From NCBI GenBank assembly GCA_025602905.1, contig JAHLKI010000035.1:124001-188000 (forward strand): a stretch of 64,000 nt of DNA, given 5' to 3'. The position numbers and the translations under genes are program-made. Under the pieces are notes generated by a model. It was given only the letters and a program-made list of their open reading frames with translations. It searched no databases and had not been told where the DNA came from. This DNA comes from Phlyctochytrium arcticum. Taxonomy: Eukaryota; Chytridiomycota; Chytridiomycetes; Chytridiales; Chytridiaceae. The stretch's first letter is position 1. Each line of letters starts with the position of its first letter. This document shows positions 1-64,000 of this stretch, piece after piece.

Positions 1-1597
1 TGGGCATGATGAGGAACGACAATTGTTCCACCGTGAACCCGAATGCCAGCATTCGCTTGTCCTCGGCAATCGAAACCTCGTCCAGCTCTACTTCCTGGGA
101 TGCCCCGGATCGAGCAGCAAACTTGCAGACATCCTCCATGTCAATCATGTGTTCCTTGATCCAAGCGGAAAAGGGGCGCTCAGAGCAAATACGCATCTTG
201 AGCTCCTTGTCGTCTACAATACGACCCTCTTCCGTGTCCACCAGCAACATTTTCCCGGGCTGCAAACGACCCTTTTGAATGATGGTTTCGGGGGCGACCA
301 GAATCGTTCCAACCTCGGAAGCGCAAATCATAATATCGGCATCCGTGACATAGAATCGACAAGGGCGCAGACCGTTTCGATCCAAGGAAGCACCGACATA
401 ACGACCATCAGAAAAGGTAAAGAGCGCAGGACCATCCCAAGGTTCCATCAGACACGCGGCCCACTCGTAAAAAGCTCGCTTCTCGGGCTCCATGTTGGGC
501 TGGTTCTCCCAAGCTTCAGGAATCATCATCATGACGGCTTCGGGCAAGGAGAGGATGCCATTCATGATGAGCAATTCCAAGACATTGTCAAAAGCCGCAG
601 AGTCGGAGCCGCCCTCTTCAATGATGGGGAAAAGCGACTCTAGCTGGTCCTTGAATGCCTCACTCTTGATGACACCCTCACGGGCGCGCATCCAGTTCTT
701 GTTGCCACGCAGAGTATTGATTTCACCATTGTGAGCACACCATCGCATGGGTTGAGCACGGTCCCAGGAGGGAAATGTGTTTGTGGAGAAGCGAGAGTGG
801 ACCAAGCAAAAGTAGGATTCGAAAGCGGGGTTGGTGAGGTCGGAAAAGTAGGGGTAGACTTGGACGGGCGACAAGAGACCCTTGTAGACCATGTGTTTGC
901 TAGAGAGGGAGCAAATGTAAAACCACTTGCTCATAGTGATGGCGTGGGTCGACTGTTTGCGCAAAATGTAGAGCTGGCGCTCGAAATGCTTGTAGTCAAA
1001 TTCATTGGTGTAGTGGGCGCGGACCAGTGTGACAAAGGGTTGAAAGATGGCGGGTTCCTTGTTTTTGGAGGAGGGGCCGAGGATGGAATTGTCGCGCGGA
1101 ACGGGTCGCCAACACAAGACATTGAGGCCAAGAGAATGGGCAATTTCCTCAAAGCGTTCCTGACTTTCCTTGAGGACGACGTCGTCGGGTTTGAAATAAA
1201 TATTTCCAACGGCGTACTGGCCGGGCGGGGGCAAGACTATGCCAAAGTTGCGCTTGACTTCGCGGCCAAAGAGGTCGTGGGGGATGGAGCACATGACTCC
1301 AGCACCGTCTCCGTCGCGGGTATCGGCGCCAACGGCACCACGATGGGTCATGTTGCAGAGGAGGTTGCGGGCATCGGCGACAATGGGGTGACTGGGTTTT
1401 CCCTTGATGTGGCAGACAAAACCGACACCACAAGCATCCTTTTCGTGGGCAGGGTCATAGAGGCCCTGGGCCTGGGGAATGGAGTCGGCCCAGGAGGTGT
1501 AGTGGCCGTCGTCATTTTCAATCGAGTGACCTCGAGGGGGTTCGGCTACAGCAGTCGTCGTCGGAAGTGGCTCCGCATCGTTCACTTGACGGTGCAT
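1..1597 (-). CDS. GLT1: Glutamate synthase (GOGAT), N-terminal part, cut by the window edge
   Basis: The minus-strand frame stays open from the left edge to an ATG at 1597-1595 and gives about 532 residues. Residues about 55-60 read ACGVGF, the mature start of class II glutamine amidotransferases. Cys56 would be the nucleophile freed when the propeptide is removed. Further family blocks follow: THRGAVGADTRDGDGAG, CLVHSRFSTNTFPSW, MRWCAHNGEINTLRGN and EPWDGPALFTFSDG. The enzyme makes glutamate from glutamine and 2-oxoglutarate; fungal GOGATs are about 2100 residues, so the synthase and reductase domains lie outside the window. The start is chosen because an upstream in-frame stop sits just beyond a probable 5' UTR intron. 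The identification is very secure; the exact start is less so. Confidence 0.95.
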   Translation of the reverse strand, partial: MHRQVNDAEPLPTTTAVAEPPRGHSIENDDGHYTSWADSIPQAQGLYDPAHEKDACGVGFVCHIKGKPSHPIVADARNLLCNMTHRGAVGADTRDGDGAGVMCSIPHDLFGREVKRNFGIVLPPPGQYAVGNIYFKPDDVVLKESQERFEEIAHSLGLNVLCWRPVPRDNSILGPSSKNKEPAIFQPFVTLVRAHYTNEFDYKHFERQLYILRKQSTHAITMSKWFYICSLSSKHMVYKGLLSPVQVYPYFSDLTNPAFESYFCLVHSRFSTNTFPSWDRAQPMRWCAHNGEINTLRGNKNWMRAREGVIKSEAFKDQLESLFPIIEEGGSDSAAFDNVLELLIMNGILSLPEAVMMMIPEAWENQPNMEPEKRAFYEWAACLMEPWDGPALFTFSDGRYVGASLDRNGLRPCRFYVTDADIMICASEVGTILVAPETIIQKGRLQPGKMLLVDTEEGRIVDDKELKMRICSERPFSAWIKEHMIDMEDVCKFAARSGASQEVELDEVSIAEDKRMLAFGFTVEQLSFLIMP

Positions 1598-1656
1598 TCG
1601 ACGTGCAGCTATGTTCTTTTCTGCTTTTTTGTAGAGATAAAAGTCAGCGTCTTTGT

Positions 1657-1855
1657 ACTTTTAAATAACCCGGGAGGTACGCAAAAGAAAACCTTACCTA
1701 GTTGTTTTTTGTCTTTGTCCGCGCGGGAGGGCTGTTTCCGACTGCTCTTTGTCGTGTTTGCGTTGACGGTTCAAGGGACGTGGGGGGGGGGGGGGTACGG
1801 TGGTCGGGCAAGAAAGAGCCTGGGGAAGGGAGGGAGGAAGAAGGTTTATATAGGG
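1657..1855 (-). promoter_or_regulatory. GLT1 promoter with TATA box and 5' UTR intron
   Basis: On the minus strand a TATATAAA-type box lies at about 1845-1853. Downstream is a candidate 40-base intron at 1697-1658, with donor GTAAGG and acceptor AAAAG, before the GLT1 ATG at 1597. A 14-G run on the plus strand (1782-1795) falls in the leader. Open frames across this leader (for example 1698-1988) contain the TATA box and are probably not coding. The TATA and splice motifs are seen; their function is inferred. Confidence 0.5.
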
Positions 1856-2465
1856 CAGGAAAGTGGGGGCTGCACGTGGGAGTGAGTTTTCGCCAGAGGA
1901 GTTTTGGGAGCGGCGGGAGAAGCCGGGAGCTGATTGAGTTGCTGATTGCTTGCGTAAGCAGATGTTCTCCCATCGGATCCGATGCCATCTCCTTTCTTTC
2001 CTTCTCTGCCCCTCTCGAGTCTCGAGCGAGTCTCGGACGGACGCGTAGGTGTATGTATGCTCCGGGTATATACGCTCAGTCCCCACACAGTCTCATGATA
2101 ATACCGCGGGCCCAACAGTCTTAGAGCCACCACGCGCGTCTCACAAAGAGATGCCCGTGCAACTTTAGATTGATATAATTGTGGTATCCATCGATCTTAT
2201 CACATCAGCAAATGTACTCTGTCCGTTTTGGGGTTAATTGCGCTTGTTGACTGCGGGCATGGGATTCATGAGTGCACTGTGAGGGCAGTGCGGAGGGAGG
2301 CTGCATGCAGCTGGGTGCAGGGGGATGCACTGGGGATGCACTATCTGATGCACTATAGGGAACGCAGAGGGAGGAACGGGCAGTGGGCAGTGAGTGAGGG
2401 AGGGCAAGTGACCTACGACTGCGCCACGCAAGTCGGAAAGTCAGCACGATCCAAATTCAACCTCC
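1856..2465. other. Intergenic, no gene recognised
   Basis: Several short open frames overlap here on both strands, but none has a recognisable domain or a convincing splice pattern. The stretch 2270-2400 is rich in GGGATGCACT-like words repeated a few times. I see no tRNA or other RNA gene. Confidence 0.5.
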
Positions 2466-2469
2466 GCCC

Positions 2470-2890
2470 GCCAAGCCACTTCTGTTGGAAATCCGCGGGT
2501 TTGAACATATCTCCAAAAGCAACGACAGCAACATGTTCAACAGCATTAAGTTCTTTGAGAGAGACAAGCCACTTTCGTTCAAAAAGCCGGGTTTGACCCA
2601 GGGTTTGACCGGTAGAATCTGTCCAGAGAACATGGCGGTATGCATAAAGTCTAAATCACTTTGCGTTTACGCCAAGCGGCCACTTTCAGGGTCCTTGTTA
2701 GATCTACCCGCTGAATTTGAACTTTCTTGCGACAGGGAATTCTTGAAATTCGCGCTGTGCTGTCGGGGACCCGCTGGCGGTATGGGCCACCCGACCCACC
2801 CACCCCAGGAGAGCCAAACCACTTTCGTTCAAAAAGCTGTTTGACCAGTAAAATCTGTCCTTTTAGTCCAGAGAACATAGCGGTGTGGTC
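2470..2890. repeat. Decayed direct repeats, intergenic
   Basis: Two clear copies share the order CCACTTTCGTTCAAAAAGC, then TTTGACC, then AATCTGTCC, then AGAGAACATxGCGGT: one at about 2568-2641 and one at about 2817-2887. A weaker copy starts near 2475 (GCCACTTCTGTTGGAAAT) and a fragment lies at 2688. No coding capacity is evident. They look like remnants of an intergenic repeat; its type is unknown. Confidence 0.6.
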
Positions 2891-3183
2891 CCCAACCGGA
2901 CACACAGGTCCGGTGAGGAAAATCCCATCCGGCGCAAGCTGACGAGAAAAAAACTGTCAGTCCAAACATGTTGTTCCATTACTTTGGCATAAGCGGTTGG
3001 ATTTCAAGGCTTGGATTCAGTCATCTCATGTTTTTGAAGCCCATTGCGGATGTTTCACATTCGGGGTAGAGGAATTTGACTACATTATGATAATGTTGTG
3101 CTGTATCACCTACAATACATGTTTTTTATGGATGTCGTATTATACGAATCACCAAAATGTCAAGTTTTCCATTACTTTGTTCC

Positions 3184-3202
3184 GGGGGGGGGGGGGGGGG
3201 GG
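3184..3202 (+). repeat. 19-base poly-G run abutting transposon copy 1
   Basis: Nineteen consecutive G bases end exactly at the base before the left inverted repeat of the transposon at 3203. A poly-G run in this spot occupies the place where a target-site duplication should be. It may be real or an assembly or sequencing artefact. Confidence 0.9.
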
Positions 3203-3222
3203 CTCAGCGCAACCCGAGTTTT
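3203..3222 (+). repeat. Left terminal inverted repeat, copy 1
   Basis: This 20-base sequence beginning CTCAGCGCAACC is repeated inverted at 6757-6776 with one mismatch. It directly follows the 19-G run. Confidence 0.88.
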
Positions 3223-3458
3223 ACAATAAGGAGGCACAGTCATTGTAGCATTAAGTAAGCTGATCCGACCTGGCCGTTTTACTTGACGTTTTTGCAAAAC
3301 GTTCGTTCACCATCTGTCCATTTCCACGCGATCTTTTCAGCTACACACCTCAACTAAACTCTTGAAACTCACCTCAACCGGTATGGGAAGGAGCCTCTGT
3401 GACTTTATCCCAACCTTTTCTGACCGGTTCTTTAGAATTTCGACGCGCAAGCAGCTGT

Positions 3459-6371
3459 ATGCCGCCCAAGAAGAAGGTGAGATGGGCATCTTCATGATCT
3501 CAAAGACAAGCCTTTTTCCTTCCGTAGCTGTCAGCCCACTTATTCTTTCACTTCTTCTTGTTACTACCATTATAGTGCCAGGTCGCCAGCGGCCTTGTCT
3601 GGTACCACGAGGTACCCGGGAAAAAGGGCAACAAACAAGTCTATTATCCTGGATGTATCGGTTGTGGGAAAAAAAGTGCTAGTAGATTTCACAAACTGCT
3701 CTTTGCGGAACTTGATAGTCTTAAGCAGCATGGTGTAAAGCCCCTCCTTGGCCGCGGAATTGACGCTCCGTGGGCTTGTGAGGCCTGCCGCGCCCGATGG
3801 TACAGAGCGGGCCTGATTCGAGCACCCATTGTACCCATCCAAGATGCAGATGCAGATGCTGCACCAAACGAGGGCCTCAATGGTGATGGAGATGGGAGTG
3901 ACACTGGCAATGTCAATATCATCGCCGACCTCGATGCAAATGAAAATGCAGGTGCAGCTGTTACCCCAACCCCAGAAACCACTCAGGCGCCAAATGTGGA
4001 TCCCAACTCGGATGCTGAGTATGAGGAGGCTCTTCGTGAGTTGGTTGACCATCCGTCTGATGGCAACCCGTTACTCGATATTGATGGTTTCGCACAAAAG
4101 TATCGAGCATATGCCGTGAAGGCGCGCATGATCGGGTTCCGTGAGCAATACTCTCCCATCTACAATGACCGCATGAAAAGAGAGGTTGTTTTTTCCGTTT
4201 GTTACGACGGAAGCTTACGGAACCAGAAATGTGACTACATTAAACGATTCTTTGGCCACGAATTCATCACCGCGTCCTACACTGATCAGCGATTCATGTC
4301 TAGGATGAATCTGTGTTATCATCCTTCCAAGTCAATTACTCGCCAGAATGACTTGATTGTTTCAGCACAAGAACGCGTAGTGAATGACATCCTAGTGAAC
4401 AATCCCCTCTTAGTCATTACAATCGATGACTTTCACTGGTGTCAGATTCGGCCTGTCCCAGATGCGGCGAATGCCCCTGGAAAATTCACCAGCGCGAAAA
4501 CCACTGCAAATTACGCAGTAAAGCTTCATCGGGAAATGCCACCCCTCCCGCCTAACATAGGCGATGTTATGACTTCCATTCTCCAGGACTCTTCATGGAT
4601 GCCCGTATCTCTTGGCGCTCCACAAAGAGAGACGTACGCTGAGGTCCGCAACGGTGAAATCTTGTCGAAAAAGATGTACGCCTATAGTATGGCTACGAAG
4701 GCCGGATCGCAAGAGGACTTCCATATCATCGGCAGCGATGAGAATCCTTTGAAGAGCGCCCTCGATTTGCAGCCGTGTCTGGATAACATCCAGACATTTT
4801 TAGCCAAAGTTGATTATCCAGGCCAAGACAATACTTTCAGCAAGTCCGTCATTCTGGCAGGTGATTTCTACGTGTGGATGTATGCTAGCAAGCTGCTACG
4901 GTCGCCCACATATGGAGATCTCAGGCCTCACGTCTTGCCCGTACCAGACAACATGCATACGGCGCTGAATGTACAGGAGGCGGTCCTCGTTCATGGTTGG
5001 ACCATAATCCATCCCCTCTGGATCGCTGGGTATCCGGACGTGGAGAATACAGCGCCCATCAACGTGAGACCGAAGCGCAGAACGGCAATGCTGGCCCTTT
5101 CTATGACAGCTTGGCAGGAATGCCGTCAGGAACTCCTGAGTGCTTATAAGCTGGGCATAGCTAATAATCCCAAGGCAACCCCGGTCCGCAAGGCGATGGT
5201 CGAGTCAATTCTGTCCCTTTTTGAAGACCACATTCCCCTGGCAGTGGATTGTCCTTACCTGTTATCAAGTGGGGACCTTTTGCAGGTCAAAATGTGCCTT
5301 AAGCGTCTCTTCCCTTTGTTCGCTCTCTTAGGGGAAAAAAACTATGTTAACATTGTTCTTTTCCAGCTTGGTCTTCTCGAAAGGCTTCCTTCCCACCTTC
5401 CGGAGGGTATTGTTATGGCTTTTCTTTTCTCCACATTCTCTAGTGAGGACTTAGAAGTCTTTCACTCCATTCTCCGGGCTGCTATACGCTTCCAAGACAC
5501 AAATGCGCAAGTAGCCAGGAAAGCTATGCTGATCACAGCCATGAGGGGGGAGTCGGCATTGATGCAGCTTGCTGCTATGACCGAGCGGGAGTTAGCGATA
5601 CGAAGGCGGCCAGTGGCTCCGATTGAGGGAGAGTCAGTGATCAAGAAAGAGCCGGGGACCTCTGGAGAGGCCCGTAGTTCCGCCCCAACCCCTCTGGAGA
5701 AGGCTGCCGATGATGTGGTCCCCAGAATGGTTGCTTACCTCAAAGAGCTTTTTTCCAGCCTCTTTGCTTTCTCTTTCGATGTTGTTGGCCAAACTGACAA
5801 GCTTCCTTATGCTGCTGCTTTGCCGCATTATAACCTTGTTCTCAGGCCGCCTCGTTCACGTCCCATGCCATCAACGCCATTACTTTCAATTGAGACGGTC
5901 GTGAACAATTCGGGCCCGTCCAGTAGAAACAGGAATGCTGTCACAACTCCTGTCCCCTCTGGCGACAAAGAGAACCCCGCGGTCAACCCTCCCTCACCCA
6001 GCGGCGATTCAATCCCCACGGTGGTACTGGCCACTATCAGGGAGTCGCTAGTGCCTTTGCCCCTGCGCCGACAACCATATATCAATCTGGGAAACCACAT
6101 TGATATTGAAGGTTTTCAGAGTGTTTCGATGCCGGCGGAGAGGAGCCCCCTAACGGACGTTACAAATGGACAATCATCCACCAAGGCCAAGAAAATCAAA
6201 GTCCGAGAGTTCCTGAAAACCGATTGTTTGAACTACGATCTGACAGCTTGTGGGTGCAAGGTTTTCAACTGCCAATGTGCAGCTATGTACCAATGGATTG
6301 CTACCAAGTCTATCGAACACTTCTCTGAGAACATCGACAAGAGCCCCGTCCGCGGTGATGAAGGTAAATAA
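3459..6371 (+). CDS. Putative DDE-type transposase of copy 1 (937 aa, two exons)
   Basis: Exon 1 is 3459-3476 (MPPKKK), followed by a GTGAG..ATTATAG intron, then exon 2, 3576-6371. The spliced frame is uninterrupted. The N-terminus holds a paired-CxxC finger: PGCIGCGKK, then WACEACRARWY. An acidic, low-complexity linker follows. The core carries blocks shared with the 50.9-kb homologue: TIDDF (Asp290/291), AGDFYVW (Asp436), PDNMHTALNVQEA and FSSEDLEVFHSILRAAIR (Glu630). Asp-Asp-Glu spaced about 145 and 193 residues apart would suit an RNase-H-like transposase. A C-terminal Cys cluster (CGCKVFNCQCAAMY) may be a second metal site. The order resembles DUF6589-type fungal proteins, but that is a tentative memory. 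Position inside inverted repeats supports a role in mobilising the element. Confidence 0.85.
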
Positions 6372-6756
6372 GCCAGAGGTGTCGCATCAGTGCCTTGCGA
6401 GCTGTGCGCTTTTTCCTTCCAAGAACGATCACTCACCTTCTTCCAAATACTTTGTAGAATCTTCAGTTTCAACCCCAGCTTGACTGCTCGAGTGTATGTT
6501 CATCAGTTTGCCGTTTATGTCCCCCCCGGAATTTCCTTCACGCGTTTTCGACGTCGGTTTTCGAGCCATCACATCTCTTCTTACATAGTCTCAGGTAGCG
6601 GACAGCACTCCTATAAAGTCTTAGATATGTTTCCATCATTTTCAATACTCAGTTGTGTTATTTTCATATAAGGTTTGGGGCATTTTCAGGTACCCTCTCA
6701 TTCTTGCGGAACGCGTTTGGACTGTCGGACATTGCTTACGTAAATTTTTCCCGCCA

Positions 6757-6776
6757 AAAACCCGGGTTGCGCTGAG
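6757..6776 (-). repeat. Right terminal inverted repeat, copy 1
   Basis: This is the inverted partner of 3203-3222, with one mismatch in 20. It lies 385 bases after the transposase stop codon, and the segment between looks like a 3' UTR with no further gene. Confidence 0.88.
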
Positions 6777-7079
6777 CAACGTTTGGCGGAGATCGACTTG
6801 CGTGTGATTGACTTCCATGTGGCACAGTGATCGCTGTGCATCCCTCAACTTTACAGAAAATGGTACGTTTCAACCTCTTAAAAGTCCTCTTTGGAAAGAG
6901 CTGTTCACTAACCAGACGCTTTTCCTTCTTTCTTTTCCCTTCAATTTTGCCTTCTTCACCTGTCCTTGATCTCTGACTCTTGTCTTTAATTGTTGTTGTC
7001 TTTGGTTCGACCACTTGTATTGTATTGTATGTTGAATAGTATCCCGGTGCCAAACACAGCTTGGCCAGAGTAGGAAGTT

Positions 7080-7113
7080 CCTATATATAGTAGTAGCAAC
7101 GGTATATAATACA
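7080..7113 (+). promoter_or_regulatory. TATA-like boxes just upstream of the carrier gene
   Basis: TATATATAG at about 7083 and GTATATAATA at 7102 lie 10-30 bases before the ATG at 7114. If the second were the TATA box the leader would be almost absent, so the first, or a further upstream signal, is more likely. Evidence is motif only. Confidence 0.35.
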
Positions 7114-8229
7114 ATGGCAGACGCCTTCCTGGCCGGCCTTGCCTCGGGAGCAACCAAGCTGCTCGTCGGCCACCCTTTCGGCAAGTGACTTTTTCCCAAC
7201 ATGAAATCCCTCGACTAACCTAACCAACGAGCAGACACCCTCAAGGTCCGCCTGCAAACAGAAGGCTCCTATGGCCAGTTCAAAGGCCCCCTAGACTGTC
7301 TCCGCAGTACCATCCGCAAGGTCTTTATCCCCGCGACAAACGAAACGGAATGCCTGGAGAGCTAATGCGATATATAACGCGTTAGGAAGGGCTCTTTGCA
7401 CTCTACAAGGGCGCTAGTCCCCCATTACTAGGATGGGCTCTCATGGACTCGGTAAATATATATAGATCCCCTTTGCAAACTCCGAAACATACCCAACTAA
7501 AGTCAAAAAAGGTCCAAATGGGAACCCTGTCAAATCTCCGGCTATTTTTCCAATCCCGTCATCCAGATGACGAGAACGGAAATCCCATCCCCCTCTCCCT
7601 CCCCGAACACGCCCTCGCCGGCCTCGGCGCAGGCATCACCGTCTCCTTTATCGCCACCCCCGTCGAAGTCCTCAAAGGCCGCCTCCAAGTCCAATACACC
7701 TCCCCCAAATCCCATCAACGTCCGCTTTACACAGGCCCTATCGACTGTGCCCGTCAACTCGTCAAAAACAACGGCATCCCAGGCCTCTACAAAGGTCTCT
7801 CGGCCTGTCTCCTCTTTCGCTCCTTCTTCTGGGTCCTCTGGGGCTCCTACGAAGCCTACCGCCGCCTATTCACCCGCTGGGGCGTCTCCAACGACACCAT
7901 CGCCTTTTGGGCCGGTGGGTGTGCCGCCAATACGTTTTGGACCATTAGTTTTCCCGCCGACGTTGTCAAACAACGCATGATGACCCAACCCGACATTAAA
8001 CCCCCCAAATACCCCTCCCTCCGCTCCTGTTTCTCCCACATCTACAAAACTGGTACAGTCTCTTCCTCTTGCATCTCCCCCACTTGCCTTCTAACACTAA
8101 CATAAAATAGAGGGCATCAAAGGCTTTTATAAAGGCTTTACACCCTGCTTCCTCCGCTCGTTCCCAACCAACGGTGCAGCCATCTTTGTCTATGAAAGTC
8201 TGATGCGCTTCTCGAGAGCTCGCGAGTGA
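7114..8229 (+). CDS. Mitochondrial carrier family (SLC25) protein, 292 aa, five exons
   Basis: Exons are 7114-7180, 7235-7320, 7386-7451, 7512-8052 and 8111-8229; all phases close to a 292-residue product, the normal carrier length. Three repeats are visible with the family signature PxDxxK or its variants: [23 protein letters not shown] and [11 protein letters not shown]. Each is followed by a GLYKG or GFYKG-type turn. Six transmembrane helices in the inner mitochondrial membrane are expected. Substrate is not certain. The LVGHPFDT start and the GWALMDSV block recall the yeast YFR045W/MRX20 and acylcarnitine-like groups. Intron 1 uses a GC donor (GCAAGT), and splicing there is required to restore PFDTLK. 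Intron 2 has a weak GTCTTT donor. Confidence 0.93.
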
Positions 8230-8744
8230 CATTGTACATTCATCCACTTTATTTATTTGGTCAATCCTTTCTTTTTTGTATATACTGGTTCGGCAATATG
8301 AGCATCTGGTGTCTCAAGCATGAGAATGACCTGCGCACTCTCGGGAGAATTACATCCTGCGTGCTGTGCTCTTTGTGGATCAGAGTCTCACACACGCCCG
8401 GGAGTAATGTCCTGTTCTCGTTCTCTGGATCGTGCTGCAACCGTGCGCATCCGTACATCTCAAAAAAGTGTGAATGTCGGCCTATCGTAAACCTATGTAA
8501 TGAGGAATGACCCTGATGCGCCCTTGGTTGGATAGACGCGCGTTCTGAGTAGACACAAACCTTTCCCACGCTCGTCCCCGTTACAGTCTTCAGACTCGCG
8601 CATGCCGGAGGGGTAGTGAGAACTATATTTATTTCTTGTAATTTAAAAGTTACATTGTAAGACTGAAATATGCACATCGCAGCTTTTCTGCGAGAATGTT
8701 TTTTCTCTTCTCTTATCTACAGTAGCAACCATTAACCCAAACAC
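8230..8744. other. Intergenic, no gene recognised
   Basis: Only short frames without domains or splice logic occur. I see no RNA gene. Confidence 0.5.
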
Positions 8745-9030
8745 CAGTAAACCGGCCACTAGGTGAGTGCACGGCGGGCAGGTACCCCCCCACACACACC
8801 GCGAGGTCCTTGACAAATAACAGAGTCACCAAACAAAACCGTCGATTGCCCCTTCCCGCTACCATTTTGCAGTGATGGCCATGACTGGAGACTGTCAAAA
8901 CAGTAAACCGGCCACTAGGTGACGACCGGCGAGCAGATACCGCACACACCGCGAGGTCCTTGGCAAGAAGAGAGTCACCAACAAACCGTCGATGCCCTCT
9001 CCCGATACCACTTTGCAGTAGCAACCATTA
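8745..9030. repeat. Two ~120-130-base direct repeats
   Basis: Copy 1 (8745-8873) and copy 2 (8901-9018) both start CAGTAAACCGGCCACTAGGTGA. They share CACACACCGCGAGGTCCTTG, AGAGTCACCAA and ACCGTCGAT before ending at TTTGCAGT. The word CAGTAGCAACCATTA flanks the pair at 8720 and again at about 9016. The copies differ by small indels, so the duplication is not recent. Function is unknown. Confidence 0.8.
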
Positions 9031-9469
9031 CTGAACGACAATTCCGCGATATCAATGACAACCGAACCGGAGGCAGCAAATACGAACCTTGATATGCGAC
9101 GGCAAGTCCCCGAGGACCACGCCAAAATTTCTGAAGGTTGCCAAACCAATTGGCTCCTTAGTTCAAGCGAAACAAAGGCGGATGCAACACATAACCTGTC
9201 GATTGCCTGTCCTACACGTAAACCTTGGTCCACCTACAACGGAAGCGCTATGAACCTTGCCGCGATCGAGACTCCAGATGGGGGGGAAAGGCAAGATGGC
9301 TGTTTTGGACACAAACGTGTTGGCGGCACAGTCATGCGTCTCACGGCACAGTCATCCGACTTGCCGAGCCTCACGGGGGTGGGAAAACGTCGAAATGATC
9401 ATCTTGCCAATTGCAAAGTTACTTGAGACCCTCCAAGTTTTCCGTGCATAGTCTGAATCAATCGCATCC

Positions 9470-10259
9470 ATGATGGCCGGCTCAAGATTACCGATTGAAA
9501 TACTGGCGAGAATTGCGGGCGAGATCTACGATGTCAAAACTTTGCTCGTTCTCAGCTTCGTTTCTCATGCTTGGAATCAAGTTGCCCAACCACTTTTATA
9601 CCGCTCGAATTATTTTCAGGACACCCCTCATGCTCACCGCCAAATTCAGTTGTTGTTGAAAACGCTCGAAAAAAAACCACATCTGGCATATTTCGAAACC
9701 TGAAGGTCGACAGGTGGCTCTCCTTTCTGTCAGAGGATGATCAATTTCATGCGGAAATAGCTTCGATAACAGCTCTATGTACCAATCTGTACGTTTGCCG
9801 GCTGTTCATTTGGTTATGGTTTGAGTTGACCCAATCTTTTTCAATAGCACGGGGCTGACGATGGGATCACTTTTCTCAGACCATAATTTGCTGGGTATCG
9901 TGGAGAAGTGCGGTTCCCTAGAGGAACTGGATTTATCCGGTTGCCACAAAATCACGCCCAAAGGCATCGTCAAGATCTTGCCCTTCCTGAAAAATGTACG
10001 AAAGCTCGATGTTAGAGCCCTCCCAATTAATGATAATTGTCTTTATGACATCGCCAAAATGTGCCCACTATTGGAAGATCTAGACTTGTGGGGGACAAGG
10101 GTCACGCGAACCGGAGTATCTTCTATGATGAAGGGGGCTACAAAGTTGACGCCGCTCAATCTGTCGCAATCTAGAATTATTAGTTCTTCGGACATGGAAG
10201 CTATTAAGAAGGATAAGCCGCCGCATCTGACAATTACCACCTTAGGCCGTCGCCTGTGA
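9470..10259 (+). pseudogene. F-box plus leucine-rich-repeat protein, apparently frameshifted
   Basis: The first frame (9470-9703) starts MMAGSRLPIEILARIAGEIY and continues through VLSFVSHAWNQVAQPLLYRS, a clear F-box. It stops at TGA 9701. The coding sense continues one frame over (FRNLKVDRWLSF) until an intron at 9789-9847 (GTACGT..CAATAG). The next exon carries leucine-rich repeats such as LEELDLSGCHKITPKG and LEDLDLWGTRVTRTG and ends at 10259. One missing base near 9690-9700 explains the break, close to an A-run. F-box/LRR proteins recruit substrates to SCF ubiquitin ligases. This is either a pseudogene or a sequence error, and I cannot tell which. The family assignment is secure. Confidence 0.8.
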
Positions 10260-10603
10260 CCATCACACACCAAGCCATCATGCTAAGCATTGTGGGTCTA
10301 GCTAGTCAAGAACTATACCGCATGAGCAGATGTATCATCCCTTCAAAGTTCAAACTGAATTCCTGACGCGTGAAATTCCCACAGTTGACACTTTTTCTCG
10401 CACTTGAAAACAGTCGTGAAGTCTTTGGCAGCACGCGCTGGGATCAGTAGTAGTGGTGCAAATCAGCACATTGTATTTCTCCAACAGAAGAGCAAATTTA
10501 TATACAGCAGAAAGGGATTTAAAAAACCAAAATGCGAGAGATTAAGCGAGAGAGTGTGTGTGGGTGCGGGTGTGGGTGAGTGTGACTAGTAGTAAAAGAG
10601 AAA
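10260..10603. other. Intergenic, no gene recognised
   Basis: A short TGTGGGTGCGGG-type microsatellite-like stretch lies at 10553-10583. Nothing else is recognisable. Confidence 0.4.
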
Positions 10604-11565
10604 TTAAGTATGGGGTATGTGAAATCGGGTACAGAGGGTAAGGTTTTTATTGGGGAGAGGAGGGAGTGCGATTGGCTTGTTTCTTTTCGGTGGTGGACGG
10701 ACCGAGATGGCAGCGACTTTGTCGTCGGGAAGAGCGAGATTGCGCTTCAGGGCGAGATGGACGGCAATGGGAATGAGCAAGCCGGGGTAAGGTTGATGTT
10801 TTTTTTGGTGATGGCCGTGTAGGCGTCGGAAATGCCGGGGTAGGTTGCGTTGAGTGCTTGGGCGTCCATGACACTGGAGAAGATGGTGACAATGTCTTCG
10901 GCGATGTGAGCGGCTCTGAGGCGGACCCATAGCGAGCGTCCACTGGTGGCATAGGCAGGTGATTCCGGTATATCATGGGTTTCATCGCGTAAAGACGGAC
11001 AGCGATCCGTCGGTCATCAAAATGTGGAGGGGAAGAGGTTCGATGGAGGTATCCAAAGGCACAAGATGATCACGGATGTACGTGAGGGGATGGAGGGTCA
11101 TGGCGCCAATCTAAGAGAGCTCATCATCAGTTTGTGTTCTCCTTTCACGATATCCAGATCCAGTATCAATCTGAGTGCAATCCAACGTCGAGTGAGGGTA
11201 CGAACAACACAGTCCTGGAAAAGAGCAAGTCTGCGTGAGACCGAATGCCGTGTTTTCTAGTCCAATCGGGAGCTCTGGTAGGAGTGGTTTCGCTGTTTTG
11301 CGGTCATAAACAAGGATTGGTTTTGGAAGTAGCTGGTGTGGGAACAGGTTTCAGGAGGTCGTTTCTTGGCCAGTGCTAGTAGATAGGCTGCTGCTTGTTC
11401 CGTACGGTTGTGGTTGGTGGGTCGACTTGAGGTTATTTTCGGAAGTCAGACAAAGGACCAAACGTAATTAACACAACGACTGTAGCATACCCGAATACCA
11501 ATAATCGTGCCCCGACGGCCTTCTTCAATGATAGTCAACATGCACAGTTCCAGCACCGGCACCAT
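10604..11565 (-). pseudogene. Unrecognised gene with frame breaks (relic or error-containing)
   Basis: A minus-strand first exon (11565-11491, 25 codons, MVPVLELCMLTIIEEG start) ends at a GTATGC donor. Coding-like stretches follow in different frames: YDRKTAKPLLPELPIGLENT, then MTLHPLTYIRDHLVPLD, then ATSGRSLWVRLRAAHIAED, then LLIPIAVHLALKRNLALPDD, ending VRPPPKRNKP. Joins near 10985 and 10825 each need one extra base and are not explained by good splice sites; the second lies in a CCCC run. I do not recognise the family. It may be a pseudogene or an intact gene with deletion errors. The neighbouring F-box gene also lacks one base. Confidence 0.45.
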
Positions 11566-12033
11566 ATTCTAGGTTTCCGTTGTCGTTGTCGATTCTATTG
11601 GGGGTTTCGGTGTGCAAAGTCGCGGGTTTTCAAATACTGGACTTGCCAGGAGTAAGCCAGATCTAAACAACCGCGCGTTTTTCGGCCGAGCAACGAAAAC
11701 TCGATGGAAGAAAGACAACGGCAGGACAACAAGACTCTCTGGAAGTAACAAAACCGATCTCAAGTGAACTTGATCCGCTCAATACAATACCGCCTCTATC
11801 TGAATACCATGTCTTCGTTGCCTGGTTGCTATTCGGCCGACTGTTCACCCGACAACTTCAACCCCTTGCTGTTCCGAATATCAATGGCAGCTCATGGTAG
11901 CGGGTTCACTGCACCAGGATCATCACTTCGTTACAAAACCTATACATTCATTCTTCGTTTACGAGCTGGCCCGGCCGCCCACATATCCCCCGACGAAAAG
12001 TTCTTTACGAGGTCAAGTTGGAAATCTGATTCT
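11566..12033. other. Intergenic, no gene recognised
   Basis: A 98-codon plus frame (11764-12060) has no recognisable domain and runs into the promoter-like block. I consider it chance. Confidence 0.4.
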
Positions 12034-12175
12034 ACGCGTCGACCGTGCAGCGACGCGTAAGCCATGTTCCTAGAATTTCCTGCGCAAGGGATGGCCCGGA
12101 TGGCCTGATCCAAGTTTCAGCCAATCACAACCTTTTCCACAGCTACGCCGCAATGGGCCCCTCGGGCTATAAAAG
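12034..12175 (+). promoter_or_regulatory. Promoter-like block: two ACGCGT boxes, CCAAT, TATAAAAG
   Basis: ACGCGT occurs at 12034-12039 and 12053-12058, CCAAT at 12121-12125 and TATAAAAG at 12168-12175. A pyrimidine-rich leader follows, with a candidate intron at about 12252-12329 (GTAAGT..TTCTCAG). ACGCGT is the core of the fungal MCB box bound by MBF-type G1/S regulators. No ATG opens a convincing gene downstream; the transcript would enter the minisatellites. The block resembles another at 25571-25715. Confidence 0.5.
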
Positions 12176-12421
12176 CCTGGCCTTCCCCCCGCTTCCCTCT
12201 TGCGTTTTTTCTTCATCTCACACACCCGCTTCCAGCTCCATTCCCCACCCTGTAAGTATACTTCACCCGTCTCATTCTGTGATTGGGTTTTCTTTGCTGA
12301 CCGCCATATCCCTCCTTTCACTTCTCAGTTTCATTCACGTCGCCGTCCTTTACCCCTATCCTTCGCCTCATCACCATCAACCAGCACCCCCCATCAACCA
12401 CAGCATCCCTCTCAACCAGCA

Positions 12422-12564
12422 CCCAGCACCCCTCCACCCGCACCCCATTCAGCACCCCCTGCAGCACCCGCTTCAGCACCCCTTTCAGCACCCCCTGCAG
12501 CACCCCCTTCAGCACCCCTTTCAGCACCCCCTTTAGCACCCCCTTCAGCACCCCATTCAGCACC
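12422..12564 (+). repeat. 12-base proline-codon minisatellite
   Basis: About ten or more units of CAGCACCCCCTT, with CATT, CTG and TTT variants, run up to 12564. On the plus strand one frame reads as SAPP/APLS repeats and another as QHPL/QHPF repeats. It sits between a promoter-like block and a second minisatellite. Confidence 0.85.
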
Positions 12565-12573
12565 TCAACGTCA

Positions 12574-13135
12574 GGACTGGATCAAGACAGGACCGGATCA
12601 GGACAGGACTGGATCAAGACAGGACTGGATCAGGACAGGACTGGATCAAGACAGGACTGGATCAAGACAGGACTGGATCAGGACAGGACTGGATCAAGAC
12701 AGGACTGGATCAGGACAGGACTGGATCAAGACACGACTGGATCAGGACAGGACTGGATCAAGACAGGACTGGATCAGGACAGGACTGGATCAAGACAGGA
12801 CTGGATCAAGACAGGACTGGATCAAGACAGGACTGGATCAGGACAGGACTGGATCAAGACAGGACTGGATCAGGACTGGACTGGATCAAGACAGGACTTG
12901 ATCAGGACAGGACTGGATCAAGACAGGACTGGATCAGGACAGGACTGGATCAAGACAGGACTGGATCAGGACAGGACTGGATCAGGACAGGACTGGATCA
13001 GGACAGGACTGGATCAGGATAGGACTGGATCAGGATAGGACTGGATCAGGACAGGACTGGATCAGGACAGGACTGGATCAAGGCAGGACTGGATCAAGGC
13101 AGGACTGGATCGGGACAGGACTGGATCAGGACTGG
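12574..13135 (+). repeat. 16-base minisatellite, about 35 units
   Basis: The unit is GGACTGGATCAAGACA, alternating with GGACTGGATCAGGACA. Some units carry GGATAG or AAGGCAGG variants toward the right end. Since 16 is not a multiple of 3, three units give one 16-residue period (GLDQDRTGSRQDWIKT), and all three plus frames of the perfect unit are free of stops. The reverse strand has TGA in each cycle. A single T variant near 12899 introduces a stop. Expansion is likely recent, as units are near identical. Confidence 0.95.
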
Positions 13136-13472
13136 AGGGCTTTCTCAGGTGAGTGGTCTGTAGTGTAGGTGCGTGGCAGAAACGGACTGACGCTGCGCGG
13201 TGGTGGCGCGCAGTGCTGTACTGTGCTCGGGATGGCAGTGCATTCGTTGCCTGAGGGCCGGAGGGGCCCGAAGAAGGCGCGGAAGGGCCGGGAAGACTTC
13301 AACTTTCATTGTCTTTGTAATTCTTCATACCATAATACATTCTATAACATACACTACATTTTGCATTAAATACCAATGAATATGGTTGATCATACAAATT
13401 TCTCCATTTTGTAAACTTGTCCATTCCATTCGTGCTGTGAGACGCGTCAAACATTGCGCGCAGTAACCGAAG
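13136..13472. other. Intergenic after the minisatellite
   Basis: GTGAGTGG directly after the array (13150) could be a splice donor. AT-rich sequence at 13315-13375 could hold a polyadenylation region. No gene is recognised. Confidence 0.35.
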
Positions 13473-13849
13473 TCATACACTCATTTCGGCAAGCTTTTCC
13501 CTGTAGTACCGCCGGCGACGGCAGTCCGGGTTTCGAACGAACGCATCCAAACTATAGTGGCAGTCGTGCGTAACTGTGTATGTGCTTCCTACCTTCCCTC
13601 TTTGTACTAGTCCAGTCCACCTGATGTGAAAAGCAATAGCATAGTGTTTCGTACGTGACAGAAGCATCAGTAGAACCTAGCTTCCAAATGAACTACGACG
13701 TGGGAAACGTCTATCCCACAGTTGTAACAGGGTGTTAACAACAGGGGGGAGTCTTCTTCCATTGGGATTTCTCCGAAGGTGTTTGCTTCATAGTTGGAGT
13801 GCGCCGCCATTGGTCGGTGAGGAGCATCAGTTTTATTGATACAATGCAA
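13473..13849 (-). CDS. Small unrecognised protein with conserved-looking cysteines (93-106 aa)
   Basis: Exon 1 (13849 or 13810 down to 13677) and exon 2 (13620-13473) are joined across a 56-base intron, donor GTTCTA and acceptor CATCAG, and the frame closes. The short start gives MAAHSNYEANTFGEIP and 93 residues; the upstream in-frame ATG gives 106. The product contains CYNCGIDVSH, later THDCHYSLDAFVRNPDC, and a basic end RRRRYYREKLAEMSV, so a zinc-binding fold is possible. I know no family for it. Coding potential is judged from residue composition and the clean splice only. Confidence 0.4.
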
Positions 13850-14005
13850 AAAGAAAGGATTTAGTGATTCAAACTTCTAAATGGCTACGATACAGGACGA
13901 AGACATGAGGGAAAGGAAAAACTGGTTTTGTATATATCTACAGGAGTTTGGTGACAAGTATTGTATGTGGATGTAAAATGTAGTAGTGACAGTACGGTGA
14001 TTTAT

Positions 14006-16453
14006 CTACCATCCATTAGGATCCCTCCATCCATTCTCAATTTGTTTGGCTTCATATTTGGAATGTGCTGGAGTTTTGTCAGTGACGGTGGGAGCCCGGG
14101 ATAACGCCGAGGACGCATAATCGGCCACATCAAAGCTGCTTTCGGGAGTATCCAGGATGTTTTGGTTGAGAGTGTACCGGCCGGGGGATTTAGCCGCATA
14201 TGTATAGTTTGGGTTGTAGGATTTGGCGGGTGCGGGGGCGTAGCGGCTGGTATTGCCGACATGGGGTAAAGGGCTGCGAGGGGGTGGTGCTTGGGGTGGG
14301 GGTGAGTAAACTTGATTGGTGACGGCGACGGCGGTGGCCGTGGTGGGATGTATGGTTGTGACAGCCATGTCGCCGCGATGGATTCTGGGACGGCTGCTGC
14401 TTGATCCCGCTTGTGGGTAATAACGAGGCTCCTCCTGGTAATATCTGCCCGAGCTCGTAGCGTCAGGACTGCCATAGGCGACATCTTGTGGTGGATAGGT
14501 TTGTTCTGGTGGTGAGCGTGATAGAGCGGCAGCCTGCTGCCGGAGCTCGTTGTAAGCCGGTCGGTCATAAGACCGATTTTCCGACGGAAAGTAGCCCTCG
14601 TTCCCGTACGCCCGTGGAGACATCGCTCCATGAGGTAAGCTGTGTGAATGAACGTATGGGTTGGTTTCGCCCGGCGAACGGGGGGCCGGGGAGGTGGCGT
14701 AATATTTTTGGCTGCCGCTAGTGCCTGCACTAGTCTTGCCTGGCGGATAGAACAGGTCACCTCTGGGAGACGCTGGCCCCGCACTGGCTCGGTATGCGCC
14801 CTTTGTCAATGTAGTGGTCCGCACGTTTAGGGAAACATCGTCTGTGACATCCTCGAAAACTGGCTTGGAACGGCCCCGACACCTTAAAAACAAGGTACCA
14901 AAAGTCGTGTTGATCCAAGTTGCCCTGGATGTACACAAAATGATCCATCCAAGAATCCCCAGCGCAGCTACGACATAGTCGCGAAATCCAGGGCGTGAAT
15001 CCTCGGGGGCAAACCTTCCTACCGAAAGAGCACGAACTTGCTGATAGTTTGAGGCAACTGTGGCAAGGATATAGAGGGCCGTAATGCCCAATACTCGCAA
15101 ACATAATTGCGCTGTAATCCGAGATTGCGCGCGATCTACCTTGGTTCCCCCCACCACGTTGTCAGTGGATGAACCGGTGCTTCGAGTCGCCGAAAGGAAC
15201 GCTCGGCGTTGCTTCCACAGCGCAAAGGCTGTGTGAAGTCCCAAAATAGTTGCCCCGATCACAAAGAAAAAGGCGAATGGAATAGTAGACATGGCCAAAG
15301 TGTTGATGGGGTAAAGATATGTGCAGTACATGATGTGCGGGGCAAAACCCGGTTGTACGTTGGAAGGCGCGTCCAACGAAACGGGGTTGGCACGGAGTAA
15401 GATGATGACAAGTGGAATGGCGGGTAAGAGAAGTGCAAAGGGCGCATTCCATTTCCAGCGTGTGGATTCTGACGCATTCCTCAATCGACCTTTTACCACA
15501 GCGTACCAGGCATCCAGCGTCATGAAAAACGGCCAAATGTATGAAGACATGGCCAGGTAAGTCATAATCAGTGTCTGAAGTCGGCAAAAGTCGGTGTTGA
15601 AGGCGCGCGCGATGTTGAGTTTAAACTTGATGTTGCCCACGGCAACCACGATGATGATTGCGATCCAGGTGAGTGCCCAGGAAACCGTGGCGTAATTGCG
15701 CCGCATTCGACTGAATGTGAGCGCGAGATCCAAGAATGCAATGAATGACAAGCCAAACAGGATGCTTAGAATGAGCTTTTCAACTGGGATTCCATCTTCT
15801 GGGAACACTTCACCAGGCGCTGCAACCGTGCCCCGAGACGTCACTTGGGTAGGCAATACCTCCAATGGACTGCTTGGTTGCGCTGCACCCAGACAGTTTG
15901 TTGTTGGATAGGGCACCGTCTTGCCAGTCACATTCATAGAGGTGCAATCGGAAAGCAGATCTTCAGTGTGCAAAATAGCAAAAGTAGCAGCACATGCCTC
16001 AACGGCAAATTTACAGGTATTTTCGCACGGAAAGATGGTTACGCCTGTAACATGTCATGTAAATATCAAAGTACTGTGAGCACAAACATCACGAATGAAC
16101 TTACCATTTGCGCAAGATGGGAATGCAGCTGAGCAATACAATTGCCTGAGTTGTCCGTAGCAAGCGGGAGCAATCGTTCGCAGCTGTTCTATTGACTTGA
16201 ATGTTTGTTGCAGCTTTTCTTCGGCTGCACTGATGGCAGTTGGCGGCGTGGCGACCTGATAGTTGACGCCGACCGCGGAGCAAGCAGTTCCTGAATAGGG
16301 CGTAGGCGAGCATGATTGTGCTGCTGCCAACGGTATAGTGCTAAAGGCTGCCAGCGCCAAAAGTCCTATTGTAGTGGGAGAGAATGTTGCCGGTTGTCGT
16401 TGGGAATGCCGCGACCGGCAGTCTAATGATGGACCTGCCTCTTGAAGACTCAT
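14006..16453 (-). CDS. Frizzled-like seven-transmembrane receptor, 795 aa
   Basis: Exon 1 is 16453-16105 and exon 2 is 16044-14006, joined over a GTAAGTTC..TTACAG intron. The N-terminus has a hydrophobic signal-like segment (IGLLALAAFSTIPLAAAQ). A cysteine-rich domain follows, with CYGQLRQLYCSAAFPSC, then IFPCENTCKFAVEACA, then SDCTSM: the Frizzled CRD layout. From about residue 207 there are seven hydrophobic helices, for example LILSILFGLSFIAFLDLALTF and IWPFFMTLDAWYAVV. The tail of about 290 residues is rich in Pro, Ser and Tyr. The metazoan KTxxxW Dishevelled-binding motif is not seen. Fungal Frizzled-like receptors are known, but their ligands are mostly undefined. An in-frame upstream start (16771) would add 106 residues; I prefer 16453 because it puts the signal segment near the N-terminus. 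Confidence 0.88.
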
Positions 16454-17406
16454 TGGGGACTTTTTCGGTGCAGGTTGCAGACTCCAACCAGTGATGGGAA
16501 GGTTGATCTTGGGAGGACAGGTAGGTGGTTTCACTTTTTGAAGGATGCCCTTTGGCGAGCTTAGGGTCGATGATATAGCTTGATGGAGGGCGAGAACAGA
16601 GATCACCAGGGCTTGAAGGTGAATGCGCAAGAAAACTTTTAGTACTCGTACAAATGGGAAGGCAGAGAGTCGGCCGACGTGGTGATATGATGGTCCGTGG
16701 AAAAAATGTGTGTGAGAGGAAAAATATAATGGCGGCACTCGAGGCACTCTTGCTGTGGTCTCAAGTCCCACCCGGAAACTCTAATTGGCAAAAATGGCGG
16801 AATCCACACAGGAATCCAGCAAAGCAAAAGAGGCCCCCGACTCTGCCAACAACCAACTTGCTTTGGAGAGGACGCTCAGAACATGTATGCAGTTAACCTG
16901 CGGGTTTCAGAGTTTATAGAGGTCGTCGCTGCTGGATGCTCGGGATGCATGTCTCGCGACAAAAAGCGGACCATGCGGCCGACGGTCGCGGACCCCGAGC
17001 GATGATTTTTCGCGACGTTTTAGCAACAACTTTTGGCGACGGGGCCCGTCCATCAGCAGGATAGAATAACCTATATACATATGCAAGGCCATGGTATTTA
17101 TATACATTGGGATAGCAAGGAAGAGCACACATTTATTACAAAGTCGACAGTACTCGAGTAAGTATGCAGCGGTCATCTGGCGAAGCAAAGAAATACAGCA
17201 CATTCAGGCTCGTTGCCAGTTGAAAAAACCAGACCCGGTTGGAGGCGAGAAAAGATACTTTCCTGTTTGCAGAATGTAAAACAAATCCCCAAACAGGAAC
17301 TGCCACCCTGCCATGGCCAATAGTGGCCCTAGTGGCCCATACTCCGGTCTGTAAGTGGCGGCAAAAAGATGCATCCGGGCTCCTGCTATGCTTGCGCTAT
17401 GCCATG
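16454..17406. other. Intergenic between receptor and PRP31
   Basis: An in-frame extension of the receptor is possible up to 16771. Beyond it I see only short frames. The AT-rich piece near 17070-17110 has TATA-like words without an obvious gene. Confidence 0.45.
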
Positions 17407-19226
17407 TCATGATGGCGTATCTTTCTTGAGGGGCTTTTTGAATGTGGCATTGCTAAAGTATCGGTCGTTCACGTCCTTCACCCGCTGTGCGGCAGCTTCT
17501 GGATTCTCCAACTCGATCCCTTTCACTGGGGTAAATGCCACCGAAGATGATAAACCAGATGTCGCGCCTGAAGATCCACCCCAGGACAACTTGTGCTTTC
17601 GCGCCAATCCCACTGGAAATGAAGGTTGCCTCAGATTTCATACCAATGTAAAGTAAAGACACTAATACTATACCTTTCACCCTTGGATCCGCTTGAGTCG
17701 CTCGGATTTTCCCTGACTGAGCCCCAATTAACCCTAGTCCCTTGGTGCTTCCCGTAGTGAATCCAACTTCGTCCTCAGCCACTCCAAATGTCATCCGGTT
17801 AGCTGCCTTGGCCAGCTCTGTTTGCGCACGCTGTTGTTTGGCGCGTTGGTATCTGGTAGCAAGAGAACTGTATGAACAAAGACGAAAGCGCACAATGGAA
17901 TGACTTAAATAGACGTACCGTTTGCCGGCTCGGCGCTTCTTGGGCCCCTCGTCCGGTATTGGCAAGGCTCGGGCCGACTTGCCCGGTGGTGGTGCAATCA
18001 GCAGATCTATGTGTTTCTGAACAGCTTCACGGAACTTGCGGCCTACATCTCCTTCTGGTGAAGTTCTCGCCTGATCCACCCGCGCAGCCAGAGCAACTTT
18101 GGCCGCCAATGTCCTGGCACCCTTTCGCTTCCATTCTTGAGGTAGCGTCGCTATCAAATCGGTAAAGTAGACGAGACCTTGGTGCTTTGCCTGGGTCACC
18201 GACGATAAACCGGTATTCATCTTCTTGACTTTCCCCAGCACAAGAATGTTGCATGCAGGTATTTTACTAAGACCAGTCACTCCGCCAGACAGACCCATCA
18301 ATTTGGCCGCGATATTACTTCCAACCAACGCAGATAGATTCGGTGCCACAATTGCCATCCGGGATTCCACATATGCTAGAATCTACAGTGAATGGTTAGA
18401 TCAACGTCATCTCCCCCAAAAAAATGCATATAGAAAGCATACCTGACGCCTCCCCGACTCTAAACTCAACAACATATCGCAAGCTTCAATAACTTGATCT
18501 ATCTCAGCTTGTGATAATGGATGTCCTTTACTTGTTGTTGCTGTCACTGTCAAACTCATAACTGTTGCTGAAGGGAGAAGGGATTTTAGATCTACACGTG
18601 TCAGATCCTACGAGATGTTAGACTGATTGCGTTGTCATAAAAAAGGAGCAATACCCACCATTTCGTTGCCAATTAGCTTCACTGTTCGAGCGTAATCTAT
18701 TGGGTTTGGCACCAGGGATTCCAGTTCTGGAAACTTTGGAGCATAATGATCCTTGAGAAACTGAAGGAATGCCGTTAGTACCCCTACTTACAGATAGTAC
18801 ATTCCCTCAAACCAACCTTGTGCACAACAAATGCTTCATTGTCAATCTCTATAACCAGATTGTTTGCTTGCACAATCAATCGGTATTCTGGATCGTCCTC
18901 CACAGGTCCAGAATTTGATGCCCAATTTCGTGGTTTCTCACTGAATTCTCCAATTTGCTATGATGAATATCTAAGTACTAGATCGGAGCCACAAGTCAAC
19001 CAAAAGTGCAAAATACCTTGATGACATCCCGATACTGTCTTGAGGAAGTGAGCTTGGCGACTTGTGCCACACTTTCTGCTTTTGAGGCTAGCAGAAGAGT
19101 TTCGGGATCTACTTCGGAAACATCTTCAGACTTGATGTCCATAGCATCCTCCTCTCCGTCCCCCAACTCTTCCAGATCCTCATCACCACCCAGCTCCTCC
19201 AAATCATTAAGTAGATCGTCGTCCAT
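17407..19226 (-). CDS. PRP31: U4/U6 snRNP protein PRP31, 488 aa, seven exons
   Basis: Exons are 19226-19017, 18957-18817, 18760-18659, 18607-18443, 18382-17919, 17852-17674 and 17612-17407; phases close to 488 residues, the usual length. An acidic N-terminus leads into the NOSIC region (FPELESLVPNPIDYARTVK, DLTRVDLKSLLPSATVMSL). The Nop domain follows (ESRMAIVAPNLSALVGSNIA, KIPACNILVLGKVKK). The C-terminal PRP31 domain has RAKQQRAQTELAKAANRMTF and GLARKHKLSWGG. The protein binds the U4 5' stem-loop with the 15.5K protein and is needed for tri-snRNP assembly in the nucleus. It is divergent from the large gene at 19451, with 224 bases between starts. Confidence 0.96.
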
Positions 19227-19450
19227 TTTGCTTTTGTAAACAAGGTAATTTGTGCTGCAAAACGACTTGGTCGAACCCAGATTCAGGTTCAGAACTCTGT
19301 GCCGTCACGTGTCTCCACTTTCGGGTGACTTCAAAACCAACGTGATTTCCTTACACTGCAGTTACCCCCCAAGTAACCGTGCGAAATGAAGGGTAGATAG
19401 AGATCCTGCCTGTTTGTTGGTAATTTCTTCTGTCCCCACAGTCATGCGGA

Positions 19451-22400
19451 ATGGACGCCCACGGGGTGGAGCAGAAACGGTTGGAAAAGCTGGCTTCACA
19501 GTTTGTCAAGTCGCCCAAGAAGACGGACGCACAGGGAAGTTTGTCGACGATCGGTGGAGATCCCCACGAAATATGGAGGTTATTTTTAACGGCAGTACAA
19601 CGCTCGATACTTGCTGCTTTAGCATCTGATTCGAAGCAAGATCAAGAGCGGGCCCTTGAAGCAATCACGACTGTCATAAAGATTAGGAATGATCAATCGA
19701 AAGATGATAATGAAGTGGCCGCATTGATTAACCTTGCTTTTCGGAAGGTGGTCTTTTTGGAACTGAGAGATGGTGAACCTCATAGTTCGACAAAAAATGA
19801 CATGGATCTGTATGCCTCCTGGCTGAGTGCGCTTGAAACTACCGTCATGCCATACTTCCAGTCCATACCTGACATCCGTCAAGCTGGGCGACAGGCTACC
19901 GCGGCTTTTCTAATGCTGAACTACTTGATGCGCTTTACATCGCTACCAATCGCTAATGACGCAAAGTCCAAGAAACTTGCGACTGTCGAGTTGCGTCTGC
20001 TTCAAACGCTGGTCCAACAGGATTCGAGTTTGATTCTTTTCCCCATGAGTGTCATTGGCGCTCACGTCTCTGGTCTGTTCTTTCAGGCCAAGCCTAGCAA
20101 AGACAACTGTGTCCCACTCGAGGGCGTACAGCAGGTATAAGTCATTGATCAAGTATGATACAAGTGATGGGCAGTTGGTTGAACTACAGGTTATTTAGTT
20201 TCTCGAGCTGTTTTTCGGAGTGCCCAAACTGCCGGTATTGTCGGGCGACGTACATTGGATTCTGGATACCAAGAGTGTGGAACATTGGAGGCAAGCGTTG
20301 CTATCAAATACCCTAGAAGATGTTCAACTCGAAAGTCAATTGAAAATCGCGCTACTCGCTCGTGATGTGCTCTTTACTGATCTCATCTTCACGCCAGACT
20401 CGGGCCTACTGCTAAAGAAAGCTCCTGGTTGGAACTTTGAAAAGACGTCAGGGGGCATGGGACATGATGTCTCGATCCACAACGAGTGGTTTGCGTTCTT
20501 GGCCTCGCGTGCCATGGTCAATGTGCAGCAGACCGCAAAACCCAATCTGGCGGCTGGTCTCGTTGCGCACAGCGCGATCTTACATGATACGTTCATTCCG
20601 TACTTGCGACCTGCGTGCTGCGTTGCCGAGGATGACATGTCTCGAATGAACATTCTTCTGGCGTTGGATGCAATCTCCCCAGTAGCGCATGATTTTGTCA
20701 TTAAAGAATTTTGCCATATATCCCAATGCCCGGGTCAGCAGAGTGAGCAAATAGCTCAAACTGTCACCAAATACTTGGGGATTGCTCAGCGCAAATGGAC
20801 GAAATTTGAGCTCTGGAGTAGCTGCAGCAATAATACTTGGCAAGAGCTGCGAAAGCAGCATGCCACCCATTCCGTATCCACTTTTCCATCACCTCTGGTT
20901 CTGCTCTACACTTTTACATCTGAGTTTGAGGTTGAAAAGGACACGTCAAGTCCTTATGCTGTGCCCTGGCAAATCCCTTTTCTGAACGGCCTGACTGCTG
21001 ATTACATTGCGGATCTGTTTATCAAGTTGGCTTGTGAAAAGCACGGCACAACACTATGCTTGAGAATGCTGGAAAAGTTGGAAATGATTGCAACGAGTTT
21101 TCCTGCTACTTCTGTCATTCCCGAAGTAATGGAAGACCTATTTTGCGGTAAACGAGGCCGAGCAAGTGAACACACGACCAATACTCATGGGCAGGAGATG
21201 CGCAGCAAGGCAAGGACAGTGTTGGCCTATCTGATGGAGGAGAATAGCGAGCATTTAAGATTGGTGCACCAGTGTTGGCATCAGGTGTCCCGCGGTTCTG
21301 CGGCAGCATCCGAGATGCCCGGGTCGACCGTGGGAGAGAAGCGTAAGCGCGACGCGTCAGTTTCGGATTCAGGCTCCTTGCCACACGTCGACAAAGCTCC
21401 GCGGACCGCTACTCTGAAAGAACCAAACCCTTTTGCTGTTTCCGGTATAACCGAATCACTCCCTGTTGAGACCCTGGCGTTCAAATCAGTACTTGCCAGG
21501 ATACATGGCGAATGGAGCCTTTTGTTCATGACTCTACCCAGCACTGTGGTCGAGGCCCATCTCTTTGATTTGATCCGAAAATCGTACCCAACACCTAAAC
21601 GAATCATGTTAGACTACGCCCTTCCACGTATGATGCTGGCGCATCCTGTATACACGGGGTGCATCACCTCCGCGCTGCTTCGGCAACCCAAGCAAAAACG
21701 TCCCGGCGGGCTCAAGGACAGATGCATAGGTCCATTCCTGGTCTTGGTTGAATTGTTTCAGAAGCCGAGCGAGGGATGCAGTTTGGACCAACATGAAAAT
21801 ACGATTATCCTGGTGCTGCAAGCGATGCTAAGGTGTGTCGGTCGGTTTACGAATGACACCAAATGTTGGGCCGCTATACGGTTTGAACAATGTCTGGGGC
21901 GCGCGTCGCGCGTTGTGCAAGGTCGTATGCTTGAATACATTATGACGATTGTCGACCAGCAGTTGGGTTTGAGCAATAGCGATCTTTCTGATCCCTTGCA
22001 GTCTATGGATGATATGCCAATGGGGAAAAATCCACTGCTGGTAGTGTCGCATATTGTCACGGCAAGCGTGGAAGACAAGTACGTGCCCCCTCTTGAGCCA
22101 TTCATCAAGGACGCGTCCGTGGGGCATGACTCCGTACTGTCTCCGAGAATCGTGGCCAACAAACTGATGGATGTCGTCATATGGAATGTATGGAGTCGGG
22201 CGGCACCCACGCCCACTATCCATCAGATTCTGCAGCGCACCCTCCTCTTGCCAACCGCAGATTCGCGGAACGAGACTTATGTCAAGATGATTATGAAGCT
22301 GTTTTTGAAATGGAGAGCTCATGAGTCGGTTGTGTGCGTCGAGACTACATGGTTTGACCCGCTCATTCAGTCTGTCGTCGAGAGCAAGGCGGAAAATGTT

Positions 22401-24122
22401 GGCCATGTTGTTTTATCTGAACTCTTGTCCAAACCCGAATGGTGTACGTGGTTATTTCTGGCTCCTGTTACTTCAATCGTGTCGGCCGCCGACAAAGAAG
22501 CCCATGGGTTACACCTCTTTGTGGAAAAAGTTGCCACGTATGACCCAAACGAGGGAATCGGATCCCTTTTGCAGTTGTGGCAAACTGCGTGGAACCGCGC
22601 CCCTCTGACATGGACAGAGGGCATTCTGGCCCACCTCCGCTCCAATATGACGCACCTCGAGAAATTCACGGCCCATCTTGTTGTTCAGCAATCGGAACAC
22701 CAGTTGAATCAGCCGGACACGGATAGCATGTTGGCCCGAATTTTCACATCCATGGGTCGGATCCCGTCCAAAGTGGCCATAGCATTCCAGCTTGCGCTCT
22801 TCAACGCGTTGTCACAATCAGCAACATCCTTGACAACTGCGGTGCTGGATGCCTTGTGCAATGTGTTTGACCAAGGATATGCATACCTGTTGGCCCATAA
22901 AGATCATCCCCGACATCAAACAGGAACAGCAGATCCGGCGGCGTCACAAATTGTCTCTAGCTTGAATGTGACGGAACACTGTCTGAACCGGATCATGACT
23001 GCTCTCGTCCGATTTCTCAAGAGTGAGGATGAAGCGCGCATTGACCAAGTATTGACTTACCTGACCCACTCGGGCATGTTTCTCGAAGCGCTGATTGGGT
23101 TACTGAGTATATTGATCACAGCCGAGCGGGCTGCTGCGCTTTGTGCAGTAATGTACCATTTGGTGTGTAAACGCCGTCGTAACAATGATGATGATGATCA
23201 GCTTCCGGCCTTTCATGGCGCGAGATGGAAAAATGCCTCGCGCGCGTTGAGAGATGCATTGCTTATTACCCCACAACAGTTACAGCAAGAACGCACTCAA
23301 CAGCAATTACAAGAACGGAATCAGCAGCAACACAACAATACGCCTGCAGATGTATCCACCATCACATGTCCATCCATGGCAACCGACATACAATCCCTAC
23401 TTACCGATTTGGCTCGCTGTATTCCTGAAAGTTCCGGGTACCACCAATCCATCACGGACCGGTTCCTCAAGGACACCGAGCGATTAGTCCTAGCCCATCA
23501 TCGCGGGGGCGGTACCCCGCAAATGACTGCACCCTTACGCGTCGTTGTCTCGGTCTTGGACGGCACGTCGATGGCTATGGGGGAGACTGGTGCAAATCAA
23601 GTCTTTGAGAGCTGTTTGAAGATTCTGGTCACGGCTATGAGCGCAGAACATACCGTGCCGCAAACATTGTTGGATCCGCTCTGGGAACTCTGTGCAAAAC
23701 GACTTGGCTGTATCATAAAGTCTGCCGTCATACCCACGCAACCCTCACCCCTCATCATCTCGGTCCTCCAATCATCCCTTTTCTATTATTCCAATCTCCC
23801 CCTCACACCGGACGCCATCAATTTTCTGGGCGATGCGTATACTCTTTTCATTTCCTCCCCCTCAATCCCATTTCCGACCCAAGAATGGCATTTATCGTTC
23901 ATACGGTTGCTGGTGCACGGAACGGGCAGCCCTGATGTACGCGTGGCCCGGACGTGCGAACGCGTCCTTTTGGAAAAAACCACCACTGACTCGAAAGACG
24001 TGGTGGACCGCCGCCGCATTTTGCTACATGTTACTCGCGAAGCTGAAATGGACGCTGGGGATTTACGCCTAAGGGCTGCGTTCGCGGTTTTGGCCGAGAT
24101 GCTGAGTGCCAGATTGCCTTGA
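19451..24122 (+). CDS. Large alpha-helical protein, 1535 aa (possibly URB2/NPA2-like)
   Basis: Exon 1 is 19451-20134 and exon 2 is 20199-24122, joined through a GTATAA..TTATTTAG intron. The unspliced path hits a stop, and the join continues as QQFLELFFGVPKL. The product is almost wholly helical with many Leu/Ile-rich segments, as in HEAT/ARM-type scaffolds. A basic stretch (EKRKRDASVSDSG) near the middle could be a nuclear signal, and a Gln/Asn-rich insert sits near residue 1250. There is no membrane segment. Length, helix content and the C-terminal region recall the ribosome-biogenesis factor URB2/NPA2, but I cannot confirm this by eye. Treat the function as unknown. Confidence 0.8.
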
Positions 24123-25570
24123 AATATTTGTATCATCATCCCATATCCAACGTCTTGTGTATGTTTACATAGAATAGACTCTTCTGTAAATTATAACCCC
24201 ATTGTGGCCATACCCTTTCAATTGCATGCGTTACGCGGGATCTAATGCAAGTTGTTGGTGAAGATGAAGCATACGCACCCGTCTTTATACTTTCAGATGG
24301 AAAGTGTTTTTCATGTACCAAGGCACGGTCAGCGAGTTTCATGTACACGACCGGCAGTGAGCACGTTCAGAAACGTGGCACAGAAATTAGCACTATTTCT
24401 GCGACATCATCGTAATGATGATGGTGATAGTATGTTCGCAGGACTCAGAATTGAGCGTGGGCAAAGTTTGGGGATGTACCACGCAAGAGCAGACTCTACA
24501 TACATCCAAGGCAACCAGCAGGGTATTATGGGAGAAAAGGAATGATAACGGTGTTGGACCGCTGCGAAACTACAGTATGTAGGTTTCTTCTTTCCGGCAA
24601 CAAGAAGCTGGCATTCGTTGCCCATCTTGAACGTAAGAACAAAGTTAAGTTATTGGACCGGTACATCCCGAAGCATGCTCTTGAGCCGTTGCGTCTTGCG
24701 TGTGTATTTCACTAATTATGAGAATGCTCAAATGCCCTCGCTCCGATGTGCTCCTGGGCGAGAAGGACCTGCCCGGGGGCCTGCGAACACTTTCTAATTA
24801 CCAGAAAGGACTTGGGGTGCCCAAGCAGCAGCTTCCGCGATGAATTGTTCCTACGAACGTTTCCGATCGCAGCGAAATTTGCTACACAAGTTCGTTTTGT
24901 TGAACGTGAGAGCTGGGAGATACAGAAATGCCTAAACCGGCCAATATTTCAGACCGTCAGTGCAAGGCACTGTCACTGACAGGCGGGGTGTCAGTCAAGC
25001 ATATGTTCTTTTGAGATTTGACAGCACCCGTCGTTAGGCCAGTCACAGAGCAGTCGTGACGTCCGCTCGTTCTACAATCTGGATTCAGTGGGAAAACTTG
25101 GGAGGTGTAAGCGGTTCCGAATGTGTGAAGTGAAAATCATCAACCGCCAAAACTACCAAAGTGGTGGCTTTCCTTGCATCACTCCGGAGAAGGTGAGAAC
25201 CGTGTCATATCATAATTGTTGTCGCCAATGATTTTTGGGATCTTCGGTGGTATCGTCCATTTGCTATAATTTCTCTGGCAGACCAAACCTTTCCAACAGC
25301 TGAGATCCCAACACCGGCACTACCGCAACTGCTGCTGTAGTGGGTTTGGCATTAATTGGTCGCATACGTATTAGGATCCTGCTTCCTCCATCGCCAAGCC
25401 GCCTGCACAAGAGGGAAAAGTCCGACCGAATCTTTTTTCCCCTTCCGGACCAGCATATATTATTTTCACTTCAAAACTTGACGAAGTTCGCCTGTCTGCG
25501 CCAATGCTTGTAAAGACCTATGTCGTTTGCTCTTCATTGGTCGACCTCACCACTGTCTTCCCTGCGATCG
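24123..25570. other. Gene-poor stretch, nothing recognised
   Basis: Short frames on both strands have no domains. I looked for tRNA-like B boxes and cloverleaf arms and saw none. The segment serves as spacer before the promoter-like block at 25571. Confidence 0.45.
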
Positions 25571-25715
25571 ACGCGTTTCGTCTAGAAGCTGGTTGCTGAC
25601 GCGACGCGTGCGTGCGGGTCGGAAATCTGCGCAAAACAAAACATTACGGCACATTTTGAGGGTTTAGATATTCCACGATGAGCGGGTATGGGGCGGGCCT
25701 GGATCCTTATAAAAA
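25571..25715 (+). promoter_or_regulatory. Second promoter-like block: two ACGCGT boxes plus TATAAAAA
   Basis: ACGCGT is at 25571-25576 and 25604-25609, an inverted CCAAT (ATTGG) near 25537, and TATAAAAA at 25708-25715. A C/T-rich leader follows. The arrangement parallels 12034-12175. The first downstream ATG (in CACCACTATGACTTGA) is followed at once by a stop, so no intact gene is driven. Confidence 0.45.
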
Positions 25716-25729
25716 GGCAGCCTGTCCCC

Positions 25730-26620
25730 AAGTCCTCCCTTTCCCCCGCTCTGATTTTCTTACATTACTCCCGGATATTCCTGACAACCTGGCAAACAAC
25801 AATCTCCACTGGAAATCCCAACATCTCACCACGAAAGGCCAGGGCTCACCACTATGACTTGATACCGTTGTGGAAACCCTCCCTCTTGGCGCTGCCTTTA
25901 GTCGCCGTCTTACACAACTTCAGCCATCACCGGAACCTCTCGAGGAACCCTCAATCACCAACCTAGCGTTACGACAAATCGGCCTTTGAACACCTCCCAT
26001 ACCTCCCACACGGCACCAGCGTGCAATGACTTCGGCTCGGACAGTTTGAAAGTCGATTGTTCTCGGCAAGACTCAATTCACATTTAAGTGTCTCTCGGCG
26101 CGGCCCACTCTCCTATTTTTGCGCGATACTTCGGACTTCAACCTGGTCATTCGCTTCTGACATTGTCCAAACGAGGTCGGCCCACCACGCATCATATGCA
26201 GCCACTCGTATCCGCACCTCGCCTGCAAGTTGTTTTCTTAGGACATACAACCCAACAGGTACAAGCTTTGCAGATGATGCCCCCTGTGAGTTCTCCCTAC
26301 TTCACTGCTTGATAATTACTAACTTCATTTGCAATGCTATAGGATCATCTTCCCGCAGGCTGCAACACTTATGTCTTCCCCATCGATACACTTATCCAGG
26401 CATCAGGTCGTACTATCGTTCCATGCTTGCTTTTCGCTCCCCCACTCTCCCAAACGATCATTCCGGACCCATCTCTCCACTAAGGACGCACCACCAGATA
26501 TATTTCGAAACACCCAAGGACGGGACCATTCGGCGGTCGATTTTGTTTCACATGTTTTAGGCCTCGGGGCGGGCGAACCATGCTCAGCTTGAGCTGCTTG
26601 AAAACACCACACGTTTTGTT
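25730..26620 (+). pseudogene. Transcribed-looking coding relic with an intact intron
   Basis: Downstream of the TATA box several coding-like pieces occur in shifting frames, such as DTVVETLPLGAAFSRRLTQL and CNDFGSDSLKVDCSRQDS. A well-formed intron lies at about 26285-26342 (GTGAGT, ACTAAC branch, TATAG). Splicing it joins VFLGHTTQQVQALQMMPP to DHLPAGCNTYVFPIDTLIQ and the frame ends LHSTOP-like after IIPDPSLH. No long frame exists across the whole, and I recognise no domain. It may be a decayed gene or a noncoding transcript. Confidence 0.3.
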
Positions 26621-26659
26621 GCGACGGAAGCAACATAGTCTTCGACATCCCTTGGACCT

Positions 26660-29400
26660 TCTCAGCAATTAAACCTTCATTTCCACCACGGACGACGCCA
26701 GTAGTGGAACAACGTTAAGCAAGAGACACGATATCTGCCCAAGTATACGATGTTCCTTCAGATGCCGCTGCCCCGCATCGTGGATTAGCGTGCTCCGGCG
26801 TTCACAGTTTTTAAAGACTGTGGGTACACTTACTCCCGGACGGGTTCGGGCAACCACCTAGCGAATCTTCGCCCGCCAGTACCGACAGGAAGAATTTTGG
26901 TTTCATGCATCAACGTCCTCATAGATGCCAAAATGACTTGTCAACGTTACGGATAGAATCGGGTTAACTTAGATTTTTACAATTGGCGCAATCACTCACA
27001 CCACTTGCATATTATAGATAAAGAGGCTTTACATTTTTAAGCGGACGAGCGGTAACTTCGGAGATGAGGAAACCCCCTATGGAGCTCAATCGACATCAGG
27101 AAAGCGGCCCATTAAACACTTCGAGTCATCAGTACTTGTGCCTATTCCAGGACTTCTAAAAAAATGAATGTCTCAAGATGAATGTACCAAGATAGAAAGC
27201 AAAGGATATCGTCACGAAGTACAGCTTATCAAACCCCAGATCCAAGCGATGTCCCGACTATCTGACGAATCCGACGAAGGAAAACTCTGGACTCAAGTTA
27301 TTTTTGGACATGAACCGACATTTGGACTGTAGGAATCGACTTCATGTACAAGCCGTTCAAAATGGAAAATTGCGCAGTCGATATGTTGCTGACCTCGAAC
27401 CGTTGACGGTGATTGAACACACTCTTTGGACGGAAAATATGCAACGTTGGTAGATGTACGGGCAATAAGTAGGCGATATAGTCCATGAAACTGTTGGAGA
27501 TTCAACTTAATGCATGGCGCACCGAATGGACATTATTACTAAAGAACGGGCCTTTTAGACAGAGGAGATTCGACGAACGGTTTGCGGATATCCAGCAGAT
27601 GATACTGTGGGAATTAACATTGGATGAGCACGGAGTAGACATTGAGATTTTGAACGGACAACGGATATATCGACATACGGGCATTCGTAGCGGAGCCGGA
27701 AATAACTCAAATTAGGGCTTTCAAACATGGAGCGAACGGTACTATCCTCCTATAGTGTGTAAATCAAATTCTTGGATGTTCTTTTACAGCAATGGAACCT
27801 TCATTTCGATATCCGACGCCATTGGTGGAACGACGCTCGGCGAGAGACGCGATGTCCGTTCAACTTTTCGATGTTCTTCGAGGTGCTGCCCCGCATCATT
27901 GCACTATACATGTGTTCCCCCCTTCACAGTCAGAAAGCTGTGGGGGTTCTTTTTGCGCGGGTTCGGCCAAGCACCGGACGCCTGTTCGCCCACAAGTACA
28001 CACAAGAAATATGACTGCTTCGTACTTCATCCTCGTCATAGACTTGGCTAGCGTTGCGCTTAAAATTCGGGTCAAGTTAGACTTTCTCAATTGGCATAAT
28101 CACCTACACCATTTGCATTACAGATTAAAATAAGATGCGGTGACCTTCAGTACTCGGACAGGCAGTACCGTCGGCGATGAGGAGACCCCAGCATGGAACT
28201 CGGATTACATTCAGCAACTCCCCAAGAAATACGTCAAGTCAACCATGGCAGTGGCCCCAAAAAGTGGATGTTAAGAAACTGAAGGATATTGCCGTGTGGT
28301 ACAAACCGTCACATTCCGGATGTGAGCTATACGCGGCCATCTGACAAATCCGACAAAGGGAGAAAAGAACTCAAGTTACTATTTTGGGCAGAACGATCAA
28401 TCGGACTTGCAAAATTTGACTTCATGTACTAGACAGCGAAATTGCGCAGTGGAGGTCGCGGACTTGAACGATTGGACAACACTAATTATCTAACTTTGGA
28501 TGCGCGGACAAGAAGCAAGCGTATAATTGCGTAGTAACCACAGTTTTGAACGATGGACGGCTTTATTAACTTACGGACATTAAGGTTTCAGAAGATCTGA
28601 CGGACGGTTCGTAGATATAAAGCAGATGATACAATCCTGGAACACAAGTTATAGCGCGACACATTGAATGAATGCGGAATGGACATCAAGATATTAAAGG
28701 AAGATGGCCGCATTGACAAAAGGACAGTCGTGGCGGAGACAGGGTGGATTTAACGTACGGTTTGCTAACATGGAGTGGAAGGTAGTACTATTGGAAGTCA
28801 ACTTTTGGGAGTTCAACGACTGCGCAGTGGAGATTGCGGTTGTGAGACAGACAGACTCTGAACAAATGTCCTTGGAAGGCTGCCATTATACTTATAGAGC
28901 GATGGGTTGACAGAAAAACTGGACGTTAAAGAACGAAGGAATCGCTATAGACAACCAGCTTGTCGTTCAAAACAATATACTACTGGAAAATTAACGTAGA
29001 GCATACCGCATTGGAGCGTATGATTGCGTTATGGCACACAGGTTTGAATAGTTTGCAGATATGGAGCAGATGATACAATCCTTTGGAATGTCCAACACAA
29101 CCTATAGGGCGACAAATTGAATGAATGTATAGAAAGTCTTGAGTGAATGACTGCGCAATAGAGATTGCATTTTTTGAACGGTGGATTGACGGACAGCTGA
29201 CAGACGAAAACGATCGTGCTTACAGGTCTGAAAGAGACGACATGGTGGATTGGGCAGTTACCCATTATAATTATAGCACGTTGAGTTGACAGCAAAAAAA
29301 TGGATGTCAATCGATGACGGGACTGCTATAGGCAACCAGCTTGTTGTTGCGAGATGAACTGATTGGGACATTGGAGGTATGAATCACGTATTTAAGGCTT
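26660..29400. repeat. Tandem array of decayed ~1.1-kb units
   Basis: Unit A (about 26681-27715) and unit B (about 27800-28740) align along their length. Shared landmarks in the same order include GACGCC..GGTGGAAC, TGCTGCCCCGCATC, AATTGGC.CAATCAC, GATGAGGAAACCCC/GATGAGGAGACCCC, ATCTGAC.AATCCGAC and AAATTGCGCAGT. The word CAGCAGATGATAC recurs as AGCAGATGATACAATCC in B and again at 29062. Partial units follow at about 28740-29160 and 29160-29400 (CAACCAGCTTGT at 28957 and 29334). Divergence is high. A 76-codon frame in unit A (27485-27715) is not preserved in B. Confidence 0.65.
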
Positions 29401-29686
29401 TTATGGCATAGGACATATCGGTACTCGCCCAAATACCTAAAAACATCAGACTCTGAAAGCAAAAACTTGTGAGTTTTTTTTTTCCCACGACTCACAGAAT
29501 GGAGAGTGAAAAGATTGAAATCAAAATCTGCACGACGATGACGGTCCAATACCCAAATTTATTGCAAATGAGGTGTAAAACACTACCAATAAAATAAAAA
29601 TAAAAGGATAGTTGACTGTTGCTATATGCTATGTGTGCGAGAAAAAATAATAAATTACAAAGAGTGCTTTTATACAAAAAGTGTCT

Positions 29687-31576
29687 CTACTCTACATCAT
29701 CCCCAGACTCTTCAGCCTCCTCCTCTTCGTCACTTTCCCAGTCATCCTCGTCATCACCGCCTTCAGCCATCATGTTGGCAATGGCGTCCAGGGCCTTGCC
29801 GACCTCGGTCAAGTCAAACGCGTCAGGCTTCCAGCCGCCAGCAGTCAGATCCTTGGTTGACTCGTCTTCAGTCACTTCGGTGATTTTGGAGGGTTCCTCG
29901 GTGGAGAGCAAGTCTTCGAGGGAGCGTTTGGTGGCGCCGGGCCATGAGTCGAGAGCCGAGTTGCTGAATCCGACGTGGTCGGCGGCAAAGGTGAGGGCCG
30001 ATATGCGGTCAGTAAAGGGGCCGGCGGGAGCGTTGGTGGAGATGGCCGAGAGGAAGGATTTGTAGCCGGCGGGGCCGCCGACTTCGTCGGGCGGGCAGGC
30101 GTGGGCGCCATCAACGAGTTTTGGGTAGGCCAGGGTGGGTTTCTTGTGTTCGTGGGGTTCGGCAGACTCATCAGAGTGGTCATGGGAGCAGCAGCCATCC
30201 TCTTCTTCAATGACTTCTTCGCGGACGGATTCGACGGAAATGTGGTGGACCCAGTCGCCCTTTTCGTAGGTAAAGGTGAACGTGTCATTGGCAGCCGAGA
30301 CGACCATGCCGACTTCGGTGCAGTCCTCATCTTCGCAAATCTCGTGGCGCTCGTCGATTTCCTGGTCCTCTTCATCGGGAATGACGAAATCGTCGGGGAT
30401 GGTGGTGAAGCGGACAAGGCCGTGATCGTAAACGGCAAATTCGTGGGTGTTGGGGGCACCGCACCAACCAAAGGCCATCATGATGTATTCGCGGAGTTCG
30501 CCGAGGGTGGTGGTGGACTTTACTTCGAGGGTACGCCAGACGGTGGGCTCGACGCCTTCGAGGGTAATTTTGAGGCGGTAGATGGAGGTGAGGTGGGGTT
30601 CGGCTTCGAGTTTGTCGAGGTGGGCGCTGGCGGCGTCAATGAGGTGATCGGCCAGATCGGTGGGGACGGGGAGGGGAACATCACCAGCGGCATCATCAGC
30701 AACGTCTTCGGCTTGGTCTTTAATCATTTGGAGGAGCATGATGGCCATAAAGCCAGAGCCAGCGTGCATCTTGTTGCCGAGGGCGAGGTGGGCTTCCGCC
30801 GAGAGAAAGATGGATTGAAAGTAGTGGGTGGCTTCAGCGGGTTGGAGTTGGTTGAGGGCTTCGACGGGGCGGCCATAGATGCGTTCGACGAGTTCGCCGT
30901 CACGGACGACGGTGCGGTAGGCCTTGAGGTTGGTGGCAGCTTGAGCGCGACCGACGAGAATCTGGAGACGGAGGACCGAGTTGGGGTCCAAATCTTCATC
31001 GTTCTCGGCATCCTCCTCGTCGATTTCGCAAGTGACGAGAGCTTTGGTAAAGAGGACAAGGGCCTCCTCGTTGTTGCCAGCCTTGACGGCGGCCATGGCA
31101 CGGGTATACAGGTCCTCTCCGGATTCCTTGGTGACTTGAGCTTGGATAGCGGCTTCCTGGGCCTGAGCAGACTCGAAGGCCTCCTTGGTAGACTCGGAAA
31201 GGTCACGGACGACCCAGCGGAATTTAGAGTACTGCAGAGATCCGGCCCAGTATCCAGAGAATTCGGGTTCGTCGTCAAAGAGCTTGTGCTGTTGGGCGAC
31301 AAAGCCGTAGGTAAAGTCGTTGCCTACGGCAGCATCGGCGAGGGGAATGAGTTTGGCGTCGGTCAAGGGTCCGCGGAGAGTGACTCTGGTCTCGTTGTCG
31401 TCGGCGAGAAAGAGGGAGATGAGGGCAGACATGCCAGGCTCGGGAAAGACGTCGCTGTTGGTGAGGAGCGAGTCTTCCGAGTCCTCGGGGATTTTGACAA
31501 TGGCAGCATTGTCGACACCGCCTGCCTTGATGTGGGCAGGCAGAGTGGCATGGACGGCATCTACGTCGATAGTCAT
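29687..31576 (-). CDS. TPR-like plus PRiA4_ORF3-domain protein, 629 aa
   Basis: This is a single exon with an ATG at 31576. The middle (residues about 150-320) is helical with a TPR-like motif (YTRAMAAVKAGNNEEALVLF). The second half matches the plasmid pRiA4b ORF-3 family: SIYRLKITLEGVEPTVWRTL, LGELREYIMMAFGW, then YEKGDWVHHISVE, then LVDGAHACPPDEVGGPAGY. The domain is widespread in bacteria and mobile elements and scattered in fungi; its biochemical role is not established. A Cys/His-rich acidic stretch (CCSHDHSDESAEPHEH) lies between domain halves and could bind metal. The tail is very acidic. Transfer from bacteria at some time is plausible but not shown here. Confidence 0.88.
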   Translation of the reverse strand: MTIDVDAVHATLPAHIKAGGVDNAAIVKIPEDSEDSLLTNSDVFPEPGMSALISLFLADDNETRVTLRGPLTDAKLIPLADAAVGNDFTYGFVAQQHKLFDDEPEFSGYWAGSLQYSKFRWVVRDLSESTKEAFESAQAQEAAIQAQVTKESGEDLYTRAMAAVKAGNNEEALVLFTKALVTCEIDEEDAENDEDLDPNSVLRLQILVGRAQAATNLKAYRTVVRDGELVERIYGRPVEALNQLQPAEATHYFQSIFLSAEAHLALGNKMHAGSGFMAIMLLQMIKDQAEDVADDAAGDVPLPVPTDLADHLIDAASAHLDKLEAEPHLTSIYRLKITLEGVEPTVWRTLEVKSTTTLGELREYIMMAFGWCGAPNTHEFAVYDHGLVRFTTIPDDFVIPDEEDQEIDERHEICEDEDCTEVGMVVSAANDTFTFTYEKGDWVHHISVESVREEVIEEEDGCCSHDHSDESAEPHEHKKPTLAYPKLVDGAHACPPDEVGGPAGYKSFLSAISTNAPAGPFTDRISALTFAADHVGFSNSALDSWPGATKRSLEDLLSTEEPSKITEVTEDESTKDLTAGGWKPDAFDLTEVGKALDAIANMMAEGGDDEDDWESDEEEEAEESGDDVE

Positions 31577-32585
31577 CGTTTCTTTGCTAGGTGGTGAGTG
31601 TTTAAAATGAGGGATCTGTGTTGGGATTCAGCCTGGACCAAAGGTAAACTCAACGACGAAAAGAAGGACAAAAATATTTCAGCGGCCGGGGGGTCCTTGG
31701 TCACGTGAGCGCAATGTCCGACATGGCGCAGTCGCTAGTGGTGCGTTTCAGTCTTGCAGACTTTCAGTGCATTTGTACGATGAGAAACACCCCACCGAGT
31801 TCTGCCTTTGCGCTCGCAACTAGAGTATTGGTGCTGAGAAGAAGCAGCGCTGCTGTGGGACAATGATTGAAGCACCATCCGCTTCAATTTCTCATCCTGA
31901 TTCATATATTAACGTGAGTAGATACTTTCATCTGCGAATGTGGAGTCCCTGATGTCGCCGTCTCTGGCGTGAATCAAAGGCTGTTTGAGCCTGAAATCTG
32001 GATGAGACGTCCATCACGTCTAATTTGATTTGACGCGATGGCTCCCCAGAGTGTTGCTCGTTCGACCACGTTTTCTCCTACAATACATCTCTCGCCATAA
32101 TCATTGAAATTTCTCGAGTCTCGACACAAACATTTGCTAGAATAACCTTGTCGTTTCTCAATCGCATGGGCTACTTATATATATGAGCTGACGGTCTTTC
32201 CTAATAACGATTGTCCTAATGAATGAATGTTTGCTGCTATAAGGAAATGGAAAGATACGATAGTATTATCTCGTTCGTGGAATCGCGCATTATCGCTCTG
32301 GAATGAGTCCTTGAAAATCCCTCTTCTTTTTCCCGGGTTCTCCTTTCCTAAACTAAAACTAAAGACCTCTGAAAGACCTCCATAATCCACCTCCAAAGAC
32401 TCCAAGACCTGTCAATCAACGAGAAAAGAAAAACCTGTCAGTCGCTCCATCGATTTCTAGGATTCTCTCCTTTTTTTGTTGTAAAGGCGGGCTGCGACGG
32501 TCCCGTGACTTTTGGCCGAGCGGCTTGGAACTTTGGAACTTTTCCCTGGCTTTTACAATCTCATTTCGCAGCGAAACTTGAACCA
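31577..32585. other. Intergenic, divergent promoters region
   Basis: This segment separates two divergent genes. No frame with a domain occurs. CT-rich and AT-rich patches (32130-32180, 32440-32480) may be promoter elements of the acyltransferase gene. Confidence 0.45.
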
Positions 32586-34633
32586 ATGACTTTTCAGCAG
32601 ATGCCACATAGTACCTCGCCGCCGCCGCCGCCCAACACAGTCAAGACAAAGACCATGGCCGCCGAGCACCACGGGAAACTTCGCGGAACCAGCGACTTGC
32701 CCGGACGCTCCCAGTCCAGCACTTCCCTGAGCAGCATGAAGAAACACTGGTCCGCAACGACCTCCTCCTCCACATCTTCCCTCTCGACCCTCTCGTCAAC
32801 ACAAAACTCGACGGCCCGCCGACGTCGCCATACAATCAGAAACCGCCCCCCATCAGACTTGCTGCCCGGCTTTGAACAGAAGTTTGGCGTCTCCTCAGCC
32901 TCGGTCCTCGCCGCTGGAAAGGCCCAGAGCTTTGCCCTGCAAGATGGCCTCGCATTCATCGGCTACGCTGCCGGCGCCATTGCCCAGGACGAATTCTCTA
33001 AATGCTTTACCCAAAAACCCCGCCGCAGCTTTTCCCCTCGCACCCTTTTTGTCGGCCCCCTCTACTGGATCGGATGGGTCGTCCGCCATTTTATCCTCTT
33101 TCCGTACCGCCTCGCCCTCCTCTTGCTTGCCACCCTCCTGTTTTTCATTGCCCTCCCCATCGTTCTCCATTTCGACAATGAAGAGTGGCAGCGCTGGCTG
33201 TTTAAAGTCTACTGCAAAGCATTCCTCCTCTCCTGGGGCTCTAAAATCAAATACCACGGCGAAAAACCCAAACTGAATGAACCCCACATCTTTGTCGCCA
33301 ACCACACGTCCGTCATCGACTACCTCGTTCTCAGTGCCCATGATTTCCCGCACGCTACCGTCGCCCAAAAACACGGCGGTGTCATTGGCTACTTTGAAGA
33401 CCGTGTCCTGACCCTCAATGGCTCGCTCATGTTTAACCGCAACGAAAAGAATGACCGCTCCGTCCTGGCTCAAAAGTAAGTCATTGTATCACTTTTTTTC
33501 TCACGCAAAAGTCCCAACTAAAACTTCTCAATCGCAGAATGAGAGCCCATGTGCATAATGTGAAAAACGTGCCGCTGCTGATTTTCCCCGAAGGAACTTG
33601 CGTCAACAACGAGTACACGGTCCTCTTTCACAAGGGCGCCTTTGATCTCGACGCCGCTGTTGCTCCCGTCGCCATCAAGTACAACAAACGCTGGGCCGAT
33701 GCCTACTGGCACTCTAAAACCCAAACATTTACCAAACATCTCATGTACCTCATGACCCGCTGGGCTATGGTGGCCGATGTCTGGTACTTGCCTCCCCGCT
33801 CCCGTAAATCCGGCCAGTCCCCTGTCGAATTTGCCAATGAAATCAAGGCTGAAATCTCGGCCGTCGCCCAACTTAAAAACTTGAGCTGGGATGGCTACTT
33901 TAAAAACTATGCCCCCGCCGCCGAAAAACAGGTCCGCCTCCAGCAACACCCTCAAACCCGCTACGGTGTCGTTCTCATGAACCGCATGCGCAACCGCCCT
34001 ACCCCCGACCGCATGTCCCATCTCCGTCGTTCCGCTAGCATCTCTTCATCCCCCACCCGTCGTATCGCCACGGACAAGGACTGGTCCATGTCTCGCCCCG
34101 AATGGCTCGACCCCACCGGCTCGTTGTCGGCCAAAAACGCCATCCTCGCCGGACTCGACGACAATGCCCTTGAAATGATTGAAGAAATCTCGCATCGCCA
34201 ACACGACGTGGTCAAAACTTGGCAACGCTACTCGAAAATGCGCTCGGAAGACATTATTCAACGCCGCATCGAAAACTCGTCGTGGCGCCTCTGGTTTAAA
34301 CAACGCATTGTTCAGGAACGCGAACGCGCCATGCTGGCGTCCCTCTCAAATCCACTGGCGCAGTGGCAACCCACTACTACTCCCTCTCCCTTTTCCTTTT
34401 CGGCTCCCCGCTCCGCATCCCCCACCGTCTTGTCTTCTTACAAAATCATGTCCTATTTCCCTCCCGCCCTCTTTTCGCCTGCCGCCGATGGAAATCGTCC
34501 CCGGAGTCGCAGTCTGGGCACATCATCGGCCGCGTACTCAAAATCAAATCGGGAACAGCAACGCGCGGCCTCGGCACGGGAACCCGGGCTGGGCTGGAAA
34601 GTCGGCAATGCCCCTATGGTTCCTGCTCGTTAG
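32586..34633 (+). CDS. Glycerol-3-phosphate / lysophosphatidate acyltransferase, 661 aa
   Basis: Exon 1 is 32586-33475 and exon 2 is 33538-34633; a GTAAGT..TCGCAG intron splits a Lys codon. The PlsC domain shows block I NHTSVIDY, a block II-type segment ending FNRNEKNDRS, block III FPEGTCVNN and block IV region VAPVAIKYN. Two hydrophobic segments precede it (VGPLYWIGWVVRHFILF and ALLLLATLLFFIALPIVL), suggesting an ER-membrane enzyme. The FPEGTCxNN form is typical of GPAT3/4 and AGPAT9-like enzymes that start glycerolipid synthesis. The Ser/Arg-rich N-terminus (about 110 residues) and the long C-terminal tail are lineage-specific. An in-frame non-ATG extension upstream is ignored. Confidence 0.93.
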
Positions 34634-35003
34634 TTTGAATTGACTGAACGCTATGTTTTTTTTTATACCCCTCCATTTTCATCATTTCTGTGAACGTTCT
34701 TTTTCTTTTGTACATACATATTTTTCTCTTTTCCGTTTGTTTGTCGAGATGTACAGTATATGGATCATTCTATTCCCCAATCAATATCATCGTTTTCTCT
34801 TTCTTTTGATGGTGGTGGTGAGTTGTTTTTGAGTAGGCTGTTGGGAATTTATAGATTCCGAGATCCTTGTCCGAACGCGCCGGACAAAAATCAGTCGGAG
34901 TCCAGAAATTCGCCTGGTCTTTGACTTCCCCCTTTTGACCTCCAACCAACGGGGGGAACAACCACCCGTACATAAAGACAAGACCCCAAAATTCATCACA
35001 AGC
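34634..35003. other. Intergenic, 3' end of acyltransferase and MCM6 upstream region
   Basis: A T-rich segment at 34650-34750 probably holds the acyltransferase polyadenylation site. No gene or ACGCGT box is seen before MCM6. Confidence 0.4.
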
Positions 35004-38045
<3,042 letters not shown>

Positions 38046-38255
38046 TGGTTTTTTCTGTTTAGTTTTTTTGTATATAGGTTTTGCAAGATGTATTTAAGAA
38101 TTGGTAGCAGGGGATGCAAGGGGATGGGACGGTTTCATGAAATGACATATATATATACATTTTTCTTTTCAACATTTACAGGTTCTTGGGTATAGTGGAT
38201 AGTGGAAATAACTGGATACACGTACGCCAGCCACACTGTATGGATTCGTCTATGT

Positions 38256-41200
38256 TCAAGGACGTTCTAAAGTGATACTATGCCGCCTACGCGCCGCCAT
38301 CAACGCCAAATACCATGCCCGAAACAAGGCCAAACACCTCGCTTTATCATGCCATGTCGCGGCAAACACGCCCAACCGGTATTCTTCAAACCCAAGATCA
38401 GAAGATTCCGCCCTGTCCACCCACTTGTGCCACGATTTGCGCAGGAGGGTTTGCGCGTGCCGTGTTTTGGCCGTGGTCAGGAGCTGCGTCTGTCGCTTTT
38501 CTTTGTTTGAGTGGTGCATGTTATAACGCGTCTTCCAGTGAGTCCAGAACCGGGTTACGAGAATGTAAACGGTATGGCTTTCGTAGACAGAGTATAAATC
38601 ACGAAGCGACTAGTTCCAAAAAAATAAAAATCAGTGGTGAACGTCAAACATACACGGATTTGTTAGCCTACCTGTTTTTGTGTGGCTAAAGCAGTCCATT
38701 TCAACAGTGTTTGGCGAAGGAGGGTGGTCCTACTTCGTGAGTCGTGATAAGAAGCGAGTTGGTTCAAGTGGACTTGGCGGATCCAGCGCGTAAATACTTT
38801 TTTTGTTTGGTGTTTTTGGAATTGGGTAAGATGATGGGAGGTGGACCATTTTCGCATTGACGTGTGCAAAAGCCGAGACGACCGGAATGCAGATGAACGC
38901 TCCAGATCCTTTTTCCGTTTCTGCACACCTTTCCATTTCGTGAATAGAATGGATAGAGTATGAAGGCGATACTGGTCCAGTATCCGTACCCGAACCAGCA
39001 TCCGGCGCGCACTCCCGATTTTGATCCGATAAAAAGCATCATGAACGAGTCGGGACGTGTATGTGGTGGCCAGAAAGTGGTCTGCCACCGTGATTTTTAG
39101 TTGGAGGGTTCGGGCCTTGTACTGGATAGTATAGTGGTTGATCCAGCGGGTTAAATAGGTTTGCTGGGTGTGGTGGGCATGGAAGGTTACGGCTTGGGTA
39201 GTTTGGCGGGTCTGGAGGGTTCGACGATTCGCCCACATTGAAAAGTAGGTTTTGAGAAGGGTTTGGAGGGATGTAGCGGTTGCCGTGGCGGTGCGGGTCA
39301 GGTGTAAATGCCGTTTATGGGACATGACCGATATGCACTTTTGGTAGACCTTGACTCTCTTCTGCTCTACTGCGCTCAGCAAAAGTTGCTGACGATCATA
39401 AATGGAGAGTAGGCTCGTCCGCCATTTTACAAACGCTTGTTTTTGGACAGCAGTGGCCCGTTTCTGATGTATGGTCTGAAGGTGCGCATGACGGTCACGA
39501 GCGGATACGCCAAAGTCTTTAATGGATGTGGGGTGTTGGATATGCCACGATTCTGGCCAGTGGCATTGGGGGGCGGGTCGGAAGGGTGTATGGAGAGCAA
39601 AGATGGGGTTGGACTCGGGGTCGCCTACGTAACTTCTCGTGGCCGTCTGAAAAACCAACCAATATTGGTCAGAAAAAAAGGGACGCGTGACGGATAAATA
39701 GGGAAAGGCAACGGACCTGTATTGAGAGACGCTGATGAAGATGGGTTGGTAATTTGAAATGCAGATATCGAGACTGGCCGGTCTGATCTACCCAGAAATG
39801 ACTGTCCAAACCGACCAAGTTAACAAAAAGTGTCAAGGAGCACAAGATAGACTGGAATGCACCTGTCAGTCCGTACGGAATGGCGTTTCAAGGCTTTCCA
39901 GTACCATTTGCGCAGAGCAAGCCCCAAGAGCTTCCTTCGGTAAAGAACGGCTGAACCCCTCATGTTATATTTTGCCCGGTACATGTTGCGCCATAGCGTG
40001 AAGCTAGAATGCACGGAATGATCAAAGTAAACGTTGGATGCCGCTTTTTGGCGCTATCGGACAGTTAGTGTCTTGGCGTACGAACGAAAACCAAGTTATG
40101 TACCTGGTACTGCCTTTGCCAGATTCGAAATGCATTCGCAGAGATTTTTTGATTGAAGGTGATGGCAGACTGCACGAAAGAATGAGGCATGGTCGAAACG
40201 CCAGTCGTACGAGAAAAAGACTGACCACCACAGCTGCAGCACGAAGACGATAGGAAGTCAACCAGATAGAAAACATGGTTTCGGTTGTTTCGACTTGTTT
40301 CACCAACAACACTTCATCCGCGGTGTTTCGGCGGTGCATGCCACTAGACGCCAGATGCCTCCATTTAACGAAATGACTGCGCAATACATCTAATTGCTCG
40401 ATCAGCATATCAATCATGCAAAAAAGAGGATGAAGGGTTTGTACGAGTAGATCGAACAGACTTCTTGGCAGCAATGACAAACTTGGTTTTGCAAATCCAT
40501 TTCTTCCAAAATAATCTAATACGGTATGTATCAATAACTGATGACGAGGGATAAGGCTTCTGACCCTTGTGTACCTCAGATGCGACAGCTGCATGTGCTG
40601 TTCACCCTGCAGACGAAGAGATTGCCGCTTCTTTACTTCCAAGGCCCATTGTTGGAACGTATTCAGAACCTGTCGGCTCTGCAGTCGCTCAGATCTTGAT
40701 GGCAGTAGATATCAGGCTGCGGGCATACCTGAGCGGACTCCTGCAGTTGGCCCACCGCGTCACACGTGACAGAGCTCGAGATGGTTGCGTGCTGCTTGAG
40801 AGCTACACAATCTTAGCGATACTGGAATCTTAGTGTGGAACAGGAAACAGTACCCGAAAAATGACGGGCCAGCACGTGTTTCCTGCGTTTCTCCCGCAAG
40901 TGATGAACCAGCGGTCGGAGTTTTTCCTCGCGGCTTTGGTCCACTCTTTTTTAAGATGCCAGGGGTCAGCTGTGATCGGTAAGTCAATCCAGAACATGCG
41001 AGACCTACCGTTCTTGCCAGTGTTTGAAATATAGTCGAATGTTTGTGGATAGACAGTGGGAATCCGAGATCTTGACGAGAGAACTTTGCTGCACCGAAGA
41101 AGCTTTCCACCGCTGCAATGCATGGCGGAGACTCTTGTTACGATCCATTCCCTAAAATCAATTTGCCGTCAGTAAGCCACTAAGCAAGTCAACGCCATCG

Positions 41201-43102
41201 GCTGGCGCAAAGTCATACCTCCGCCAGTACTTTACGACGGGCGTAGTGCTCAAACAAAGACTTCCAACAGGTGAAATTTTGAATGACATAATTGCGGTCG
41301 CGATCCTTGAGCAGCTTGTCCTGGCCTGCACATGAATGAGCCAACCAGAAAACAAGGATGCTGGTCACATTAAGTATCACCTGTTCGCAACTTGCTAATC
41401 TTCAAAAGAACTTTTCTCCAGTGAAGGAAAGCCGCCAGATACTGTCGCTTGGCCTGAATCTTGATTCGACGCGCCACGCGGCTTTTAAGCAGCCACAACC
41501 ACATAACCATTGCTTGGCGCCGCGCATGTCGGTCGTCTGTCAGATCTTTACAGGCTTGTTCACAGAGCTAAGTTTTCTTAGACGTCACGTCATGAACGGC
41601 GGAGCAGCAACCTAGCGAAAACCTACCCGTCGCTTGCGTGCGAGCACCTTCCATTTCTCGAATTGTTTGCGTACGATATGAATGTCGTGACGAGCGCGGG
41701 CTCTCACTTCAAGGCTGGCAAAATGAGAATAATTAGCCATCAAACAGCGGGAAGCATGCCGTGGATTAGATCCTACAATTTCGTTCTCCATAGATGCCAA
41801 CTTTGATGAAGTTTCAGTGACTCGCGAGCAGTACAGATGCTACGCTCTGAAGGAGACACCTTCAGCCCCTGTGCCCATTTTTTCCAGGCTCGCACTTTAA
41901 TCAAAGTATTTCTGCCTCTCTCGAATTGTTTTTCTAGTAACTGAATCGTCTCAAGGTAGCGTTTCCTACGCAGGTTCCTAGTGATTAGGATAGTTGTGAA
42001 TAGGTATCGTGCCATCCGCATACTTTTTTAGCCATTTGTCAAAGGTTCTTCTCAAAACTCGTGTGACAAGCTTTCGCTTAAAGCTCTCTGCCGCTAGCCT
42101 TGAGATAACCTTGGACAACAAACTATTGAATTTAACGAATGGTCCTCCAAACGCCTTATCGAACCCACCATCTTTTCCACACCGTGAGACACGTGCTGTA
42201 CAGAGTATGTTGTCGGAATAAGTTTGCTTCGCGCACCAAAGACTCTGGAAAGGTCGAGTTTGAGTTTGTGTGGGAAATCCCGTCGGTTGAATTATATACC
42301 ATAACGCACAGCCCCTCTCCAAGCAACCCAAATATCAACCACTCGAGATTGACTCGCCAGCGCACTTTGAAACACATGCTCTCTCCTGCGTTGGTACATC
42401 TTTTGCCACTCCTGTTCAAATCAATCAGTCTGGCCTTCCCGTAACTAGGAGTCATTTCCTACCGAAAACGCCCGCCGGCAGATGCGATGTTTGTGCCTCA
42501 TCTCGACTACAGACGTCCTGACATCAAGTTGCAGTCTCTTCTGCTTTTTCAGCTGAGCAGCCTGACGCCATTGATTGAAGATCCTCCTTTGCTGCCCACC
42601 AACTTGAAATTGTTCGGCCCAATCATTTTGCTCTGATGTGTAACGTTGCCATTGGCGAAAGACGATACCAATGAGCTCCTTCCTTTGTAGTTGCTATTTT
42701 GAGTAAATTTAGGCAGTTCTTCCACATGAAGTGTCTATATCTACCTTGCGGCGCTTGAAGCTGTACTGCCAGAGGGACAAGAAATGGTATAGTAAATTTT
42801 GTCTCCAAAAGTGAACACTCCGCTTGTAATGGTTCCCCAACTGGATCCTCTGCTTCTTTCTCCTTGCAGCATATCTGCTTTATTGTTTTCAGGACGTTCA
42901 TGGCCCGCTCTGTTTGGTGATCTTACTGCTGCCAGGCAAACAGTGCCTTTACCAAGACTTCATGATCACTTATAGGCGCCGGATCTTGGTTCTTGGCCGT
43001 GTCCCAGACCTGGGACCCCTCGTACCCCATGCGGCGGGGTTCTCGAAGCCCATCCTGGAGAATGGAGATGTCGAGAAGGGAATGGTACTGACAAAGTGCC
43101 AT
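38256..43102 (-). CDS. SFI1: SFI1-like centrin-binding repeat protein, many exons
   Basis: At least 18 short exons each encode helical repeats with an aromatic-Trp core, such as FWRQNLLYHFLSLWQYSFKR, IFNQWRQAAQLKKQKRLQ, TFDKWLKKNLRRKRY, VRAWKKWAQGLK, QFEKWKVLARKRR, AAFLHWRKVLLK, LYFKHWQE, TLWRNMYRAKYN and FWTHWKTRYN. This is the SFI1 repeat, which binds centrin along a long helix at spindle poles, centrosomes and basal bodies. Mapped exons include 43102-42927, 42877-42745, 42693-42463, 39646-38672 and 38609-38256, with phases closing. The junction near 40240 is not resolved: the frame slips by one without a good splice site. The start ATG at 43102 lies 138 bases from the divergent bZIP gene. 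The total product should exceed 1000 residues. Confidence 0.88.
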
Positions 43103-43240
43103 GGAATCATTGGTGCGCAGAAGGTGCTGCGCGCATTTCGATCTTTCGACGCGGTTGGAATCCGAGTGACCAAGTGAGAACTGACAACTGACAACCCGAC
43201 AGGATCTCACTCCACAAATATTTTCAAGACCTGGTGCAAG
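43103..43240. promoter_or_regulatory. Shared divergent promoter of SFI1-like and bZIP genes
   Basis: Only 138 bases separate the two start codons. The pair ACAACTGACAACTGAC-type repeat (GAGAACTGACAACTGACAACC, at about 43177-43197) is the only notable motif. There is no TATA box that I can assign. Confidence 0.5.
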
Positions 43241-44728
43241 ATGACCTTTGCGAACCAGCATTTCGACGTCGACTTCAACGAGTTTCTGAACCTGGATGAG
43301 CCTTTGACTGGTGGTGTTCGGAATATACCTCCCTGTCCAACACCGGTGGCGGACGAAGATTGTGGCGATCTTGTCGTGCCTACAAGTGAAACTCTAGAGA
43401 AAGAAGAAGCATATGATAGTGACAGCGTATGGGGAATAGACCCAACTATTCTCCGCGACGACCCCCCGCTCAACACGCACGACTGGACAGCTGAAGGTAC
43501 GCAATTGCTCTGTCCAGGCACCGACACTAGGAGTTTCTCCTGTCTCACTTCAGTTTTAGCTTTAGCTGTCAATACCGTGAAAACAGAGGAACCAGGACTT
43601 GCTTCCAGTGATAATGGACTACTTTCATCAAGTGATTCCTCGCTCTGGAATCAGTCAACTGCGAAAGCAAGTTCGACCAAAACCAAGAGCGGAAAAGCGA
43701 GTGCACCTGCTGTCGGCAACAAGCGTAACCCAAGAAAACGAAGACGCAACAATGATGAACAAAGCAAACTAGATCAGAAAGAAGAGCAAGACAAATATGA
43801 AAAGTACTCAATCTCTCATGTTGGAACCTCTCTAGAAGAACTACGTTCTTTCATCGATGAGCTGGAGCGCGATGAAAGTATCACTCCTAAAGAGAAGCGT
43901 CAAATTCGCAACAAAATATCAGCAAGAAACTTTCGAGTGCGACGCAAGGAATATGTTACGCAACTTGAAGAAGAGTTGCGAGTAATGAAGGCCGAGAATA
44001 CGAAACTGGCATTGCGCTTGAGTGATGTGGAAAAAGAAAATCGACAATTAAAAACTGCTCTGGAAACCCAGCGGATACTGACCCACAACGAACCCCCCGT
44101 TGCGCAAAACCGGGTGGCTCTTGGTCGACCAGTGGAACGTACTGCCCAGGGATTGCCAGTCGAAGTATCTACAAATATTCTTGCAGATCGGGTCCGAGAT
44201 TCACCAACCAACAAATCGATTACAACTGAACCGAGCAAAGATTATCGCAAACAAATGGGAGATGAAATCTCTGCACCCGCCACTGCGCCCTCGTTTGCTT
44301 TACAGCTATTGCGGACAAACTCACAAGAAGCTGTTACACAGGAAAGGCGAGCGCAAGGATGTGAAGATGACTCGCAGCCTTCGCCGCCGGGTCGGATACC
44401 GTGGTCAGCCCACCGTCTTCAAGTGCATAACGCAGTCGTCCCTGAGATTTATCCAGCCGTACAAACGCCCTTGATAAAAGGAGAGTTCATTACTGCCAAA
44501 GATATTCTAACCTTATCCAAGTTCACGTCTGTGTCAAGTTTGCTCAACGCGCGAAGGTTCAATAGTGGAGAGTTTAGTGCTCAGCAGTCAGCGGCAAGAT
44601 TATTGAAAGCGGCTATCGCAAGTGTGAAGATGGGGGAGATACAAGCATCAAAAAAAGACTACATAGCAGTACGAAATATCTTGGCCTTGGCAGTGATCAC
44701 CGCAAGGGCAGTGAACACAACTGCTTAG
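43241..44728 (+). CDS. bZIP transcription factor, 495 aa
   Basis: The basic region reads RNKISARNFRVRRKEY (the N-x7-R signature), followed by a leucine zipper (LEEELRVMKAENTKLALRLS..ENRQLK) at about residues 222-275. A basic patch KRNPRKRRRNNDEQ precedes it and may be a nuclear signal. The N-terminus is acidic, as in activation domains; the C-terminal half is unrecognised. A 57-base segment at 43497-43553 looks exactly like an intron (GTACGC..CACTTCAG) and is in frame, so a version shorter by 19 residues is possible. The stop lies 46 bases from the convergent RecQ stop. Confidence 0.92.
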   Translation: MTFANQHFDVDFNEFLNLDEPLTGGVRNIPPCPTPVADEDCGDLVVPTSETLEKEEAYDSDSVWGIDPTILRDDPPLNTHDWTAEGTQLLCPGTDTRSFSCLTSVLALAVNTVKTEEPGLASSDNGLLSSSDSSLWNQSTAKASSTKTKSGKASAPAVGNKRNPRKRRRNNDEQSKLDQKEEQDKYEKYSISHVGTSLEELRSFIDELERDESITPKEKRQIRNKISARNFRVRRKEYVTQLEEELRVMKAENTKLALRLSDVEKENRQLKTALETQRILTHNEPPVAQNRVALGRPVERTAQGLPVEVSTNILADRVRDSPTNKSITTEPSKDYRKQMGDEISAPATAPSFALQLLRTNSQEAVTQERRAQGCEDDSQPSPPGRIPWSAHRLQVHNAVVPEIYPAVQTPLIKGEFITAKDILTLSKFTSVSSLLNARRFNSGEFSAQQSAARLLKAAIASVKMGEIQASKKDYIAVRNILALAVITARAVNTTA

Positions 44729-44774
44729 GGAGTATAGGTTACTTGTACACTTTTTGTATTGAATAAATTTGTCC

Positions 44775-48365
<3,591 letters not shown>

Positions 48366-48429
48366 CGTCAAGTGATAATTCTGATTCTTCAACTTTCCTC
48401 ATCAACTTTCAACTTTCAACTTTCAAGGC

Positions 48430-48908
48430 TCAAGCCAGCATGAAAGTACCAGCCCCTTGAGTCACCGCGAACGCGTCGCCACTCGCCGCTGCGCAGCTCG
48501 GAGGGACCACCCCACGAGGGGCTAATAGGCTGTACATCCTGCGTTCTACGCTCATTTCCGCAGCCATATTTTTGAATAGAACGTCTGATGCGCCTTTGGG
48601 AGATGTATTGATATACTTTTTTGTATATACTCTTTCTGCAAGATGGTCTGCATCCAAGATATGATCAAACATGACTACGGAGGAGTTTTACACACAAATT
48701 TACCTAGCGGAATGGCAGTAAGTAGCTCTTGGGCTATGCATTCCTAGTCGCGAGTGCTTGCCTTTGCTTTCAAATCTGCTCTCGAACGTGCAAGCCCTGA
48801 CTCAAGTTCAAGTTTTCGCTTGGTCTCGGTGCAATACGGGCTTTTGAGTTTGAATGATCGCAAGCGACAAGATGATGGTCCAGATCTCCCCGTTTCCTCA
48901 ATAAGCAT
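48430..48908 (-). CDS. Possible small gene upstream of RecQ, unrecognised
   Basis: Two coding-like minus frames lie here: an ATG at 48908 opening MLIEETGRSGPSSCRLRS, and a frame ending at 48430 with FKNMAAEMSVERRMYSLLAP. They might be two exons of one small protein, but I could not find a splice that joins them in phase; the only donor-like site after the first is GC type (AAAG/GCAAGC). No domain is recognised. Evidence is weak. Confidence 0.25.
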
Positions 48909-50472
48909 GTCAATTTGAGCTAAGCAAGCTACACTACTATAAAATACACTAAGTACAAACGAGAGTTGTAAAAAAGCTAGACCCATCAGGGAAAAGTGGG
49001 ATAGAATAGCGTAAAAAGCCATAAGATCCTAATTTCAACTAAACGGCCGCCTAAATTACTGATATGGAAGTGTTAAAGCATAACTTCGAGCCCACGACGA
49101 CCGACTCAACAGGAGCCGTTCCTGATTGCAACCCGCACCCAAACCGGTCACCGCAGAATGCGGATCTGCAATTCCCTAACTATACGTGGAAACAATTTGA
49201 ATTCTCGATTCTGCAAAACGCTCTCAACCCTTGAAAAGACGGGCCGCTAGCAACGCTACCGGAAGAGCTGGCGTTGGGTATCTGAGGGAAGTAATTGGCG
49301 GCCTCCAGCAGCTTGGCACCACTGGCCTTGTCTTCCGCTTGGCGTAATAGCTAGGCAGACCTGGACTCATCCCATGCTTGTCAATCCGGTCTGACTGACA
49401 GACCTGTAAGCAATTGCTTCCGTTTCGCGACCTCTTCGTTCGAGCCAGATTTGTGCAGGCACTCAACTTCGTCCGCACGACGGTTCTTGAGAAGGTAGCC
49501 CATCCGAACCTTTGCCCCTCTCCTACCCAGGGCCTTCCCAGTCGCGCTACTGGTGTTTGCTTCGACAATCCTGACTCGCCCGTACCCAGCGTAGCAGGGA
49601 AACTGACCGAATGTTCCCTTCAGGAGGACAATCTCGAAGGCTGGGTTGACACGGACTTGCACCTTTCTTGTCTTCTATCCTGTTGATACAAACGTCCAAT
49701 TAATTAAGCAACACCAACATAGGAAACTCAGATGACACTATACTTGCAGCGTTGGGATGGGAACCTCAGCAGCATTCTCTACGTCGTCGATGATATCCAT
49801 ACATTGGACATTTTTGGATAAAGATTCTCAGTCGTGGTTTCGGATGTTGCGTGTGAATTTGTGTGGATCTTGCGTTGATGGCACAGTCATGCATTGCAAC
49901 TGGGGGATTGGGGCGCGTATTGGGCGAAGCAGACGCCCCTTTTGAAGTCAAGATGCAAGATTTGGACAACGCAAATTGCACAAAGTAGACGTAACCTGGG
50001 CTACGTTTCTTTTCGCATTTTGTGGTATCATTGGTGGTCTGGATGTTAAGCGGTTCATGAGGTTTAGGTGGACAGGACAGAGCAAGGTGTATGTGAAAGG
50101 GCAAGTTGGGGCCAAAACACTACTTGAAATGGTTTGGGAAGCATTCAGTGCCGACTGGCTATTGAGGTCGACCCTGAGTTTGAGATGAAATCGGAAAAGC
50201 AGTGTAAAACCTGCTTGGGTTTAGCTGGGAATCGATGCCCTTGCTGTAACCCACAAAAATCGCAGGTGTTTCACCGCCGTATGCGTTTTGAATGATTCCA
50301 TTTCTGTATTGCTCCGCGCCCAGACACGGACGACTATAAGTAGCTGCACTCACAACATTTACGAACTCAGCGCAACGTCCCGACGGTCTTGGGAAGACTA
50401 GCAGAGTGGGTTCTCAAGGAGTCCAAGGAGACAGGAGTTCAGAAGTCCTGCGTAACCACGTGACTCGGTCGA
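48909..50472. other. Intergenic before transposon copy 2
   Basis: A 93-codon minus frame (49381-49662) containing EIVLLKGTFGQFPCYAGYGR overlaps two other open frames, and none has a recognised domain. At 50366 the word CTCAGCGCAAC matches the first 11 bases of the copy 1 inverted repeat, without a visible partner. Otherwise nothing is recognised. Confidence 0.4.
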
Positions 50473-50480
50473 GTTGCGTG
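50473..50480 (+). repeat. 8-base target-site duplication, left
   Basis: GTTGCGTG lies directly outside the left inverted repeat of copy 2 and is repeated directly outside the right one at 54512-54519. Confidence 0.92.
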
Positions 50481-50501
50481 CCCAGCGCACGGGTCCCATT
50501 T
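50481..50501 (+). repeat. Left terminal inverted repeat, copy 2
   Basis: The 21 bases starting CCCAGCGCACGG are the exact reverse complement of 54491-54511. Confidence 0.95.
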
Positions 50502-50888
50502 TAGGCCTAATCAACCCACCAAATTAGGAACGTGCTTGCGCAGCTTTGCTGATGTAATCAGAGCTCCGGCGTGTCCGTGAAATACGCGTTGGAAAACCTA
50601 GTATAATTGCAAACCGTCAATAAAAATGCGCTCCTGCATCTCGAAAGGCGGGGTGGTGTATATTACTTTGAAGTGGCTTATGGGTTGGGCCGTTTTGTGT
50701 AGCGATGATAACAGTTAAGTGCAGATTTCTGATGGTGATTTCGCTGTTAACTCCCCCCACTTCGAGGTTCCCCCAATCGAAGGATTCGCGTTGCATCAGT
50801 ACGGGGACGCTTGGATCTCGTCAAGATACCTATCAACTCCCCCTGTTGACAGCCTAAGACGATTCCATCCGAGCCCACGCAACTTATA

Positions 50889-53800
50889 ATGACTGACAGC
50901 ACCCATAGTAATCAGTCTTCTGGAGGCCGTTCTCAGAACACCGGTCGATTTGTCGGAGCATTTGATAGCCCAGTTAGCAAGAAGAAATCAGGCATCAAAT
51001 ATACTTGCATTACTTGCAGGACAACCAAGCCCTCTGCCCGATACTACCATCGCAGTTTGGGACTTCTCGCGCATCTCGTAGCCAACAATGTTGATTTTCA
51101 TTTCGACACAAATGCCGGCCACAAAAATGCTACTTTCTGCAAGAAATGTTGGTCACATTTAAACCGCAAATACCCACATCCCCTTTTTTTAAGCACCCAA
51201 CAGGAGGACAATACCCAAGCTGTTGCTGTTGGCAGCAGTAGCACCGCGACGCCCGTCAGGCCCACTGCTACTATGACTATACCCGGAACGCCTGTACCTG
51301 CCGCAACAACTATAACCGTCACGCTCACCACACCCGTCAGCCCTGTACCCAACCCTCTCTTTATCACTCCTGCACGCGTAACGCCTGTTTCTGTCGGTGG
51401 GTCGCTTACATACTCTACACCAACTTTCGCGTCGCCCGTACCCATCTCGTCTGTGGTCTCGCCTACGCCTGCACGCAAGCTGCTTTTTGGCACCATTGAA
51501 GTTGATGTTGAAGAGACCGTTCAGCCGGTTTTGAAGGATACTCTCAAGTTTAGGGCGGGAGTATTACAACTACTGCACAAAAAGTGCAAACTTAAGATGC
51601 CCTTCACATCCGACCTCGACGCCTTCATTGAGCACTTAGACAGCTGTGAACAGCTCGCCACCAAAACCGCTGTTGACCTCGGTTTGTCAGGTATGTAGAT
51701 CTATTTTGATTTGGATATATTAGATAGCTAATTTCCTTTTGATAGCCACCACATGGAAACAAACAGAGTCCGAGAGAAGAAGACGTATCATTGCTTCCAT
51801 TGCTGTACAGAAGGCGGCATTCCTTCATCCGCACATCAATTTCGTGAAGGATGTGGTGTTGTCTACGACTCTGGGAATATCTGACTCTAGTAGGAAGGTT
51901 CTTTCGTCATTCAACTTGAGCTATAGCCTCGACATTGCGGAGCAGAAAATGAAGGCCGCCAATGAAAGGGCGTACAAAGAGTTGACTGAGCGGATGGCCA
52001 GCGGAACGGAAGTGCCAGTCGTGAAGATGGACGACTTTAATAGGGTTTCGGTTCATGGAACTCCCGGCTCAGCCAACTCCGGGAAGTTTAGCACTGTCCA
52101 TACGCAAGCTAATTTGGCTGTCAAGTTCTTTCCCAAAGGGGATTCGTCCAAGGATGAAGAGAATGGATTCGTACGGCGGGCTTTACCCTTGCCACTTCTG
52201 GACAAGCCCCACATCGACTTTAGCTCCCTGAAGACTGATAAGGACAAAAAGACCTTTGTCGGTGCGCCGTTCCTGAGCCAAGCAGTTACCGATGTGATTG
52301 TTAAGGAAACTTACGGTGAAAAGTTGATTACCAAGGACCAATCAAACAACTTTCGCCAGCCGTACTGTTTTGACATGTCCACTAGTGCTGCTGAACTAAA
52401 GCAGTTCCACGTTTTCGACGCGATGCCCAATCGCATGAAGTCAGCGGAGGATTTGCGCTCTTTAATGGTTTCCGTCAAAAAATTTATTGAACACTACAAG
52501 GATGGTGCTATCTGGATAACTGGCGACTTTTATGTTTGGCGTAACGTGATGAAGATGCTCTGGGCGCATAGTCGAACCCCATTACCTACGGATCATCTGT
52601 ATCTGAGAGTTGTTCTGTGTCCATGGCCTGATGCCATGCATATAGCACTGAACGCGCAGCAGGGTAAGCTCTGTATCATTTACGTTTCACGGCAAGGCAA
52701 TATACTTACTGTATTTCAGCTTTGCTGCAATGGAACTTCAATGTCTTCATGCCCATTTGGAGCGCCGCATTCCCCGATTTCGCGGTTACTCTAGTAAAGC
52801 TGCGACCTGTAAGGCGCATGATGCTGCTGACTATGATGTTCCTGTCCTGGAAAAAGTGCCGAGTCCAAGTGTTGGATTGGGTGAAGCAGCAAACGGATCT
52901 ACCTGAGTTTCAACGTGATATAGTGGAGTCTCTAGTCCGCCTTTTTGATGAAGAACTGCCACTTGTTCTGGATGCGGCAACGGCTATGGCCAGCGGAGAT
53001 GTTATGCTTTACAAGGAGGTGTTGCACAGACTTTTGCCGTTGTTCATTCGCTACCGCAAAAAGAACTATGTCACGATTGTTCTCCACATACTTTCTGCTA
53101 TTCAGGAAATGGAGGCTGGAGGAGACCCCGAAATTATTGCTGCGCTTTATAGTCAACTCCCTTTGGCAAGTTCGGAGGACTTGGAAGTATTTCACTCCCT
53201 GCTTCGTGCATGCATTCGTCCCTTTGATTCTCACGGCCGTGCTGTTATGACTACCCTCTACTTGTCATCCAATAAGAACCTGAGTGCGAGATCATTCCTG
53301 GCCCAAGTCGCGAAACAAAAAGCACTAGATAGGAGAAAGAGGCTGCCATGGACTAAATATATGAACAGCTTCAAGCTTCAGCCACGGCAGCCCGTACAAA
53401 CCAAACGTACGCAATTCTACAATGCCCATCTCAACGTGATGGCTGCCGCCCTCACGACTATGTTCCGCAAACTCATTGCCAACTCGCCAAACATCATCAT
53501 CCAAGGAGAAATGATGTTTACCCATTCTGCAACTGGTACTAAAGTTCGTGGGTATCAGGTACGATACAAAGTTGCACCGCCATCAGCAACCACTTCCATC
53601 GCAACGACCGCTGAACCGCCAAAAAAGAAGCGGAAGAAAGCCACCAAAATTTCCCAATTCACCGCTGCAAATATCGGCCCTGAAACAATCGTGACATTCT
53701 CAGAGCGTTTGCTACCACTGACTTTGTGGGGGGACAAAAAGGTTGCTTTGAATGTCCACACGCGTATTGACCAGTTTGCTGCCGTTGAAACGACGCGACC

Positions 53801-54077
53801 GCGGCCCCCTCTACGGGATATTACCAACCAAGCCTTGAATCCAGTCGACGTCGCTCAGCAAAACACCAAGTTTTACATCAAGACATCGAAACTTGAAAAG
53901 CCGCCATCTTCTATTTGCTCATGTCCCATTCTTGATCAAACTATTTGCCCTCATCTCAGGAGACTAATTACCGAGAACGAATTCATCTGGTGGATGTACA
54001 ATATGGCCACCCCACTAAAAGAAGATGACTTCGTAAGAGACGAAGAAGATGAAGAAATTACTGAGGAGCTGTGGTAA
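50889..54077 (+). CDS. Putative DDE-type transposase of copy 2 (1025 aa, three exons)
   Basis: Exons are 50889-51690, 51746-52663 and 52720-54077; phases close. The N-terminus holds YTCITCRTTK and TFCKKCWSHL, a paired-CxxC finger in the same place as in the copy 1 protein. A Thr/Pro/Val-rich linker follows, with repeated TPV units. The core blocks are KMDDF (Asp363/364), ITGDFYVW (Asp528), PDAMHIALNAQQA, then LPLFIRYRKKNYVTIVLH and ASSEDLEVFHSLLRACIR (Glu726). A basic PPKKKRKKA stretch looks like a nuclear signal. A C-terminal Cys/His cluster (ICSCPILDQTICPHLRRL) may bind metal. Identity with the copy 1 protein is confined to the core blocks, so the two are old relatives. The role as transposase is inferred from position and conserved acidic residues. 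Confidence 0.88.
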
Positions 54078-54490
54078 GTAACGCATGTCAACTTGCGACT
54101 TCTTCATCTTACTTACTTGAAAGCAGATCTGATATGTATCAACCGCCAGAACCGCCCCACCAAATGAGTGCTGCTTGTGTCAACTCCCCAAGAACTATAG
54201 TAAGTATAAGATATCCAATTTTGAAGCGATTCCGTCCGAGCCCAAGGCCCCTACCGTGCAATATACACATCCTCGTTACTCTTCTTCAATCGAAAATGCC
54301 GTAGAATAGGCTAGTTTCGTTAGTATACCCTGTCTTTTTTTCTATATACCTCAGCTTGGATACGTTTGGAACGAAATGAGTAATATCGGGACGCTTGTTC
54401 GAGGGGTTTTTATTAGTTCTCTTCCGCCCAAGAAGAATCCCTGGGGAAAGAATCTGCGGGTGGAGGTGGCTGTGCAGTGCATAATGACAG

Positions 54491-54511
54491 AAATGGGACC
54501 CGTGCGCTGGG
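54491..54511 (-). repeat. Right terminal inverted repeat, copy 2
   Basis: This is the exact inverted partner of 50481-50501. About 410 bases separate it from the transposase stop. Confidence 0.95.
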
Positions 54512-54519
54512 GTTGCGTG
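54512..54519 (+). repeat. 8-base target-site duplication, right
   Basis: GTTGCGTG, identical to 50473-50480. Confidence 0.92.
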
Positions 54520-54675
54520 TGGGAATCATGTGGCTGAATGTCCAAATGTTCGGGCCACTGCATAGTTGTTCGATTGGTAGGAAGTATTATTTAACAATAC
54601 AAGTGTGTGAAATGGAGGGTCTGAAGTTAAACGTTTATCAACGCCAAGGTGTGGGATTGGGCACCTTGAGATATG

Positions 54676-57411
54676 TCAGGTAATGCTCTGCCGTCTTATA
54701 AAGCTGAAACGTACCGGGTAAGCCCATCTATTATCCGGAATAATATCCGGACCCATCAATCGAACCGCGGCATCTCTAGGACCATAAAAGTTGGACAAAC
54801 TGGTCCCAAAAACAGCGATCTTCGGCGGGGCTGCAGCTTGTAACTGTGCACTTAACTGCTGAGCTGGGATGCTCTCAACCTCAGTATCATTTCTGTGCTC
54901 CACTTGAGCCAAAGAATCTTCGGTGCTAAGGTGCGGACTAGTCCTAGACTTGATCTGTGTCTGCTCTGGTTGAGTTTTGGATTGGACGTCGCTCATACTT
55001 TTTCCCCTTGGTATGGACAGTCGATTTACAGACTCGATGATGCTCTTTGACAGCCGGATATGTGACATTTCGCTTCCTACTTTTCGGCGACCGCCACGTT
55101 TTCGCCGCAACTTTTGCTTCACTTCGGTGGCTGTAACATCATTGCTACCATCCGCAAGTTCGGTAGGCTCCGCTGGGGTAGGTGGAAGAGATGGTGTAGG
55201 CTGAATTGCGGCAATGAAAATGCCATTGCCGGTCTGCTCTGATGGAGGTATTTTAAGACATTCTTCTACGCTCATGTCATTAGAAGACCGCTGGGGCGTG
55301 TGTGTATATTTGCCTCAAGTGCAAACCTAGTTCGAAATCATCGTGTCTCTCAACCGGCACTTCGGGTAGCACATATGCCAACTCCCACGGAGTCGGCGTG
55401 GATGACAATGCCTCCATTACCACCTGCTCATTCTCTTCCGGATGGATTGAGCGGGTAATGTACAACACCATCTGAACATTTGGAACTGATTCACTGGTGA
55501 ATAAAAAGACAAAGCATTCATCTCGCATTCCCTTACATGACAGAGCGTGTCTCAGCATGCCAAGCTGTTGGGTTTTCAACGACCACAGATCTTTTTGCGA
55601 GTATTGATCATTCGGAAATTCTAAACATGATTAAGTCCGGTGGTGGGAAAGTAATACTTTCAAAAGGCCAGCATACCCTCCTCTTGCAGTAAGTACCCGA
55701 GTTTGTCCAGAACGGCCGAACCAGAATTTGGTGGCTCAACTACAACCACTGATACCTGACTATCCATTAAGTGTCAATTCGGAACCAAGCTCTTCACGGC
55801 GTACCTTTGCGAATCTCGGATCTTGCGGATTTACATCGACAAAGTCTTGCTCGAGTATCTCTATATCTACTCAAGATAAGTCTACCAGAATTCACAGTCT
55901 TTCACAGGGCGGTCGTACTTTCGCATCCCTGTGCTTGACAATGCATGCGAAAAGAGTCCAGCCGGCCGGGTCGAGATTCACAGGCAATCAGCTTTCCCAT
56001 TCCGTCAATGACAGAGGCCAAATGCAGAGCCTTTATACCTGATTGCGGGATTAGATTAAGTAAGTTGAACAATATCATTTCCCTTTACCGCATCCAGCTC
56101 GTGCATCCAGAATATGAATTTCGCCAAACTGAGATGATAGTGCAGGAAGTAGCGTACGAATATGTTGAGGTCCCCAGAAGTTTGTCTTATCCTAGAAACG
56201 CCACGAGATTGGCACACTGGCCAGATATAGTATGTAGAAGCTACACACCTCAAAGATGAGTTTTCCATCGACTATAAACCTACTGGCCTTGATGTCAGAG
56301 AAGCGAGTAGGGCTCACTACCAGTAAATCATCAAAATCTGGATCAACGATGATGTCCGTTTGACCTCTACACTAAAGATATGAGTATGAGAGGCTGCGCA
56401 ATTTCTCAGCGTCAGGGCCCACCTTTCGTCGGCGTACCGGGAGAGGTCGTTCATGATTTGTGCTCGAGTAGTCTTCTTTGTGTTAACGCGAAGACACTTT
56501 GGCATCTCGACTATAGCATTTTATGAGTGTCATATAGTATGCCAAACCCGCAAAACAAGCGAACCGGCGATGAATTCTTTTTCTCGAACATTCTCAGGGA
56601 GAACATTGGCCATTTGTTCCTGCGCTGTTTGACCGCTAGCTCTCCTCTCGACGCGTATTCTGGCATAAGCGGCCCCCAGCTTCACCTCGAAGTTTCTTAA
56701 ACATTCATCCAGAGATTTCACTTTCTCTACAGCCATCTTATCTGCCGGTGTGTGATTCGGTGGCAGGCGATATGATATAGAAGGGTATCGGTGATAGTTG
56801 AAGTGATATTTCATAAGATCGTATAGCATGACTTTCACCAAGCCTAGGTCATTGAGAAACTAATGTGACCTTGGTCAATGGAAGTGGGGTCTTCGCCCAT
56901 GGGCCAAAAATACTCGCATACCTCGGTATGGTAAACTAGGAACTGCGTCTTGACAAGGATGATATCAATATATGTCAAATCTGTTTCCCGAATGTAAGCA
57001 AACACTTATGCATGGAGAATTTGGACACTCAAACTTGCATTTCATAGTCCCATATACAAGCTTCAACACTGTGTCCCCCATTGTACTTTTCCCTGCGACA
57101 TCTAGTCCTCCTGATTTTGATTTCCGGAGCGGTGCCGCGCCCACAAATACACTTTCATTGACAATATTCTCCAATGTCTCGGCTGCTACAATCAGTTCGG
57201 CATAAGAGTGTTGTTTGGTGGTATCAGTATCGTCCAGTAATGAAAAGGACTTTCGCAGGCTGAGTGATGATGCAGCAGTCGCAGTTGATTCACGTCGCGA
57301 TAGGGATGCCGCAGAAGGGCCTCCCGGAGCCAACGATATGTCTGAGTGGTACGCCCGTAGCCCATGCCGCCTTGGGCTGGCAGGCCGATTCATAGCTGAA
57401 ACCTTGCTCAT
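54676..57411 (-). CDS. NSUN5/RCM1-like RNA methyltransferase homologue lacking both catalytic cysteines
   Basis: The start ATG is at 57411 (MSKVSAMNRPASPRRHG). The N-terminal family region reads YAELIVAAETLENIVNES, then LVKVMLYDLMKYHFNY, then PKCLRVNTKKTTRAQ. The Rossmann core reads LIFEDKTNFWGPQHIRTLLP, motif I ILDARAGCGIKALHLASVI, then QDFVDVNPQDPRF. Where active NSUN enzymes have DPSCSGSG, this one has EPPNSGSA; where they have YSTCSI, it has LYITRSIHPEENEQVV. Both the attacking and the release cysteine are thus replaced (Asn and Arg). ECLKIPPSEQTGNGIFIAAI matches the family's C-terminal strand. A basic tail (KQKLRRKRGGRRKVG) suggests nucleolar targeting. RCM1/NSUN5 methylates one cytosine of large-subunit rRNA; this protein is probably not catalytic. 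Some exon ends, and the 3' end, are approximate. Confidence 0.82.
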
Positions 57412-57606
57412 TCTCGTCTTCAATTCTGACGTTTTGGCACCTCTCGTCTGGTCACACCTCTGTTCAAACTTCCAAGCCCCGACGCTTACGTACGAGACGG
57501 AGCTAATATCGCCAAAAGTGGATACATTGCAAATCTTTGGGCGATGGACGCTTCATGAATCGAGCAAACAGAGGAAACCGCTCAACACTTTCACGCTGCC
57601 ACTATA
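57412..57606. promoter_or_regulatory. Shared divergent promoter of NSUN5-like and RPA49 genes
   Basis: Only 195 bases separate the two start codons. No TATA box is obvious. Both gene families act in the nucleolus, so co-regulation is plausible. Confidence 0.5.
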
Positions 57607-59287
57607 ATGTCCAAAGGGAAAGCTTCCAAGGTGCGACCGTCTGGTGAAGGAGACTTCATCAGGACAGTTGATACCGAGGGTGCTGATGTAGATTCGCCTA
57701 TTTTAGGTAGGAACATTAGTGTCTTGTGCCAGCTTTGCAATTTTAACAAACTTTCTCGGCAGCGTCATTTCCGGATTTTCCAACAAAACCCTCAACATTG
57801 AATTTCGTCAACTATGCTCGTACGAAAGATGATGAATCTGGTGGTGCGAAGCGACGACGGATCGTTGTTGGCGAAACGTCGAGCATTGAATATGTTGCCA
57901 GTAATGCTGGACAACACAACTTCTGCCGGTATGTTGAGGAGGGCCTTGAAATCGACTTGCTCTTATATCCCGGTACTGTTGTAGCTACGTGGTTGGCGTA
58001 TACGACAAGAAATCCCAACAACTGTCATTGCAAGAAGCCGAAGTCTTTCGAGTGGATACAATCGTCAAGTCGTTGAAGCACCACGTCTCTCGACATGTTG
58101 GGGAGAAGGTATGCTATAGCGATTTCGCATTGGAAGGCATCCCCTCATTTACATGTTCCACGATAGAATACACTTGCTCGCAACACTTTGGGCGAGGCTT
58201 TCGGAACTCGAAAGCGACGCCAAGCTATTAAAGCTCTGGAAAAGAACGAGGTTGATGTAGCGGGCTTGGCCGAAGTCGAAGATGCTATTAAAGAAACAAT
58301 AGACGAGAAATCCATGGGCCTACCGACAAGGGGTAAGTTCTGTCTTCTGGACGCCTCTGTCCATTCGCACACCGCGATACTGACGACCGGTGCAGAGGAG
58401 GTCATGAAAGAAGCGCAAAACGATCGCAGCATTCCACCGTACAATATGAATGTACGAACAACCCGGTTCTTCGTCGTTTCTTTACAGTATTGATTGTCTC
58501 CTAGGCCACGTCACCTTCGGAAGTGTACAATCCTGATGACTTGATATCGCCATTGGACTTGAATGCCCTAAATATCAAGGAGCTTGTCAAAGCTCGTAAC
58601 ACTGAGACAGTACAGAAGCTGATTAAGCCCATCACGTAGGTTCCATCGGGGTCTTTGTCAATGGCCTTTGCATTTACAACCATCTTGAGCAGCACTTCCA
58701 AATGGATCACAGAGCGCATCTGTCAAGTGCTGAAAGCGAAAAATGACACTGTGACCATTCGGAGGGTAAGATTTCGCCTCTTCGTGGAGACGTTGGCTGA
58801 ATACTAAAATTACCGCGTGTTGTAGCTGGTGTATCTCGCCTATCTGATGAAGTTCCACAACCTGAAAATAAATGATCTTAACAGCGACAATCTTTCGGCT
58901 CGACTGGGAGGAGTGCCTCAAGTAATATGTGAATCCCTGATTCTGAAATTTACGGAGTACCAGGAGGATGAAGGACGAAAGCGATATCGCATGACCCCCA
59001 AACTGACAGATCTGTTGCGAGCATACATCTTGGCCATTTGCCTCACAGTGGATGGCTTCAAGGTGAATTCGACAGAAATCGCTCGCGATTTGAAGATACC
59101 TGCGAAGCAGTAAGTGATGACCGCCATTGTCTTGGCTTTGCTCTTGTCCTAACCAACTGTTTCAAGGATGCACGATATTGCCCGAGAGCTTGGGTGTAGG
59201 TTTCAGACATACACGACTGACGATGATAAGACGAAGAAAATCATGGGGTTATCTGTCCCATTGTCTTTTCCACAACGCACTCGTTAG
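57607..59287 (+). CDS. RPA49: RNA polymerase I subunit A49 (RPA49/POLR1E), 406 aa, nine exons
   Basis: Exons are 57607-57706, 57763-57928, 57985-58108, 58167-58332, 58396-58451, 58505-58635, 58693-58765, 58826-59109 and 59167-59287; all phases close. The N-terminal dimerisation part reads FPTKPSTLNFVNYAR and YVVGVYDKKSQQLSLQEAEV. The family block GEAFGTRKRRQAIKALEKN and the linker IPPYNMNATSPSEVYNPDDL follow. The C-terminal tandem winged helix reads LVYLAYLMKFHNLK, LTDLLRAYILAICLTVDGF and IARELGCRF, ending LSVPLSFPQRTR. A49 pairs with A34.5 and promotes initiation and elongation of rRNA transcription. Confidence 0.95.
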
Positions 59288-59536
59288 AGACTTCACATGA
59301 GCATGTCACTTATTTCATTTCATATTTTTAAATTAACTTATTGCAACTATACCTTGTAGATCGTGTAAATACCTCCCTCGTTATCTGCTTGAGCATATGC
59401 GTTGTTATCTTGCCATTGCAAAGGAATGTGCAAGTGCAGAAGTTTCTCCTTCAAGTTTGGCTTTTCTGATGTCGTTGATTTGTGTATGTAATTTTAGAAA
59501 GCATAAACTAATGGAGCCGGCCGGTTCTATACCTAG
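59288..59536. other. Gap between convergent genes
   Basis: This AT-rich 249-base spacer probably holds the 3' ends of RPA49 and the acetate kinase gene. No gene is seen. Confidence 0.4.
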
Positions 59537-61085
59537 CTATTCACTAATATGAACGAGTTGCATCACATCGTTTGCGATTTCAAATTCCTCATCCGTTGGA
59601 ACTACTAACACTCGCATCCCATCGTTGCCACGTGTTAAAGACTTCACTTCTGAGGTAGAACTCAGCTCGTCGTTCAATGCCCAGTCAATTTCCACATCTT
59701 TTAAAAGCGTATTGCTCAAAGACTCCAGGACACGTTTCCGGGCGCGGGCAGAATGTTCCCCAATCCCCCCAGTGAAAAGTATACAATGCGCAGGGTTTAG
59801 CGCCGTATGGTAGCTCCCGATGTATGTAGTAATCCGATACTAAACAAAGAATATGAAACGTTTAGTAAATCTACAGATCCGATCATCAGCTGGAGTATTC
59901 CTTACACAAAACATGTCGAACGCGAGCCGCGCTCGGTCCCGATCTTCCTTGGACTTGCTTTTGTCATGTCCATCCATGATCTCAATAACATTCTTTATAT
60001 TTGATTCGCCACAAATACCCTTCAACCCAGATTCTCTGTTCAGAATCTCCTCCACGCGGGACACGGTGGGGTGTCGAACTTTGTGACCTCCTTTGTGTCC
60101 GGGTGCGTCGTCAGAAATGTCAGTAGAAGGAAGAACGGGCACGCGCTCAGTCAATGGGCTCTGCACAGCAGTCTTGTCATCTTTGTCCTCTGAAAACATG
60201 TGAAATGCTGCTACCGGGTCAACATCCCCGCAGCGCGAGGCCATGAGTAGCCCCGAGACGGGGGTATAGCCCATTGAGCAGTCGATACTCTTGCCCGCTC
60301 GAATGGCGCATGCAGACGACCCATTTCCCAAATGCAGCGAGATGATATTCATCTTATCGTTGCCAGTAAAGGAAGCCGCAGTTCGGGACACATAAGCATG
60401 CGAGATACCATGGAAGCCGTATTTTCGGATATGATGACGCTCAGAAGGTTCGTATGGCAATGCATATCGCCACGTAGCTTCGGGCATTGTCTGATGGAAA
60501 GCCGTGTCAAACACACCGACCTGTGTGATATGCGTGCTCTTTGAGGGATACATTTCAAAGCATTTCTTGATCAACTGCACAGCTGCAGCATTATGAAGTG
60601 GTGCCAGGATCGAAAGATCTTCTAATTCGGGAAGCGTCTTCTGTTCGTCTAAAATAGTTGGCTCTAGAAAACGAGTTCCCCCATGCACAATTCTATGCCC
60701 AATGGCATGTAGATTTGACAGGAACTCGGGGTGATGCAAGTTGATTTGATCTAGAAGATGGCTAAAGACGTTGCCGTGAGTAGTGACGGGGTCCCCAGCA
60801 AGGTTATCAATGGTAAAGTCAGAGCTATCATCCCCCTTCATAACCGTCGCCGAGAATGTAGTCTGTTCCTTGCCGACAGCCGATGCGGTAGCCTTGAACA
60901 ATACGTCCAGTTTTGGAGTGTCATCAGTGTTTACCCCAGACTGGAGACCGAAAATGCGGAGCTTGATGCTCGAACTGTGATTGTTTTTAGGTGGTATGGA
61001 AAGGCGGGCCTACGCTCCTGTCTGACCTTCCTGCGTTAACCACCAGTATCGTCCTCTGGCCGTTGTTCTTCGTGTTGGTACTCAT
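59537..61085 (-). CDS. Acetate kinase, 476 aa, three exons
   Basis: Exons are 61085-61027, 60974-59906 and 59839-59537, closing in frame. The start reads ILVVNAGSSSIKLRIFGL, the family's first phosphate loop, restored only by splicing. Further blocks are AIGHRIVHGG, LAPLHNAAAV, GVFDTAFHQTMPE, KYGFHGISHAYVS, ISLHLGNGSSACAI, GYTPVSGLLMASRCGDVDP and LFTGGIGEHSARAR. The enzyme interconverts acetate plus ATP with acetyl phosphate. Compared with the usual 400-430 residues, an extra ~45-residue segment rich in Asp, His and Pro lies after the HMFSEDKDD region. Fungi that have this enzyme usually pair it with phosphoketolase; no such gene lies in this window. The gene is divergent from the DUF6604 gene. 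Confidence 0.96.
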
Positions 61086-61216
61086 CGCGGTGCTGATCGC
61101 TGTAGCATGAAACAGTGTCAAGAGGCCCCGTTCGACCGCGTGAAGCCTTTCCTGGCTTGACAAATTGCTCCACAGGCTGACTCTGAAAGGTGAACAGCAA
61201 CAGTTGACAAAGGAAC

Positions 61217-63697
61217 ATGTTTTCAAAACTTCCAGCCTTCCTGGCGGACAGCAACAAACGGTACAAGGAAGACACAAGCAGACTTGCCCACTGGCTAGCG
61301 ACAACCAGTAAGTGCCTCGGCCGTGAGCTGGATATTCAGCAGGTTGCTCAACCGCAAGCGGCCCCGTCAAAACGACTCAAAGGAAAGGCCCGCAAGGCTG
61401 CAAGAGAGAAAGAGGGAAGAGTGCGAGGACATGAGGCTCCCGGGACAGGTGCTGCTACTCCGCGGCGGCCAGCCACCAAGTCCATATTGACCGTCAAACA
61501 ATTTAAAGAGCTTGCCAACTATATCGTTCAAGCTGGTGTTACGGTTCCTAGCTATGTCCTTTCCCTCGCAGAGCGTGCCATCGCAGTGCGCAAAGAGTGT
61601 TCCGATTATTTCCGGCAGGTGCCTGGCAAGTCTCAGAGTGAGCTCAAAAGTGACAAGACACATTGGAACTTTATAGAAGTTCTCCAGAATGTGGCGGACA
61701 TGTTGCGCCCGTTGTGCCCTCGAAATGTCGAGGCTACGGAGCCGGTTCAGGATGCTGCGAATGCCGATGAAACTGTAACACTGGAAAACAAGTTTGCTTT
61801 GCTTGACTTTGAAGACCTCCCAGACGAACTTGCGATTGATGAATCAAGTCCATTGAGCTCGAGCTTACCCGCCGCATACGAAATAGACCATCAGGAATAC
61901 GATGTTGAAGAGGATGATTCAGAGGTCTTTTTCAGTGTGTACTGCCTGTTCAAGGATCTTGCCAACATCCGGGCGTTTATTCAGGATCTTTGGAAAGAGT
62001 ACAAGGCTGGGAAGGTCGACCTGGTCACAGCTTCGGTCACGACAAATACTGCCCTGGAAATGATTCATGATTTACAGGAAGATTTTACCACCCTCCATCC
62101 CCTCATCGAAGACTATGCGAGCGCTCGAGACATACTATACTTATCGGTTGCTTTGAGGCGAGGAGAACATCCGAACAGTACGACCAACACTTCAGGGGAC
62201 TTTAATCCGCGCATGGTAGATGTTCTGGAGTTCCTTTACATACCTGCACAATCATATTTGGAAACGCTGAGCCAAGTCATACAGCCCAAAACATGTCCCA
62301 TTTACAACGGACAGTATGGCTATTATGATCCGAGCAATGCCAGCTCCGGACTTACGTATGACCAAAGGTGCTGGGAAGACCGTCGGCTACTTATGGAGAT
62401 TATGCCTGAATTTGTGCTCATGGCAAATATGGACATCGACTTTCCGGTGGAGGATGTTCTCAGCGCTGAGTTTGCACGGTTTGCAAAGACCAAAGAGTTG
62501 TCACTGGCTCTAATATTTGGAACGCAAGTCTTTCTTGACATCCATCACATCATGGAAAAGCAAGTAGGGCGTGGCTTTGTGGAACTCCAACTGACGGGTG
62601 CTGATCTGCTAAAATCATTGAAAGCGCGACAGGCCAATATGTCCAAAGTGCCAAGTACATGGCCTAAGCAGAACGAGAAGTGTTTCACACAATTTGAACT
62701 GATGGTTGAAGAATGGATCCTGAAAGACCGATTGCAGCTCATTAGTACGAGCGTTCGCGAGACCGCTGCCTACCGCGTTAATGCTCGTCATTCGTATCTC
62801 CTTCTCAAGTGGCACCCATGGCTCAGTGGCATGCTTCAATTTCAGGCTTATCTTACATTTCAGGAATTGGGAATTGTTTACGCAAACGCGTGCGGCTCGA
62901 TTATGTACGTTGCTCATCTTTATGAGGCGTGCAAGCATTCCATTGTATTGGGAGAAAACAAGCTTTGGGATGATATGGAATGGGTCATGCAAACGCATGG
63001 CAAGGAACGCATGTTTCGCGGACGAGTCCCACAGACGCCGCTAGAATCCCTGAAAAGCTTCTGTCTAACGATGGGAATGTCTCCGGCCGAATTCTCATCA
63101 GATCGATTGCGGAGACCCAAGAAAGCACCTGCGTTTGTTTCACACCCAAACGGCCCAATAGGTCTCACGGAAAGTACGACCGTGTCGCTCATATTTCGCC
63201 CTCGCCTTTGTTACAAAACAGGACAGCCGTTTACTATTGAGCATGTGAACGTTGCTCTCCAAAGAATCATGTCGACTGCTTCTGGTGGTCCATTATCAAA
63301 GTTACAACTGCAATGGGACCGTAGACATTGTTTGACACCCCTGCAGCTGCTTGTTGTTTTGAAAAACGGATTACGGTCAGAAAAAGACATGCTTCGCTTC
63401 GGCTATCTGTCCATGCATACTCGATGTATGAATATATTACAAGATCTGCATCAAGCTTTAGATGTCACACTCACGCGATATTTTGGACCGCAGTATCTGG
63501 AGGATGAAACTCAGCTCCCATTTGTCATCGGGTATCTGCTTCAAATATCGACAGGATCGGAGGCGATCAAGCAGAAACTGAAACTTAAAGATGCTGATTG
63601 CAGCAGCAAACTCATGCACAAAGCGGGAGAGACTTTGTCGCCGTGGCTCGAGAAGGAAGGCAATTTTGAGTTGGTCAAGATGAAGTCACGCAAATAG
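61217..63697 (+). CDS. DUF6604-domain protein, 826 aa
   Basis: This is a single exon with an ATG at 61217. The N-terminus matches the fungal DUF6604 layout: LADSNKRYKEDTSRLAHWLA, then a basic KRLKGKARKAAREKEG, then LTVKQFKELANYIVQAG, then LSLAERAIAVRKECSDYF, then THWNFIEVLQNVADMLRPLC. The rest is helical, with acidic stretches and no recognised enzyme motif. The family is common in fungi and its function is undescribed as far as I know. The ATG lies 131 bases from the divergent acetate kinase start, so the two may share a promoter. Confidence 0.85.
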   Translation: MFSKLPAFLADSNKRYKEDTSRLAHWLATTSKCLGRELDIQQVAQPQAAPSKRLKGKARKAAREKEGRVRGHEAPGTGAATPRRPATKSILTVKQFKELANYIVQAGVTVPSYVLSLAERAIAVRKECSDYFRQVPGKSQSELKSDKTHWNFIEVLQNVADMLRPLCPRNVEATEPVQDAANADETVTLENKFALLDFEDLPDELAIDESSPLSSSLPAAYEIDHQEYDVEEDDSEVFFSVYCLFKDLANIRAFIQDLWKEYKAGKVDLVTASVTTNTALEMIHDLQEDFTTLHPLIEDYASARDILYLSVALRRGEHPNSTTNTSGDFNPRMVDVLEFLYIPAQSYLETLSQVIQPKTCPIYNGQYGYYDPSNASSGLTYDQRCWEDRRLLMEIMPEFVLMANMDIDFPVEDVLSAEFARFAKTKELSLALIFGTQVFLDIHHIMEKQVGRGFVELQLTGADLLKSLKARQANMSKVPSTWPKQNEKCFTQFELMVEEWILKDRLQLISTSVRETAAYRVNARHSYLLLKWHPWLSGMLQFQAYLTFQELGIVYANACGSIMYVAHLYEACKHSIVLGENKLWDDMEWVMQTHGKERMFRGRVPQTPLESLKSFCLTMGMSPAEFSSDRLRRPKKAPAFVSHPNGPIGLTESTTVSLIFRPRLCYKTGQPFTIEHVNVALQRIMSTASGGPLSKLQLQWDRRHCLTPLQLLVVLKNGLRSEKDMLRFGYLSMHTRCMNILQDLHQALDVTLTRYFGPQYLEDETQLPFVIGYLLQISTGSEAIKQKLKLKDADCSSKLMHKAGETLSPWLEKEGNFELVKMKSRK

Positions 63698-64000
63698 TTG
63701 GTTTGGAAAGTTTGCCTGATTAGTATGTTCTATGTTATGGGATGCTGGACTGCTACTCGAATTCTTTCGAACATTGTGCTTAGTTGTATTCTGGTAGGTA
63801 GTTAGGTAGGGTAATTAGGCCGAGTACAATGGAACTGGGCGTTTTTGATCAGGATCACTATTTGGCCTGACCTTTTTTCAAAATCAGTTGGTTACTTATC
63901 CCGGGTCGAGTTCTGGCCCTTGAAGCAGAACTACCCCTTATCATGCCATGCCATTTTGTCAAAAAGGGAGCTAGACGTATCTCAAGTCCCCTCCAACGTA
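63698..64000. other. Right end of window, no gene recognised
   Basis: The 3' flank of the DUF6604 gene, with GTAGGTAGTTAGGTAGGGTA-type short repeats near 63796. Nothing else is recognisable. Confidence 0.4.

Follow-up and report, generated by a model that had tools for sequence, protein, structure and literature searches.

Is the gene between inverted repeats at positions 50473 to 54519 of the window (the whole 64-kb stretch of Phlyctochytrium arcticum DNA analysed here) carried by a complete mobile element and, if so, to which superfamily does that element belong? The first-pass annotation had described a complete DNA transposon, and this description holds, as several copies with private duplications and intact genes were found at unrelated sites. 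The element is a transposon of the cut-and-paste type, a known kind and not a new kind of system, and very probably an intact, autonomous and recently active member of class II. Its place among the superfamilies is a separate and more tentative matter.

Limits of the element and its target duplication

The 4,031-bp element extends from 50481 to 54511, with perfect 21-bp inverted ends and a perfect 8-bp duplication. The features at its two ends are as follows.

50473..50480, unstranded: target-site duplication, left copy, GTTGCGTG; the 8-bp length recurs at other copies
50481..50501, plus strand: left terminal inverted repeat, CCCAGCGCACGGGTCCCATTT; both ends identical in five family A copies
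54491..54511, minus strand: right terminal inverted repeat, 21 nt, 100% complementary to 50481-50501
54512..54519, unstranded: target-site duplication, right copy, GTTGCGTG

By rough estimates, about 9e-5 inverted pairs of 21 bp within 6 kb of each other would arise by chance in 64 kb, and the chance of an 8-bp flank match is 1.5e-5. The exact inverted repeats and the 8-base duplication on both sides, already reported from the first reading of the sequence, were confirmed (21 of 21 bases complementary; GTTGCGTG at 50473-50480 and again at 54512-54519). The boundaries, claimed then to be fixed to the base, are indeed so fixed, because three more full-length copies (C19, C39 and C13) start and stop at the same bases. 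An Rfam search of the 64-kb window gave no match.

Copies of the element across the assembly

A DNA-level search covered the assembly from which the window comes (91 contigs, 31.5 Mb in total), and the best candidates were scored. At least four full-length copies of this family, termed family A, were found including the one in the window, with 99.5-99.9% identity, together with at least one copy interrupted by insertions (C26) and at least one truncated copy (C39). The same search returned many further places at 65-86% identity to the window element. Any two of the four full-length copies differ at 6-10 positions in ~4,030, and there is one indel, of 9 bp. The reading frame is open in three of the four and has an early stop in C19.

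The full-length copies at C19, C39 and C13 are flanked by the perfect 8-bp duplications CGTGACAA, GTCTGGCG and GGCTGCGT respectively, which differ from GTTGCGTG of the window copy. The flanks of the interrupted C26 copy, CAGTAACT and CGGTAACT, match at 7 of 8 positions. When 0.9-2.3 kb per side was compared for 12 copies (four full-length and one interrupted of family A, and seven of the sister family B described below), the flanks showed no mutual match, and each of the 400-bp flanks of the window copy matched only itself in the assembly. A search for more genomic copies with 8-base duplications, suggested at the time of the annotation, was thereby rewarded with three full-length ones at unrelated sites, all with private perfect duplications. 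No empty site was seen in the same assembly, in which the flanks of the window copy are unique.

A gene between matching ends could also be a host gene flanked by inverted repeats that arose by chance, or part of a segmental duplication. Such an origin is exceedingly improbable, since the copies resemble one another within the element but not in the flanks, and most have a duplication of their own; no evidence in its support was found. Two minor features of the flanks may be recorded: the right flank of C33 matches, at 72%, a different stretch of DNA close to the truncated C39 copy, while that of C13 contains a deletion derivative.

Structure of the transposase gene

One intact spliced gene for a 1025-residue protein had been predicted inside the element. 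The prediction was borne out by a gene with two GT..AG introns that encodes 1,025 aa, with the start at 50889 and the stop TAA at 54075-54077. Short introns, together with the gene content, make a fungal source likely.

50889..51690, plus strand: first exon of the transposase gene, with the start codon ATG at 50889
51691..51745, plus strand: intron 1 (GTATGT...GATAG), GT..AG
51746..52663, plus strand: exon 2
52664..52719, plus strand: intron 2, GT..AG; position common to the relatives B, C, D and E
52720..54077, plus strand: exon 3 with the stop codon TAA

A gene model with a third intron (1,026 aa, different only in the last residue) was rejected, as the plain stop at 54075-54077 fits. The 1,026-aa version was the query in the Pfam scan of the window protein, in one genome search and in the family alignment.

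A second, divergent element in the window

A second, divergent element, absent from the earlier annotation, was found in the window and assigned to family G.

3203..6776, plus strand: family G element with ends CTCAGCGCAACCCGAGTTTT and AAAACCCGGGTTGCGCTGAG (19/20), this copy without target duplication; end set by the C3 copy
3576..6371, plus strand: open frame of 931 codons in the second element, with a provisional start; motifs as in the main transposase

An alignment of 713 columns between its frame and the main transposase has 27% identity (E 3e-59). With the protein of the second element as query, at least 48 further places in the genome were found at 44-99% identity among the best 49 of 277 candidates scored, and in at least 15 of these places nearly the whole frame is covered without a stop. 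The 18-base end motif of G occurs 114 times with up to 2 mismatches, versus 0 times for the reversed control. Three G copies were read at both ends, and the one at C3 has CTGCACAG on both sides. This duplication fixes the end of the G element at CTCAG; with the end at this point, the main group and G share 5'-CYCAGCGCA. The duplication is lacking in the window G copy, which adjoins a run of 19 G, and in the C50 copy.

Sister family B and deletion derivatives

Family B, 72% identical to A, has the ends CCCAGCGCACGGGTTCCATTT. Both flanks were read for nine of its copies and one end only for a tenth (C36). Perfect private 8-bp duplications are present in seven of the nine; in one of these seven copies, the two ends lie 31 kb apart. 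The other two, which are mutually inverted on contig C5, are flanked by TGTCCAGA/TATCACAC and TATCACAC/TGTCCAGA. Swapped in this manner, the two duplications would have been exchanged by one inversion, and the pair is read as two ordinary insertions that may have recombined later, inverting the ~18.5 kb between them. In one of the C5 copies, the 3' inverted repeat is shortened by a small deletion. The 1,000-aa gene is intact in five of the seven B copies examined, with early stops in C3 and C4.

Elements of 1.43-1.46 kb with the ends CCCAGCGCACAACTGCCTTTT were taken as internally deleted derivatives because the one at C13, to which the comparison was confined, matches both end regions of family D/E, a more distant relative, at 74-80% and does not match the middle. 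Perfect duplications were seen in four of the five short derivatives read at both ends (C32 left out); at C15 the second CCTTGCAA lies 7 bp further out. The C13 derivative adjoins a family A copy, and the targets of the two overlap by 6 bp.

Over all families, perfect adjacent 8-bp duplications were found in 16 of the 22 elements for which both flanks were read (A, 4/5; B, 7/9; deletion derivatives, 4/5; G, 1/3). The remaining six comprise two with duplications swapped by inversion, one with a 7/8 match, one with the duplication displaced by 7 bp and two with none.

Conserved motifs and predicted structure of the transposase

The following motifs were located in the main transposase; the roles given are putative.

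51006..51149, plus strand: CxxC...CxxC (C40, C43, C84, C87), probably zinc-binding and perhaps DNA-binding
52030..52035, plus strand: D363/D364 in KMDDFNRV, candidate first catalytic Asp
52525..52527, plus strand: D528 in ITGDFYVW, candidate second catalytic Asp
53175..53186, plus strand: E726-D727-L-E729 in SSEDLEVFHSLLR, candidate catalytic Glu; kept in A-F and the second element
53916..53954, plus strand: C-terminal CxCx7CxH, SWIM-finger-like by sequence; not called by Pfam

The blocks [MIL]DDF, GD[FY]YVW, PDxMHxALN, RPxRR, [KR]NYVxI[VI] and SSEDLEVFHSxxRA are common to the A-F pieces, where these reach, and to the second element; conservation of the blocks extends down to 27% identity, and the longest fully conserved one is SSEDLEVFHSLLR. 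The N-terminal CxxC pairs, which gave no Pfam match, occur in families A and B as well as in the second element. Besides the second element, the D363/D364 motif is shared by the pieces of A, B, C, E and F, that of D beginning further downstream; the D528 motif is conserved in families A to E and likewise in the second element. In the F copy, VVGDYYVW, the counterpart of the D528 motif, lies in another frame. The C-terminal CxCx7CxH is kept in A, B and C and has variants in D and the second element; its spacing is that of a SWIM finger.

The acidic residues in the conserved motifs are suggestive of a DDE transposase. In order and spacing, D363/D364, D528 and E726 or E729 fit a DDE core, in which their catalytic roles would be those of the candidate residues listed above. 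In low-confidence models, the ~200 residues between D528 and the Glu are predicted to be mostly helical. The fold of exon 3 alone had a mean pLDDT of 39.8, and that of the core of the second element, with the window exons as extra rows, 37.7. In this second fold, strands and helices appear where a DDE core needs them, at a confidence too low for proof, and a PDB fold search with the model gave 160 matches at E<=10 and none at E<=0.001.

A mechanism of transposition may be outlined from these parts. The N-terminal zinc-binding domain of the 1,025-aa transposase would bind the element ends. The enzyme, with an RNase-H-like DDE core split by a largely helical segment that separates the second Asp from the Glu, and with a Cys/His finger at the C terminus, would pair two CYCAGCGCA ends and then excise the element. 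Insertion by staggered cuts 8 bp apart would lead to the 8-bp duplication. We infer the identity of the catalytic residues, the cut-and-paste as opposed to another DDE route, and activity at the present day.

Database and profile comparisons

Pfam-A was scanned at E<=10, a limit at which few matches above about 0.1 still pass the HMMER filters. The only repeatable match was DUF6589 (PF20231), and no transposase family was reported. With the window protein, DUF6589 gave E 5e-5 and 22.6 bits (cut-off 27), residues 629-700 being aligned with profile positions 251-322. The family was matched at E<=10 by five of the seven aligned rows, the C, D and F rows falling on profile positions 269-325 (E 0.02-0.055, 12.6-14.1 bits); the placement of A, C, D and F is consistent, all lying within positions 251-325. 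The match covers ~70 of the 410 profile positions, with all scores under the curated cut-off. A search of the genome with the DUF6589 profile returned four family A places, none over the cut-off, and the second element matched nothing in Pfam-A, DUF6589 included. The Pfam check once proposed for the 1025-residue protein yielded no transposase profile and DUF6589 below its cut-off. Two further weak Pfam matches, COBRA1 and INTS7_C, were taken as chance.

The term DUF6589 was not found in the literature searched, outside the scope of which lay most subscription papers and Repbase Reports; the accessible part of PMC10799480 has no term beginning with DUF. NCBIfam and PHROGs gave nothing better than E 0.05. 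A sequence search of the PDB with a 7-row profile gave nothing at E<=10, and two calmodulins obtained with a 3-row profile (E 0.93) were taken as chance. No relative was found by tblastn in viral contigs (23 + 34 pattern matches) or in prokaryote genome contigs (103 pattern matches).

Relationship to known superfamilies

The first-pass annotation had recognised none of the signatures of hAT, P, Merlin, MULE, CACTA or KDZ elements. The Pfam-A scans and the search with the hAT domain support this within their sensitivity; the genome search for KDZ, in which the controls were silent too, adds little. The Pfam-A scans contained no P element, Merlin, MULE or CACTA domain, at a sensitivity that far relatives could escape.

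The target preference of hAT elements is nTnnnnAn. A divergent hAT branch would share with the present elements the 8-bp target duplication, the short inverted repeats, the single transposase gene and, as predicted here, helices inserted into the catalytic core; the ends, with CAG at positions 3-5, also agree. An 8-bp duplication is usual in hAT according to the accessible part of PMC12730594. Against this assignment, no hAT family was reported for the proteins in the Pfam-A scans, and a Cys/His finger is present at the C terminus. The hAT dimerisation domain (PF05699) finds 18 places in the genome, 16 of them over the cut-off, so that hATs are detectable here, and none overlaps the element places among the matches listed. 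Nor did the 17 target sites show a bias to T at position 2 or A at position 7 (both strands pooled, T at position 2 in 6/34). Membership of hAT is quite improbable.

Zisupton proteins have a SWIM-like motif, which the C-terminal CxCx7CxH recalls, and a divergent member of KDZ (Kyakuja/Dileera/Zisupton) would likewise account for 8-bp duplications, presence in fungi and a Cys-rich domain. Duplications of 8 bp are described for Zisupton and Dileera in the available text of PMC12730594 and for KDZ1 of Cryptococcus in that of PMC12810828. The KDZ profile PF18758 was, however, not reported for the proteins in the Pfam-A scans, and in the genome it gave no match, a result that says little because no control matched either. 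The three Cryptococcus elements described in the accessible part of PMC12810828 are 9-11 kb with inverted repeats of 139-241 bp, whereas those found here are 3.6-4.0 kb with repeats of ~20 bp. KDZ membership is of similarly low probability.

The duplications of P, Merlin and Novosib elements are 8-9 bp. Another described superfamily of this sort, or a family that already has an entry in Repbase or Dfam, would be compatible with the target duplications and must be given some weight, unlikely as it is. It is opposed by the Pfam-A scans, which gave only DUF6589 and the two families at chance level, and by the PDB, in which no chain was better than E 0.93 against the core profile. A literature search for the end motifs had no transposon paper among the matches listed and carries little weight.

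The reading put forward tentatively, at a likelihood approaching even, is an undescribed eukaryotic superfamily with two members in the window and a radiation into at least six families (A, B, C, D/E, F and G) within one genome, with DUF6589 proteins as related transposases. That the element might belong to an undescribed superfamily had been raised before; the searches leave it plausible, and a weak repeatable match now ties the protein to the uncharacterised DUF6589. The superfamily would plausibly be defined by 5'-CYCAGCGCA ends, 8-bp duplications, a length of 3.6-4.0 kb and a transposase with CxxC..CxxC, D-D-E and a C-terminal finger. If confirmed, it would add one to the 24 eukaryotic superfamilies of Repbase (as given in the accessible part of PMC12730594) and provide a testable function, that of a transposase, for DUF6589, a family of unknown function. 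Annotators could then label such genes as mobile DNA and not as hypothetical host proteins. The several near-identical intact copies suit a bench assay.

Among fungal superfamilies in the available parts of PMC12730594 and PMC12810828, none has similar ends or proteins by description. In these texts, the duplications of KDZ2/3 measure 4-8 bp and those of CMC-type groups and PHISTA 2-5 bp; Kyakuja and hAT7 duplicate 7 bp and IS3EU 6 bp. CNEST/ESTA and the CMC group are fungal transposons of recent description, and CNEST had no Repbase match when found (PMC12810828, accessible part). As described in the same portions of PMC12810828 and PMC12730594, CNEST, ESTA and CMC elements duplicate TA or 2-5 bp of target and mostly have CA..TG as their ends, in contrast to the 8-bp duplications and CYCAGCGCA ends observed here.

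Traces of transposition and rearrangement in the assembly

Two copies of family B, the sister family of A, lie on one contig (C5) of the window's own assembly (G000) in mutually inverted orientation.

L015 and L016 (extracted loci), G000:C5:1055840-1059616 and G000:C5:1078140-1082063: family-B copies, mutually inverted

The 8-bp duplications are swapped reciprocally between the two. This exchange is read as the trace of an inversion through recombination between transposons.

On C13, an internally deleted derivative adjoins a family-A copy.

L004 5551-7005 (G000:C13:774542-775996): deletion derivative

The 8-bp targets of these neighbours share 6 bp, and this overlap may hint at a common target preference; the pooled targets (n=17) show a T/A bias, though a weak one, at their positions 4/5.

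The C26 copy (L009) is split by two other insertions.

L009 2411-5612: insertion of 3.2 kb
L009 7932-8261: insertion of 330 bp

The larger one contains a stop-to-stop frame of 344 codons, and a hairpin-like repeat of 39 nt forms its end.

Family-D copies, which are more distant relatives, were found at most 3 kb from the ends of three contigs, C18, C10 and C13 (L023, L024 and G000:C13:853008-854357), and are perhaps subtelomeric.

Other elements and frames

The window also carries another member of the group to which family A belongs, one that has diverged strongly.

Window 3203-6776: second element, open frame of 931 codons

Protein search of the assembly located at least 48 related places elsewhere in the genome. 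This element lies outside the finding of the first-pass annotation. hAT dimerisation domains also occur in the assembly, at 18 places (16 of them above the cut-off).

By eye, the frame at window 14006-16054 looks like a Frizzled-type seven-helix receptor. A long in-frame tandem repeat of GLDQDRTGSRQDWI type, adjoined by Ser/Thr/Pro/Ala-rich repeats, was likewise seen by eye at window 12173-13038.
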